Shown here: piece after piece, positions 1-64,000 of the stretch
How positions within the stretch are numbered: the stretch's first letter is position 1
Layout of the letters: every line of letters begins with the position of its first letter
Source of the DNA: Heloderma charlesbogerti
Taxonomy: Eukaryota; Chordata; Lepidosauria; Squamata; Helodermatidae
Assembly: GCA_026122225.1 (NCBI GenBank)
Contig: JANEZZ010002672.1
Coordinates: forward strand, 186,001-250,000
Reading direction: 5' to 3'
DNA length: 64,000 nucleotides
Translations under genes and position numbers: made by a program
Notes under the pieces: model-generated
Database searches by the model: none
What the model saw: the letters and a program-made list of their open reading frames with translations, nothing else
What the model was told of the DNA's origin: nothing

Positions 1-430
1 GTTACATTTATCCGAATCTTTACCTTCCTAGATCTGCTGTGAGTGAAAAGGTTTCCACTGCTATTCATTAAAAGCAGAGATGCGGGAGAAATCTGTGGCT
101 CTATCACAGTGATATAAAATTATTGGCCAACATATTCATTATTTATTCATTTATCGCTAATACTTATGTACCACTTAATATAATAAAATCTCTAAGCGTT
201 TTACATATAACAATATTAAAACCACAGATTAAAATACACTATTGAAAACATCAGCTACAATAACAATAAAAACAATACTAATATGGCAGCATTATGATTC
301 ATTACGATTAATTACAGGCCAGAGAAAGCCTGCTTAAACAAGTGCATTGTCAGGAGGCATTTAAAGCATACCACATTTACTGCCTCCCTAATAGCATGAA
401 GGAGGGTGTTCCAGAGGGTTGGCGTCACTA
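1..430. other. AT-rich DNA, no gene seen
   Basis: AT-rich sequence with a LINE-tail-like stretch (polyadenine-rich, around 200-300) and a fragment near 310-430 with AGAGGGTTGGCGTCACTA-like text that resembles the end of a degraded LINE. I see no splice-bounded open frame and no intact element. Confidence 0.4.
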
Positions 431-438
431 CTAAAATC

Positions 439-862
439 TAGGAATGAATGAGAAATTTGTTTCAGTACATTTTTTATTAGCTTGTACCCTTCGGACCAAA
501 TCTGGACTCTGACACAACCTTCAGTCGAAGTCTGTAGTCGAAGTCCAAGCTTGCAATGTGATTTGCAGGTCCTCCCAAATTTGTTGGATAGCATACACAT
601 ATTTGAAAAATGTGCTTGGAAAATGTGTGCTTTTGAAAAATGCACACAAATTTGCTCGATGTGAGAAGAATGTGTACATTTCAAAGATGTGCACAATTGA
701 TGTGTACATTTGGAAGAATGCACACGAAAATACAGATGGATTTTCGTGTAAAAAGAACAAAACAAAGCTTGCAATCTTATACGGACTCAAGTCGGAACAA
801 GCTTCAAGATGGAATATAGAGAACTTCAGCGAGCTCAAGTTTTGTTGATTCACACATCCCTA
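439..862. mobile_element. AT-rich hAT-like MITE (family Q, copy 1)
   Basis: The element starts TAGGAATG and ends CATCCCTA. It is flanked by the 8-mers CTAAAATC (431-438) and CTGAAATC (863-870), 7 of 8 identical, which fits a hAT target duplication. The interior carries repeated TGTGCATTT/TTGAAAAATGCACA motifs in both orientations. There is no coding capacity; the short open frames here run through the repeats. Related copies lie at 11142-11550 and 36696-37119. Confidence 0.65.
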
Positions 863-1464
863 CTGAAATCCACATGCTCTCCTAAAATCAATAGTGTGTT
901 AAGGATGAAGTGCTCTACTGTTCTTCAATACAATGGCAGTGTGATCATTCTATACTTCACACAGAATATTTATTCTTTCTGTATTTTAATCCTTTCTTCC
1001 AAATTCCATCTCTTCATAGGATCTCTTCATAGGATCAGTTTAAAATTGTGAATGTCTATTCTGTCATTCATTTGAATAACATTTTATGCATCCTTAAGAC
1101 TACAGCCCCTATGATAACTGTCTGACTTTGAGTGAAATATATATGCTTGTGAATCAGTGTTTCTGGAATTCTGAGAATGCAGAAACCAAATGTGGGCACA
1201 GAAACATCTGAAGACTGTAAATACAGCAAACAGTAAAACCAGAGGCTGAAAGTGGTTTGATGGAAGCAGACTGGAAGTTTAAAGAACATGTTGTACAGGC
1301 AATCTGCCACTTAGGACCAAGGGCAATGGAATTACAATGGAATTACAAATTGAATTCCCACACAGGACTCACACATCCCTAGTTAATAGATTTAGTGCCA
1401 AGAATGACAAACTATTACTAGACTATCTCTGTCTTTCACAATACAGTTATGGTGTACTATACCT
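863..1464. other. Unassigned spacer
   Basis: AT-rich sequence with no recognised element and no convincing gene. It contains a short direct duplication, GGAATTACAATGGAATTACA near 1327-1347. Confidence 0.4.
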
Positions 1465-1945
1465 AGGATGGGAAGAAATTCATTCGGCTTGCATTGTAAT
1501 GTGAAATTACTTAATTTTGTAATTAAGTACAAATTAATACTTTGTACTAATTTTGTACTTTCAAAATGAAACCCCCTTATCCTTCAAAATTCTCACTTCT
1601 CCGAATTTGGCAATGGTGTTCTCCAGTCAAAATATACATATATATTACGCGCATACCTACCAAGTATAAAATGTGTACATTAGGAGAAAGAGCATACAAA
1701 TGTGCACATATTAGTGAAAAATGGTTGAAAGCACATGTATATTAGGCAAAATTGCATACAAAAATTCATGTATTAGGAGAAAGGCACACAAAAAATGCAT
1801 ACACTTTTCATGCAAATGTATAATAACAGCAGCAGCAGCAACAGCAACAACACATCTCAAAGTTTGGGATGAACCAAACTTTAGACTGGAAAATTCTCAA
1901 AGTCTGGGATGAACTTTGTGAAGATTGGAAAAATGCAAAACTAAA
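1465..1945. mobile_element. AT-rich MITE related to family Q (copy with TGCAT repeats)
   Basis: Begins near TAGGATGGGAAGAAATTC and contains a series of units of the type GCATACAAAnnTTCATGTATTAGGAGAAA, the reverse complement of the ATGCATTTTTGTATGCATTTT units of the copies at 13743-14154 and 42446-42889. A (CAG/CAA)n stretch sits near 1829-1852. Ends are eroded, so the borders are approximate. Confidence 0.45.
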
Positions 1946-1947
1946 AG

Positions 1948-2046
1948 CACAATCCTATGCATATTTACACAGAAAAAAGTCCTACAACTTCTTGTCTGGC
2001 TAGAGGATGCTGGGAGTTGTAGGACTTTTTATTGTCTAAACATGCG
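1948..2046. repeat. Short palindromic repeat with AATCCTATGC ends
   Basis: The repeat starts CACAATCCTATGCAT and ends with TCTAAACATGCGCC. An internal inverted pair (AAGTCCTACAACTTC against GAGTTGTAGGACTTTT) makes it a foldback. A sibling copy lies at 11812-11905. Confidence 0.5.
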
Positions 2047-2180
2047 CCCCAAGAGAAACCAAAATTGACAGATTCATCTAACTATACCTATCTTTATTCC
2101 AGACAGACAGCATTCATTTGAACAAGGTTACAGTTGAAATCCATTTAAACCAACATTATCACATTCAAGATGTTTTTGTC

Positions 2181-2217
<37 letters not shown>

Positions 2218-3540
2218 ATCTCACATTAAATAATTTATGTGCCCCAAAGGGTCTTTTATTTCCTTTGCTTGGAATTATATTTTCTTTTAAAAAATAAAAT
2301 ATCCAGAGAGATTACTGCCACATTGTATCTATGCAATGTCAGGGATTACCATCTAAATCATACAGGGGTAACTGTGTTCCAATTGTCATGATCCATCATT
2401 CTAATGTTCAGTCCTACTGCATAATGGTATTGTAGGAGTAATCCAATAAAATAAGTAGGTTCTAGAACTAAAGCCAAGACATTGTGGCTTTTGAATCAGT
2501 GTAGGAATATTTATTGTACCCACGCCGAATGGCTTTGTGAGTTTGCCACCATTCAAACGCTACGCATAGTTAATCCAGAGGGAGGCATATAACTGTAATG
2601 GACTGACAAAGGGAAAGAGAATTGGTTAGGCAGGGAAAGAAAGAGAGGTGAAATTTCCAAGACAGCATAAAGAATGTACTAGAACAGAATAGAAATTTTA
2701 TTTGCATTAGCCACGAGCCGTTGCGAAATCGTACATCAAACACAACAAAACAGGTAGAATTATCAGATGAACGTTATTAAAATTATTTACACCAGCCACA
2801 GCAAACATGAAATATGCAATACTAAAGTCATGCAGCCAATATTTTGGTTAGTAAATTCCAATGCACACAACCCCCACCCCCCAGGCTGTTAATGAACTTC
2901 TCTCTCCTATGCCTCAATCCCCCATTCACGTTCTCAAGGTTGCCCACCTCCCTTTTACCTCAAACTCTCTCTCTCTGTCTCGTGCATTCCACCATCTGTC
3001 TTTCTTTTGCAGATGTGCATGGACCATCTCTTTTTCACCCCACCTCTCTCTGCCCATCGCTGGTTCTCTCCTCCCAGGCTCACACATGCACCATTGATGG
3101 TGAGGTTTCACCACCACAAGTGCAATGTAAAATGTTCTCAGTAGGAGACAGGAATCCCTTGCACAGGCCAATTCATACTGTGGCCATATGCATACAAAGT
3201 GGCTCTTCAGGTTAGCAAGTCATAAAATGCTGCAACATTTGTACAACAACAACATTTTTCTGAATGTGTTGTTGCTCTTGTTGTTGTTGTTGCTAATCGT
3301 GTTGTTGTCCTTGTTAATTGTGCCTTTTCATCATTGCTGTCCAAGGATTACTAATGAACAGTTCTCATTCAGCCTCTGTTCTCATGGGATTTTAAATATT
3401 CAAGTAGGGATATCTAAGAAAAAATGTGACGTCTGTAAGTTATGAATGGTTCCTATGTCCACATTTCTGGCAAGTTTCTCCTGAATGTGATTCCAATCCA
3501 TGTCAGATAGCAGATCTCCCTCCATTCCTCTGTCTGCATC
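2047..3540. other. Spacer with a (TG)n microsatellite and simple repeats
   Basis: Contains a (GT)n tract at about 2182-2210 followed by CGCGCAT, pyrimidine-rich DNA at 2900-3080 and (TTG)n near 3265-3310. The overlapping short frames at 2844-3215 lie in this pyrimidine-rich sequence and look fortuitous. Confidence 0.5.
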
Positions 3541-3550
3541 CTGCCACTGC

Positions 3551-3860
3551 TAGGGATGGATAACTCTGTATATTTCTGCTCTGCATCACGTTTGCACATA
3601 TTTACTCATAAGCCCATTCCCTTCCATTCCTGCGTTGATCTGGTAATTATTTTAAAACTCCACATGAAAATCCACATCCAATCCAAATACATATTAAAAA
3701 ACAGTATTTAAAACAGGTTTGAAAAATGTATCTTCTCTCAAAATATGCAATTGTACACATATTTTCTCTTAAAATACACATTTCTAAGTGTGTTGATACA
3801 TTTTTTGAGCTGAGAACAGCATCACAGTACAAGACAGAATGGATAGCTATGTTCATTAGT
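3551..3860. mobile_element. Degraded AT-rich MITE
   Basis: Starts TAGGGATGG and holds TTGAAAAATGTATCTTCTC and AATACACATTTCT motifs like those of the Q family. The right terminus is not clear. Confidence 0.35.
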
Positions 3861-4092
3861 TGGGGGAGGGGTGTGGATCAGGACAGTTCTTTATGGAATT
3901 GGCAAAGATCAAATTCCCCAAGTAGAAAGGAGCCACTGCTCCCACCGCTGTAGCTGGTCAGCTAAGTAAAAGAGAGGGTCTGGTGGGGAGGCTGTTTGGA
4001 GGATGGGGAAGGCTGCCATGGATAGGGTAGGATACTTTTGTGGCTCAGATTGTAATCCAGGAGTAGGCCTGCAACCTGTGGGCCGCATGTGG

Positions 4093-4305
4093 CACCTGCT
4101 GCCCTCCTCTGTGGCCACCCACCCCCTGCTGCCCCCACTGTCACTACCTACCCCTGCTTCCCCTTGCTGGAGCCACATACCCCCTGCTGCCAACACTGTG
4201 GCTACAGTACATACAAATACGCCCCACTACCTTCTGCTGTGGCCACACACTCCCACTGCTCTCCACTGTGGCCACCGACCCCTGCTGCCCTGCACTGCTC
4301 TGCAA
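4093..4305. repeat. Minisatellite, about 30-bp unit
   Basis: About seven imperfect units of the form CCCCTGCTGCC...CTGTGGCCACC in tandem. The overlapping open frames on both strands are products of this tandem repeat, not a gene. Confidence 0.6.
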
Positions 4306-5180
4306 ATTTGTTTAAAAGGATCTTTTGGGGACTGAGAATGGCATCTAGGTACGAAAATGTGAATTGTGGGGGGGAGTGAAATTTGACCCTTTTGGTGCTC
4401 CATAGCCAGTCTGGTTACCTTATTTATTTATTTATTTATTTATTTATATTTGTGTTGTTGTTGTTGTTTTTTAAAAAAAATTAGGTGCAGCCTGGGGGTT
4501 GGGGGTCCAGGGGTGAAAATGCCCCCCCACACACACACACCCCTCCAGAAGTGGTCAACCCTTCCTTTAATCCAAGCTGGAGATGAATTGGGGATTTGTA
4601 AAGTTTATTTATTGTTTGAACTTAAAAAGTTCTTTGGCTCAGGAGAACTTTGCTAGAATCTCTATAGTGAAGTACCCCCAAAAGAAATACCAGAAAAGGG
4701 GAGAGAGTATGACTATGGGCCTTTCTACAAGAGGGCTGATCTTCCCAACTCCCCTGAGCTGTTTGTTCAAGTGTCGGGCATATCGTCTGATCCACCTGAT
4801 CAGATGCTGCCCACCAGCCTATATGCACTGATTAAATTGCCATACAAACAGGAGCCCTAAAGTGTTAACATAAATACATCAAGATTCCTGGTTGCAGAGT
4901 ATATTTTTAATCAATGTTCACTCATTCACTCATGCTTTGAGAAGCTGAAAAGAAAAGAGATGAACTGAAAACCGTGGCAAAGTGCTCATCATGTGCCAGT
5001 TCCAAAACTCATTTTAGGAATGCTCCAAGTTAAACTTGGGGGTGTTTCCATCAACGATTTACTCTGAGCTGGCTGTGTGTTGAGATTGTTAGGGATACAT
5101 GATGTTGTGGCCTTCCAGCAGCCACCCCAGAAATTATCAAGGAAAACCCGGATTTCCTAAGACTGCTTAATGTCTGATTG
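4306..5180. other. Unassigned spacer with (TTTA)n
   Basis: A (TTTA)n tract at about 4420-4447, a (TTG)n run and a C-rich ACACACAC tract near 4521-4542. No gene or intact element recognised. Confidence 0.4.
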
Positions 5181-5184
5181 TTTT

Positions 5185-5436
5185 CCTTAAGTTCCACTCT
5201 GTGGAACTCCCTCCCTAGGGAACTCCGCCATGCCCCCTCTTTAATGAGCTTCCGCCACACATTGAAAATTTGGTTGTTCAGGCAGGTATTTGGGGTGGGT
5301 TAGGGTATTTTTAGAAATATCATGTTTTAATGTTTAATTTTACTGTTTTAGATTGTACTGCTGTACATCGCCCAGAGTGGCCGGGTGACCAGCCAGATGG
5401 GCGATTAAGAAATTTAATAAATAAAATAAATTAAGT
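5185..5436 (+). mobile_element. L3/CR1-type LINE, 5'-truncated 3' end
   Basis: The sequence encodes the tail of the LINE ORF (a LWNSLP-like string out of TCTGTGGAACTCCCTCCC) followed by a 3' UTR ending TGTACATCGCCCAGAGTGGC...GGGCGATTAAGAAATTTAATAAATAAA. It matches the 3' end of the long copy at 57714-59714 and of the copy at 16350-16850, so these three belong to one family. Confidence 0.8.
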
Positions 5437-5604
5437 TGGGTTCTCCCCGGTATCGTTGCTGTGTGCCCCAACCCCCTCATTTAGCTCGGGTATGCTAGCC
5501 CTGCCCAGGGCTGTGCCTTTCACCATGAACCTGGTCAAAGGGTGTTTCCTCCCATTGTGCTGAATGAGGCTTGCCTTCTCAATGACCATAGAAATAACAC
5601 AGAA

Positions 5605-6432
5605 TAAGGATGGACGAAAGTCCCTTACCTGGTCCCACAGCTTTTTTCGGGGGGGGGAGGCGCTCCGTTTCTCCCCCCGAAATTCTTGGCAGGTGAGGAG
5701 GCGCCCCGCCCCTCCCCGCTGAAATTCTGGCTGGGGGGGAGGCGCCCCATCCCTCCCCGCCAAAATTCTGGCCGGGGGGGAGTGCCCCGTCTCCCCGGCC
5801 ACGAAAGAAAAAAAAAAAGTAAAAAAAAAAACGTGATAGGCTATGTAAAGATTTACGTAGCCTATCACGGCTAGATTTTCAAAGTCGGCTGTGATAGGCT
5901 ACGTAAACCTTTACGTAGCCTATCACGGCTGACTTTGAAAAAAAAAAGCGTGTACACAAATGGCGACGCCAATGGGCGCCGCTATTTGCGTTCCTTATTT
6001 GGGCACGGGTAGTCTATGTAAAGATTTACGTAGACTACGGCGAAAATAAGGGCAACATAAAGTATGCGCTTTTTTTTTTTTTTTCCAAAGTCAGCTGAGA
6101 TAGGCTACGTAAAGATTTACGTAGCCTATCACGGCTGACTTTGAAAATCTAGCCGTGATAGGCTACGTAAATCTTTACGTAGCCTATCACGTTTGTTTGT
6201 TTTGGTTTTTTTTTACTTTACTTGGAAATGGCGGCGGCGGCAGCCGGTCAGAAGACCGGCCGCTGCCGAACTACTGCTGGGACCCGCCGCCACGAGGGAC
6301 ATTCGCACGAGGTAAGTCCCATCCTGGGGGGGGACGGGGGGTGTCGGAGAATTTCCCCACCAATTTCGGGGGGCCGAATGCGTTGGCATTCGGCCTCCCA
6401 GAGATTTGTGGAGAAATTCTCCGACATCCCTA
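5605..6432. mobile_element. Palindrome-rich hAT-like element P1
   Basis: Ends TAAGGATG...CATCCCTA, with flanking 8-mers ACACAGAA (5597-5604) and ACAGAGAA (6433-6440), 7 of 8 identical. End B (GACGAAAGTCCCTTACCT) is on the left, end A (GAGAAATTCTCCGACATCCC) on the right. Between them lie palindromes of the type TGATAGGCTACGTAAA/TTTACGTAGCCTATCA (5834-5868, 5890-5926, 6099-6131, 6156-6190), a TAGTCTA...TAGACTA palindrome and a GC palindrome around AAATGGCG...CGCTATTTG. In end A an ATGGCGGCGGC stretch at 6228 is followed by GTAAGT at 6312. It encodes no transposase. Confidence 0.85.
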
Positions 6433-6459
6433 ACAGAGAAGCCCCTCAATTGACACAGC

Positions 6460-7280
6460 TAGGGAAGTACGAAAGTCACTTACCTTGAACCAAATTTGAT
6501 TTGCGGTGGGGGGGAGGCGCTCCGTCCCTCCACCCCCGAATCCTGGCCGGCCGGGCCGCAAATGGCAGCGGCCGTAGCCGCCGCCGTTTGCGTCCCTGCA
6601 GTCAGCTGTGATAGGCTACGTAAATGTTTACGTAGCCTATCACGGCTGAGTAAAACAAAAAACAAAAAAAAACACGCGTACGCAAATGGCGGCGCCCATG
6701 GGCGCCGCCATTTGCATTCCTTATTTTGGCACATCTAGTCTACGTAAACATTTACGTAGACTACGGCGAAAATAAGGGGAACACAAATAGCGTAGCGTCT
6801 ACGCTATTTGCGTTCCCCTTATTTTTGCTGTAGCCTACGTAAATGTTTACGTAGACTAGACATGCCAAAATAAGAAATGCAAATGGCGGCGCCCATGGGC
6901 GCCGGCATTTGCGTACGCGCGGGGGGGGGTTAGTTTTTTTTACTCAGCCGTGATAGGCTACGTTAACATTTACGTAGCCTATCATGGTATTTTTTAAAAA
7001 TCTAGCCGTGATAGGCTACGTAAATGTTTACGTAGCCTGCCTATCATGTTTTTTTTTGTTTTTGTTTTTTTTTACTGGAAATGGCGGCGGCAGCTGGTTG
7101 GAAGACCGGCTGCCGCTGCCGCCAAACCGCCGCCGGAGCCACCGCCGCCAGGAGGATTCGCCCAAGGTAAGTCCTGGGGTGGGGTGGGGGGGCAGACCGT
7201 TTCGTCACCAATTTCGGGGGGCCGAATGCGCTGGCATTCGGCCTCCCCGAGATTCGTGGCGAAATTCTCTGACATCCCTA
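6460..7280. mobile_element. Palindrome-rich hAT-like element P2
   Basis: Ends TAGGGAAG...CATCCCTA with a perfect 8-bp duplication GACACAGC (6452-6459 and 7281-7288). The orientation is the same as in P1. The core is symmetric: TAGGCTACGTAAATG/TTTACGTAGCCTATCA palindromes near 6609-6643, 6951-6985 and 7006-7045, GC palindromes built on AAATGGCGGCGCC near 6684-6715 and 6880-6915, and TAGTCTACGTAAACATTTACG near 6737-6764 and 6829-6860. The centre near 6800 is CAAATAGCGTAG-CGTCTACGCTATTTG. ATGGCGGCGG at 7081 precedes GTAAGT at 7167. Confidence 0.88.
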
Positions 7281-7900
7281 GACACAGCACATGTTAAAGC
7301 CCAATTCCTTAAGTGTGATTAAGCGCAATCTCGAGGCTCTGATGTATTGCCTTAGGAAGTAACTACTTCACAGCTCCCTTATAGAGATCCTATGCATTAA
7401 CATGCGGGCTGGTTTCCATCTCTGTCCCACAACAAACCTGTTAGTGCCTCCTCAGAAGTAACTCTCATTGTGCTGAATGAGGCTTGCCTTTGAATGCCCA
7501 CATCAGAACTTACAGAGATTCCCCCTCAATTGAAATAGCATACTTCAAAGCCCAATTCCTTAAGTGCGATTAAGCGACCAAGTGGGATCTCGACCAAGTG
7601 CAATCTTAAGCCTCCGATGAATTGCCTTAGGAAGTAAGTTCTTCACAGCTTCATTATAGATATCCTGTGGGTTACAATGGGAGCTGGTTTCTGTCTTTGT
7701 GTTTACTGCTCTCTTTCCCATTACTGTCTCCTCTGAAGTAACTCCCATTCTGGTCAATGAGGTCCCATGCGTTAAAATGGGGGATGGTTTCTGTCTTTCT
7801 GTTCTCCCCCACCCCTTTCCCAGCACAAGCATATGTGTGTCTACTTGGAAGTAACTCTCATTGTGCTCAGTGAGGCTTGCTCCTGAAATGCAGGTGCATC

Positions 7901-8435
7901 TGGACTTCCAGGGGAAAGGAGAAAGGGGGGAGAGGGGGGAAGCCTCTCTTATTGGTTGAGCAGCCCCTGCCAATCAGATGACATTCACTCCAATCCCCAC
8001 ACCCACCAGGAAGTATGTTCTGTGAAGTGATTTTTACTGCTGCAGAGAATCTTCTTGTGGAACCCAGCTCACAGCAAAGCTGATTCCTTTTAAAAATCCA
8101 GTACTCCTCCGTTAGCTTCTCCTTCCATCATCATGGAAACACAGCAAACACAACACTGTGCAAAGTCAACTCATGGAACAAAACCAATGACAAGGGACAT
8201 ATCTTTTCATCTCTATTCTGTCCTGCCAGATGCTTGAGAGCATTTCTGCTTTCTTGGTCCCATGTGGGCAACATAAAGGGGAGGTTTTCACTGAGCCTCT
8301 GCAAGACCACAATATTTGGCTGGTGAGATGTGTTTGATTTGTTTGGCTATAAGTTGTATATATGGACTCCATCCAACATTGTGTTCATGCAAAGGGATGT
8401 CATCTTCTCTCCTCTGCACCTGCCCTGCTCTCTCC
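7901..8435. other. Unassigned spacer
   Basis: Non-repetitive-looking sequence after the duplicated unit. Short frames are present on both strands, without family resemblance. The last 8 bases (CTCTCTCC, 8428-8435) are the left target duplication of the next element. Confidence 0.35.
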
Positions 8436-8867
8436 TAGGGATGTTGCAGCTGTCTGGCTGGAAGCTCAGTGAGAAATTGCTGGCTTGGCCCCTCGGATGC
8501 CAGTCCATGAATCCCCCCAACATGTGCAGCTTCCTCACGATGCCACCATTTTGTGGAAAAATGGCAGCTCATCCTTGTTCATAAACATCCTTCTGTACAA
8601 ATGGCTGCTGTAAAACCTGTGTAAATGGCCCCTTTATGGCCACCATTTGCATAGATGGACCTTTACAGAAAAGGACAAGCTGCCGTTTTCCCACAAAATG
8701 GCAGCTCAGTGACGAAGCTTAGTTGTGATGAAGGTAGTTGTGCACCACTCGCTGGATCTTTGCAGACCACCTGGCTCAGCACACAGAGCAGCAAACGGGA
8801 GTAGGTGGCCATCAGGGGTCCAGTATGCAGTGCACAACATGGACCCCGGTGAGTTTGCCCATCCCTG
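8436..8867. mobile_element. hAT-like MITE (family T, copy 1), 8-bp duplication
   Basis: Starts TAGGGATG and ends CATCCCTG, bounded by the perfect 8-mer CTCTCTCC at 8428-8435 and 8868-8875. Internally it holds inverted pairs of the motif CCATTTTGTGG / CCACAAAATGGCAGCTC, giving a foldback core between about 8540 and 8710. No coding potential. A sister copy is at 31982-32359. Confidence 0.75.
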
Positions 8868-8875
8868 CTCTCTCC

Positions 8876-9300
8876 AGAGCAGATTTAGAGAGCAGGGGGG
8901 TGCTGTGTGGCGGCGGGAGGGGTGCTCTGTCCTGCCAGCAGTGTGCATATAAACACACAAACAAATACTACTCAATATGACCCCTACATAGACGCAGTAT
9001 ACCCTTTCCAAGGATGCCTTTTTCCACCAGGGAGAAGGCCTGGTTCCTCTCTAGAAGACAAAACAGAGGACAACATTAGGATACTTCTGAGTTATAGTCC
9101 AACACCCTGAGCATTAGACCCCACTGATGCTCATTATTGATTTTTGTATAAATTCATTCCTATTAATATAATATATATTGTGTTTGGGTACTTTAATGGA
9201 AATTATTTTTAGCTATTTTATAATGTGTATGTTTTCATAATTGTGTTGGGTTATTTTTTAAGAGAAAGGTGACTAAGAAATTCAAATAACAACAACAACA
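8876..9300. other. Unassigned AT-rich spacer
   Basis: No recognisable element apart from a degraded LINE-tail-like AT region (9150-9290) and a (CAA)n run at about 9287-9313. Confidence 0.35.
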
Positions 9301-9304
9301 ACTA

Positions 9305-9720
9305 CAACAACACATGGCTTGGGACCATAATACCTCATGGAGTACCTCTCCCGGCATGAACCGACCCATATACTACATTCAGCATCCAAAGCCCTCCTCT
9401 GGATGCCTCCTCTGAGGGAGGCTTCAAGGCAGCAACAAGAGAGCGGGCCTTCTTGGTGATGACCCCCCACTTACGGAATGATCTCCCTGATGAAGCCTGC
9501 CTGGTGCCAACCTTATTAACTTCGGCACCAGGTTAAAACTTCCCTCTTCTCTCAGGCATTTGGTAGCATATAATGAGTTTTTAATCAGGTGCTGGATCAT
9601 CTTTGGCTGATGGTTTAAAAATTGTTTTTGAGATATATGTTGTCTGTATGTGTCTTATCCATTTATAGGTTTTTACATATAAGTGCTTTTTTGCATTTTG
9701 TATAATTAAAGTGTCTCACT
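9305..9720 (+). mobile_element. L2/CR1-type LINE 3' fragment
   Basis: Carries the conserved C-terminal LINE text (GAGAGCGGGCCTTCTTGGTGATG, TTACGGAATGATCTCCCTGA) followed by an AT-rich 3' UTR. The same text recurs at 11930-12230 and, antisense, at 44870-45010 and 61855-62112. It is 5'-truncated with a broken frame. Confidence 0.65.
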
Positions 9721-10215
9721 TGCTCAATTACTTGCCCATCCAGAACCCACTTGTGCTTAAGGGAACTTGCCCCGAACACTAGCACTTATGTCTTGGTATA
9801 ATTTACATTGAGATGTTCTTTATAACAGATTGTTCCAACTTTTTTAATAAGCATCTCATACCAACTTGAGTATATGATAGCAAAACCATATCATCAGCAT
9901 AAAGCAAAATTGATAGGTTTTGGAGCAGCACCGATACAGGAAAATATTCTGAATGCTTAAGCTCTGATATTTACATATAAGTTAAACAGAAGAGGAGCTA
10001 ATAAAAAACCCTGGTGTACCCCAACTGAGGCTGGGACTAGCTCAGACTATTGGCCATTCAAGCCTACTCTCAGATTTGTGGATCTTACAGCTGCATTTGA
10101 TAGAATAAATCAAGAAAGGTATAATGTGTTTTAATGGTTTTTAATTTTTGTGAACTGCCCAGAGACCTTTGGCTATGGAGTAGGATAGATATATAATAAA
10201 TGAAAATAAAATCAT
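9721..10215 (+). mobile_element. LINE-derived sequence with degenerate 3' end
   Basis: Text at about 9830-10120 resembles decayed non-LTR reverse transcriptase coding sequence (AGCATCTCATACC, ATCATCAGCATAAAGC, ACCCTGGTGTACCCCAACTGAGG). The stretch at 10125-10200 (TTTTGTGAACTGCCCAGAGACC...ATAATAAATGAAAATAAAAT) is an L2/CR1-like 3' end. Frames are destroyed. Confidence 0.5.
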
Positions 10216-10225
10216 CATCACCACT

Positions 10226-11130
10226 ATTTTCATACATGAGGGAAACCCTGTTCAATCAAACCAAGAGTCTATCTACTGTAGCCTCCTCTTTGCATCTTTG
10301 AAGCAGTGGCCAGAGAAATGTCTACTGTAAGCTGCAGGTAAAGAATGAAGGGGATAGCCCATTCTCTGTGCTAGCCATCTGCCAGTTGGTATTCAGGTAT
10401 AATGCTTGCCTCTGTTCCGGCACCCAGATTCACACCTTCTACTGCAAGACTGATGGCTGATCCATGTTTTAAATGTTCCAGATACTCTTCAATGAATCTC
10501 ATTTTCTTTTAGAAAAGGAGATACGTTTCATTCCTCTCTTTCTTTTGAATTTTGAATCAATCACAGAAGCATTTCTTTTCCACCTCCATCCGTTCTCCCT
10601 GGTTACTGCAGAGCCAGAATAGATTGATCTGTCACCTGCCAATTTCTCATGCTTGCTGCACAGCCTGCTTGCGTCATCAGTGCCAGAGGACAGTTGCTTC
10701 ATCAGTGCCAATGGCACACTGTCATTAGAACTGGCACTCGTATTTGTGGGGAGTTGATCCAAAATCTTGATCAGTTCAACTGAAGACACCCTTCACCCCA
10801 AATATATGGAGGCAGACACAGAGCAAAATCATCACCACCACCACCACCACCACCACCACCATCACCATCATCATCATGTTATGGCTTGCTGCAGTAGTCT
10901 CTGCATATGTTTTTTTTTTTTTTGTAATTGAACAGCTTGCTTATTCATGCATGGAGGTTAAGGCTATCAATGGCTACTAGACATAATGACTATATACCAC
11001 CTTTAGTATCAATACCAGTTGCTAGGGAAAATGAGCAGGAGGGAGCTATTGCACTCATGTCTGGCTTGTGGGCTTCCCATAGGCATCTGGCTGGCCGCTG
11101 TGTGAAATGAATGATGGATTAGGTAGTCTT
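10226..11130. repeat. Dispersed squamate-type repeat halves around simple repeats
   Basis: Sequence at 10260-10480 (CTACTGTAGCCTCCTC..., CCATCTGCCAGTTGGTATTCAG) and at 10940-11110 (GGCTACTAGACATAATGAC..., GCTTCCCATAGGCATCTGGCTGG) corresponds in text and order to the repeat at 26815-27275. A (CAC)n/(CAT)n microsatellite lies at about 10837-10876 and a poly-T tract at 10911-10923. Confidence 0.45.
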
Positions 11131-11141
11131 TTGGTTTAAAC

Positions 11142-11550
11142 TAGGGATGGGTAAGAAATTTGTTTCAGTTCATTTTTGACCAAAATTTATACAACTCACA
11201 TTTCCCATAAGTGAACACGGACCCCAATGCAATCTGCAGCCTGAAATCCATACATTTCCGAGCTTGCAATGTGACTGACTCAACAACAACTAAAGCGTCT
11301 GAAAAACGTGCGTGAAAAAATGTATGCATTTGAAAAATGTCCACAGGCCTGCTTTAGTCAATTGGAGAAAAATGTGCACAATGGATGTGTACATTTGAAA
11401 AATGCACACAAAATGCACATGGATTTTCATGTGAACCCCCCTACCCGCACCCAAAGCTTGCAATCTGATATAGACACCAGTCAGAACAAGCTTTGAGGAG
11501 GAAATTGGAGAACTTTGACAAGCCCAGGTTTTGCTGATTCTCACATCTGT
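11142..11550. mobile_element. AT-rich hAT-like MITE (family Q, copy 2)
   Basis: Starts TAGGGATGGGTAAGAAATTTG and closes near TTCTCACATCTGTG. The interior has TTTGAAAAATGTCCACAGG and TTTGAAAAATGCACAC motifs shared with the copies at 439-862 and 36696-37119. No clear target duplication, because the right end is mutated. Confidence 0.55.
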
Positions 11551-11811
11551 GGTCTGCACAGCTTTTTGTATGTTCTTATGCTGCCAAGAGAGACTTTTTC
11601 TTACAATGCTATAGATTCCTTAAATGCTATGCTATGCATTCCTTAAACAACAAAGCGTGGAGCTAGGGGAAAATGCACCAGTTGTTTTCCAAGAAAGCTG
11701 TCGATTTCATACCACATTCTGGGGGATTCTAGCATTCCTTGGTAACCTATCAGGAATTTCTCAAGGGAAGGACTTCTTCAAAAGGCAGCAAACCTGCCAC
11801 TATCCCTGTAG

Positions 11812-11905
11812 GGTGCAATCCTATGCATGTTTAGACATGTTTAGGCTGGTGAATGCTGCAAGTTGTAGGACTTTTCTCTATCTAAACATGCACAGGATTG
11901 CGCTC
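11812..11905. repeat. Short palindromic repeat with AATCCTATGC ends
   Basis: Starts GGTGCAATCCTATGCATG and ends CATGCACAGGATTGCGC: a terminal inverted repeat of about 15 bp around a 60-bp centre holding AAGTTGTAGGACTTTTC. Same family as 1948-2046. Confidence 0.6.
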
Positions 11906-11924
11906 GTAGTCATTTGCCCTTAAG

Positions 11925-12235
11925 TGGTATGGTGAGTGGTGACCAGGGAGAGAGCCTTCTCGGTGATGGCACACTGCTTATGGAATGATCTCCCCAGGAA
12001 GGCTTACCTGGCACCTCTCTTATTATGATTCCGTGCCAGCTGAAGCCCTGTTTGTGTCCCAAGGCATTTTAAAACAAAGACAGTTTAGCTCTGAATCTGA
12101 ACTGTTTTTATGCAGCATTATCTGCTGTTCCTTATGGTATGTTTTTGTATTTTATGATGTTTTAATTTGAAGTTATGTAAGACACCCTGAAAATGTTTTA
12201 TTTAAATGGCAGAATATAAATCTATAAACACAGAA
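11925..12235 (+). mobile_element. L2/CR1-type LINE 3' fragment
   Basis: GGGAGAGAGCCTTCTCGGTGATG and TATGGAATGATCTCCCCAGG mark the decayed C-terminal ORF. An AT-rich 3' UTR ends in GGCAGAATATAAATCTATAAA. Confidence 0.6.
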
Positions 12236-12706
12236 ACAAACAAACCAACAAACAGTGCAGCCCAACACTGTCCTGCAATAAGTGTGTCTGTGTCCTTGAA
12301 CATGCCCTCAATCTTCTACAAACTAACAGGAGGAATCTGGCTGTTCACTTAAGCCCTGCCAATTCTCTTGTGCCTTGCAGATTCTATTGTGCAAGTGGTG
12401 GGTCCAGCTGATCCCATTTAGTGCTTCCCAGAGGAAGCCCTGAAACAAGAGGAAACACTCATTTCTCAATTGGGACAGGTCTGCAAAGCTCTCTTTTGTG
12501 GGCTCCACGGACCTGCCCTTTTCCAGGAATGAGCATTTTCATTCATTCTCAGTTGCCCATGCAGCATTAAATCTTCACTCCACAAACGGTGGGTGCTGCT
12601 TGCAGATGGGAATTGGCAGGGCGCAAGAGGATCGGCAGAGGCATGTGAAACCATCGGATTCTGCCCGATGTCTTTCTGAGGCAGATGTCAAGGGGTTCTT
12701 TGCTAG
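12236..12706. other. Unassigned spacer
   Basis: No gene or element identified. The last 14 bases (12707-12720, AAAAAGTGAAAACC) are the left target duplication of the next insertion. Confidence 0.35.
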
Positions 12707-12720
12707 AAAAAGTGAAAACC

Positions 12721-13236
12721 TTTTTTTTACTATTATTATTACTTTCATTTATGAGACTTTGATTAGTAATATCTTTGGCTGGCTAAATTTTTAAGCTCTA
12801 TTATTATATATTAACTGAAGGGCAATATATGGTTAGTGGAAATGAATTGTATGCTTGCTTCCTTGCTATAATAAGGCTGATGATATGATACTGAAATTTA
12901 AGGTTGATTACCTATGCTGTACTGAAGTGTAATATTGGCAATGATATAGGGATAATTTTTAAATAGAATGATACTTGAAGTTTGTGTGTAATGCAGTTTA
13001 AATTTAATTCCTTGAAGTAACTTTTTTATATATTTTTTTCTTTTCCCCTTTTGCTTTCCCCTTCCTTTTCTTTTTTCTGATTTTTTCCTTTCTCTCTTTT
13101 TTTCTCCTCCTTCTCTCATTATTGCTGTGTCCTCTTAAGAATACTGTATTGTTGGAAACTGTAGATAATGACTGGGTTGTTGCTACTGTTTTTTCATTTA
13201 TAAAGATAAAAAAATAGAATAAAAAGTATTTCCAAA
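12721..13236 (+). mobile_element. Half-L1-like element, 3' tail only, with 14-bp target duplication
   Basis: The sequence matches the 3' UTR that follows the L1-type ORF1 at 54366-54990: ATTATTATTACT, AATATATGGTTAGTGGAAATG, GATGATATGATACTGAA, a polypyrimidine tract, then TTATTGCTGTGTCCTC, AATACTGTATTGTTGG and a TTTATAAAGATAAAA tail. It is bounded by AAAAAGTGAAAACC at 12707-12720 and again at 13237-13250. The long duplication and A-rich end fit target-primed reverse transcription by an L1-type machinery. The insertion is strongly 5'-truncated and non-coding. Confidence 0.75.
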
Positions 13237-13384
13237 AAAAAGTGAAAACCATTGTAATAAATAAATTAATCAATCAACTAACCTAGTTTGTGCCATTAGT
13301 TGGTTCAAATGTACATTTCTGGCTAGATCTATTTTCTTCCTTCTCTTTCCCTCTCACTTTTGCTACAGCTCAAAAGGGTTTGCC

Positions 13385-13470
13385 TTTTATTTATTTTTTT
13401 AAATTTCAGGTTTGCCTTTCCAGCTTAGAATCACTCAAGACGGTATACAATAATTATTAGTATGTGCACA
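13385..13470 (-). mobile_element. Degraded LINE 3' end
   Basis: TTATTTATTTTTTTAAATTTC followed by CAGCTTAGAATCACTCAAGACGG looks like the reversed 3' terminus of an old LINE. Short and diverged. Confidence 0.3.
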
Positions 13471-13742
13471 ATAAAGCCAGTTAGTAATAGTGTGAGAAAA
13501 CAGCAACATGTAACAGAGAGCCAAGCACTTGCTTAAATGCCCCATCCATGGACATGAATGAGGGGTTTTTTTTAAGGGCTTAGTTTGGATTGGACCATGC
13601 CTGCCAGCTGAAACTATAATTAGTCCACACTTCTTTAAATCTGGCCATTAAAAGTCAGTCCAAATAGAAAACCTTATGGTGCTTCCAGAGGGCATTCAGG
13701 GTGGGAGTTTAATGTAATGATGGGAGTTACACAAGTAAGAGG

Positions 13743-14154
13743 TAGGGACAGATATATTTCAATAGCGATTTCTCAGTTTTCCAATCTTACATCATTTCCA
13801 TCAAGCTTCCACATCAGTTTGTAATTTTTTAAAAGATCACATGAAAATTTGTATACATTTGCATGTGCATTTCTCCTAGGATACATGTTTGTATGCATTT
13901 TGCTTATTATATGCATTTTGTAAGCAATTTCCCCTAATACAATGTATTTTTGCATGTTATTTTCACTTATCCACATTTTTTGTGTGAATGTTTCCCTAAT
14001 ATATGCATTTTTGTATGCATTTTTTTGATCAGAGAACCACATCACAAAATTCAGAGAACTGTGAATTCTGAAGGATAACTACATTTTGGTTTGCCTAACC
14101 AAATCAGGCAGATTTGTTAAAATGTGAACTGAACAAACTTCTCCTCCATCCCTA
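13743..14154. mobile_element. AT-rich hAT-like MITE with ATGCATTTTTGT units
   Basis: Starts TAGGGACA, ends CATCCCTA. Flanks GTAAGAGG / TTAAGGGG agree at 6 of 8 positions. The centre is a run of about 30-bp units of the type TTTTGTATGCATTTTnCCCTAATATATGCA (about 13850-14030). The short antisense frame across it is a by-product of that repeat. Confidence 0.55.
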
Positions 14155-14174
14155 TTAAGGGGCAGACAGCAAGT

Positions 14175-14345
14175 ATTTCATATATGTATTTATTTCAAGG
14201 CAAAGCTTCCTCAAGGTGATTTACAAGGTAAATTTGAAAACAATAAAATGTAAAGTACAATTAACTAAAACAGTAGCATAAAACATTTAAAATAACAGCA
14301 AAAGTAAAAACTCCAATTTATAACATAAAATAAAAAAGGGCATTC
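14175..14345 (-). mobile_element. LINE 3' UTR fragment
   Basis: TATTTATTTCAAGGCAAAGC, GGTGATTTACAAGG and a long A-rich run with AAACAATAAAATG form an inverted L2/CR1-like 3' end. Confidence 0.4.
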
Positions 14346-14398
14346 ATTCATTTAAAACCAGATTGGAACATCCAGGTCTTTATGGCCGATTAAAAACA

Positions 14399-14820
14399 AG
14401 GGTGCAATCCTATGGGCAGTGTCAGCTGCCTCCACACTTGGAGGTGACCAACTATCCATTGAAGGGCAGGTGGAGTGCAGAGGGGATCTTCTCCTCTGCG
14501 CTCCAGCCACTCTGCATTTGCTGCTGGACAGCCAATTTCGGCTGTCTAGCCAGGGAACTTTGGAGTGGCAGGGGAGGCCACTTCCACCATTTTCTCCCCT
14601 CTCCACCCGCAGTAATGCCTTCTTTTTAGCTGCTCCGCACTGGTCTTATGAGTGCGGAGCCGGGGACAAACTGCACTGCCTATGAGGCAGTGGGGGAGAA
14701 GGTGGGGAGTCAGTTTTCTGGGAATCGACCTCAGAGCACTGCCTCCAGGCTCGGTTCCCAAAAAATGAACAATCCTATGGCTGTCTAGACACTGTCTAGA
14801 GGCCATGGGATCACACCCTA
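14399..14820. mobile_element. MITE with AGGGTGCAATCCTATGG terminal repeats (family V)
   Basis: Left end AGGGTGCAATCCTATGG, right end CCATGGGATCACACCCT: an imperfect terminal inverted repeat of about 17 bp. GC-rich interior with the internal inverted pair GACTGTCTAGAC-like / GTCTAGA. A sibling is at 24468-24953. Overlapping short frames on both strands are not conserved between the two copies. Confidence 0.55.
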
Positions 14821-16340
14821 AAAGACAAGAATGCCTGTCAAATATCCATGTATGCTTGCTGTTTGTATTTGATGCACTTATGGGTACAGTCGAAAAGCTA
14901 GTCATAGAAAAATTGAGTCCAGAAGCCTGATGCAGAGCTATGTGTGCTCTCCAAAGAACACATAGAGCTCTTAAAAGAGTGGTCCATTGAAATGCAGTGC
15001 GAATAGAACAAGTCGCAGGTTCTTGTTGAACTTCTTCAGTAAATAGAAGAGCTAAGCCCCGCTATTCTAAAGCAAGGGGAGGTAACTGTTTGCTTGTCTT
15101 ATTCAGAAGGATAAATGTTTTCTGAGAATGAAACCAACCTTGCAACGATCAGCATCACCTTTTGATCACTCCAATGGGGGCTCTGTGGCACACAGTCACA
15201 TCCAAGGAAGCAAAATTGGACATTCTCAAACTACCAGCTTTTTTCAAATCCATGACCCTGAGGCTATGAGGACAGCATCAAATGAAGACCCACATTTATT
15301 TTAATTATTCCAAGTTCTGTTTCCCAGGATTTAGCTAGCCTGTGAGTTCCTTTGGAATAAAAACCCAAAACAAAACCACAGTCAGTCTGTATGTTCAAAA
15401 TGACAATCTGTTAGGCCATTAACTGTAGAGACTTGAAACCCTGCTGCCTAGCTCATTAAAGCCCTCTAAACCATAGCTGGATCTGTGCCTGAAAATTGAG
15501 CAGGAAGGGAGAACCTAGCCTTGAGGAACTCTGTTTTCTGACAGAAAGACAACAACATTTCTTCAGAAGAAGTGACACAACCTGAGCGCAGGTAGAGCTA
15601 GCCAAACCTCTCTCTCTGACACACAGCACTATAATCAAACAGATTATTTCCATAGTGGCCACCATGGAAAAAGAGGAACCAAAAGGAATACAATATCCTT
15701 CCCAGCTTTCCATCATTACCACAGGACCCTGATACAGAACTAGTTTTATGGGAGGGGTGCTCTGAAGAGGAAACAGAAAGTGCTTAGCCAAGACCCTGGC
15801 CATTCCCTCCAAATATATTGACAACATGGCCCATTGCCACAGCCACTGCTTTCTAAACATACACCTCTCTTGTCTCTCAAATTGTTGGCAGGCTTGCTGG
15901 GTTGAGTTGGTGGCTGAGTTGGCATTGCTCCTCAGGGGCCTCCATTTGAGGGCCTTTTCAAAGGATGACTTTGTAGCCATAGTTCTGAGGAAATAAACTA
16001 GGGTTCATTTTTCCTTAGTAAGATGCAGTTTCCTCCCTGACACATTAAGGCCCATATCTTCACTGTGGATGGACAAGCGGATGGAATCTACCACACCCTG
16101 AGTGGAAAACAAGAAGTTGCCTCTTGTTGTTAGAGCTGGTGACCAATGGGCTGATTTAATTTTCCCAGTAGTTGTCCAAAATCCAGCATAAGGTTATATA
16201 CGCCCATCACAACATTGGCGAAATCATAGGATCAAAAGTTGGAGGGAGACCTTGTAGGCCATGTAATCCTGGGGTCTTCAACTTGGTGCCAGTGAACACC
16301 AATGTATCTGCAGACACTTTTCCTGGTGACTACCAAGCTC
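14821..16340. other. Unassigned spacer with one long fortuitous frame
   Basis: The stretch holds no recognised transposon. A 174-codon frame runs antisense at 15456-15980, but I see no domain, splice-site context or similarity to a known family. It may be chance, or a very old coding remnant. Confidence 0.35.
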
Positions 16341-16350
16341 CCTGTCCCTC

Positions 16351-16845
16351 TTGATTTATATTTATCACATCACTCTGGTGCTGAAGGAGTTGGACTGGCT
16401 ACCAGTTGTTTTGGGGGCCAAATTCAAGGTGTTGGCTTTGACTTTTAAAACCCTATACGGTTCCGGCCCAGCCTATCTCAAGGAGTGCCTCCAGCAATAT
16501 CAGACAGGCCGCTCAACAAGATCAGCCTCGGATGGCCTTCTCTCTGTCCCATCAACCAGCACAGCTAGGCTGGTGAGGATGAGAGAGAGGGCCTTCTCTG
16601 TGGTGGCCCCCACTCTGTGGAACTCCCTCCCTAGAGAACTCCGCCATGCTCCCTCTTTAATGAGCTTCCACCATGCATTGAAAACGTGGTTGTTCAGGCA
16701 GGCATTTGGGATGGGTTAGGGTATTTTTAGAACATGATGTTTTAATGCTTAATGTTACTGTTTTGACTGTTGTACTGTTGTACATCACCCAGAGTGGCTG
16801 GGTGACCGGCCAGATGGGCAATTAAGAAATTTTATAAATAAATAT
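16351..16845 (+). mobile_element. L3/CR1-type LINE, 5'-truncated, tail of ORF intact
   Basis: An open frame at 16351-16719 encodes the last ~120 residues of the LINE ORF: LKELDWLPVVLGAKFKVLA, LYGSGPAYLKECLQQ, AFSVVAPTLWNSLPRELRHA, TWLFRQAFGMG. The 3' UTR ends GTACATCACCCAGAGTGGCT...AATTAAGAAATTTTATAAATAAATA. The same residues close the 589-residue frame at 57911-59680. Reverse transcriptase and endonuclease are absent. Confidence 0.82.
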
Positions 16846-17340
16846 ATATATGTATTATTTCTTAGGTTTTTCAATTAAATAATAATAATTGGGGGGCTGG
16901 AATGCTGAAAATGGAAGTGCCATCTTTGTCTGGATTCAAAAGAGTGGTTTTGTGTTCTGGAGCTCAGACCCCTACCTCTGCCTTGTACTTAGGTTCTTGA
17001 GCAAGTTACTTTTCTTTTTGTCTCACCAGTTTTTGGGAAAGGAGTGTTTTGTGACTGGCCATGTTCCCCATGGCAGTCATTTTATGAAAGGGCAAGCCAC
17101 CACCATGGCAGACATTTTGTGGGGGCACCTTCAGCACTCCCTCAAAATTCCCAAATGTGCCCATTGGCCAAAAAAGTTGCCCCCCTGCTCGATGTTGGAA
17201 AACCAATAGGCTTAAGTGAATATGATGTGTGTGCTGCATTCTGTGAATGTACTTTTCCTTGTGCCACATCCTGTTCACAGTACCAAACAGGATTGCTCTT
17301 CATGTGAGCAAAGTTATTAAGAATCCTGTTCATGCCGCAT
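16846..17340. other. Unassigned sequence with CCATGGCAG motifs
   Basis: Text at about 17060-17130 (CATGGCAGTCATTTTATG..., CATGGCAGACATTTTGTGG) repeats itself and resembles the interior of family T. Otherwise no element or gene is clear. Confidence 0.35.
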
Positions 17341-18780
17341 TTCATAAAGGGCATCTCTTCTGTTTTCCTGGCACTGTAAGACCATTCCTTTTATAATTCC
17401 ATTCATTTCATTCAGTGTTGCAGTGATGCATTTTAGTCTGAGTATGACTGTGTAATAATGTGTAAATCACAACAGGCTACAGTGCCTATTTCTCTCTTAT
17501 TAAAAAGAAATTGCTGTCATATCAGGGAGCTTGCTGACAAAATAGTTGCACTAACACATGTGGCAGAATTGTTGAGAGAGAATGTTTGCAAGGCCCGGTG
17601 CTTTCTCACTGTTTATAAACAGGAATGGATTTAATTCACTCTAGGAATAGTGATTTCATGGTAAAGGAAATGGAGCCGGCATTATTTTATATTAGTGCCA
17701 AATTAATGTTGCATCAGCACTAAGCAGCACCCCCACACCAAATTTTATCAATGTGGCAATGAAAAATAGCTCTGTTTTTATTGGCTTCCACTAGCATACT
17801 TAAGCATTTTAAATATCAACCTCTGCAGAAGAGCCATTACTTTCAGTGAGAGCACATACCTGGGGAGATTTGCAGATACTGTAATTTCGACTAAGATTAA
17901 AAATAAACCTGTTTTAGTATCACAGTGAGGATGTTACTTTTTCCACATCAAAGATGATCTCTTCTCCTATTGGCAGATACCTTTGCACATCCATGTCCGA
18001 TCAATTTAAGTTCAGATATAAATATTAATAATAATGATAACAACAACAACCTGTTCCACGACATTTCAAATATAGCCCCACCACTCATGTGCCGTTGTTC
18101 ATAACCACTGTAATGAAGGATGTGCTAAATATGTGTTACTGAGGGTCAGGCTCAATTTACTTTTCAAAAAGTTGTCTGCTTTCTCCCTTTCTTTTCTAAT
18201 TAGCCAAGTAATTTTTCTCCCCAAATAACCCCCTTTAAAAAAGAAGAAGAAGAAGCTAAACCCAGCTGCTCTGGGTGCTGGTAAACCATTAAAACAGACC
18301 AAGTCTGGTGTTCATATTTATTCTACTTAAATCTATTTGCTTGAATTAGCGGAAAGAGAGTCAATTTAGTGCTCTTGTCTCCATTACCAGTAAATTCTCA
18401 TCCATTTTTAAAAATCAGAATGGTATGAAATCCAGTGATATGCTAAAATGTTTTCAAGGAAGATTAATAGTATCCATTGGAGTATAACAATATCCATAGG
18501 AATATACTTCCGGAGAAAACACATTATTTATTCCTTGACTTTTTAAATGTCCTTTATTCTGGATTATTCAACCAGCTTCTGGTAAGAATCATCATCATCA
18601 GCTATAAAATGTTAAGAGGGCTAAAACAGAAGGCATCCATCAGACATTCTGCATAAAATACAAAAGTCTGTCTGATAAATCAACCCTTTGCTAAAAGTGA
18701 CAAATCTTGCTTTAGGAACAAGGTGCTATCCCCACTTAATACATTTTGGGACCAAAAAGCAGCTCTGCTGAATATTCTCC
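17341..18780. other. Repeat-poor interval, possible conserved non-coding DNA
   Basis: Long stretch without recognisable transposons or long frames apart from short AT runs, (AGA)n near 18240 and (ATC)n near 18585. The text at 17640-17860 and 18300-18420 is of balanced composition and looks constrained, but this is only an impression. No exon could be defined. Confidence 0.3.
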
Positions 18781-18829
18781 AGTTTTTATTTTCATGCAGT
18801 TTTTAGATTATGCAAAGATCAAGGAATAG

Positions 18830-19640
18830 GGACTCAACCTACGCCGGATGGGGTTACACTGCCCTTGAAGACTGAGGCTCATGGTTTGGGTGTATCTCTG
18901 GACTGGACTCAGCCCTGATCTTGGATGCCCAAGATTTGGCAGTGGCCAGGAGTGTGTTTGTGCAGCTTAGTCAAGTGGCCTAACTGTGCCCATTCCTAGA
19001 GATGTCTGATCTGGCATCCCCATTTGGACTACTGTAACAACACTCTGTATGGGGTTACCTTTGTTACTGAGAACTGTTCAGAAACTTCAGCTGGTTGAGA
19101 ATGCTGCAGCCAGACTGTTGTCCAGGGATGGTTACAGGGAGCACATGACCCCCTTGTTATAACAGTTTCACTGGCTATTGGTCTGTTCCCGAGAACCATT
19201 CAAAGTGCTGGTTATGACCGATAAAACTCTATACAGCTTGGGACCAGGCTACTTAAAAGACTGCCTTCTCAAGCCCAGGTCTTGAGTTCTTCAGGAGAGA
19301 CCCTTCTTTCGATACTGCCACCTTCAGAGGTGTGCTTGGTAGTGATTTGTCAGAGGGCCTTCTCAGTGGCTGCCCCAAGGCTGTGGAACTCCTTGCTGAG
19401 GGAGGCTAGGTTTGCACCCTCTTTGCTGTCCTTCTGCCAACAGGCAAATACCTCTTCATTCAAGCAGGCCTTTGATGGGTAGGCAGGTGCTGTTTTTATT
19501 CTGTTATTGCTGTGTTTTTGTTATGTTTTAATGCATTGTTTTATTGTTGCTTTAATCAGCTTTATTTATGATTGTAAGCCACCGTGAGTGCCATTTTTTG
19601 GGGTGGAAAGATGGGGTGCAAATCAAATGTTATGTGCCAT
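18830..19640 (+). mobile_element. L2/CR1-type LINE 3' half, decayed
   Basis: About 800 bp of non-LTR ORF C-terminus in broken frames: TGGACTACTGTAACAACACTC, CAGAAACTTCAGCTGGTTGAG, AATGCTGCAGCC, ACTGGCTATTGGTC, GAGGGCCTTCTCAGTGGCTG, TGTGGAACTCC. A 3' UTR ending ATTGTAAGCCACCGTGAGTG...GGGTGCAAATCAAAT follows. The short open frame at 19282-19482 is its best-preserved fragment (AFSVAAPRLWNSLLREAR). Confidence 0.75.
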
Positions 19641-19805
19641 TGTTTCAGCCTGACTGCGATAACAGCTTCATAGACATTTTTTTTTTCCTCCTCACTGTTC
19701 TTCTTTCTGGATTACTCCGATGGGTTATGTTATGCAATTAGGGATCATCCAGTGAACAATGGATGTCACAATGCAATGTAGTCAGTCACATACATACAGG
19801 CTACT

Positions 19806-19886
19806 TCATTTATTTATTTATTTATTCATTTCATTTCTATACCGCCCAATAGCCGAAGCTCTCTGGGCGGTTCACTGGGCGGTACT
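19806..19886 (-). mobile_element. LINE 3' terminus, antisense
   Basis: (TTTA)n then TTCATTTCATTTCTATACCGCC-type text through AGCCGAAGCTCTCTGGGCGG: the inverted 3' terminus of the LINE family also seen at 20938, 44414 and 60226. Confidence 0.6.
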
Positions 19887-20579
19887 TCATGAAATGACTG
19901 AAGTCAATTCAGAGTGATGGTGATGTAAATAAATAATGAGTTCCTGCACTTCAAAATGTACCATCACACCAATGCCAAAAAATCACTGAAAAGAGGAGGC
20001 ATTTTCTGACATGTACAAAAAAGTTCAATAAATAAATGAATACATAACCTCAAACCCTGCACAGCAATGATAATTAATTTCAACAAAACTGGCCAAAGAG
20101 AAAACCATAAGCTCCATCTTCACTGAGGCACTTTTAGGCAGCATGTTGCTCAGGGATGTCATGGCTACAGATGATGTTTTGCATGAAAAACGTTTTAGAA
20201 TCATTATCACTATGAAGACAAGTAGGTGAAAATCCCTGAACAGCATAGAACTGAAAAAGCATAACTCTTGACACTCAAAACAAAGTGCTGAGCTTTGTTG
20301 TAGCCGTATGCTGAACCTCATGCATTCTGAGCCAGAACAACTGAGAGAACTTACCAAGGTGCTGTGCAAATGGTTTATTTGTCTACTGCTGAAAGCCTTG
20401 CTCTCACTGGGCCTAGTGCCCCTTGTCTTGCCCATCATAACTTCAGTTTCCTTCCATTAGTCATAAACTCACCATCAGGACTAAATGTCTTACAGAAAGA
20501 GCCCCCAAAGTCCTATCTCATTCATAACCTTTGTGTTTCTGACATGGTTCCACAAAACCACTTGTAGTCCATTTATGTC
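19887..20579. other. Unassigned spacer
   Basis: No element recognised. A 137-codon antisense frame at 20025-20438 shows no recognisable domain. Confidence 0.3.
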
Positions 20580-20900
20580 CAGGGTGCAAAACCTCTTTCA
20601 TCTTGAGGGCTGAATCCCATTTCACAGAACCTCTCGGGGGCCACATTCCAGTGATGGGTGAGGGCATGAGGCCAAAGGCAAAAGCGGCAGGCCAAAGGCA
20701 AAACAGGCAGGACCGAAAAAGCAAAAATAATGCCCCCAATACCTGCATAGTTTAGCTCAGAGCTCTCACTATGAGTAATTAAGCCTTAGGAGAGGCACTT
20801 CAACCTTTTAGAACTGGGGGTGGCAGGAACCCTGCACAATAGCTGGAAAACCACCATATGATCTGGGGTTGGGGTAAGGGGTGTGTGTGGCCATCTAAGA
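20580..20900. mobile_element. Non-autonomous hAT (Charlie-like) fragment, family X
   Basis: Begins CAGGGTGCAAAACCTCTTTCA, followed by CTTGAGGGCTGAATCCCATTT and AGGCCAAAGGCAAAA. The same text recurs at 27275-27460, 38655-39020 and 62190-62535. CAGGGGTG-type ends fit hAT-Charlie elements, but borders here are blurred. Confidence 0.5.
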
Positions 20901-20934
20901 AACCCAAGAGGGCCCTGGATTTGGCTGCATGCCT

Positions 20935-21020
20935 TATTTATTTATTTATTTATTTATTTTTATGCCACCCTATAGCTGAAGCTCTCTGGATGGTTTACAA
21001 AAGTTAAAAAAACCTTAAAA
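20935..21020 (-). mobile_element. LINE 3' terminus, antisense
   Basis: (TTAT)n, then ATGCCACCCTATAGCTGAAGC, TCTCTGGATGGTTTACAAAAG. It abuts the Bov-B fragment that follows. Confidence 0.6.
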
Positions 21021-21023
21021 TAC

Positions 21024-21752
21024 AATATTGTTGTTGTTGTTCAATCGTTCAGTCGTGTCCGACTCTTCGTGACCCCATGGACCATCGCATGCCAGGCCTT
21101 CCTGTCCTCCGCTCTCTCCTGGAGTGTGCTCAAATTCATATTCATTGCATTGGTGATAATGTCTAGCCATCTCATCCTCTCCTGTCCCCTTCTCCTTTTG
21201 CCTTCGATCTTTCCCAGCATCAGGGTCTTTTCCAGGGAGTTTTCTCTTAGGTGGCCAAAATATTTGAGCTTCAGCTTCAGTATCTGTCCTTCCAATGAGC
21301 AGTCAGGGTTGATTTCCTTTAGGATTGACTGATTTGACCTCCTTGCAGTCTAGGGGACTCGTAAGAGTCTTCTCCAGCACCACAGTTCGAAAGCATCAAT
21401 TCTTCGGCGCTCAGCCTTCCTTATAGTCCAGCTCTCACAGCCATACATTACTACTGGGAAAACCATAGCTTTGATTATACGAACCTTTGTCGGCAAGATG
21501 ATGTCTCTGCTTCTTACTATGCTGTCTAGGTTTGCCATAGCTTTCCTTCCAAGGAGCAAGTGTCTTTTAATTTCATGGCTACAGTCACCATCTGTGGTGA
21601 TCTTGGAGCCCAAGAAAGTAAAATCTTTCACTGCTTCCATTTCTTCCCCTTCTCTATGCCAGGAAGTGATGGGGCCAGATGCCATGATCTTCGATTTTTA
21701 AATGTTGAGTTTCAAACCAGCTTTTGCACTATCCACTTTCACCCTCAACAAG
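21024..21752 (-). pseudogene. Bov-B (RTE) LINE 3' end, antisense
   Basis: The antisense strand carries the last part of Bov-B ORF2 and its 3' UTR. On the minus strand a frame at 21350-21685 reads MASGPITSWHREGEEMEA, VKDFTFLGSKITTDGDCSHE, MVFPVVMYGCESWTIRKAE, and one at 21041-21295 reads KYFGHLRENSLEKTLMLGK, ERAEDRKAWHAMVHGVTKS. These are the hallmark C-terminal Bov-B strings, separated by a frame break near 21300-21350. The 3' end of the element is at 21024, where (TTG)n and GTTCAATCGTTCAGTCGTG are visible. The insertion is 5'-truncated at about 21752, with no reverse transcriptase catalytic core, so it cannot be autonomous. It belongs to the same family as 54993-59848 (sense) and the fragment at 43000-43108. 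Confidence 0.9.
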
Positions 21753-22112
21753 AGGATCCTTAGATCCTCTTGATGCGGTGACTTTGCCGCATCAATAATA
21801 TCTATTCAAATCAGGCAAAGGTGCCCAAGATGGTGCCAACTGGACTGGCAGTTGAAACTTACTTTCACACTGGCGATGGGACAGTTCAGCTGGGAGTGGC
21901 AGGCTAGTTTAGGGGGCACAGGGCAGGCTGTGTGCCACACACAGCTCTGCCCTTCAACTCCTTGCCACTGCTTCCTGTCCCCCAACAACTACTGCCTGAG
22001 GTGCCTGCTTTGCCCTATCCAATGGTAGGGCTGGCTCTGAAATCAGGTGATTGGGTGGGGAATAACTGCACAGTTGTCACCAACTTTATGATTTCAGTTT
22101 GCAAACACTGCC
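21753..22112. other. Unassigned spacer
   Basis: Starts with an inverted pair TTAGATCCTCTTGATGCGG/GCCGCATCAA around 21758-21805. No gene seen. Confidence 0.35.
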
Positions 22113-22935
22113 AGCCCCATGAACTGGAATTTTTAAATAAGGTTTGTTAACTGTTTATGTTTAGTCTACATGATTCAGGCTAGGCCAGAAGATATCTGAT
22201 TATACATATATTCGTTTACTTTCTTTCATTTTTCTTCTCTTTTTTATATTTCTTTAAATTCTCTTTTTCCAAAATAGATACGATATGCTGGATTTAAATA
22301 TATTGTTTGCGGGTGTATTGTGCACATTCATTTATATATCTAGTATAAAATATATCACTGATTGTTGTAAGGTTGCTTTCAAGCTTTATTATTATATAAC
22401 ATTATAATTTCATCTTTTTTAAATCACTATTATTATTATTATCATCATCATCATCATTACTACAAGGTTACTCAGTAAGATTTTTGGTTGGTTGAATTGT
22501 TAAGCTTTATCATTACTATTATATTTTAACAAGGGCAATATATGGTTACTAGGAATGAATTGTAGGCCTGCTTTCTTGTTATAAGATTGATGATATGAAT
22601 GATATTGAAATGTAAGTTGATTATTAAATAGTAATATTGCTAGTGATATAGGTATAGTTTTTAAAATAGAATGGCATCTGAAGCCCGTGGATATTGGAGT
22701 TTAATTTTAACCCTTTAAAAGAGGAGAGGGAAGAAAAGAGAGGAAAAGGAAAAATTTCTTTTTTCTTTTCCTTTTTTTTTTTCTTCTTCTTCTTTTCCTT
22801 TCTTTTTCTTTTTGTTATTGTTGTGTCCTCATAAGAATATTGCATTGTTGGGAAACCGTAGTTATTGATCAGGTTGTTGGTATTGTTTATTTCATTTATA
22901 AAGACAAAATAAATAAAAAGTGTTAAAAAATGCGC
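22113..22935 (+). mobile_element. Half-L1-like element, 3' tail copy
   Basis: Starts at the ORF1 stop context (CCCCATGAACTGGAATTTTTAAA) and is collinear with 54357-54990: TTGTTAACTGTTTATGTTTAG, TCTACATGATTCAGGC, AATATATGGTTACTAGG, GATGATATGAATGATATTG, ATAGAATGGCATCTGAAG, a polypurine/polypyrimidine block at 22725-22815, GTTATTGTTGTGTCCTC and a TTTATAAAGACAAAATAAATAAA end. Non-coding. Confidence 0.7.
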
Positions 22936-24465
22936 ATTTTGTGCATATGCAGACATATGTATTCTGCATAAAAATATTCACATTTTAGCGATGGCCATTT
23001 TATTCTTCAAAAAATGGCGAACGTGGAGCTCAACGAGGCCACCGGGGTGAGCGCAGGCTGCTCACCAAGCATGGGAGGGGATTGAGCGTGGTCCAGGGAT
23101 CAGCGAGCGGGGGCAGGGGCTGGGCAGGTGCCTGGAGAACCCAGAGAAGGGTGGATTCGCATATCCCTACTTTGAAGCTTGGTTTGTCTTGCTCTGGTTC
23201 TCATTTGCGACTGGTTTTTCTATTTGTTCAAGTGTACATTTTGAATGGGAACGGTGCACGTTTCAGATGGGAAAACTGTGCATTTCTATGCACATTTCTC
23301 AGAAGTGTGCACTTTTTCCCAATTGACTAAAGCATGAAAATGCATATTTTTGAAAATTTACATTTTAAAGTGAGCATTTTCCAAAGAATACGCATTTTTA
23401 ACACAACTGCAGGTTTGGAAATGTGCAAGTTTTTGTTGTTGCAAAAACATACTCCTGTTCGTGTTCGGGGTTGCAAACAGGACAAGTTATGATGATTTGC
23501 AAACTGAAATGAAATTTTCATACACATAGTTGCAGGCAACCCCTGAAGGAAACTTGTTGTCCAACATGTCGGGCATGCATAGCACATAATAAACAGGCAC
23601 TGCTGTGACTTAGTCACTTGTTTTTCTTTTGGTGTTTGGACAGCCGCCCTGCTGTTGCTTTAGCTCTGTAGCGTGGGCCCAAATGGATATTGGCTCTAGT
23701 GCTGCTGCTGTAATGTAAGAAGGGGCCCCCTAAATGATATACATTTTAACCATATGCACTTGAGGAACCAGCAAAAATGACTTCTATCTAACTTAGGTAA
23801 CCTGAGGCCTATTCATATAATATTGCAGCATTGTGAGAGCAACGTCTCCAAGACTTCTTTCCACATTGCTGTGGCATTGTTTGGAAGCCATAGAAGCATA
23901 GGGGTCAGCCAGTTGGTACTAGTCCTTCCCGCCCGATCGTTGCCTTCTGGTCATGTGATGATTGGTTAGGAAGGATCCAGTTGGCCCCACTCACATGCTT
24001 CTGACTTTTAAGCATTACACTGGTAATGTTGGCAAAAGCCAGAGGAAGGTGATGCCTGTACACTAAGGAAATATAGGAAGGGGGCTAGTTAACTGCCTTG
24101 GATCTTATTGGACAAATAGGCAGTAGGACTGGGGAAGGAAGGAATTGTAATCCTATGCATGAATTCTTTTGAAGTAAGTCACACTGAATCCCATGGTGTT
24201 TTCTCTGAAAAATGTGCATAAGATGGCAGTAAATCTGTTTTTGTGTGTTTGGGGGGGTTTTGTGTGTGTTTGGGGATAGTGGTGGGTGAGGAAGGTAAAT
24301 TTTCCTTCTGCAAATGTCACCCCCCCAAGAGAAGCAGAGTTCACCTTCATCCTCTGCTTTGTTCCCCGAGCATCCAAGATTAGCCTGTCTATACTTCTAA
24401 TTCAGGTTTTGGTGTAATGAGATTTATTTTTAGGCACACCATATAGTATAAGTCAAAGGTGGTTT
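22936..24465. other. Spacer with MITE-like and palindromic scraps
   Basis: At 23155-23340 there are GTGCATTTCTATGCACATTTC motifs like those of family Q; at 24145-24200 a scrap with AATCCTATGCATGAATTC and AAGTAAGTCACACTGAATCCC resembles the AATCCTATGC repeat. Nothing coding is convincing. Confidence 0.35.
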
Positions 24466-24467
24466 AA

Positions 24468-24953
24468 TAGGGCGAGCAATGCAGTTCAGGTGGAGCTGTT
24501 TTGGAGGGAGCTATCCTATGGCCACCAGACACTGTCTAGAGGGCTGTGAGATATGCTCTTTCCTGGGTACCGACCTCGGAGCCTGTGCTCCGAGGTCGTT
24601 TCCCGGAAAACTGATCTCCCCCCTCTTCTGCGCTGCTTTGGAGGCAGTGCAGAGAAATCCTCCATGCTCGTAAGAAGAGCATGGACCAACTGAAAATGGG
24701 CATGGCAGGCGGGCATTCTGGGGTGGGGAGAATGGAGCTGCGTGTATGACACATCCAATGTGTTATACAGCAGTTTCCTCTCCCAGTTGGGCCCCCTGCC
24801 ACTAGACAGATGAAAATGACTGTCTAGAGAAAAACAGCAAGGCAGGAGAGGTGCGGAGGGAATGATCCCCCCATGCCTCTCCTGCCTTGCTTTGGATAGG
24901 CGGTCGTCTCCAAGTTCGGAGGCGGCCGCCTATCTAGTTAGGATTGCGCCCTA
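24468..24953. mobile_element. MITE, family V copy 2
   Basis: Right end TTAGGATTGCGCCCT mirrors the AGGGTGCAATCCTA end of 14399-14820. GACACTGTCTAGAGG recurs near the left end, where the first bases (AGGGCGAGCAATGCAG) are diverged. GC-rich centre, non-coding. Confidence 0.5.
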
Positions 24954-26178
24954 AATAACTTTGGTTAATTCATCTTCCATATAGGAGAAATAGTTTACAT
25001 CATTTTCACTTACACCTAACCTTCTCCCTGTTTTAGGATCAATTTTGCATGTACTGGGCAGAAAAATATGTATTTTTTGTCTTCTGCCTTCAGTACCACA
25101 TGTACTATTTTGATTCTAAAAGGGAAAAAAGTAATATTGCTGTCTAGTACTTTTCATTATGTTGACATTAAAGGAGAGACTAATATGTATGAGCTGATAT
25201 GACAGCTACAGACTGTGTGTCTGAATGAGTGTCGGAATTATAATATCTGTTTATAAAGTTGGCAAGATGTACAAAACCATAGACCTGGAAGCCAAGGCAA
25301 ACTCAACAAGTCTAATACTTCTGAAACCAAACTGCTCCATCAGTATAAATAAAGATAATATAAGGCATCTCCTTCATATATTTACTGTTTTGTTTTAGTC
25401 ACAGAACAAGAGACTATCTTTTCATCTTCCTGCTTGCCTTTTTCATTATCCTGATTTTGTAATGAGATTTAAAATATATAAATAAATTGGTGTATTTAAT
25501 TACATATGCTATGGTGGAAAATAAACCCTCCTTTTCAAGAAGCTTTGACTGCTCTATTTCTGTTTGTGCATTTGATTCACTGTCTTATCACCATGGGTAC
25601 ACACACATACACTTTTTTTTTCTTAATGAGAAATATATGTCTAATGGTATTTTCCAATCTAAGGGACAGGATCAGGGGTCAGCATGTCTGGGCACCTGCG
25701 GCCCGTGCCCGAACAGTGGATCCACCATCATGAGCCCCCTGGACCTGCTCCCCCTCCTCCTCACTATTGCCACCAGCTTGCTCAACTGAACTCAGGTTGA
25801 GTTCAGGCTCAGAAGGTGTGAGCAAGTGACCAATACTTGCTGTAAGGAGGAGGGGGATCTACTACTACTTATTTTCTCACTGGTCTTTTGTCTGCCTAGA
25901 GAGCAGATCCTAGTAATGGCAAGGTGGGAGAAGAGCCAGAGATTAGGGATGGCGCAGGTGCCTGACTGGGTCCAGGAGTCCGTTGGGCTCCCCCCTGCCC
26001 ATGTCCTTGGACTGCGCCCACTGAGCCTCTGGCCTGACTTGCTCCCACTGTCGCCCTCCTGGATGTTCCCCACACTCACCTGGACCCGTCCGTCAGAGCC
26101 CACCATTTTTGCCAGGCTTCTTTTTTACAAAAAAGAGGGAGGTCTTTAAAACCTTTAAAACCTAAGTCTTTAAAAATG
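24954..26178. other. Unassigned spacer
   Basis: AT-rich to 25650, then GC-richer sequence to 26150 with frames on both strands (25826-26149 plus, 25792-26106 minus). The frames overlap each other antisense, so at most one could be real, and neither shows a domain. Confidence 0.3.
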
Positions 26179-26180
26179 TG

Positions 26181-26315
26181 CATATTTAAATATGCACAAA
26201 TTCAGGCTGGGAAAGGTTGATATATGCCATATTAGAGGCATAAATGGGCTATTTGTGCCTCTAATATTGTGTAGATCAGCCTTTCCCAGCCTGAATTCGC
26301 AAATATTTAAATATG
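26181..26315. repeat. 135-bp imperfect palindrome
   Basis: Left arm CATATTTAAATATGCACAAA then TTCAGGCTGGGAAAGG; right arm CCTTTCCCAGCCTGAATTCG then AAATATTTAAATATG. The central part also pairs (TTAGAGGCATAAATGG with GCTATTTGTGCCTCTAA). CAGCCTTTCCCAGCCTG at the right recalls the palindromic MITE at 48161-48295. Confidence 0.65.
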
Positions 26316-26810
26316 CTTATAGTTATAGTTCTCCCTACTTTTGTAACAACTAGCTCAGAAAAATGGTGGTGCTCACAGACAGGATCCAGGGTGAGTGCAG
26401 CCAGCTCAGTGAGCTCGTGAGGGCTCAAGTGCAGGCCTGGGGGGGGGTCGAGCGGGGGTAGCTTTTCAGTGGGCTGAAACCGGATAAGGGTGGGTCCATC
26501 CATCCCTACAGGAGATAGTGACAATGAGGTAATCAGGAGGGGACTAACTTGAAAGACCCCCCTCCCCACTGAGGATGCCTTGGCCCAAGCCGTATATCAC
26601 CTCAACCTTCACTGCTAGCAGCACATCTCCTTTTTTAAAAAAAATTGGCTCTGCTTGCCAATGGAGGATGTGAATTTCTGCTTCTCAGTCAGTGGTAGTG
26701 GTTCCTCACATGATGTGGTAAATCTCTTTCAAAAATAAATGGCATTTCAAAACCAATTTGATCAATTTGTGACATGGCATGGGAATCTGATGTTTAAAGA
26801 AAACAGTTGT
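26316..26810. other. Unassigned spacer
   Basis: Mixed composition with a G-run at 26441-26448. A 97-codon antisense frame at 26276-26569 runs into the palindrome and is probably chance. Confidence 0.3.
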
Positions 26811-26814
26811 ATGT

Positions 26815-27272
26815 GATGTCCTTGCTGGATCAGGCTATGGGCCCATCCAGAACAGCAATGTTTCCCTCCATGAGTAACATCCTGTAAGTTTACAAGGCGG
26901 GCATAAGATTCCATTCAGCTGCCTTGACTCATGGCCACTGATGGCTGTATACTTCATGATTTGTTTTTTCCTCAAAAGCCATCTGAGGTAATGGTCATCA
27001 GTCACCGCATGTCTCAGTACCGAATCCTGCAAGTTGCTTATGTAGCATGTAAAGGAGTGGTGATGAGGCTTGTCTTTCCTGAACTTTTGAAGTCCAGTAA
27101 TTGCTACTAGTCAGGATGGCTATATGCAACCTCCAGGTTCACAGTCAGCATGCGACTGAATATCACCCGCTGTGGAGCAGCAACAGGAGATTGCTATTTG
27201 CTCTCATGTCTTGTTTGAGGGCTTCCCGGAGGCATCTCATTGGCCCCTGTGCAAACCAGAATGATGGTCTAG
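26815..27272. repeat. Dispersed squamate-type repeat (two halves)
   Basis: Left part: CTGGATCAGGCTATGGGCCC, ATCCAGAACAGCAATG..., CTCATGGCCACTGATGGC. Right part: GCTACTAGTCAGGATGGCTA, TATGCAACCTCCAGGTTCACAG, GGGCTTCCCGGAGGCATCTC. Matches the scraps at 10226-11130. Non-coding. Confidence 0.5.
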
Positions 27273-27274
27273 AT

Positions 27275-27460
27275 CAGGGGTGTCAAACCTCTTTCAGCCT
27301 GAGGACCGAATTCCATTTTGGAGGATCTCTTGAGGGCGGCGTTCCAGTAGTTGGTGGGTCCAAAGGCAAAAGAGCTGGGAAAAGGGGGTGGGGCCAGATT
27401 GCCAAATATACCAGCACATTTCAGCTTAAAGCTCTGAGTGCTGTGTTACGAAGTAGCACT
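27275..27460. mobile_element. Non-autonomous hAT (Charlie-like) fragment, family X
   Basis: Starts CAGGGGTGTCAAACCTCTTT, with CAGCCTGAGGACCGAATTCC and AGCTTAAAGCTCTGAGTG. Right end not defined. Confidence 0.55.
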
Positions 27461-27772
27461 CTTCCGAGAGGACAGTACTGACTCCATTTTGACTTTTTGA
27501 TATGCAGCCAAAAAAGCCAGGCATCTTCATCCCCAGCCTCAGCCAAGGTCAGAGAAAGGCACAGGAATGGGGTTGAGAGCAACATGCAAGGCTAGATCAA
27601 GCCATTCAGTTTCTAATGGAGTGCTTAAAATGTATTCCCCAAAGGCAAAGGTGGGGGTCAAAATTCAGCAAAACATGAATGTGCTGGATAGTGAGAGTGA
27701 TATCTGGTATGTTACCTAGTCAGCTACCTATGGTATGCTCCCATTGTTGAGCTCCAGCCTTGACACCTGTCT
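27461..27772. other. Unassigned spacer
   Basis: No gene or element recognised. ACCTGTCT at 27765-27772 is the left target duplication of P3. Confidence 0.35.
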
Positions 27773-28312
27773 TAGGGATGTCAGAGAATTCCTCCATGGA
27801 CCCCAATCTGGCCCCATTGGGGTCCATGGAGGAATGGAGCACTCACCTCCGTGCTCCTCTGGAATCCGTCCAGGTCGGATCCTCCATGTGGTGATCCTGC
27901 GGAGCTGGCCGCCAGCTCCGCAGCGCTGGTGATACGGCCGGCCACCATTGCCATGCCGTCTCGCTGTGCTAAGAAATTTGCATCCCTGTAAGGGACGCCA
28001 TTTGCATCCCCTTTTTTTCATGCAATAGGCTATGCAAATATCTACATAAATATAATTTGCATAACCTATCATGTGAAAACAGGGACGCAAATGGTGGAGT
28101 GGATGCCATCTGCAACTGGACTTAGCACAGCTATACGGCATGGCAATGGTGGCCGGCCATATCGCCAGCGCTGTGGAGCTGGCCACCGGCTCTGCAGGAT
28201 CATCATGTGGAGGAGCTGGCCTGGATGGACTCCAGGGGGAGGGAGGGATCGCTTCCCTGCCCCTGTGGACCCTCCCCCACCTGGAACGGGTTAAGTGATC
28301 CGCCCATCCCTA
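27773..28312. mobile_element. Palindrome-rich hAT-like element P3 (short, diverged)
   Basis: TAGGGATG...CATCCCTA with a perfect 8-bp duplication ACCTGTCT (27765-27772 and 28313-28320). End A on the left holds a hairpin (CATGGACCCCAATCTGGCCC / CCATTGGGGTCCATGG, 27797-27829). The core is a single symmetric unit: GCGGAGCTGGCCGCC..., a diverged TAGGCTATGCAAATA...TTTGCATAACCTATC palindrome near 28025-28072, then the mirror GCTGTGGAGCTGGCC. The TACGTA cores of other copies read ATGCAAAT here. Confidence 0.8.
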
Positions 28313-28614
28313 ACCTGTCTTTAAGATAGTCATTAAGATGCAAGGTCATCTTTTGTTAAAGAATAAGAGATCATAAGGAGGATTTTTGTTTCCGGCAAGT
28401 ACAGCCATCATCCCCAAGCACCCTCTTTTGTTGTATGGGATGGGAGGCCAGCTCAATCTTCCCTCACAGCAAGCAGCACCATTTCCAGTGCCTCTGTAGT
28501 GTCTGGCTCATCAGAGTTGTGATGTCACTGCCTTTCCCTGAACTGCAATAGAAGCCTAAAGTCTGGGTAGTGTGGAAGTCCCAAGTCCCCCTCTTCCCAG
28601 AGTTGGAATGTCAT

Positions 28615-28667
28615 GCTGCTGAAATCACTAGGTGCCTCACCCCTAGGCACCTAGTGATTTCAGCAGC
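28615..28667. repeat. Perfect 23-bp stem, 7-bp loop
   Basis: GCTGCTGAAATCACTAGGTG and the next bases CCT (28615-28637) are exactly mirrored at 28645-28667 across the loop CACCCCT. Further direct copies of GCTGCTGAAATCACT lie at about 28683-28697 and a partial one near 28733. Confidence 0.8.
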
Positions 28668-28934
28668 AGTATGATGCCACGCTGCTGCTGAAATCACTCA
28701 GAGTCTCTCCTTCCAGAGACTTTCAGCTCCATGCTGAAATCACTGACATCGCTAAGCTAAGCTAACCTTGCTTGCCAGAGCAAGGTGCCAAGCCAACAGT
28801 GGGTGCTTTGCCTCCCCAGTCAAGGCTCTCCGCTTTCCTTCCTCTTCACCTGAGACCAGGAATTGCAACACACACTAGTTCCTGTCTGCAGGAAAGAGCT
28901 TCAGCCCAAGGAAAAGCATGCCCCTGGTCTGCAG

Positions 28935-29340
28935 CCACGAATGGCTGTCCCGGTCTGCGGCTGCCATTTCCCTCGCTACTTTAGCCATGATAGGCTACGT
29001 AAGTATTTACATAGCCTATCATGGCAAAAAGCAGGGATGCAAATAGGTTCTGCTATGCCATTTGCATCCCTGATCTTTTCGTGATAGGCTCCGTAAATAT
29101 ATATGTAGCCTATCACGGCTAACACAGGGACACAAATGGTGGCCACTACGGCAGCCGCCATTTGCGGCTGCAGCCCGGCAGTGGACGGAGGTCCGGCTGC
29201 AGGCGGCCCCAGCCGGAGGCTCCATGGAGTTGCCATGGAGCGGAGCAGGCCAGAGGGAATTTCGGGGGGAGGGACGGATCGCCTCCCCTCCACCACAGAT
29301 GCCCCAGACCGGAACAAGGTAAGGGATTCGTACATCCCTA
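28935..29340. mobile_element. Palindrome-rich hAT-like element P4 (left end missing)
   Basis: Right end B is complete (AAGGTAAGGGATTCGTACATCCCTA, ending 29340). TGATAGGCTACGTAAGT/TTTACATAGCCTATCA lies near 28988-29023 and TGATAGGCTCCGTAAAT/ATGTAGCCTATCA near 29081-29116. GC palindromes built on CCATTTGCG are near 29135-29168. No left TIR or duplication partner of GTGTGAAT was found, so the copy appears 5'-deleted. Confidence 0.65.
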
Positions 29341-29816
29341 GTGTGAATCTCTTTGGGTGGGAATCACCTTCTTAGCCACAGATGCTCTATTGCCAATGTC
29401 TAAAGTTTCCTTATAAGTGGGTGTGTGAGTCTCATTAGAACATGTGCAAGTTTTTAGATGGGTCTAACTAGAGCACATAACATAACAGCCAGTAACTAAG
29501 CCTTAGGAGACGCATTTCAATCTTTTTGAATGGGGAAAATAGACCTCTCTCTCTCTCCATTCTCTAGCACGTTACTAATTTGTTTATATACCTTTATCAT
29601 GTCCTCTTCTCACTTCTTCATCTTTTCAGCAATATATGCAGCCTCTTAAGAGTTCCCTTTAGGGAAAGTGCTTCACCTCTAGCCCTCCTTCTACAGTCTA
29701 AATGCATGGAGGGGGAGGCAGACAATGTCTGGTGGCCCTACTCTTCCTCAACACCTGCATGTTCAGCAGGACATCTGAAAAGACGCCACCATCTATGTAC
29801 ACAGATTGGCACTAAG
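29341..29816. other. Spacer with a family X scrap
   Basis: 29485-29530 (CAGTAACTAAGCCTTAGGAG, ACGCATTTCAATC) is a piece of the Charlie-like family X. Nothing else is recognised. Confidence 0.4.
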
Positions 29817-31383
29817 GATGGGTGAACATTTCCTTCCAGTTTGCTTTTGATAAGAATTTACAAAAATTCACAAATTTCCCCATATTTGGGACAAAGAGAA
29901 CTTAGATTTTTTAAAAAAATCAAATGTGGGAGAAATAAAATCTGACATATTTGTCCATCCAGGCCCAGGACTTTGCGTACTTTGCTCTTCAAAGTCTGTG
30001 TTTTAATCCCTATGTAGTCAACAATGTTTGTGACACTGAAGTAGGATCGCCACCTTTCTCTTCTGGCAGGGTTTTCATATTTTACAGCTGTATAGCAGAT
30101 AGGTGCGAGGAATAGCTTAACTTATTGAATTTGGCTGGTGCAGATGGGTGAGAATTTATTTCAGTTGATTTTTTATAAGAATTTACAAAGATGTGCAAAG
30201 TTTGTCATATCTGAGAGAGAAAGAAATTGAGATTTTTTTTAAAAAAAAAGAAATGCAGGAGAAAGCAAAACTGACAGATTCAGCCATTCCTAATTGGCAC
30301 CTTTTTGCAGATGACTCTGAACATGTGAACATTGCAGGTGGGGTCAGCTAGTCATGATAATTTCATAGATAAGCCTACCTGGAATAGTCCCATTCCCTCC
30401 TCCACGCCTTTAGCCTGTGTATGGATGGAATTCCTGAATGGGGTTCTTGTGATCTTTTTTTTTTCCTGAACCTTTTCCCATTTATACATAGCTATGGTCA
30501 TCCTAGGACATAGCAGTGTCATATGTCATGCCCCAGAGCATAAGAGGTCTGAGCATTGCCGCAATGCATCCTCTCTTTTCTACTGATACTTCCTTTGTCA
30601 TTCTTTATTGGCTTTATGTGAGTACATAGCAATATGAAGTCATTGTATAAGATGTACAATAACTTTATAGTACAGTAAGGTAGCTTGTAAAAGTGATAGC
30701 ATGTGTCGTCTGCTAATATGAAATGTTCCAAAGGCACAGTCTCAATAAAACCCCATTGAAGTACATTGCACGGTGTCATTTCAGATTACTAGAAAGGTTT
30801 TGTTGGTGAAAAAGACATAAAGCATGAGGATGGGGTCAGCCTTTCTTTTCCCAGAAGCAAGAGGCATATTTCACACTCTAATATAGGGCATATAATAATG
30901 TGTACAATGGAAGCTTCTGGCAATAGTTGTGGTGCTGACTTCCTCTTAGCTGAAAGTAAGAAAATAGGGATCATGGATAGGGATGTATGGGAATTTCCTT
31001 TTTGCTTGCAAACCATGCCAGCATGAGCAGTTCGAACCCTGAATGCAAGCATGAGCGTATATCTGCCAAAAATGTTCACAAATCATCGAACACACACTCG
31101 CATTCATCTCATTCCCAATTCCAGGTATGATTTATGCAAATTTGCACACATTTCCTCAGCAGACTCAATCAGCCCCACTTTAATCAATAGAGGAAATGTG
31201 TGCAAATTTCTCCCATTCAATCACTGTTCGATTTGTGCAAATCTCCCGTTCACACAAAGCAAGCAGCTATCGCAAACCAGTCCTGGAATCAGGCATGAGA
31301 CAAGCAGCAAGACAATGTTGGGAGAAACCTAGCAATCTCAGACTTGCCCACCCTAATCAGGGATGGGTGAGAATTTCATTCTC

Positions 31384-31416
<33 letters not shown>

Positions 31417-31868
31417 GAACTTTTTTTTAATAAGAATTTTTATAAGAAAATTTGTGAATCACATCATAAATGGGACAGAAACAACTTGGGACTTTGATAA
31501 GTTGAACATGAGAAAGCAAACATTTTAATGTTAGAAAGTGACAGATTCATCCATCTCGGAAGAAGATTCTGATTTCTTAGTTCCTAGAAGTTTGGGTTTG
31601 AAACTCTGTTTACTCAGCTGAAATATGGTTGCTACTTTTTCTGACAAAATTCCTCATCTTGAAAAGCTACATGGAAGGCAGGTACAACATGACCCTCTCC
31701 ATGCTGGCAATAGCTGTACTTATTGAAACTGGGCAATGCGTATGGGTGAGAATTTTGTTTGCTTTGCTCTTGATACAAACCATTTGCAACTTTCTTCATA
31801 TTCTGGATAGAAGGAACTTTAAACCATTTGAATGTAGAAGAAACTGAAACTAACAGACTTGTCCCTCC
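29817..31868. mobile_element. Cluster of short MITEs (family R) inside a larger repeat
   Basis: Copies at about 29817-29962, 30146-30293, 31360-31556 and 31739-31868 share GATGGGTGAGAATTT...TTTATAAGAATTTACAAA...CTGACAGATTCATCC. A fifth, inverted copy is at 32976-33123. The copies at 30146, 31739 and 32976 also share their flank (AGCTnTACTTATTGAATTnGGC... with GGCAGGTACAACATG upstream), so a larger unit of about 250 bp was dispersed. (TC)n at about 31378-31418. A TGCAAATTT-rich scrap occupies 30975-31260. Confidence 0.5.
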
Positions 31869-31981
31869 CATTAGGACTCATTGGCATCAAGAGATCAATA
31901 AGGTTTGTTATCGGTCATGGAACTGTAGTTTGTTGGAAGGATTGCTTGATCCTTTACCAAATGGGAGAAAGAAGAGTTGAA

Positions 31982-32359
31982 TAGGCATATCATGGGAGTC
32001 AGGGAAGGGGATGATGTCTGGTAGATAACCCCCCAATCAGCCTCCCAGACTCCACTCCATGGACTCCTGCACTTGCCCGACTCAGCACACACCAAGCCAG
32101 GCAAGCGTGGCAATCCCTGCTGGTCCACTGAGCTTGTCCTATTTCGGAAATGCCCATTTACACATATGGCGGCCATAAAGGGGTTGTTTATGCAAGATTA
32201 TAGGTGTAAATGGATCAGGGATCAGGTGGCTGTGCTCCATTTGCCAGCCACCTGTGGACCGCCCTGCAGCTCGCTGCATGCGGCAAACAGGGTCAGGGGG
32301 CCAGCGAGGGTCTGCTGAGTGGCACATGGTGTGGACAACAATGAGTTCAGCCACCCCTA
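31982..32359. mobile_element. hAT-like MITE (family T, copy 2)
   Basis: Shares CATTTACACATATGGCGGCCA-like and GCATGCGGCAAACAGGGTC text with 8436-8867. Flanked by GAGTTGAA (31974-31981) and GAGTTGAG (32360-32367), 7 of 8 identical. The right end reads ACCCCTA and the left TAGGCAT, both mutated. Confidence 0.5.
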
Positions 32360-32367
32360 GAGTTGAG

Positions 32368-32975
32368 CAAAGTGTATTGTGGTAGCACCGTGATAAGCCA
32401 TGCATCCTGCACCTAAGAGCAGAAGATTCCCTCTGCTGTGATATCCTTTGGCAATACCAGTGGAAGATTGGACAATTGTATTAACTGGACTTTTTTTCTT
32501 TTAAATCCCTGATGTTCTATTCTTAAGAAACACCACTTCCTTCAAAGAGAAGAACACAGCAAGCTGTCTGGTAACATCTTCAGAGAAAGAACCCAAAGTG
32601 TAATTCTCTTGCACTATATCAGAAGCACATCGAAAAGACTTAACAAGTCAATTAAATCACCAAGGGCCAAATTATGCAGAGAGAAGAAATGGGGTGAAAC
32701 TTCTCTTTAAGTCAGCAAGAGTTGTGCTTGAGTAAGAACTGCATGCATTGTGTCAAGCTCCGCTCATGAGATACGCAGCAGCAACACACAGAAATAATTC
32801 CTGCGGCTTTATGGATTTAGTTCATTGGCATCCCAAGAGATGGAGAAGGACCCAGACCATGAAAGCTAGTGAACAGAATGTGAATATATGCTTATATCTG
32901 AAACTAGGCTTCTTTAAGGAAATATAGGTTTGTTGGATCTCCTGAAATTCACAGGTCTCTTTAAAGCAATAGATT
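32368..32975. other. Unassigned spacer
   Basis: Low-repeat sequence with no element or exon recognised. Confidence 0.35.
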
Positions 32976-33240
32976 AGTAGGGATGGATAAATCTGTCAGT
33001 TTCACTTTCCCTCCTGTTCATTTTTTTAAATCTCAAGTTCTTTCCATCTTGAATCCGAAGAAGTTTGCAAATTTGGGTAAATTCTTATCAAAACTAAGCT
33101 GAATGGAAATTTTCACACATCTCTGCACTGGTCGAATTCAATACGTCCAGCTATTCCCAGCATAAGAGGTGAGCATGTTGAACCTGCCTGCCATATAGCT
33201 GTTAAAGATGAGGAGCCTATGAGAAAAAAGAGATGGTGAA
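32976..33240 (-). mobile_element. Family R MITE with its flank, inverted
   Basis: TAGGGATGGATAAATCTGTC through GGAAATTTTCACACATCTC, then AATACGTCCAGCTATTCCCAGC and GAACCTGCCTGCC: the reverse complement of the unit at 31615-31868. Confidence 0.5.
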
Positions 33241-34157
33241 TCCATGAATTCAAATGCAGCAGAAGCTCTGCAGCTCAGGGCATGGATTGAATGGAAAGGA
33301 GTCCAGTTTTAATCATGGTATCGCTGGCTTAGGGATGTTCGCTGCTGTGGGATCTGGCCCCTTCTGGGCTCGACAGACTCCTGGTGAGCACTCGACTTGG
33401 CTTGCATTTATGGGCTGAGCCATGGGGCTTTCCCTGAAATCCAGGAACTTTTTCCATTTGCTTTTAATTTACATAAATAGAAATTATGCAAATTGGGAGG
33501 TTGCAATTTGCATGATTTATGCAAATTTAGGCCCAAATTGCATAATTTATGCAGATTGTGTCTGCAATTTGACAGAAATCACAGAAACGAAAGCCAAAAT
33601 TTAGGGCTGTGCACCGTGTTGGTATGAAGCCCAAATAATGAGGTGAAGCAGGCTGATTCGGAGGTGCCTTGTTGTGATACAAAGTGGATCAGACCAGGCA
33701 CTCTGAAGTGGAGCAGCTCCTCCATGAAGTGCCTCATCTGCCTCATATCTTTGGAGCTCTTCTTACGCCTTCTGAGCAGCCTAGACAGGCTGTCTCCAAA
33801 ATGTATCAACTTCTGAAAGGTCACGTGGGGGGGCAGGAGGAGGAAGGGGAAGGGGGAAGGCGAGAGGATGTGGAGGCACCAAGTGTATCAATTTGAGAGA
33901 GATCTGGTCACCGGGAGAGGCAGGGGAAGGGGAGAGGAGAGGAGAGGAGAGGAGAGGGAGGAGGAGGAGGAGGAGGAGGGAGGGAGGGAGCTTTGCTGTG
34001 AGTCACCTCCATCTGCTCATTGTGAGAGAGCCGGTGTTACTGGAGAAGGCTGTCTGAACATTATTTGGCTAGAGCAGTGGTTTCCAAAATCAGGTGCATG
34101 CATCCCGGGGTGTGTGTGTGTGCAAGACTATCCATTGGGGTGCATGAGCTGCCTCAT
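33241..34157. other. Spacer with purine-rich simple repeat
   Basis: GCAAATT-rich repeats at 33480-33570 (ATTATGCAAATTGG, GATTTATGCAAATTTAGG) and a (GGAGA)n/(GGA)n tract at about 33933-33992. The long frame at 33868-34434 runs through this purine tract into P5 and is not a gene. Confidence 0.45.
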
Positions 34158-34165
34158 AATTGAGC

Positions 34166-35063
34166 TAGGGTTGGCGGAGAATTTCTCCCTGAAACTTCGG
34201 GGGGCCGAGTGCCAACGTGTTCGGCCCCCTGAACAAGTTTCGGGGAGAAATTCTCTGCACCCCCTGCCCCCCGCCCCCCCCGGGACAGGAAATACCTTTG
34301 GCGAATGTCCCTCCCGGCGGCGGGTCCGGCCGGCGGTTCAGCGGGTCTTCGTCAGGGGCGGGAGCAGCAGCCAGTCTTTCGACCGGCTGCCGCCGCCACC
34401 ATTCCAATCAAAGAAAAAAAAAATGCTCCCGTGATAGGCTACGTGACGATTAACGTAGCCTATCACGGCTAGATTTGCAAAGTCAGCCATGATAGGCTAC
34501 TGGCTACGTAAATCGTCACGTAGCCTATCACGGGTGACTTAAAAAAAAAAAAAAAGCGCGTACGGATAACGGCAGCCCCCATAGGGAGCCGCCATTCCCG
34601 TTCCTTATTTGGTCGCTGTAGTCTACGTAAATCTTTACGTAGACTACAGCGACCAAATAAGGAACGCGAATGGCGGCTCCCTATGGGGGCCGCCATTTGC
34701 GTACGTGCTTTTTTTTTTTTTTTTAAGTCACCCATGATAGGCTACGTGACGATTAACGTAGCCTATCACGGCTGTCTTTGCAGATCTAGCCGTGATAGGC
34801 TACGTTAATCGTCACGTAGCCTATCACGGGGGCGTTTTTTTTTTTTTTTTAAACCTTTTTAGTTCGCGGCCGGGCGAGGCGCCTCCTCCCCGGCCTGAAT
34901 TTTGGCCGGGCGAGGCGGGAAGCCTCCCCCCCGGCCTGAATTTCGGCCGGGCGAGGCGGGAAGCCTCCCCCCCCGGCCTGAACTTCACGAGGGGAGCAGC
35001 GAAGCGCCTCCCCCCCACCGCGAAAAGCTTCGAGGACAGGTAAGTGACTTTTGTCCATCCCTA
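34166..35063. mobile_element. Palindrome-rich hAT-like element P5
   Basis: TAGGGTTG...CATCCCTA with a perfect duplication AATTGAGC (34158-34165 and 35064-35071). End A is left, end B right. Palindromes: TGATAGGCTACGTGACGATT/AACGTAGCCTATCA (34432-34465), a second with an internal GGCTACTGGCTACG duplication (34490-34531), a TAGTCTACGTAAATC/TTTACGTAGACTA unit at about 34619-34647 near the centre, and mirror copies at 34735-34768 and 34792-34826. GC palindromes near 34574-34600 and 34668-34702. End B carries three ~45-bp tandem units of GGCCGGGCGAGGCGGGAAGC type. Confidence 0.88.
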
Positions 35064-35071
35064 AATTGAGC

Positions 35072-36695
35072 AGCCTCCCACTGCCCTGACAAGCTACTGT
35101 TGTGTGCAGTGATGGTGATGGTGGCGGTGGCAGCAGCAGGGTGGGACGGGAGCTGAGAGGGAAGCTCCATGGCATTTCTCTCTCTGCTCCAGTCTTATCC
35201 TGCCTCTGTTGCGGCCACTGGAAGCAACTGCCCCTGTCTATGCCAACCTTTGCAGAAGAAGCCTTAACCCTTGCTGCTCTCCTTCGGCAGAACAAGGCCG
35301 AGAAGAAAGTGCGAGCTATGGGGACTGGGTAAAATAAGGATCCATAAAATCAAAAAGGGGTCCTCATGATGTCATAAGATCTTTACACAGGAAATCCCCC
35401 AAACCACCATCCAGTCACAGAGTACATCTGTCTCTGTGGACTGAATGAGAAAAATCACAGATCTGACACTCATGGGTGCAGCCATGGTGCAAAAACAGGG
35501 GGAAATGGCTCCCCGCATTCCCTGGAACAAGACGGCTGCCGGCACGCGTCCAGAGAGCTTCAGAGCTGGCAGCAGTAATGGCAGCAGCCCACCCTCATTG
35601 CAAGCTGCTGCTGCTGGCCTGACTCAAACCTTCGTGGGCTTCTCGCAAGCAAGGAACACACGCAGGCTTGAGCAAAGGCAGGAGTCAGCCTCCAACTGGG
35701 CCCTCCAACCCAAGGAAGGGAGAGGGCACAGCTGGAGGGCGACTCCTGCCCTCGTCGGCAGGAGTTGGCAGTTGACGGGCTGCGATGGGCGGTGGTTTCC
35801 CTGACAGTGCCAGCAGCAGATCCTCCAGCAGAACCAGCACCAGCACCAACAGCAGTGGCAGCAGCACCCCTCCCCCATGGATAAAGGGCCCAAGTAAGGA
35901 GCTTGGGGCTGGGCAGCATGTGGGGGGGGGCCCAAGTGGGTCTGAATCCCACTTTGACTTCATAGGCTGAGGCAGGTCTGCCCCCCCCCCCCGAATCAGC
36001 CCAAGCCAAATTGGGTCCGCCTAGGAAGCTCCAAATCAGGCCCTCCTCAGAAGCTGCATTTTGTGGCAACTTTAAATTTCAGTTTAATTTTTGGAATACA
36101 GTAAAAAAAAAAAAAAAGTAGTGTGAGTTGGTAGATTTGCAGTTCTTTAGGTTTCTACATCCTCTTTATACCTCTCTGGAAAAAGTGCTCAGCCAAAAGA
36201 AAAGAAAAAGGGGGGGGTGCTTTTCACTGAAGACTTTGTAAGCTGTAAAAATACCCACACCCCTTTCAGAATTTTTTTTTCTGGAAATGTGCAAAAAGGG
36301 GTGAACATCTTTGCCCATTCAGGTTGAGGGAAAGTGAGTTACACTCACTTTCAATCAGCTTCATGATGTCCCCAGGTAGCCAAATCCGATTGGTTGCTAC
36401 GTGGTCATCCATTTAGATTAGAGCAGAACCTTTTTTCTGTTGGGGGCCACAGTCTGTCACGGTTAATAATATGCTGGGGGCTGCATGGTGGCAACAGGTA
36501 GGGCATAAGCCAGCAGAGGGCAGGGCCATCACCCAAAGTATGTGGGACAACTGCCTTTTGTCTTTTTTCTGCAAGTCCTTCTCTCTCTCTCTCTCTCTCT
36601 TTCTCCCTCCTCCCCTCATCTCCCTCCCTGTCCAGCAGTCTACCAGGGAAGAGAGAGATTGTTTTTGACAGAGGTCTGAACTGATTGCTTGCAGG
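35072..36695. other. Unassigned GC-richer spacer
   Basis: 35100-36000 is GC-rich with overlapping frames on both strands (for example 35560-36069 minus, 35445-35804 plus), including CAGCAGCA/CTGCTG-rich text that yields Ser/Ala/Cys runs. No splice-bounded exon or domain is visible. At 36425-36540 a scrap resembles family X. (CT)n at about 36582-36602. Confidence 0.3.
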
Positions 36696-37119
36696 TAGGA
36701 ATGTGTGAATCAGCTCATCCCAAGCTGCACATCAAACTCACCAAAGTTCTCCAAATTCCATCTTGAAGCTTTTTCCAACTCAAGTCCATATCAGATTGAG
36801 AGCGCTGGGGGTGGGGTGGGGGGTTGCATGAAAATCCATGCATATTTGCTTATTTTCATGTGTATTTTTCCAAATGTATGCATCCATTGTCTGCATCTTT
36901 GAAATGGAATGCATTCTGCTCCCATCGATTAAAGCATATTGATGCACGTTTTTCAACAGTATGCATTTTTTTCATGTGCATGTTTTCAATGTACCCATGT
37001 TTTGAACACATAGTTTTTCCATCTGCAAATCACATTGCAAGCCATAGTTGAATCCGGAGGTGTAAACTGGGTCACTCCTGATAAAAAATGAACTGAGACT
37101 AATTTCTCAAACATCCCTA
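36696..37119. mobile_element. AT-rich hAT-like MITE (family Q, copy 3)
   Basis: TAGGAATG...CATCCCTA, flanked by CTTGCAGG (36688-36695) and CTTGCAGA (37120-37127), 7 of 8. Internally TATGCATCCATTGTCTGCATC, GTTTTTCAACAGTATGCATTT and similar TGCAT motifs. Same length (424 bp) as copy 1 at 439-862. Confidence 0.7.
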
Positions 37120-37127
37120 CTTGCAGA

Positions 37128-38654
37128 CCACTTCTGACATTCAGCTATAGTTTGCCCATCTCTGATTAAGAGTGCAGTGGAAACTGTATACAATCCCTGG
37201 GATGGCCAATGTATCTAATCCAGGAAGAAGAATATGCAATCACTAGACAAAAAGAAAATGGCATCAAAGTAGTAGCAACTTGGGTGGGGTGGGGGGAAAG
37301 AAATGTCATTGAATTTGATTTTTTCTCACAGCTAACATTCCCCCGCCCCATTTCCTCTGGGGGAACATTTCCTTTGAAGGAGCTGCAGCTGCATCTCCTT
37401 TCTGAATGGAAGAACACGCTGGTAGTGTAACACTTTTTCTTCAGGATCTCTAAAGGGATTCACAGCAAAGGCTTTGTACAGGAACAATTAACATATATTT
37501 TAATATTTTTATTAAAAAACAATAACAATGCACATGTAATAATTTTACATGCATAACCCACCAAAACAATAAAATGGAGCGCAGGCCTCCCAAAGTTCTG
37601 TTTTCTTTCAGCTTGAGTCCACAACAACAATATAAATAAAACTTCTCTCTGAAGCTGGATTTTTTTCTGCTGGCAGAAGAAGGAAAACAGTCTCTATTCT
37701 GTTCACTCCAGCTCCACAGCAATCTTCTCAAGGTGGATCAGGATCCAGCAACAACTTAAACAGCCCTGTCTCAAGGGTTCAGGGTCTTACAGGGAGGAGA
37801 AAGCAAACTTCTCCTACACTGCAATTTTGGTAACTGCCTAAAATGGTGGCCACTCCCTGTCTCGCTCCTTTACTGAGCATGTGCAGGAATATGCTCTCAG
37901 AATTTTTTTAAAAAAATATATGAGTGGGTTACATTAGCACTACATGGGCAGCATCTTTTCCCACCTATGAACATCAGGGTTGAATTGAGGAGCATGGGGA
38001 AAGGAACTAGGATCATGGGAGTTGAACTCAGGGATATGGGGGTAGGAAGAGAGGCCCACTGGTTTTCTCCCACCTTTGAAGGAGCCACTGCCAGAGCCAC
38101 TGTCCTTTGCTGTCCTTTCTAACCCCCAGAGGAAGCATCCCCCTCCCCCAAGGCCAGGATGGGGTAGCAAGATGTGTCTATATGTGAGAGTGTATGAGAG
38201 TGAGAGAGAGTGAGAGTAGAACTGAGGCAGACAGCCTGCTCAAGGGGGGCTGTGCAGTCACCACTACTCAATTTCCCATTATACCCCTAGATGAGATACA
38301 CTGACCTGAGTGCATCTGATTACCCTGCCACCCACAAATCCCTCAGGTCTCAACTATAGTACAGCCTCCTTTTCTTGCTCAGTACTGAGGCATAATCATA
38401 CACTTGTAGCCTTGACTGGGGTGCTACCAGCTTTTTTTCCTAAGCACCACCTAAAATGATGTGGTCTGAAGAACCACAGGCCCCTTTTTCCTTGGCAAAC
38501 TACAACTCCCACCATGAAAGAGAGAACTTGAGTTTGCAAGACGCCAAAATACCAGGCATTGGTTACAGCATAGGTGAGGAACTGTGGCCCATTGCCTGGA
38601 TGCAGCCCACAGGGCCTCCCTGACCAGCCCACAGCCCCCTCCTTAGGTCCCTCT
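37128..38654. other. Unassigned spacer
   Basis: 37490-37900 begins with poly-T/ATTAAAAAACAATAAC text and could be an old retroelement end in antisense. 38170-38215 is (GTGAGA)-like. No gene recognised. Confidence 0.3.
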
Positions 38655-39020
38655 CCACTACATGAGGGATACTGAACCTCTTTTAGCTTGAGGGCCAAAT
38701 TCCATTCTGGAGAAGCTCTGGGAGCTGCATTCCAGTGATGGGTGGAGCTTAAGGCAAAAGATGCAGGGCCAAAAATACCAGCATATTTTAGTTTAAAGCT
38801 CCTACTGCCAGTAACGAAGCCTTAGGAGACCCGTTGCAACCTTTTACAACGAGAAAAGAACTGTGCAAAATGCAGGAAACCACCAAACAATCAGCAGTCA
38901 GGGGAAAGGAAGTGGGGCCAGGAGAAGGGGGCAAGACCATCTGGGAGCCCCAGAAGGCCAGATTGGGACTGCAGGCAAGCTGGATTTGCCCCCCGGGCCT
39001 GAGGTTCTGCACCTTCTTCA
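38655..39020. mobile_element. Non-autonomous hAT (Charlie-like) fragment, family X
   Basis: TGAACCTCTTTTAGCTTGAGG, GCCAAATTCCATTCTGGAG, CCAGTGATGGGTGGAGC, CAGCATATTTTAGTTTAAAG, CGAAGCCTTAGGAGACCC. Collinear with the longer copy at 62190-62535. Confidence 0.6.
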
Positions 39021-39812
39021 CGTTAACTGGAACAACTGGATGAGGAGGACTCTCATTTGTGGCCCTTCTGTGCTGCAAAGTCTTTTTATTCCTAATCAAC
39101 CCTTACAGCATTCCACCCCTTCTCCTCTTAATACATCCCCTCACTTTCTGTGATTCAATTCTAATGTGTTGTAAAAGAGAGAGAGAGAGAGAGAGAGCGA
39201 GAGCGAGAGCGAGAGCGATTCCATGGCACTTTTTATTATTTAAAATTAAAGCTGTGTTCTAGTCAACTAGAATATTGTACTAGGTTGAAAGAGTCCATAA
39301 AAGCACTGAAGGATTACAATCTACTGCGCTCTGAACTACCTGCAGGCCATGCCTTCCAAAAATGGAGTGCCGGATTTTGACATCAATATTCCTTTGAACT
39401 ACGATGAAACCTCTACTGACAAGGAGTTTCACTGAGTGAATGGATGAAGCAGAGTTTATTTTGGCTGCACAGTCTTGTCTTGATTTCGGTGTTATCATAT
39501 GTCAGGATATCAACACCACTAGACAGCTGTTAGAAAAGAAGCAGTGTGTTTTCTAGACTGGGCTTTGCACCTGCCTAGAAATCTAGATTCTCTCTCTGTC
39601 TCCGTCTCTGTCTCTGTCTCTCTATTTCTGCTTCTTTTTCTCCCGCACTAATTGCTTGAATATATCTTAGTACAGTATATTATTAACAGCTTGGGTAGCA
39701 GGAGGAGAAAAGATCACGGGGAAACCCCATTATTATGGCTTTTGTATTTAAGGTGTAGACTCTAGTCCAGTTCAGTTGTGCAGCTTTAATGCATAAGTAA
39801 GGACACAAAGTG
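39021..39812. other. Spacer with (GA)n and an open conserved-looking stretch
   Basis: (GA)n/(GAGAGC)n at about 39176-39217. 39250-39530 is repeat-free. Within it, 39347-39436 reads ATG through TGA as MPSKNGVPDFDINIPLNYDE followed by TSTDKEFH, but there is no upstream exon and no acceptor in frame. I do not recognise the peptide, so I call no gene. Confidence 0.3.
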
Positions 39813-40180
39813 GGAGGTGGGTGTGCAGGGGGGCTGAGACCGTGCCTGTTGGCCATACCTCCAACATCCCTTCATCCTCCACTCTCACCTCTTTCTCTTT
39901 TCCCCTGACAGGTTCCTCATCTGTAACAACTACATGGCAGGCAGGCACAACATGTTCTTACCAATGCTCGCTGGGATTCCAGCTTTTGCCCCTGAAGGGA
40001 CAGCATAAAAGGATGCCCTTACCGTTGGGGCAGAGTGAGGTAACCACGTCAGGCGACAGATGCTGGGGAACAGCAGCAGCAGCCCCAACCTCCTGTCAGT
40101 AATCCTGAGCCCCCCGAACATTCTCCTCTGCTGGAGGACAGAGCGGTGTGTGCTATGTGACCTGTCCTGCACCCTGAAAG
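39813..40180 (+). other. Possible relic of a cysteine-rich (sushi-like) exon
   Basis: A pyrimidine-rich acceptor-like site, TTTTCCCCTGACAG, ends at about 39911. Downstream, in the frame open from 39821 to 40099, the peptide includes TTTWQAGTTCSYQCSLGFQL and, further on, CWGTAAAAPTSCQ before a stop. The G-x-x-C-x-Y-x-C-x-x-G-F-x-L pattern and a later W...P..C recall the sushi/CCP fold. Spacing is imperfect and there is no donor or neighbouring exon, so coincidence is quite possible. Confidence 0.15.
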
Positions 40181-40430
40181 ACTTCTATCCCTCAGGTGCA
40201 GTGAAGAGCAGTATCCCATTATCAGTGGTGAAATTATCAACTGCCGGTCAAGGTTGCTTCTGTACACAGAATGAAGGTGCCATTTTGTATTTTGTCACAA
40301 GCAGCCAAACATCTTGGGCTGGCCCTGAGCCATGTCCTCCTTCAGACAGCCTATCTTCCAGCAACAGAAAGAGACCCTCCTCTCACCAGGGTCCCATGTT
40401 TGTCTTTATTATGCAGTGTCCCAACTGTGC

Positions 40431-40489
<59 letters not shown>

Positions 40490-41084
40490 CCTGTAATAAA
40501 AATATCTCTGTAGCCAGACACCTTTACTTTGCTGGAAGCTCTTTGTGAGGTGATATAGGAGTCTACTCTTCTACCTCTGCATCAGTTTTAGGTGATTTCT
40601 CACTGATGAGTTGTAGTGATTTCCCGACCTACTAACAGGCTCAAGCTCCAGAGTAGCTATCACTCAATGTGTTTAAGTGCACAGCTACCATTAACTTTAA
40701 ATGGGATATTACTCTCAGAATTACTTCTACAAATTAAATAACTCAGAGGCTTAGAGAAATCACCTATACAGATCACTTAGAATCCTTGGAAAGGCATTGT
40801 GGCTTGGAGCCTTTTAGTCTTCCTCAAAGTTACACTTTTCAAACCTGGCAAGTCATGTTGGAGGAAAATTGGCTCTAAAATGCACACATGCACACACATA
40901 CACGGTATTAACTTTTGAGTGGTTTAGGTCATAAAACCCTTTATATGCTTAACTGGGATTCACTTAAGAAGATTTACTGAGGCTATGCTTTTTTAAAAAA
41001 GAAGGGGAAATGTTCTAAATTGATGTGTTGAACATTTATCATTTTGAAATTACTGAATTTTCAGGTGTAGGTTAAAGGGTTAGT

Positions 41085-41118
<34 letters not shown>

Positions 41119-41190
41119 TTTTGAAGTTCTCTAGGCATAATAATGTGGGTCAAATTGCATGGGATATGTTTAATATTTTCATTCTTTGAG
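40181..41190. other. Spacer with tetranucleotide and dinucleotide repeats
   Basis: A (ATCT)n array of about 14-15 units at 40431-40488 and a (GT)n array at about 41086-41117. No gene seen; the open frame across the ATCT array encodes a simple Leu/Ser/Ile/Tyr repeat. Confidence 0.6.
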
Positions 41191-41195
41191 ACGGA

Positions 41196-42068
41196 AACTT
41201 ACAACCCAATCCTATACATGTTTACTCAGAAGTAAGTCCCATTGAGTTCAATAGCCTATTATGTATATAACGTATATATAACGTAGCCTATCATATGTAG
41301 CTATATAACGTAGCCTATCATGGCTGGGTAAAATAACAAAAACAAACCGCGTACGCAAATGGCGGCGGCTACAGCCGCCACCATTTGCGTTCCTTATTTT
41401 TGGCCGTCTTAGTCTACGTAAATATTTACATAGAATATGATGGCGAAAATAAGGGGAACGTAAATAGCATAGCAGGAGCTATTTGCATCCCTTTTTGATT
41501 CGCCATTTTAGCCTACGTAAATATTTAAAACGGCGAATCAAAAAGGGACGCAAATGGCACCTGCTACGCTATTTGCGTTCCCCTTTATTTTCGCCGTCAT
41601 AGTCTACGTAAATATTTATGTAGACTAAGACGGCCAAAAATAAGGAACGCAAATGGCGGCCGCCATAGCCACCGCCATTTGTGTACGCGTTTTGTTGTTG
41701 TTGTTGTTGTTTTACCCAGAGCCCTCCGTGGCCAGAAATCCGGCTGCGGACGGCTCTGGCCTGGGCCTGGCCGGCTGCTCCGTAGAGCCACCGCGGAGCA
41801 CAGCTGGCCATCGAGGATTCCAGGGGGGATGAACGGAGCGCCTCACCCCCCGTTGAGGATTCCAGGGGGAGGGACGGAACGCCTCCCCCCCACCATAAAC
41901 ATAATCAGCAGAAAGGTAAGTACATTTCGTAGATCCCTACTTACTCCCAAGTAAGTGTGCCGAGGTTGCAGACTTACAGGGTCATCTTATGTCTACCCAG
42001 AAGTAAGTCCCATTGAGTTCAATGCAGCTTACTTCCAAGTAAGTGTGCCCAGGATTGCAGACTTAAAC
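41196..42068 (+). repeat. AAGTAAGTCCCATTGAGTTC squamate-type repeat, split by P6
   Basis: ACCCAATCCTATACATGTTT, ACTCAGAAGTAAGTCCCATT, GAGTTCAAT (41204-41252) continues after the insertion with CTTACTCCCAAGTAAGTGTG (41940 onward). A second tandem copy of the repeat follows (41985-42065, ending CCCAGGATTGCAGAC). Similar scraps are at 24150, 49383 and within 51200-52390. Confidence 0.6.
41253..41939. mobile_element. Palindrome-rich hAT-like element P6 (left end lost)
   Basis: Right end B is intact (AGAAAGGTAAGTACATTTCG then TAGATCCCTA, ending 41939). The left TIR is absent; the element starts directly with TATATAACGTAGCCTATCA text. Core units: CGCAAATGGCGGCGGCTACAGCCGCCACCATTTGCG (about 41355-41390), TAGTCTACGTAAATATTTAC at two places (41410, 41600), a centre near 41500-41540 with TAGCCTACGTAAATATTT, and mirror copies to 41690. 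End B has GAGGATTCCAGGGGG duplicated (41812, 41866). Confidence 0.7.
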
Positions 42069-42445
42069 CGTGGTATTATCTCTAATCAGAAGTAAGTCAG
42101 AGGTTTCCTGGGGGCTGCAAGAAAACAGTACAGCAGAAGTTGAGCTACGAAAACAAGACTCTCTCCCCCCCCGCTCCTTTGCACACATGCCGGGGAGGGA
42201 GGAAGGCATGCCCTCAGTTCAAACCACGTGTCTGCCATGTAAAGGAGCCCTTCCTAATCCCTCAAAGAAACTGAAAGCAGGAAGCTCCAGAAAGGATGTG
42301 GGGTTTTGCAGGGGGGCTTCCTTAATGCAGAAACACCCTTAGTCCCATTAAACATGCAATGTTTCCTCTTTGGATGTATATTTGAACTGGAGACTGAGCT
42401 ACAAATAAAGAAGTACCTTGATTAAATCAGAAGTGTGCCAAGAAG

Positions 42446-42889
42446 TAGGGATGGATGAATCTGTCAGTTTCAGGTTTTCTCAATTTTTCATTTTCCCAGT
42501 CTTACGTTCAGTTCATTTTGAACTTTGAGAATTTCTCCAGTCTTAAACTGGGTTCATCCCAAACTTTGAGAATTTTCTGTTAAAAATTGCATTAAAATGC
42601 ATATGCATTCTTGTGCACATTTTCCCTAACACATGCATTTTTGTATGCATTTTTGCCTAGTAAATATGCCTTTGCAAGCAGGTTTCCTAATAAAATGCAT
42701 ATTTGAACTTTATTTCTCTAATATATGCATTTTTGTATGCATTTTTTAAATTGGAGAACTCCACTGTAATATCTGGGGAAGCGTGAGTTTCAAAGGATAA
42801 CAGATTTGATTCACATAGTGGTTTGAGAGTCCAGAATTAGGAAGGTCCATACTAAAATATGAACTGAACAAATCTCTCCTCCATTCCTA
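42446..42889. mobile_element. AT-rich hAT-like MITE with ATGCATTTTTGT units
   Basis: TAGGGATGGATGAATCTGTC at the left, CTCTCCTCCATTCCTA at the right. About four units of ACATGCATTTTTGTATGCAT / TTTTCCCTAATA type at 42590-42750. Collinear with 13743-14154 and the inverse of 1465-1945. No matching target duplication seen. Confidence 0.6.
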
Positions 42890-42999
42890 GCATGAATTTA
42901 CTATATACCTTTATGCAACCTCCCCTCCCCCTCTCTCAGCCTCAGCCCCTGTCCCTCAAATCTGGAATATAGGGATCTCTATCTTACAGATTTTATGAA

Positions 43000-43108
43000 C
43001 TTGAGCACTCTCCGGGAGAGAGCGGAGGACAGGAAGGCCTGGCATGCTATGGTCCATGGGGTCACGAAGAGTTGGACAAGACTTAACGACTGAACCACAA
43101 CAACAATT
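43000..43108 (+). mobile_element. Bov-B 3' end fragment
   Basis: CTCTCCGGGAGAGAGCGGAG, GACAGGAAGGCCTGGCATGC, TATGGTCCATGGGGTCACGA, AGAGTTGGACAAGACTTAAC, GACTGAACCACAACAACAA: the last ~100 bp of Bov-B, the reverse complement of 21030-21130. Confidence 0.85.
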
Positions 43109-43937
43109 TTACAGATTTATTGTAAGAAATGCAACATAATGCATATAAAACACTTTGACCACTTGTAAGTGGTAGATAAATGGTAAGCATAATTCTTATC
43201 AAAAGAGAAAAAAAAAAGAACTTCTTTTGAAGAACAGCAGTTCAAACCGATTCCATCTGTAATTCCAGTGAATCTCAAGACTAATTATTTTGCCTGTTGT
43301 TTCGGCTGGCTTTTTTTTTTTTAAATCTTCATGATACACTTGCAAAATTGTTGATTGAGCCAATGTTTTATGGCCCACATAGAAGTTTATTTTCTTTCAG
43401 GTATTGGCAGGTGACCATATTCAATGGACTACTACTGCTGTTTATTCTCCCTTCTTAAAATCATTGTTAATCTATTATTTATTTAAAGTAACTGAACATA
43501 AATGAACTTGCATACGGCTCAAAATAGTTTGGGAATTTTTTTTAAGAAGTCAAATGTAGACTTGTATATGGTTGTATTGATGTACAAAAGCTTTCATTCC
43601 CCTCCCCCACTTGTTTCATTGGAATGCAGATTTTCCTGAAATTCTCTGTTTTGAAGGAACATCTTTCACACTGGTTGCCATCAGTTGATCTTGCATACCA
43701 CTACAGTCTTTCTGCAAATGTAAGAAAGTAGCAAAGTTATCCACCATTTCTTGACACAAAATTCAGATGCTGACTATCTGACAAAGTTAGGTCAGTGGAT
43801 GGGTTATGTTTTCATATTCAAGATTTATAGGTCACAAAATTTAAGGTTGAAGATGGATCTTCTCCAGTTCAGGTTGGCTGGACACCTTTCCATTTGGTTC
43901 TGTCTTGTCTCTTCTCCTGATGTTCTTGTCCTGATGT
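43109..43937. other. Repeat-poor AT-rich interval
   Basis: No recognised element beyond A- and T-runs. No frame with a recognisable domain. Confidence 0.35.
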
Positions 43938-44102
43938 TTATCTAGGGAACTGGTGGGTTCTCCCACACTGGAGGCATTCAGTCAAGACGAGGCTGGACAG
44001 CCACCTGTAAGGGATACTTTGACTTGGATTCCTGCATTGAGCAGGGGGTTGGACTCGATAGCCTTATAGGCCCCTTCCAACCCTACTATTCTATGATTCT
44101 GT
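43938..44102 (+). mobile_element. CR1 LINE 3' terminus
   Basis: GGCATTCAGTCAAGACGAGG, CTGGACAGCCACCTGTAAGG, GGATTCCTGCATTGAGCAGG, GGGTTGGACTCGATAGCC, CCCCTTCCAACCC and a final ATTCTATGATTCTG. This is the classic amniote CR1 3' end with its 8-bp-type terminal repeat. Confidence 0.9.
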
Positions 44103-44409
44103 TTGTTGCACATTATGATCTGCATTCCATAAACTAATATATCTATATTGTTGGCTGCAGATTATCTTAAATGATGAAAATTCCTAGAAAGGAATCAGAG
44201 TATAGTTGAAAGTATCACAATTTGTATGTTGGAGACCAAGGTTACCTTCCTTTTCAGTCATATAGCTGTTTAGGTAGTTTTATCTTAATCACTGTTTCTG
44301 AGCTTAACTTAGCCCAGATGAGGCTAAGGGGGCTAAGAACGGCAAAAGAGTTTGTATGCTTAAAGGGTCAAATAAATAATGAAATTTAGGAAGCTGCCCT
44401 GTACGAAGT
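44103..44409. other. Unassigned spacer
   Basis: No element or exon recognised. Confidence 0.35.
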
Positions 44410-45015
44410 CATTTTTATTTCATTTCATTTCTTTCATTTGTATACTGCCCAATAACTGAAGCTCTCTGGCCAGTTCACAAAAACTAAAAACCCAAATACA
44501 GGATAAAATGAGCCAGTGTGGTAGTGGCTAGAGTGTTGGACTGGGGGTCGGGAGATCTGGGTTCTAGTCCCCACTCGGCCATGGAAGCTCACTGGGTGAC
44601 TTTGGGCCGGTCACAGACTCTCAGCCCAACCCACCTCACAGGGTTGTTGTTGTGAGGATAAAATGGAGGAGAAGGAGGACTATGTATGCCACCTTGGGTT
44701 CCTTAAGGAAGAAAAAAGGTGGGATATAAATGCAATAAATGCAATAAATAAATAAATTAAAATACTGTGCAACATTTGTGAACAATTTAAAACAGCTAAA
44801 ACACTGAACAGTACAATACTAGGACCCAATAGAACAGCTGACATTAGAAGCCCCATCATGTATTGTCAAATGCTTGGAAGGAGAGGGGATGCCTGGTTGC
44901 CATCCTCTGAACTTCCCTCAGAGGAGGCATTTGGAGGAGAGCCTCAGATGTTCATCATATAGTGCTCCATCAGGTATTGTGGTCCCAAGCCATGTAAAGT
45001 CAGAGTATGTGGCCA
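44410..45015 (-). mobile_element. LINE 3' end (L2/CR1-type), antisense, split by a SINE
   Basis: The inverted 3' terminus (ATTTCATTTCTTTCATTTG, ACTGCCCAATAACTGAAGC, TCTCTGGCCAGTTCAC) at 44414-44508 continues after the SINE at 44758 with A-rich UTR and, at 44880-45010, with decayed antisense ORF text (GAACTTCCCTCAGAGGAGGC, TTGTGGTCCCAAGCCATG). The same arrangement occurs at 60226-62112. Confidence 0.7.
44509..44757 (+). mobile_element. Sauria-type tRNA-derived SINE, near full length
   Basis: Head: GAGCCAGTGTGGTAGTGGCT, AGAGTGTTGGACTGGGGGTC, box-B-like GGTTCTAGTCCCCAC. Body: CTCACTGGGTGACTTTGGGC, CAGCCCAACCCACCTCACAG, GGTTGTTGTTGTGAGGATAA, GGACTATGTATGCCACCTTG. Tail: GGTGGGATATAAATGCAATA and (AATA)n. 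It lies inside the 3' UTR of an antisense LINE, with an ATAAAAT/TTAAAAT-like junction. The sequence and order are those of the Sauria SINE of lizards, which depends on Bov-B for mobility. Confidence 0.88.
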
Positions 45016-45093
45016 TTTAACTCAGTATTGCCAAAACTCGGCTCACAGTGGATCCTCACCTTCTTAAACAGCTTTTTTTCCCTCTCATGTACT

Positions 45094-45375
45094 TACCTAA
45101 TCATTTTTTTTGGGGGGGGATACTTTTCATTCTACTTTTTATCTTTATAAATTAAATAAACTGTACCAACAACCTAATCAATATCTACAGTTTCCATCAT
45201 TACAGTATTCTTAGGAGGACAGACACAGCAATAACAAAAAAGGGGGAAAAAAACAGAAGAAGGAAAAGGAAGAAGAAAGCAAGCAAGAAAAAGAAAACAA
45301 TATTAAAAAGTTACTTAAAAGGATTAAATTTAAACTCCATTACACCCAAACTTCAAATATCATTCTACTGAAGTT
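45094..45375 (-). mobile_element. Half-L1-like 3' tail, antisense
   Basis: Reverse complement of the tail at 12721-13236: TACTTTTCATTCTACTTTTT, ATCTTTATAAATTAAAT, ACAGTATTCTTAGGAGGACA, GACACAGCAATAACAAAA, a purine block, then TTAAATTTAAACTCCATTAC. TACCTAAT occurs on both sides (about 45093 and 45384) and may be the target duplication. Confidence 0.65.
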
Positions 45376-45407
45376 AGAATTCTACCTAATTGTTTTTAAC
45401 TGCCTAC

Positions 45408-45478
45408 GTTGGGGGATTGAACCCGAGACCTTCTGTATGCAATGCATGCTCTCTGCCACTGAGCTAAGCCCTCCCGTG
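45408..45478 (-). mobile_element. tRNA-derived SINE head, antisense
   Basis: On the minus strand the text reads GGGAGGGCTTAGCTCAGTGG, CAGAGAGCATGCATTGCATAC, AGAAGGTCTCGGGTTCAATC, CCCCAA. A box (TTAGCTCAGTGG) and B box (GGTTCAATC) of a tRNA promoter are evident. No acceptor-stem pairing is evident, so it is a SINE head, not a working tRNA. Confidence 0.7.
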
Positions 45479-46770
45479 ACTTGGTTTCTTTATTGCTGTT
45501 GGTGGAAAAGAGGCTCCACTCCTCCTTTGCTCCATAGATCAGTAACAGGAAGTGTTATACACACATTGCCTCACTGCAAAGCTGAAGAGTGAAGGAACCC
45601 TTATTCATCAGCCATGGAGAGTCATTGATTACTTCTCAACACCAGCATTTACTTACACAATAGCAGCTTCTGGAATCAAAAGCAACTGTGCTGCTGCCTG
45701 GATTTTGTACATTTGACCCATGGCCAAGACTTTGTCTTTTTAGCAATGTGATTGTCAATGTGGCAGTGCTTATTCACAAACAGAAGCTTTATGGGACCAT
45801 AAATAGGTTCAATACCACTTTCAGTGTGATCACATACACACTTCAGTTCAGTTTCCATGTTTCTATCCATGCGCTCTCTTTTGCTTAAAAGGTGAAATGT
45901 CCTTTCGAAAATCAACCTTCTCTAGTGAGTGTGAAGTAATTGGGTTCTTTCTATGTCAAACCTTTTAACCAGAGGGCTGGGGGGGAGGTATATAGGCTAC
46001 TGTGAAATTATCAAGGCAATAGAACCTGCGTGTTTCACACTGAGAATTAGCATTGTTAGGTGAAGCTATGAAGATAACATCTGTAGCCTTGAGAATTTTT
46101 TATTGTGAAATGGCTTCCTTATCAGTGAGGTTAATGAAGATGTCAGCAAATGCGATGAGGTTTTGCCAAATGGGATTGCTTTCACCTCCAATCCAACTTA
46201 GAAAAAGGTATTAATCAGTACATTAATCTTATCAGCAGCTGAGGAACTGGCTTTTGGAACTGTCCATTCCTGTTTTTCATTAGGAAAAAAATACCTTAAA
46301 AGATAATTATTCTCAAAATCCATACAACCAAAATTACTGTGCCTGTACTCTTTGCTTCTAGTGCAAACTTTTGCAAAATGAAGACATGTATAGACTGGAG
46401 ATGGAAGGGCAGCTAGAAGACAGCATCATGAACAGCTGTGAAGTTTGCTTTTGAGCTTTCTTTGTCGCACACATTAGTAATGCTGTGTTTGGTTATTTAC
46501 ATGTGGGAAAGGAACGATGATGTGTAAGAACATACATCCATGTCCAGAAATGCCCAACTTCAGCTTATTATTTAAAAGTTTGCCCAGAGCCCCTCATTCT
46601 CCCAGAAAAGTACTGACTAATGCACATCTGGGACTGTGAGAAGTGTCCAAGGGAGAGGCATATGCCTTTCCTCTTGGATACTCCTCTGTTCAATAAAGAA
46701 AGCCAGCCATGCTGACTTAATAGCCTATGTTGGTATTGCAATGATCTCCTGCTGTGTATACACATGATGA
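45479..46770. other. Repeat-poor interval, possible conserved non-coding DNA
   Basis: No transposon visible across about 1.3 kb. 45670-46420 has balanced composition with AT-rich homeobox-like TTAAT motifs (for example GGTATTAATCAGTACATTAATC). The 79-codon antisense frame at 45676-45915 shows no family. I see no exon. Confidence 0.35.
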
Positions 46771-46775
46771 AATAG

Positions 46776-46894
46776 ACCAGCTTTCCCCAAACTGGTACAT
46801 TTCAGATGCTTGGGACCACACCTCCCAGGATTTCTGGTTTATGGGAGTTGACATCCAAACTATCTGGAGGGCACCAGAATGGGGAAGGCTCAAA
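46776..46894. mobile_element. Palindromic MITE (old copy)
   Basis: CCAGCTTTCCCCAAACTGGT...GACCACACCTCCCAGGATTT against GGGAGTTGACATCC...GGCACCAGAATGGGGAAGGCT. The same foldback as 48161-48295, with AATAGAC flanking both sides. Confidence 0.7.
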
Positions 46895-47275
46895 TAGACA
46901 GTGGTTGCATTAAGAGCAAATTATGAACTATGGTTTATTGTTATGGGAATGAGCCTAGGTGAGCCTCAAGCTCATGTACTCCCCCCGCCCTTTCTGGTGC
47001 AGCTCTGAGGAGGTAATCAGAAGCTTTCCCTTCCAGTTTTGACTGAAACAAGCCAACTTCAAACCTTGGTTTATGAAGATGCCTTTTTTGAATAGACTCC
47101 AGTTAGGATTAACCACAGTTTAGGGTTCAGGTGTAATGCTAAACTTTAGTCACTTGTAAACAGAAGTGAATCTTCTAATCTCCTTATGGCTTCACCATAG
47201 GAGGAGAGGAGCAGGGAGCGTATGTAAGCCCTTGGCTTTTTCTTGTAGTAACAAACCATAATTTGTTTTTGGTTT
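46895..47275. other. Unassigned spacer
   Basis: No element or exon recognised; short inverted AAACCTTGGTTT-like text near 47055. Confidence 0.35.
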
Positions 47276-48145
47276 GTTTTCACGATTAAGTTTTATTACA
47301 TTTCTTCAGATTACAGCATAAAGAAAGACAGAACCATTAAACCCTTGTCCAAACACACATCGATACATATTTATAGTATTGTATCATCTTTCATCCCAGC
47401 ACATATAATCACTTACCCAAGACACACAAACAACCCAGATGGGACAAAAGGGCAGGGGGAGAAAAAGGGAGGGGGGAAACCCTGAAGATAAAGAACAGAT
47501 GGTGTAGTGGGTGAAACTCCAAGATCATCCATCCAAGAGAATCAGGTCTGGATGCACCTAGTGTGTTTGGTATACATGAAATACATGCAGGATTCAATTT
47601 GTACGATTGCTTATACAAATATGATTTTGCTGTAGGATTCTTTTTTCTTCTGGGAAGTGGCACTTATATATGACATGATCCAAAGGGAAACATAGTGGTC
47701 AGGGACAATGTTGGAAAATTTCTCAAATATATATCACCAGAGCCTTATGGGGGTTTGGCAATGCATGAATCAAGAGTTTATAATCAAGGTTCTATACTTC
47801 AACCCTATGAACAGTTAATTCCCATGCTCACTGAAATCAAAATGAGTCCTATATGCCAGAGAAATGAGATTTTAAGAAGCATTATTAAAACATACAACCT
47901 TTAATATCATTTGTTATCAATCCCAATTGATGATCTGGGTAGAAATGCCCATGTCTGACCTTGATGACTTCATGCCTTAGAAGATATTGTGAACCAGGCA
48001 GATGGTATTTCAAATGCAGTTTCCCCAAAGGGTAAAGCTTACCATCTGACATTATATACTTCTTCATAAGTCCCCATGTTTGTCTGAATAAATGATCTGT
48101 TGAATTTTCGCCAGTAGTTTCAGCCATTTCACTTTCAGTTGTTCA
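47276..48145 (-). pseudogene. Probable L1-type LINE ORF2 C-terminus plus 3' UTR, antisense
   Basis: On the minus strand, 48127-47885 reads MAETTGENSTDHLFRQTWGL, MKKYIMSDGKLYPLGKLHLK, YHLPGSQYLL, then about 600 bp of non-coding text ending in AATAAAACTTAATCGTGAAA, a polyadenylation-signal-like 3' end. The layout (basic C-terminal tail, long 3' UTR, AATAAA end) fits a retrotransposon, and I think an L1 ORF2 tail is the likeliest source, but I do not recognise the residues with certainty. A processed copy of a cellular mRNA is the alternative. It is interrupted by stops and has no reverse transcriptase core. Confidence 0.4.
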
Positions 48146-48160
48146 TACTTGTCATTTTAG

Positions 48161-48295
48161 ATCAGCCTTCCCCAACTTTGTGCCCTTGAAATGTTTTGGA
48201 CTACAACTCCCATCTGCCCAGCCAGCATGGCCAAGGTCAGGTATGATGGGAGTTATAGTCCAAAACATGTGGAGGGCACCAGATTAGGGAAGGGT
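48161..48295. mobile_element. Palindromic MITE, AGCCTTCCCCAAC type
   Basis: Left arm CAGCCTTCCCCAACTTTGTGC, then TTTTGGACTACAACTCCCAT; right arm ATGGGAGTTATAGTCCAAAA, then GGAGGGCACCAGATTAGGGA. A widespread foldback repeat of amniotes. TTTTAG occurs on both sides (48155-48160 and about 48297-48302) and may be the target duplication. Confidence 0.8.
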
Positions 48296-50460
48296 CTTTT
48301 AGGTAGTCAGTTCCATTTGATGTGTATGGGGCAAACATGGGGCAACTGAAGCACACGTGGAGAGCCATGTGATCAAAAATACACATGGAACATACTCAGA
48401 GACAACTTCACTATCAGTACATCACAACTTACAGGGCAAGATCCTATGAGTCCCTGGACAAATTGAGCTGTGGCTGTATTGGCCAGGAACTGCATGTGTC
48501 TCAGTTTGAGTTGCTGTTTGTACAGCTGCTAGCTTAATTCAGTTTAATCGTTAGATTAAGAAATGAAAGCTTTAGTTCATTGATCAGTGGGGGTCTAGTT
48601 TTCATTGGTGGAGCTGCAAATGCAGCAGGACAACTTTATTTTGGTGGTTACTGTGCTTCTGCTTTGTTGTTTTTATAGTTGGGAGCACACAATGAAATAT
48701 TAAAGATGACCTTTACCTCTAACGCTACCTTCATTTATTACATTGAAGTCTATCTTACACTTCCTTCAATATGTCTATGTATCAATATGTCGGAAAGGAC
48801 TAATATTGATGTCTTGGTAATATACAGGTGCATTTAAATTTGATCAATTAATTTCTCAGTCAATTAATTGGCTATATTAATTGATTAAATGTTCCAGTGA
48901 TTTTTGTTTCTGACTGCAGTGACAATAGCCAGAGTTAATATGAAAAAGTGAGGCAAGTCTAAAATAATTTTTGGAAAAACCCAAGGTAAGGATGAAAAAT
49001 GCAGGAATTGACTCAAGAAAATGACATTATGTAGAACCCAAAATAATAACACCTACATATGAAACCTTTTAAGCTTCAACACAATAGTTAATTCTCTAAT
49101 TCTTTTTGTTTTATTTCCAAGATCATAAATCTAAGTCTGTATCACACTGAAAGATTAAAGAATGAAAATAATATTAAATAGGGCCTGATACCTTCAACAA
49201 GAAAGTTGTATGAAAGAAAGAAAGGAGAGGAGAGAAAACATACAGAAGCCAGTAATTAAAGCATCCCCCCACCTCCCAGGGAAGAGAAGCTGAATAATTA
49301 AGGGAAAATTCATCACTAATCTCCCAACTGCAATGAAAAGGAAACAATAAAATGGGCAAAACCTACAAGTAGGAAACTTCTTCAATGCAATCCTATGGAC
49401 ACTTATCTTGGAGTAACCCATTGAACGTATTGGGACTTCTGAGTAAAAATGGATATGATTGTCCTGTTAATGAAAACTGTAGGGGACATTTGCAGAATGG
49501 GGCTTACTTGTGAGTAAACATTGTAGAAGGATCTTTGCCATGGGTAAGGGCATTGCTGGTTAATATAGTGCTTGCTATATTAAGTGCTCTGTGGAGCATC
49601 CATTTTAATTCCATTTCCTACTAATTATGGAAAAGCAATGCCTCAACAGAGCTAAAATGCAAAGCTGCTACAAGCAAGAGGGAGTTCAGCCAAACGGAAA
49701 CCCTGAAGAACCATATTTAGAGTGTTTCATGCAGTCCTGCAAATGAAAATACATCATAAGATCACACTGATATCTAAATGAATGAATAGCCACACGACTA
49801 CGAAAAAAACCTATTGAAGATGTAAGTTTATTTTCATCTGCTAAGTGGAAAACAGCTGAAGATTAAAACAAAGCAAAAAAACTGAACATGGAGTCAATAG
49901 ATGATGGACACTCAGTGGGAACACCATACAACTAGGGATGTTCTTCAGTCTTGCTTCTCTTAACATCCTCAAAGTGGTTTCTAAGCAGGATTCATAGACT
50001 GGACCATTTCTAGCTCTCACTGACAACATTGCTGATGACAAAAAGAGCTACTAATAGAAGTAATTAAGAGGGAAATCCAGGCATGCCCTTTTCTGTACAG
50101 CATCACTGTTCAATTGAGCAATGTGTCTGAAGCGTGATATGGGTCTTTGTTTTTCCACCTCCAGGAAAATTCATAGTTTCATTCATTAACCGTTTTTTTG
50201 TATCCTGGCCTTCTTTCATGCTACTCCAGGACAGGGTGGCATGCACTGGGCTTTCCCCTGATATCCTTACCACAGTTCTCCAGCCATCCCACTTTATCCT
50301 TGCCTTACAGATCCTGTTAGGCTGAGAGATAAAGGGGGATCAGCCAAACCCCTTTGCATGTTGAAAGAGCACGTATGCACTTCTTCAACTCATATGTGAA
50401 GCGTCCTTCAGTTTTAATCCTTCTCCAAATTTTGCACTGTAGTTTTCTGATTGAAAAAAT
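48296..50460. other. Repeat-poor AT-rich interval
   Basis: Only scraps are recognisable, such as an AATCCTATGGACACTTATC remnant at 49388. No exon or long frame. 50400-50463 may be the 5' part of the half-L1 element that follows. Confidence 0.35.
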
Positions 50461-50463
50461 GCG

Positions 50464-50717
50464 TATAAATCTACTCCCCCTGCATCCTCTGTGTCAAAAG
50501 TGTCAAAAACAGAAGATATAGGGGAATTATTTACACTGATAAAGACTTTATCTTTGCAATTTATGGAACAAGTCCAAAGGGTGGATTTAATCCAAAATTC
50601 CATCACCGCCCCACAAGGAGCTGTAGATTTAAATAATACATCACGGCAAAAAATAGAGACAAAAATTAATGAGCTTGAAGACCGAGTGGCAGGAAATGAA
50701 ACTACGACACAAATTTG
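50464..50717 (+). pseudogene. Half-L1-like ORF1, N-terminal part
   Basis: The frame is open from a stop at 50450 through 50717 and would encode the N-terminal coiled-coil part of an L1 ORF1 protein: KTEDIGELFTLIKTLSLQF, MEQVQRVDLIQNSITAPQ, IETKINELEDRVAGNE. Leucine/isoleucine spacing fits a coiled coil that trimerises ORF1p, the RNA-binding chaperone of L1. It stops at CAAATTTG (50710-50717), where a 3.1-kb DNA transposon is inserted. The same frame resumes exactly after the second CAAATTTG at 53841. The start codon is not certain; there is an ATG at 50459 in another frame. I infer L1/half-L1 from the joint picture with the C-terminal part, not from a database match. Confidence 0.7.
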
Positions 50718-51199
50718 TAGGGATGTACGAATTGTGTACCTTCCGTGCCTCTTGACTTCCGCAGTTTGCGGCCAGTGCTCCGTACCGTCATTCACAAGCC
50801 CCCGGAATTCTCTTCTTTTTTCCGCTCTGAAAATTACGAAGATAAATCCATACTGACAACGGTAATTCCAGTGCCCAGCCATCTCTGCGAGTCTGCATAA
50901 CTTCCGTAAGAAAGGCTATTTTTCGTAGAAATTTACGTATTTTTTCCCCTGCCCTGAGATGTGCAGTAATTACTTTCAGCCAAAACACTACCTCCTCCTA
51001 GGGGCTTCCCAAAAGAAAGCTGTCATAGGTGTGCCCGAGCGATGCACTCTTTGTTTAAAGCAACACTGTTTGAAAGAAAGAAAAAACCTTTTAAAATGAC
51101 CATGCCGGTCTGGAGCCCTGCGCGAGGTATTATTCTCCCTGCTAAGCTTTATATTTCCACATCCAGCGTCGTTGTTGACGTTGTGAGGCTAAAATGGAG

Positions 51200-52390
51200 A
51201 GGAGAACCAACTCTGTGCATGTCTACTCAGAAGTAAGTCTTATTGAGTTCAATGCGACTTACTCCTACACATGTCAGCACCCCACTTGCCCCCAGCTCAG
51301 CTTTATATTTGCACATCCAGCTCGTTATCAAACCTCCTGTTAGTTATCTCACTGGGTGACTTTGGGCTGGACTCTAACCAGTACACCATACTTCTGTTAT
51401 GCAACTCATGAAGAAAAAGAGACAGTATAATGGAAAGTTCTTTCTGAAGCAGTCACACTTGTACAAGTGCAGCATGAAGGGAAAGATCAGCAACCTTCTC
51501 TTTGTTTGAATAAAAAGCACACTCTGCACATGCTCAGGGAATGGACAAAATGAGGAATAAACATACCAGGGAATATGAAGAACTAGGGAATACCAGGGAA
51601 TTCTTCCATTATGTGTGTGTGTGGGGAATCTCCCTCAATCCAGCTGTTCCCTGGAACCCCCCCCCCATTCACCCAAGGGTCTTCTGAGATAACTAACGGG
51701 AGGTTTGATCTTGAGCTGGATGTGGAAATACAAAGCTGAGCTTGGGGCAAGTGGGGTGCTGACATGTGTAGGAGTAAGTCGCATTGAACTCAGTAAGACT
51801 TACTTCTGAGTAGACATGCACAGAGTTGGTTCTCCTCTCTGCTCAGCTTTGTATTTCCACATCCAGCTCATGATCAAACCTCCTATTAGTTATCTCAGAA
51901 GATCCTTGGGTGAAGGGGGGGGTCCAGGGAACAGCTGGATTAGGGGAGATTCCCCACACACACACATAATGGAAGAATATAGTTCTTCATATTCCCTGTT
52001 TCTTCAAATATTCTTCAAATTCCTCTTTTTGTCCACTCCCTGAGAATGTGCAGTGTGTGCTTTTTATTCAAACAAAGAGAAGGTTGCTGATTTTTCCCTT
52101 TACGCTGCATTTGTACAAGTGTGACTGCTTCAGAAAGAACTTTCCATTATACTGTCTCTTTTTCTTCATGAGTTGCATAACAGAAGTATGGTGCAGTGGT
52201 TAGAGTCCAGCCCAAAGTCACCCAGTGAGATAACTAACAGGAGGTTTGATAACGAGCTGGATGTGCAAATATAAAGCTGAGCTGGGGGCAAGTGGGGTGC
52301 TGACATGTGTAGGAGTAAGTCGCATTGAACTCAATAAGACTTACTTCTGAGTAGACATGCACAGAGTTGGTTCTCCTCTCCATTTTAGCC
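51200..52390. repeat. Four copies of a module within the arms of U
   Basis: The module (CTCTGTGCATGTCTACTCAG, AAGTAAGTCTTATTGAGTTC, AATGCGACTTACTCCTACAC, ATGTCAGCACCCCACTTGCC, then a TTTATATTTGCACATCCAGC part and ATCAAACCTCCTGTTAG) occurs at 51200-51345 (+), 51690-51835 (-), 51840-51895 (+, second half only) and 52229-52385 (-). It includes the AAGTAAGTC...GAGTTCAATG text of the repeat at 41196-42068. Confidence 0.75.
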
Positions 52391-52577
52391 TCACAACGTC
52401 AACAACAATGCTGGATGTGGAAATATAAAGCTTAGCAGGGCTCCAGACCGGCATGGTCATTTTAAAAGGTTTTTTCTTTCTTTCAAACAGTGTTGCTTTA
52501 AACAAAGAGTGCATTGCTCAGGCACACCTAGGACAGCCTTCTTTTGGGAAGCCCCTAGGAGGAAGAAGTGTTTTGGC

Positions 52578-53538
52578 TAGGGATGGTGGAGAATTTCTCC
52601 CCGAATCTTTGGGGGGCCGAGTGCCAACGCATTCGGCCCCCCGAAATCAGCGGTGAAATTCTCCGGCCCCCCCGCCCCCCTCGACGGGACTTACCTTCGG
52701 CGAATGTCCCTCCCGGCGGCGGGTCCCGGCGGCGGTTCGGCGGCGGTTCGGCGCGGGTGGGGGCAGCGGCCGGTCTCCCGACCAGCTGCTGCCGCCATTG
52801 CAAAAAAAAAAAAACTAAAGTAAAAAAACAAAAACACACCCGTGGATAGGCTACGTAACGATTTACGTAGCCTATCACGGCTAGATTTCCAAAGTCAGCT
52901 GTGATAGGCTACGTAAATCTTCATGTAGCCTATCACGGGTGACTTTGAAAAAAAAAAGCGCGTACGCAAATGGCGGCGGCCCATGGGCGCCGCCATTTGC
53001 ATTCCTTATTTTGGCACATCTAGTCTACGTAAAGATTTACGTAGACTACGGCAAAAATAAGGGCATGCTATTTGCGTTGCCCTTATTTTCACCGTAGTCT
53101 ACGTAAATCTTTATGTAGACTAGATGTGCCAAAATAACAAACGCAAATGGCGGCGCCCATGGGCCGCCACCATTTGCGTACGCGCTTTTTTTTTTTTCTT
53201 TCAAAGTCACCCGTGATAGGCTACGTGACGATTAACGTAGCCTATCACGGCTGACTTTGGAAATCTAGCCATGATAGGCTATGTAAATCGTCACGTAGTC
53301 TATCACAGGGTCTTTTTTTATTTTTACTTTTTGTTTCATGGCCGGGGAGACGGGGCGCTTCTCCCTGGCCTGAATTTCGGCCGGGCGAAGCAGGAAGCCT
53401 CCCCCCCGGCCTGAATTTCGGCCGGGTGAGACGGAAAGCCTCCCCTCCTTCTCCTGAACTTCGGGGGGGAAAGTGAAGCACCTCCCCCCCACCGCGAAGC
53501 CAAGCTGCGAAAAGGTAAGTGACTTTCGTACATCCCTA
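52578..53538. mobile_element. Palindrome-rich hAT-like element P7, nested in U
   Basis: TAGGGATG...CATCCCTA with a perfect 8-bp duplication GTTTTGGC (52570-52577, 53539-53546). End A left, end B right. Palindromes near 52850-52880, 52901-52938, 53023-53049 (TAGTCTACGTAAAGATTTAC), 53094-53120, 53213-53248 and 53270-53307. GC palindromes built on CAAATGGCGGC near 52966-52998 and 53140-53178. Donor-like GGTAAGTCCCGTC (minus strand) occurs in end A and AAGGTAAGTGACTTTCG in end B. Nearly the same length (961 bp) as P8. Confidence 0.92.
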
Positions 53539-53840
53539 GTTTTGGCTGAAAGTAAACAGAGATGGAGGATTTCAATTGAAAAAGGACACCCACAAACAAG
53601 GCGGTGAGCACAATTCATTTTTTTTTAAAAAGTACGTATTTATCATCGGAATATACTACTTTGCATTTTTATTTACGAAAATTTTGCAACTCTGTGCAGA
53701 TGACAAAAAAAAAGCCGCATGACTGCTGGCTCTGCAGGACCTCATGTTGCCATTCCTCAGAGGATTCCATGGCACAGACTGAAGGGAATTCGACCCCATT
53801 TCAGTCCATGGTGGAATTCTCTGACATTCCTACAAATTTG

Positions 53841-54365
53841 TTTTAAAAATATCTCTGTTAGAATCTCTCAACTGGAGGCCTTCACAAAAAGATCCATTGT
53901 ACATATTATTGGGATTAAAAATCTGCCTAATGATGTAAAATTGCCTATTTTTGTGGATAAACTTTTGCATGAGATACTCCCTGTTCCATCTGATGGTTTA
54001 CTTGATATTGAGCAGGCATTTCGTGTGCCAAATGCTAAAGGGACTGATTACATGATCATAGCTCAATTTGCAAAAGTCGCCACAAAAAATTATATCCTGC
54101 GTTTGGCAAGGGAGGTGGAAGCCTTTCCTGGAAACAAGATAAAGTTATGTTGTTTCCAGACTACATCAAAGAGGTGGCGAATAAAAGAAGGCAATTTATC
54201 AAAGCAAAGAATATGGCAAAACAAATGAACTTACAATATTACTTAACATATCCTGCTACACTTTGTATTGTGTCTGAAGGTCAGATGAAGAAGTTTCTAA
54301 ATCATGAAATGGCGGAGGCGTGGCTTAATGTAAAAATGGATGAGAATTCTGTTACAAACCCATGA
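53841..54365 (+). pseudogene. Half-L1-like ORF1, C-terminal part, frameshifted
   Basis: Continues the ORF1 frame of 50464-50717. Residues VRISQLEAFTKRSIVHIIGI, KNLPNDVKLPIFVDKLL, DIEQAFRVPNAKG, YMIIAQFAKVATKNYILRLA match the RRM-type domain of L1 ORF1p in layout. After a single frameshift near 54147-54155 the text continues as MLFPDYIKEVANKRRQFIKA, MNLQYYLTYPATLCIV, the conserved C-terminal RNA-binding domain (F-PD--KEV---RR-F, Y-L-YPA-L), and stops at 54363-54365. The ORF is directly followed by an AT-rich 3' UTR, with no ORF2 after it. An L1 that carries only ORF1 is called HAL1 (half-L1). Broken by the frameshift and by element U. Confidence 0.75.
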
Positions 54366-54992
54366 ACTGGAATCTTTAAACAAGCTTTGTTAACTGTTTG
54401 TGTTTAGTCTACATGATCCAGGCTAATTTAGAAGATAAATGATTATATTTATATTGGTTTACTCTCTTTCATCTTTTTTTTTGCTTTTCTTTATATATTT
54501 TATTTTAAAATAGATAATATATCTAGTATAAAATATATTACTGATGGTTGAAGGTTTATATTAAGTTTTATTATTATATAATACTATATTATTATTATTA
54601 CTAATAATTATAATATAGGCTTTTGGGAATGAATTGTAGACCTGTTTCTTTGATATAGGATTGATGATATGATATGATATAGAAATGTAAGGTTATTTAT
54701 TAAACTGTAAGATTGTTAAGGTTATAGATATAGTTTTTAAAATAGAATGGCATCGGAGGCTGGGGGGTGTTGGAGTTTAAACTCAATTCTTTAAGGGGGT
54801 GGGAGAGGGAGAGGGAGAGGGGGAGGGGGAGGGGGGAATTTTTCTTTTTTTCTTCACTTCTTTCCTTTCTCCTTCCCCCCCTTTTTTTTCTTTTTCCCCT
54901 CTTTTTTTCTTCTCTCTGTTATTGTGGTGTCCTCATCAGAATATTGTACTGTTGGGAAATTGAAGTACTGATTAGGCTGTTGGTAATTTTGG
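54366..54992 (+). mobile_element. Half-L1-like 3' UTR
   Basis: ACTGGAATCTTTAAACAAGC, TTGTTAACTGTTTGTGTTTAG, TCTACATGATCCAGGC, GATGATATGATATGATATAG, ATAGAATGGCATCGGAGG, a (GGGAGA)n block at 54794-54840 and a pyrimidine block, then GTTATTGTGGTGTCCTC and TATTGTACTGTTGGG. Collinear with 22113-22935. It is cut off by the Bov-B insertion near 54993; the expected TTTATAAAGA-A-rich end is missing. Confidence 0.75.
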
Positions 54993-57713
54993 TATTCCCC
55001 TTCATGGATCACTGCCTTGTTGTGGCGAAGGGGCTTGCGTAACTCAGTGAAGCCATAAGCTATGCCGTGCAGGGCCACCCAAGACTGACAGGTCATGGTG
55101 GAGAGTTCTGACAAAATGTGGTCCACTGGAGAAGGAAATGGCAACCCACTCCAGTATTCTTGCCAAGAAAACCCCATGGAACGTATCACAAGGCTAAAAG
55201 AGATGACGCCGGAAGATGAGCCCCTCAGGTTGGAAAGTGTCCAATATACTACTGGGGAAGAGCAGAGGGTATTTCCAAGTAGCGCCAGAAAGAGTGAAGC
55301 GGCTGGGCCAAAGCTGAAAGGACACTCAGCTGTGGATGTGTCTAGTGGTGAAAAGGTGAAAAGAAAATCCGATGCTGTAAAGAACAATATTGTTTAGGAA
55401 CCTGGAATGTCAGATCAATGAATCAAGGTAAGCTGGAGGTGGTCAAACATGAGATGGCAAGATTGAACATCGACATCTTGGGATTCAGCAAACTAAAATG
55501 GACAAGCATGGGCGAATTTAATGCTTGTCCATTTTATGCTTGTCCATTTTATGCTTGTCCATCATATCTACTACTGTGGGCAAGAATCCCTTAGAAGAAA
55601 TGGAGTAGCACTCATAGTCAACAAAAGGGTGGGAAAAGCAGTACTGGGGTACAATCTTAAAAACAATAGAATGATCGCAGTACGAATCCAAGGCAAAACA
55701 TTCAACATCACAGTAATTCAAGTCTATGCCCCAACCACTGATGCCGAAGAAGCTGAGGTTGATCGGTTCTATGAAGACCTACAACACCTTCTAGAACGAA
55801 CACCAAAAAAAGATGTCCTCTTCATCATAGGGATTGGAATGCTAAAGTAGGAAGGCAAGAAATCACCAGGATAACAGGCAAGCATGGCCTTGGTGTACAA
55901 AATGAAGCAGGACAAAGGCTCATAGAGTCTTGCCAAGAGAACACGCTGATCATAGCAAACACTCTTTTCCAACAGCACAAGAGGCGACTCTACACATGGA
56001 AATCACCAGATGGTCAATATCAAAATCAGATTGATTATGTCCTTTGCAGCCAAAGATGGAGAAGCTCTATACAGTCAATAAAACAAGACATGGAGCTGAC
56101 TGTGGCTCAGATCATGAGCTGCTTCTTGCAAAATTTTGGCTTAAATTGAAGAACATAGGGAAAACCACTAAACCATTCAGGTATGACCTAAACCATATCC
56201 CTGATGAATATACAGTGGAGGTGAGGAATAGATTTCAGGGATTAGACCTGATAGACAGAGTGCCTGAGGAACTATGGACGGAGGTCCGTAACATTGTTCA
56301 GGAGGCAGCAACTCAATCCATCCCAAAGAAAAAGAAATGCAAGGAAGCCAAGTGGCTGTCTGAGGAGGCTTTACAAGTAGCTGAGGAAAGAAGGGAAGCA
56401 AAAAGCAAGGGAGAAAGGGGGAGATATATGCAACTGAATGCAGAGTTCCAGAGAATAGTAAGGAGAGACAAGAAGGCCTTCTTAAATGAACAATGCAAAG
56501 AAATTGAGGAAAACAACAGAATGGGAAAGACTAGAGATCTCTTCAAGAAAATCGGAGATCTCAAGGGAATGTTTTGTGCAAAGACGGGCATGATAAAGGA
56601 CAAAAGAAGGCAGGGACCTAACAGGAGCAGAGGAGATTAAGAAGAGGTGGAAAGAATACACAGAAGAACTATACAGGAAAGATCTGAATGTCCCTGATAG
56701 CCACGATAGTGCGGTCACTGAACTTGAGCCAGACATCCTCGAGAGTGAAGTCAAGTGGGCCTTAGGAAGCATTAGTAACAACAAAGCTAGCGGAGATGAC
56801 AGTATTCCAGCTGAGCTATTTAAAATCTTAAAAGATGATGCTGTTAAAGTGCTGCATTCAATATGCCAACACATTTGGAACACTCAACAGTGGCCACAAG
56901 ACTGGAAAAGGTCAGTTTACATTCCAATTCCAAAGAAGGGCAATGCCAGAGTGTTCAAACTACCGTACAATTGCGCTCATTTCACATGACACAGCAAGGT
57001 TATGCTCAAAATCCTACAAGCTAGGCTTCAGCAGTATGCGAACCGAGAACTACCGGAAGTACAAGCTGGGTTTCGAAGAGGCTGAGGAACTAGAGATCAA
57101 ATCACCAACTTTCGCTGGATCATGGAGAAAGCAAGAGAATTCCAGAAAAACGTATATTTCTGCTTCATTGACTACGCTAAAGCCTTTGATTGTGTTGATC
57201 ACAACAAACTGTGGCAAATTCTGAAAGAGATGGGGGTACCAGACCACCTTACCTTTCTCCTGAGAAACCTGTACGAGGGTCAAGAAGCAACAGTAAGAAC
57301 CAGACATGGAACAACCGATTGGTTCCAAATTGGGAAAGGAGAACGACAAGGCAGCATATTGTCACCCTGCATATTTAACTTATATGCAGACTGCAGAGTA
57401 CATCATGAGAAATGCCGGGCTGGATGAATCACAGGTCGGAATTAAGATTGCCGGGAGAATTATCAACAACCTCAGTTACGCAGATGAAACCATCCTAATG
57501 GCAGAAAGCGAAGAGGATCTAAAGAGGCTCTTGTTGAGGGTAAAAGACGAGAGTGCAAAAAGCAAAAGCTGGTTTGAAACTCAACATTAAAAAACTGAAG
57601 ATCATGGCATCTGGCCCCATCACTTCCTGGCATATGGAAGGGGAAGAAATGGAAGCAATGACAGATTTTATTTTCTTGGGCTCCAAGATCACTGCAGACA
57701 GTGACTGTAGCCA
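54993..57713 (+). pseudogene. Bov-B (RTE) LINE, most of ORF2, decayed
   Basis: Starts at TATTCCCCTTCATGGATCAC. The 5' region includes GGAGAAGGAAATGGCAACCC and CCAGTATTCTTGCCAAGAAA. APE-type endonuclease remains in several frames: GTWNVRSMNQGKLEVVKHEM, then GGQES-type text and RNGVALIVNKRVGKAVLGYN, VIQVYAPTTDAEEAEVDRF (55521-55850). Reverse transcriptase: KPFRYDLNHIPDEYTVEVRN (56044-56640), VYFCFIDYAKAFDCVDHNKLW (57122-57427), ERQGSILSPCIFNLYA. The catalytic YADD reads YADE (57477-57488), so the second aspartate is lost. Several frameshifts and stops separate the pieces (about 55850, 56640, 57420). A 15-bp unit of TTGTCCATTTTATGC is triplicated at 55519-55562. Bov-B is the horizontally transferred RTE LINE of squamates and ruminants, and its machinery can mobilise Sauria-type SINEs. 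Confidence 0.92.
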
Positions 57714-59714
57714 TTTATTTTTTTATTTTTATTATTAAATTTATTAATCGCCCATCTGGCTGGTCACCCAGCCACTCTGGGCGATGTACAACATACAATA
57801 AAACAGTTTAAAACAATAAAATTCTACCATAAAAACATTTTCTAAAATACTCTAACCCACCCCAAATGCCTGCCTGAACAACCATGTTTTTAATGCATGG
57901 CGGAAGCTCATTAAACAGGGGGCATGAGTTCTCTAGGGAGGGAGTTCCACAGAGTGGGGGCCACCACAGAAAAGGCCCTCTCCCTCGTCCCCACCAGTCT
58001 AGCTGTCCTGGCTGATAGGACAGAGAGAAGGCCATCCGAGGCTGATCTTGTTAAGCGGCCTGTCTGGTGCTGCTGGAGACGCTCCTTAAGATAGGCTGGG
58101 CTGGAACCATATAGGATTTTAAAGGTCAAAACCAACACCTTGAATTTGGCCCAGAAAACAACTGGTAACCAGTGCAACTCCTTCAGCACTGGAGTGATGT
58201 GATCTCGCTGGCGGCTGCCTTTAATCAGGCGAGCCGCCGCGTTCTGTACCAGCTGCAGTTTCCGAACCGTCTTCAAGGGTAACCCCACGTAGAGCGCATT
58301 ACAGTAGTCTAAACGAGAGGAGACCAGGGCATGTACTACCGATGGGAGCAGATGGTCGGGAAGGAAGGGGCGCAGCCGCCGTATCAGATGGAGTTGAAAC
58401 AGCGCTGTCCGGCTCACAGCTGACACCTGAGACTCCATGGACAGCTGGGAGTCCAAAATGACCCCCAGGCTGCAGACCTGGTCTTTCAAGGGTAGCCGTA
58501 CCCCATTCAACAACAGGTCAGCATCCCCTAGCCTCCTCTTGTCTCCCACCAAAAGTACCTCGGTCTTGTCAGGGTTCAGCTTCAGCTTATTCCTCCCCAT
58601 CCAGCCACTCACCGTCTCCAGACATTTGGACAGGGATTCTACAGCCAACCTTGGTGAAGATTCGAATGAGAGGTAGAGCTGCGTGTCATCCGCATATTGA
58701 TGACACTGCACCCCAAACCTCCTGATGATAGCCCCCAGCAGCTTCACATAGATGTTAAATAGCATCGGGGAGAGGATGGAACCCTGTGGCACCCCACAAG
58801 TAAGTGGCCACGGGTCCGAAACCTTCTCTCCCAGTGCTACCCTCTGGTACCTGCCGGAGAGGAAGGACCGGAACCACTGCAATACGGTGTCTCCAATGCC
58901 CAACCCCTCCATGCGGTCCAGGAGGATACCGTGGTCAACGGTATCAAAAGCCACTGAGAGGTCGAGGAGAACAAGGAAGGAGCATTCACCCCTATCCAGA
59001 GCCCTCCTCATATCATCTACCAAGGCGACCAAGGCCGTTTCTGTCCCATGCCCAAGCCTGAAGCCCGACTGAAATGGGTCTAGATAATCAGTTTCTTCCA
59101 AGTGTGCCTTCAACTGCACCGCCACCACCCGCTCAATCACCTTGCCCAAAAATGGCAGATTTGAGACTGGGCAAAAGTTGTTCAGAACTTGAGGATCCAA
59201 GGAGGGCTTCTTTAAGAGCAGTCTTATCACTGCCTCCTTGAGGGCTGATGGCATCACTCCCTCCTCAAGGGAGGCATTCACCACCGCCCTGATCCCCTCA
59301 CCCAGTCTCTCTCTGCAGCCCATAATGAGCCAAGATGGGCAAGGATCAAGTAAGCAGGTGGTCGGCCATACAGATGAAAGCACCTTGTCCACTTCATCAG
59401 GAGGAAGAAGCTGGAACCGATTCCACAAAACCGGTTTGCCACAGGCCGCCTCTTGCTCACTAACTGTATCCATGGAGTGCAGAGTAACACACCTAATCTG
59501 ATCAATTTTATCTGCAAAGTGCCTTGCCAAGGCCTCACAGGAGGCCTTAGAATGCTCCAGTGGTTCCGGAGCCACAGGACCGACCAGACTCCGGACCACT
59601 TGGAACAGCCTCCTGGGACAGCACTCTGCAGATGCGATAGAGGCAGCATAATATTCCTTTTTTGCTGCCTTCACCGCCACGTGATAGGCTGAAGATACAG
59701 CTCTAGCCTGTGTC
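57714..59714 (-). mobile_element. L3/CR1-type LINE inserted in Bov-B, 5'-truncated
   Basis: The minus-strand element of 2.0 kb interrupts the Bov-B text ...GACTGTAGCCA / TAGCCATGAAATTAAAAGAC. TAGCCA is present on both sides (57708-57713 and 59715-59720). Its 3' end (left) is TTTATTTTTTTATTTTTATTATTAAATTTATTAATCGCCC in antisense, preceded by the GCGATGTACAA 3' UTR shared with 5185-5436 and 16351-16845. It keeps the reverse transcriptase but lacks the endonuclease, so it is a dead-on-arrival copy that is nevertheless young. Confidence 0.9.
57911..59680 (-). CDS. L3/CR1-type LINE reverse transcriptase frame, 589 residues, open
   Basis: The antisense frame is open for 589 codons and encodes the reverse transcriptase and C-terminal part of a CR1-superfamily ORF2 (non-LTR retrotransposon; it would copy its own RNA at a nicked target in the nucleus). 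Visible landmarks: NFCPVSNLPFLGKVIERVVA near residue 180, SGFRLGHGTETALVALVDD near 215, LLDLSVAFDTVDHGILL near 245 (first catalytic Asp), GVPQGSILSPMLFN near 300, HQYADDTQLYLSF near 335 (intact YADD), then LKLNPDKTEVLLVG and the tail LHWLPVVFWAKFKVLVLTF and TLWNSLPREL. The start codon used here is only the first Met; full-length ORF2 is about 900-1000 residues, so the N-terminal endonuclease is missing by 5' truncation. The catalytic residues are unbroken, unlike in the surrounding Bov-B. Expression would need a chance promoter; the likely status is a recent inert copy. Confidence 0.9.
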   Translation of the reverse strand: MAVKAAKKEYYAASIASAECCPRRLFQVVRSLVGPVAPEPLEHSKASCEALARHFADKIDQIRCVTLHSMDTVSEQEAACGKPVLWNRFQLLPPDEVDKVLSSVWPTTCLLDPCPSWLIMGCRERLGEGIRAVVNASLEEGVMPSALKEAVIRLLLKKPSLDPQVLNNFCPVSNLPFLGKVIERVVAVQLKAHLEETDYLDPFQSGFRLGHGTETALVALVDDMRRALDRGECSFLVLLDLSVAFDTVDHGILLDRMEGLGIGDTVLQWFRSFLSGRYQRVALGEKVSDPWPLTCGVPQGSILSPMLFNIYVKLLGAIIRRFGVQCHQYADDTQLYLSFESSPRLAVESLSKCLETVSGWMGRNKLKLNPDKTEVLLVGDKRRLGDADLLLNGVRLPLKDQVCSLGVILDSQLSMESQVSAVSRTALFQLHLIRRLRPFLPDHLLPSVVHALVSSRLDYCNALYVGLPLKTVRKLQLVQNAAARLIKGSRQRDHITPVLKELHWLPVVFWAKFKVLVLTFKILYGSSPAYLKERLQQHQTGRLTRSASDGLLSVLSARTARLVGTRERAFSVVAPTLWNSLPRELMPPV

Positions 59715-59720
59715 TAGCCA

Positions 59721-59850
59721 TGAAATTAAAAGACGCTTGCTCCTTGGGAGGAAAGCAATGGCAAACCTAGACAGCATAGTAAGAAGCAGAGACATCACCT
59801 TGCCAACAAAGGTCCGTCTAATCAAAGCTATGGTTTTCCCAGTAGCTATG
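59721..59850 (+). mobile_element. Bov-B continuation after the L3/CR1 insertion
   Basis: TGAAATTAAAAGACGCTTGC, TCCTTGGGAGGAAAGCAATG, GCAAACCTAGACAGCATAGT, AAGAAGCAGAGACATCACC, AAAGGTCCGTCTAATCAAAG continue the Bov-B ORF2 that stopped at 57713. The sequence then repeats CTATGGTTTTCCCA and breaks off before the usual C-terminus and 3' UTR, so the 3' end has been lost. Confidence 0.85.
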
Positions 59851-60225
59851 GTTTTCCCACACACATGTTCTCATTTTTAAAAAAAAAAACGTAGACAGAA
59901 AGCAATCTAGTGTCATATTGCCCAATTAAATTATTGAGTATACTCTCAAAACAATATGGAAAATGGCTGTTTACTCTCTTATAACCATGCACAAACTCAG
60001 ATTATATTGTAGGGGAAGAAGCTGTTTACAGATTTGAACCTTGTTATTAATAGCCTATATTATATTTATTGTTTTACATTTTAATTTTTACTTTCTAATT
60101 TGACCTTGCAGAAATGTCTTCCTGAGAATAGAGCTAAGCAGAATATAATCTCCTCTGATTTCTGGTAAAATCTAGCAACTTCAGTTCAGTAGCAAATTTC
60201 CACACACACCCCTTGCATAAATATA
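59851..60225. other. AT-rich spacer
   Basis: A-run, AT-rich text and no identified element. Confidence 0.35.
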
Positions 60226-60418
60226 CTTATTATTAGTATTATTAGTATTATTAGTATTATTATTATTATTATTTACATTTCTATACTGCCCCACAGCTGA
60301 AGCTCTCTGGGCAGTTCACAAAAGTTAAAACATTAAAATACAATATACAAAGTTTAAAAGCCATTTACATAAAAGGACTCAGACAAAATACTCCAACAAC
60401 ATATAACTAAATGCAGGA

Positions 60419-60460
60419 AGGAAAGGAAAGGAAAGGAAAGGAAAGGAAAGGAAAGGAAAG
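60419..60460. repeat. (GGAAA)n microsatellite at the SINE tail
   Basis: Eight units of GGAAA in tandem. They lie where the 3' tail of the antisense SINE should be (CCTTTCC on its sense strand) and probably arose from that tail. Confidence 0.8.
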
Positions 60461-61718
60461 GTTCCTCCTGCTCAAGGACCGGTTCATTGCTGACCCCTAG
60501 AGGGACACCGCTTTCGCTGGCATTTTCATGGCAGACTATAGCGGGGTGGTTTGCCATTGCCTTCCCCAGTCATGACTACCTTTCCCCCAGCAAGCTGGGT
60601 CCTCATTTTACCGACCTCGGAAGGATGGAGGGCTGAGTTGACCTGAGCCTAGGGATGTACGAAAGTCACTTACCTTTTTGCAGCTTGGCTTCGCGGTGGG
60701 GGGGAGGCGCTTCGCTTCTCTCCCCGAAGTTCAGGCGAGGGGGGGGAGGCATCCCGCCTCGCCCGGTCGAAATTCAGGCCGGGGGGGGGAGGCTTCCCGC
60801 CTCGCCCAGCCAAAATTCAGGCTGGGGAGAAGCGCCCCGTCTCCCCAGCCGCGAAACAAAAAGTAAAAAAAAAGACCCCGTGATAGGCTACGTGACGATT
60901 TACGTAGCCTATCACGGCTAGATTTGCAAAGTCAGCTGTGATAGGCTACGTAAATCGTCACATAGCCTATCACAGGTGACTTGGCAGGAAAAAAAGCGCG
61001 TACGCAAATGGCGGCGCCCATGGGGCGCCGCCATTTGCGTTCCTTATTTTGGCACGTTTAGTCTATGTAAAGATTTACGTAGACTACAGCAAAAATAAGG
61101 GCAACGCAAATAGTGTGCCCTTATTTTCGCCGTAGTCTATGTAAATCTTTACGTAGACTAGACGTGCCAAAATAAGGAACGCAAATGGCGGCGCCCCATG
61201 GGCACCGCCATTTGCGTACGCGCTTTTTTTTTTTCTTTCAAAGTCACCCGTGATAGGCTACGTGACGATTTACGTAGTCTATCATGGCTGACTTTGGAAA
61301 TCTAGCCGTGATAGGCTACGTAAATCATTACGTAGCCTGTCAGAGGTGTTTGTTTTTTTTTCCTTTAGTTTTTTTTTTTTGCAATGGCGGCAGCAGCAGC
61401 CAGTCGGGAGACTGGCCGCCGCCCCCGCCTGCGACAAAACGCTGCCGAACCGCCACCGGGACCCGCCGCCGAGAGGGACATTCGCCGAAGGTAAGTCCCG
61501 TCCCGGGGAGGGCGGGGGGCCGGTGGAGAATTTCCCAACCAACTTCGGGGGGCCGAATGCGTCGGCGCTCGGCCTCCCGAAGATTCGGGGAGAAATTCTC
61601 CGCCATCCCTACCTGAGCTGGCAACCCGAGACCCAGCTTCCGCTGGGATCGAACTCAGGTCATGGGGAGAGTTTCGGTTGCAATACTGCCGCCTACCACT
61701 CTGCGCCACACAAGGAGT
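60461..61718 (-). mobile_element. tRNA-derived SINE, antisense, split by P8
   Basis: The body at 60461-60649 and the head at 61612-61718 join to one SINE. Minus strand head: TGTGGCGCAGAGTGGTAGGC (A-box-like), CATGACCTGAGTTCGATCCC (B box GTTCGATCC), CTGGGTCTCGGGTTGCCAGC. Body: ACTCAGCCCTCCATCCTTCC, GAGGTCGGTAAAATGAGGAC, GACTGGGGAAGGCAATGGCA, AACCACCCCGCTATAGTCTG. The sequence type is familiar from squamate genomes. Confidence 0.8.
60650..61611. mobile_element. Palindrome-rich hAT-like element P8 (best complete copy)
   Basis: TAGGGATG...CATCCCTA, duplication CCTGAGCC / CCTGAGCT (60642-60649, 61612-61619), 7 of 8. End B left, end A right. The core is symmetric about position 61111: palindromes S 60881-60914, S 60937-60974, G 61002-61040 (CGCAAATGGCGGCGCCCA mirrored), T 61059-61086, centre, T 61133-61160, G 61180-61216, S 61251-61284, S 61309-61342. 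End B contains three ~45-bp units (AATTCAGGC...GGCTTCCCGCCTCGCCC). End A contains ATGGCGGCAGC (61384) and GTAAGTCCCG (61491), then a hairpin TTCGGGGGGCCGAATGCG / CGCTCGGCCTCCCGAA. No transposase. Confidence 0.93.
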
Positions 61719-62189
61719 TTAACAAAAAATCCAACAATAAAAACCACACAGCTTAAAAACAGCACAACTTCAAAACAGTATACAAAAGTCAGCAAATGGA
61801 ACAAGAGTTCTAAAAAGGGAATGCCTGCTGGAATAATGGAATCTTTAAGACTTTAAAGACCTTCTTTAAAGACCGGCTTAAAGACCTTCAAGTAGGTCAG
61901 CAGGCGCATTTCAACCAGCAGGTCACTCCACAACTGGGGGGGGGGGTGGCAAAGGTCCTCTTGCGTGTGGCTGCCAGTCTCACATTAGGCAGGTACAGCA
62001 GATGGCCTTCAGAGGTCCTTTGGTTGGAGACTGGGTCATAAGGGAGAAGGTGCTCCCTAAGGTACCTTGGATCTAGACCATGTAAGGCTTTGTCCTGTTT
62101 AGTACCACCATCACTACCACCCATCTGCTGCTTCCTCTTTCCTAAATTCAGTGAGTGGACTCACAGAAGGGCTAGATCATCCCTTAGTA

Positions 62190-62535
62190 CAGGGGTGTTG
62201 AAATTCTTTCAGCCTGAGGGCTGGATGCCATTTTGGAGCAGCTCTCAGGGGCCACAAGGATGTGGGCGGGGCAAAGGCAAAAGGGGCAGGGCTAAAATGC
62301 AAGCAGCAACAACACCCAGCATATTGTAGCTTAAAGCTCCTACTGCCAGTCACGAAGCCTTAGGAGAGGCATTTCAACCTTTAATAATCGGGGGACACAG
62401 AACCAAAGCTGGGAAGCCACAAAATGATGGGTGGTTGGGGGAAAGTGGGTGAGGCTGTATGGGGAACCCTGGGAGCCAGATTGGCACCCCAGGTGGGCTG
62501 GATTGGGACCCCAGGCCTGCTGTTCTGCATCCTTG
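62190..62535. mobile_element. Non-autonomous hAT (Charlie-like), family X
   Basis: CAGGGGTGTTGAAATTCTTT, CAGCCTGAGGGCTGGATGCC, CAGCATATTGTAGCTTAAAG, CGAAGCCTTAGGAGAGGC, CCCCAGGCCTGCTGTTCTGC. The longest of the four copies in the window. Confidence 0.6.
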
Positions 62536-63735
62536 ATTTAGTATTTAATGTTTTACCTAGGTGCTGCACATTCAATATCTTGGTTGTTTTATAACAATTC
62601 AGTATTATTATCACCCATTTTGTAGATGGGGGGGCAAGCCTGGGCTGGGGGGGAGATGCTCATTTTTTAAAGAAAGGTTGACTTGATTGCCCCCAACCAG
62701 CATGTTCATGGTTGAAGTGAGACTTTTAACTGCCCACTTCGCAGCACACAGGTTTTCTTTTTCTTTTCTCTTAACTGCTACATTATACTAACAGAAGGAG
62801 CAGGGAACTGCACTTCCCAAGTGAAATGAACATGTTTGAGTGCCTGATCCTCCCCTCTTACTGTGACGGATGAGCAGACGTTGGACAATCTGTTTGAAAT
62901 GAGCAACTGTGTCTGTTTCCATGGTTGCTAGGCTCTTAACATAGAAGGCCATGGTACCGCTGTAAAAGAGGGAGCCATACCGTTCAGCATGGCTGTCATT
63001 TGTTTGTGTATTTTTCAAAGTGTCTGTTCCAGCCTTGCAATCCTGTTGCCCACGGCAGATCATGACAGTAAGCGATACATAAATATCTTAACAAACACCA
63101 ACAAGACAAGATGGAAAAACAGGCAATTAAATGGCACTAAAAACATAAAAAAATAATAATGTAGCTGGTGGTGGTGGTGGTGGGGACACCTGATTAAGAC
63201 CAGTGTACCTACAAGTGTCTCTCATTATTCATTTGGAGGAGCAAAGGAATGGCAAAGGCCATTACACAGGATAAGTTGCAACTATAGCTACACTACAACT
63301 CTGGGATGATGTTGGTAAGGTATACCCAAATCAAACATTGAGTGTCCCCACCTCCCCAGGGAGTAATTAGTGGATATTCCAAGAATATTGGATGAATATC
63401 TGAGCATTCAGAGAGTACCTGAAGGATATTCCACAACTAAATTCAGCTAGGGAAATGCCAAGGGGAATTTTGTGGAAGCAACTTCATTCCAGTTCTATTC
63501 ATACGGTGTGAGTACTTCCAGCAAGAGTTTTGTTGTTGTTCTTTCAGTTTCCACACTGTCTATACCACATTGGGGCTTCTTGTCTCCAAGCCTAATCTGG
63601 TCGAGATAGGGGTTGCGCCTCTCCCTGGAGTAAGGTGATACAGGGGAGACAAGAGCATGGGCATAGGCAGTATCCACATGCTGACCTACATAGGGACAGG
63701 GAGGTGGACTACAGAAGTCCACCATGCCCATCACA
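62536..63735. other. Unassigned spacer
   Basis: No element recognised except a (GGT)n run near 63170-63183 and a (TTG)n near 63530. GACCTTCT at 63736-63743 would be the left target duplication of P9. The antisense frames at 62788-63063 and 63495-63734 show no domain. Confidence 0.35.
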
Positions 63736-63743
63736 GACCTTCT

Positions 63744-64000
63744 TAGGGATGTCAGAGAATTTCTCCACGAATCTCCAGGATGCCGAACGCCAACGCATTC
63801 GGCCCCCCGAAATTGGTGGAGAAACGGTCCGCCCCCCCCCCCCCGGGATGGGACTTACCTTGGTCAAATGTCCCTGGCGGTGGCGGCTCCTGCCGGCGGT
63901 GGCAGCCGGTCTTCCGACTGGCTCCCGCCGCCGTCATTTCCAGGTAAAAAAACAACAACAACAACAAACGTGATAGGCTACGTAAAGATTTACGTAGCCT
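63744..64000. mobile_element. Palindrome-rich hAT-like element P9, cut by the window edge
   Basis: TAGGGATGTCAGAGAATTTC (end A), the AACGCCAACGCATTCGGCCC hairpin, GGGACTTACCTTGG (donor-like on the minus strand), then TGATAGGCTACGTAAAGATT and TACGTAGCCT at the edge. The rest lies beyond 64000. Confidence 0.85.

Follow-up and report, generated by a model that had tools for sequence, protein, structure and literature searches.

A high-copy hAT MITE in Heloderma whose core of nested palindromes may multiply transposase docking sites

P8, a 962-bp element in a 64,000-nucleotide stretch of Heloderma charlesbogerti DNA (the window, from whose first letter all positions are counted), is a non-autonomous member of the hAT superfamily, and this assignment is much firmer than the role we propose for the small palindromes, or modules, that make up its core. 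P8 is a MITE: it is short, is without a transposase gene, and belongs to a high-copy family of uniform structure. hAT MITEs are a known kind of element, and the new part, by comparison with the open-access literature, is the unusual core together with a testable explanation for it. The explanation we favor, which we consider probable as a whole if with modest confidence, is that this gene-less element multiplies in its core pairs of half-sites of the type carried by a larger partner and that fold-back duplicated the core; transposase binding, the benefit to amplification, and the copying mechanism are what we infer from the comparisons below.

Results

Architecture of P8 and its relatives in the window

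The ends, module lengths, S-S-G-T-centre-T-G-S-S order, and symmetry that the initial annotation had described for P8 were all confirmed. The core measures 466 bp (60878–61343) and contains near-perfect palindromes in that order, enclosed in an inner pair of big inverted arms that are 95% identical over 115 nt (60989–61103/61116–61230) and an outer pair that are 86% identical over 131 nt (60865–60995/61228–61358). The big arms (60865–61103, 61116–61358) are internal and stop short of the termini, which sets P8 apart from Foldback elements, whose long inverted repeats extend to the termini, and the two ends of P8 agree with each other over only ∼8 to 10 bp. When palindromes with 16-bp arms were sought, allowing up to two mismatches, 45 merged places were found in the window, 33 within the nine P copies and 12 outside; three first-order Markov simulations of the window gave 0 at the same threshold. 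P8 itself accounts for 6 of these places; its T modules have shorter arms. Strong palindromes outside the P copies include those at 24565–24604, 24895–24934, and 28622–28695. A simple scan for dyad centres overlooked many modules, and its results were set aside.

Two kinds of module can be distinguished. B modules (S and T) share TAGnCTACGTAAA...TTTACGTAGnCTA, and A modules (G and the centre) share ACGCAAATrGC...GCyATTTGCGT; ACGYAAA is present in the half-sites of both and occurs 13 times in a 38-copy consensus. In that consensus, 226 of the 238 left-half positions pair with the right half. Alternating small palindromes with mirrored linkers give a symmetric series of themselves, and no separate origin has to be assumed for the big palindrome. 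The P8-type big palindrome is nevertheless a true inverted duplication: S3 and G2 repeat, in mirror image, small irregularities of S2 and G1.

All nine copies that had been reported in the window were located (Table 1), but P3 proved to belong to a different, related family. Its end, TAGGGATGTCAGAGAATTCC, resembles the 5′ end of the partner described below, its internal arms are 85% identical, and by eye it holds relics of A and B modules. A right end was looked for in P6 and not found; P6 also alternates A and B modules if a decayed B between two central A modules, recognized by eye, is counted. Outside these copies, the minus strand at 57911–59713 carries a 600-aa open frame that by eye is LINE reverse transcriptase-like.

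Table 1. Features of P8 and its relatives in the window (TSD, target site duplication).
Feature	Position	Strand	TSD or basis
P1, S-S-G-T-S-S, centre and one half lost	5605..6432	+	TSD 7/8
P2, G-S-G-T-C-T-G-S-S, intact centre	6460..7280	+	TSD GACACAGC 8/8
P3, related MITE family, 118-nt arms	27773..28312	+	TSD ACCTGTCT 8/8
P4, diverged alternating G-S-G-S-G array, far end undefined	about 28880..29340	-	
P5, single T at centre	34166..35063	-	TSD GCTCAATT 8/8
P6, diverged, with an array of A and B modules	41308..41939	-	
P7, architecture as in P8	52578..53538	-	TSD GCCAAAAC 8/8
P8, non-autonomous hAT element (MITE), 962 bp	60650..61611	+	ends TAGGGATG/CATCCCTA
P8 left target duplication CCTGAGCC	60642..60649	+	flanking sequence
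P8 left end, 25 bp, with AAGTCACTT and outward GGTAAG	60650..60674	+	21,440 exact genome copies
P8 GC-rich 43-bp tandem repeat between left end and core	60724..60822	+	
S1 palindrome module, B-type half-sites TAGGCTACGT	60878..60917		palindrome scan
S2 palindrome module	60936..60975		palindrome scan
G1 palindrome module, A-type half-sites ACGCAAATGGCGGC	61002..61040		inverted repeats and palindrome scan
T1 palindrome module, B-type	61059..61086		inverted repeats
P8 centre, A-type module remnant ACGCAAATAG, complete palindrome in P2	61101..61119		
T2 palindrome module	61133..61160		inverted repeats
G2 palindrome module, mirrors G1 in lineage consensus	61179..61217		
S3 palindrome module, mirrors S2 in consensus	61248..61287		
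S4 palindrome module, mirrors S1 in consensus with 1 difference	61308..61343		
P8 CpG-rich stretch ATGGCGGC...AAGGTAAGT, first-exon-like, frame unconserved among copies	61384..61496	+	
P8 right end, an inverted repeat in its own right	61512..61611	+	
P8 right target duplication CCTGAGCT	61612..61619	+	flanking sequence, 7/8 match
P9, cut by window edge	63744..64000	-	

P8 belongs to a mobile hAT family of very high copy number

Terminal inverted repeats of hAT elements start with (T/C)AGNG, and TAGGGATG at both ends of P8 fits this start. The 8-bp duplications noticed in the window were verified as perfect in P2, P5, and P7 and as matching at 7/8 positions in P1 and P8. Among 39 copies fetched from the genome, they match at 8/8 positions in 25, at 7/8 in 9, and at 0 to 3 of 8 in the remaining 5, one of which is without a left end; with L024/L025 and L027/L028 being duplicated places, the first two counts become 24 and 8 of 37 distinct copies. 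hAT elements have a weak nTnnnnAn target preference, and the composition of the duplications fits it weakly, with T at position 2 in 18 of 37 and A at position 7 in 21 of 37 (32 fetched copies and five window copies).

Empty sites were also found. There are ten places, one of them represented by a duplicated pair of loci, at which a copy of the partner element is interrupted by a segment that has MITE-like ends and that relatives of that copy do not have. The commonest overlap between the flanks in the relatives is exactly 8 bp at four of the places (one each in L056, L057, L081, and L072/L073), 9 to 12 bp at five, and 17 bp in L080. The segment inserted in L057 has the duplication GCAGTGGA. 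The hAT-like identity first assigned to P8 thus holds on its ends, its 8-bp duplications, and the empty sites.

The genome searched comprises 2.30 Gb (2,302 Mb) in 3,246 contigs. The P8 left-end 25-mer occurs in it 21,440 times exactly, versus 0 times for the reversed pattern, which bears out the very high copy number supposed from the window; yet exact left ends are ∼3.4-fold denser in the window (2 in 64 kb) than in the genome on average (21,440 in 2,302 Mb). Among left ends that were not selected for exactness, two of seven are exact in the window and 2/13 in the flanks of hAT loci (up to six mismatches allowed; L072 and L073 are one duplicated place). Extrapolating from the exact-end count and the exact fraction, the family has very roughly 10^5 copies. 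No P8-family copy was present in six 6-kb stretches sampled at round coordinates on six long contigs.

A search of the genome with P8 returned 13,005 first-look candidates, of which 40 were scored; the 39 copies fetched are the best matches to P8 and not a random sample. A module caller found SS-(G/C)-TT-(G/C)-SS in 37 of these 39; the symmetry is not limited to this locus. One S pattern gave no match in viral contigs, and no description of the family was found in the open-access literature at the level of listings and abstract beginnings.

A ∼9.4-kb hAT element is the likely partner

The initial annotation had suggested looking for a full-length hAT relative with the same ends, and we can propose a candidate that shares one end over 20 to 22 bp at 86 to 95%; its other end agrees over ∼10 bp, and no whole module was found in it. 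A PF05699 profile search of the genome gave 871 candidates, 150 of which were scored, and the 30 hAT loci read all fall into a single family. Two copies joined into a composite give a length of 9,369 bp. The partner has an 879-codon open frame encoding zf-BED and Dimer_Tnp_hAT domains, the product of which resembles the Hermes transposase. Among the best 7,990 candidates scored, the five best relatives of this protein are lizard and gecko proteins from Sceloporus, Phrynocephalus, Paroedura, Eublepharis, and Sphaerodactylus (36–42% identity), which points to a squamate host. Three of its relatives, the predicted lizard or gecko proteins P0002, P0004, and P0005, have domains joined to a like hAT transposase that we take, from their Pfam accessions, to be SCAN or KRAB.

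The ends of the partner were defined as the points where copies cease to match. At the 3′ boundary, with the differing 3′ flank of L057 set aside, two copies stop matching exactly at AATTCATACATCCCTA; at the 5′ boundary, matching starts 10 bp inside TAGGGATGTCAGAGAAATTC, where the second copy has an expanded repeat. The partner 5′ end is expanded near 3400–3465 of L085 (C1725) as a tandem array of GAAAGTGAAATGGGCTC units, beyond which no 5′ terminus was found in L085, and the copy on C235 ends before its own 3′ end, so that it yielded no target duplication for the partner. We had also considered CATCCCTA, ∼330 nt past the hAT domain, as the end of the partner and rejected it as internal, since 25/30 loci continue from there into like flank. 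The exact 5′ end occurs 80 times, and 42 of these occurrences sit 3.3 to 8.6 kb upstream of one of the 150 PF05699 matches in the same orientation, versus 1 in a control with strands flipped. The exact 3′ end occurs 22 times, in 5 cases within 10 kb downstream of a domain match.

The first 20 to 22 bp of the partner 5′ end match the MITE right end at 95% in P2 (20 bp), 91% in P1, and 86% in P8 (22 bp); these matches are short, with E values of 0.002 for P1, 0.002 for P2, and 0.09 for P8. By eye, the agreement between the partner 3′ end and the MITE left end covers the first 10 bp and a few further positions. With one end matched over 20 to 22 bp and the other over ∼10 bp, this element is likely, though not proven, to be the partner of the P8 family or a close relative of one. 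Four other hAT loci gave no match to the MITE ends at five to six mismatches; the bare 8-mer YAGGGATG is present in L093 and L094, which are other hAT loci.

Core motifs cluster at the ends of the partner

We found no whole module in the partner when allowing up to two mismatches per half-site. In the copies read, TACGTA is confined to the 3′ subterminal region. Looser matches to CTACGTAAA lie near both ends and in a few internal places, and ACGTAAA occurs three times in the last 450 bp, not at all in the first 450, and once in the 8,469 internal bp. For a motif-neutral test, we used the 37 7-mers that are each present four or more times in the core of the MITE. These gave 19 matches in the terminal 900 bp versus 30 in the 8,469 internal bp; reversed, they gave 0 matches in the termini and 27 in all, and letter-shuffled versions reached at most 10 terminal matches in 200 trials. 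Because the partner termini are CpG-rich, we also shuffled them while keeping their dinucleotides, and none of 1000 shuffles reached 19 matches. Sets of 8-mers and 6-mers behaved alike. The cluster is clear at the 3′ end (14 matches, reached by 0/1000 shuffles) and marginal at the 5′ end (5 matches, reached by 43/1000); internal 450-bp stretches have 0 to 7 matches, with 7 in one stretch.

The CpG observed/expected ratio in the terminal 450 bp of the partner is 0.94 and 1.16 (L084 and L083), against 0.35 inside it, and the MITE consensus reaches 1.39 versus 0.35 for the window. Source elements seem to avoid decay through methylation.

The S and T modules are constrained in source elements

Variants were compared in an alignment of 38 copies, consisting of P7, P8, and 36 of the 39 fetched copies (L025, L028, and L041 were dropped). 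A variant seen in one copy was counted as having arisen after insertion and a variant in at least two copies as coming from a source element; CpG sites, runs of at least four together with the adjacent positions, and columns having over three gaps were left out, and the centre remnant was counted apart from S/T. Shared variants occupy 4 of 160 S/T sites, compared with 11/100 in the core linkers (P 0.006) and 62/365 in all other classes together (P 5e-7). The other classes have 7/44 in G, which is not depleted, 0/10 in the centre, 8/59 in the exon-like stretch, 13/59 in the right end, 12/59 in the left GC-rich part, 4/22 in the left end, and 7/12 in the short stretch 3′ of the core. Singletons are not rare in S/T (51/160 sites, versus 39/100 in linkers), and so the S and T modules were nearly constant in the source elements and decayed freely afterward. 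We conclude that there is source-level constraint on S/T and not on G.

The two halves of the big palindrome change together

It had been proposed that the palindromes arise by repeated fold-back synthesis and that their halves might co-vary; this was so for the big arms and not for the small ones. Compensatory changes between the arms of the small palindromes numbered 25 versus 22.3 in shuffles when all pairs were counted and 0 versus 0.57 at non-CpG sites. Between the big arms, there were 28 non-CpG compensatory changes versus 14.0, a number reached by 0/1000 shuffles. One G column pair contributes 15 of the 28; without it, the count is 13 versus 6.9 (2/1000), and leaving out also the A-rich linker, where the alignment is unsure, 4 versus 0.7 (1/1000). 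Relatedness among copies can by itself raise the counts above those of shuffles, and the main evidence is therefore the mirrored G pattern itself. G1 is of the type GGCGCCCATGGGGCGCC in 18 of 38 copies and GGCGGCCCATGGGCGCC in 15, and in both lineages G2 is the reverse complement of G1 except for private changes here and there; the displayed parts of S and the centre do not differ between the two. Five copies match neither type, and L042 looks recombinant. This pattern, which supports the fold-back origin in part, provides good evidence for copying of one arm onto the other within a source element.

These observations would also suit palindromes that are mere by-products of fold-back synthesis or template switching, a process that makes and perfects inverted duplications and would leave the modules functionless. 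G modules that change together as mirror images between source lineages and co-varying big arms are what such a process predicts, and so are the states of the central module, which is complete in P2, partly lost in P8, and missing more in P1 and P5, as expected of hairpin deletions; further inverted or tandem repeats occur elsewhere in the element. Left unexplained, however, are the shortage of shared variants in S/T relative to linkers of the same palindrome and the presence of the same motifs at the partner ends, and we regard this explanation as unlikely.

Promoter and hairpin functions

Less probable still is that the core serves as a portable, bidirectional germline promoter: a CpG island that carries sites for host factors and sends transcripts outward through splice donors near both ends. 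The CpG enrichment of the consensus would fit, as would the donor-like sequences that point outward, CTTACC at the left end in 31/36 copies and GGTAAGT at the right end in 33/36, and AAATGGCGGC resembles what we take to be a YY1 site. However, the frame from ATGGCGGC to GGTAAGT is not conserved, with the pair out of place in 16/36 copies and stops in 8 of the other 20; the partner termini are CpG-rich too, and the clear motif cluster of the partner lies at the 3′ end, which has no need of a promoter. We rejected ATGGCGGC...GGTAAGT as a coding first exon on the same lack of frame conservation. The strong splice-donor-like sequences AGGTAAGT point outward at 60668–60675 and 61488–61496 in P8, and inserted copies might splice into neighbouring transcripts through such sequences.

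Among the functions initially suggested as reasons for retaining the palindromes, transposase binding agrees in part with the data, but retention as RNA or DNA hairpins (small-RNA precursors or cruciforms) is very improbable: although the P8 DNA strand has an extremely stable fold (−239.8 kcal/mol versus −62.7, SD 4.5, for 100 shuffles; z −39) and the module series could form one long or many short hairpins, compensatory change within modules does not exceed shuffles, there is no Rfam match at gathering thresholds, and the constraint on S/T is on sequence, beyond pairing.

Discussion

In the explanation we favor, the P8 family would be mobilized by the transposase of the ∼9.4-kb hAT element in the same genome or of a close relative. 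Its core would consist of inverted pairs of two half-sites, TAGnCTACGTAAA and ACGCAAATGGCGGC, each containing ACGYAAA and each of a type that occurs singly in the subterminal regions of the partner. Each small palindrome could then be occupied by a pair of BED zinc fingers from the transposase, as in the Hermes quasi-palindrome, and the core as a whole would offer many docking sites. Fold-back, or inverted, copying of one half onto the other may have made the big palindrome and may keep it symmetric between source elements, and the multiplied double sites would be kept by selection for being copied. A stronger form seems doubtful to us, namely that the family reached ∼10^5 copies by means of a core acting as a super-recruiter, with many cooperative BED-finger palindromes built from the single half-sites of the partner and with halves that copy-edit each other by fold-back so that the sites stay matched.

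Why some MITEs vastly outnumber the elements that mobilize them is a long-standing question. With a likely partner that has open transposase frames, many copies, a defined module, and the contrast between S/T and linkers, the idea that docking sites are multiplied becomes directly testable. The mirrored G modules are a clear record of palindrome halves evolving together at the source level.

Several known systems share parts of this arrangement. Galileo, of the P superfamily, has long inverted arms, internal repeats, and arms that change structure, as P8 does, but it has a THAP transposase and terminal inverted repeats, whereas the big arms of P8 are internal (PMC4168063). Bacterial REP/BIME sequences resemble the P8 layout in being transposase-linked small palindromes in alternating orientation; they involve another enzyme class, and the likeness is an analogy of layout only (PMC2817692). 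The transposase of Herves and, as cited in the same paper, those of Ac, Tol2, and Tag1 bind short subterminal motifs, as we propose here; the motifs are others, and the parts of the paper covered describe neither a palindromic array nor a derived high-copy MITE (PMC3143072).

Hermes is the closest model. Its BED domains recognize AAG(T/C) repeats, and two of them bind a quasi-palindrome near the left end, STR1-STR2, cooperatively (PMC10368747). The likeness lies in a BED-domain transposase and in short repeats concentrated near the ends, with two in a palindromic arrangement that in Hermes is bound cooperatively; unlike Hermes, which has one end-proximal palindrome and one far in the interior, P8 has a core of eight palindromic modules and a centre remnant (PMC10368747). 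The interior Hermes repeats beyond 50 bp are reported as not needed, ∼70% of activity being left after mutation (PMC10368747), a result that counts against reasoning from binding to benefit in the explanation we favor. At the MITE left end, AAGTCACTT at bp 14 to 22 resembles the AAGT/AAGC pair at bp 11 to 27 of Hermes (PMC10368747), and it is exact in 28/36 copies.
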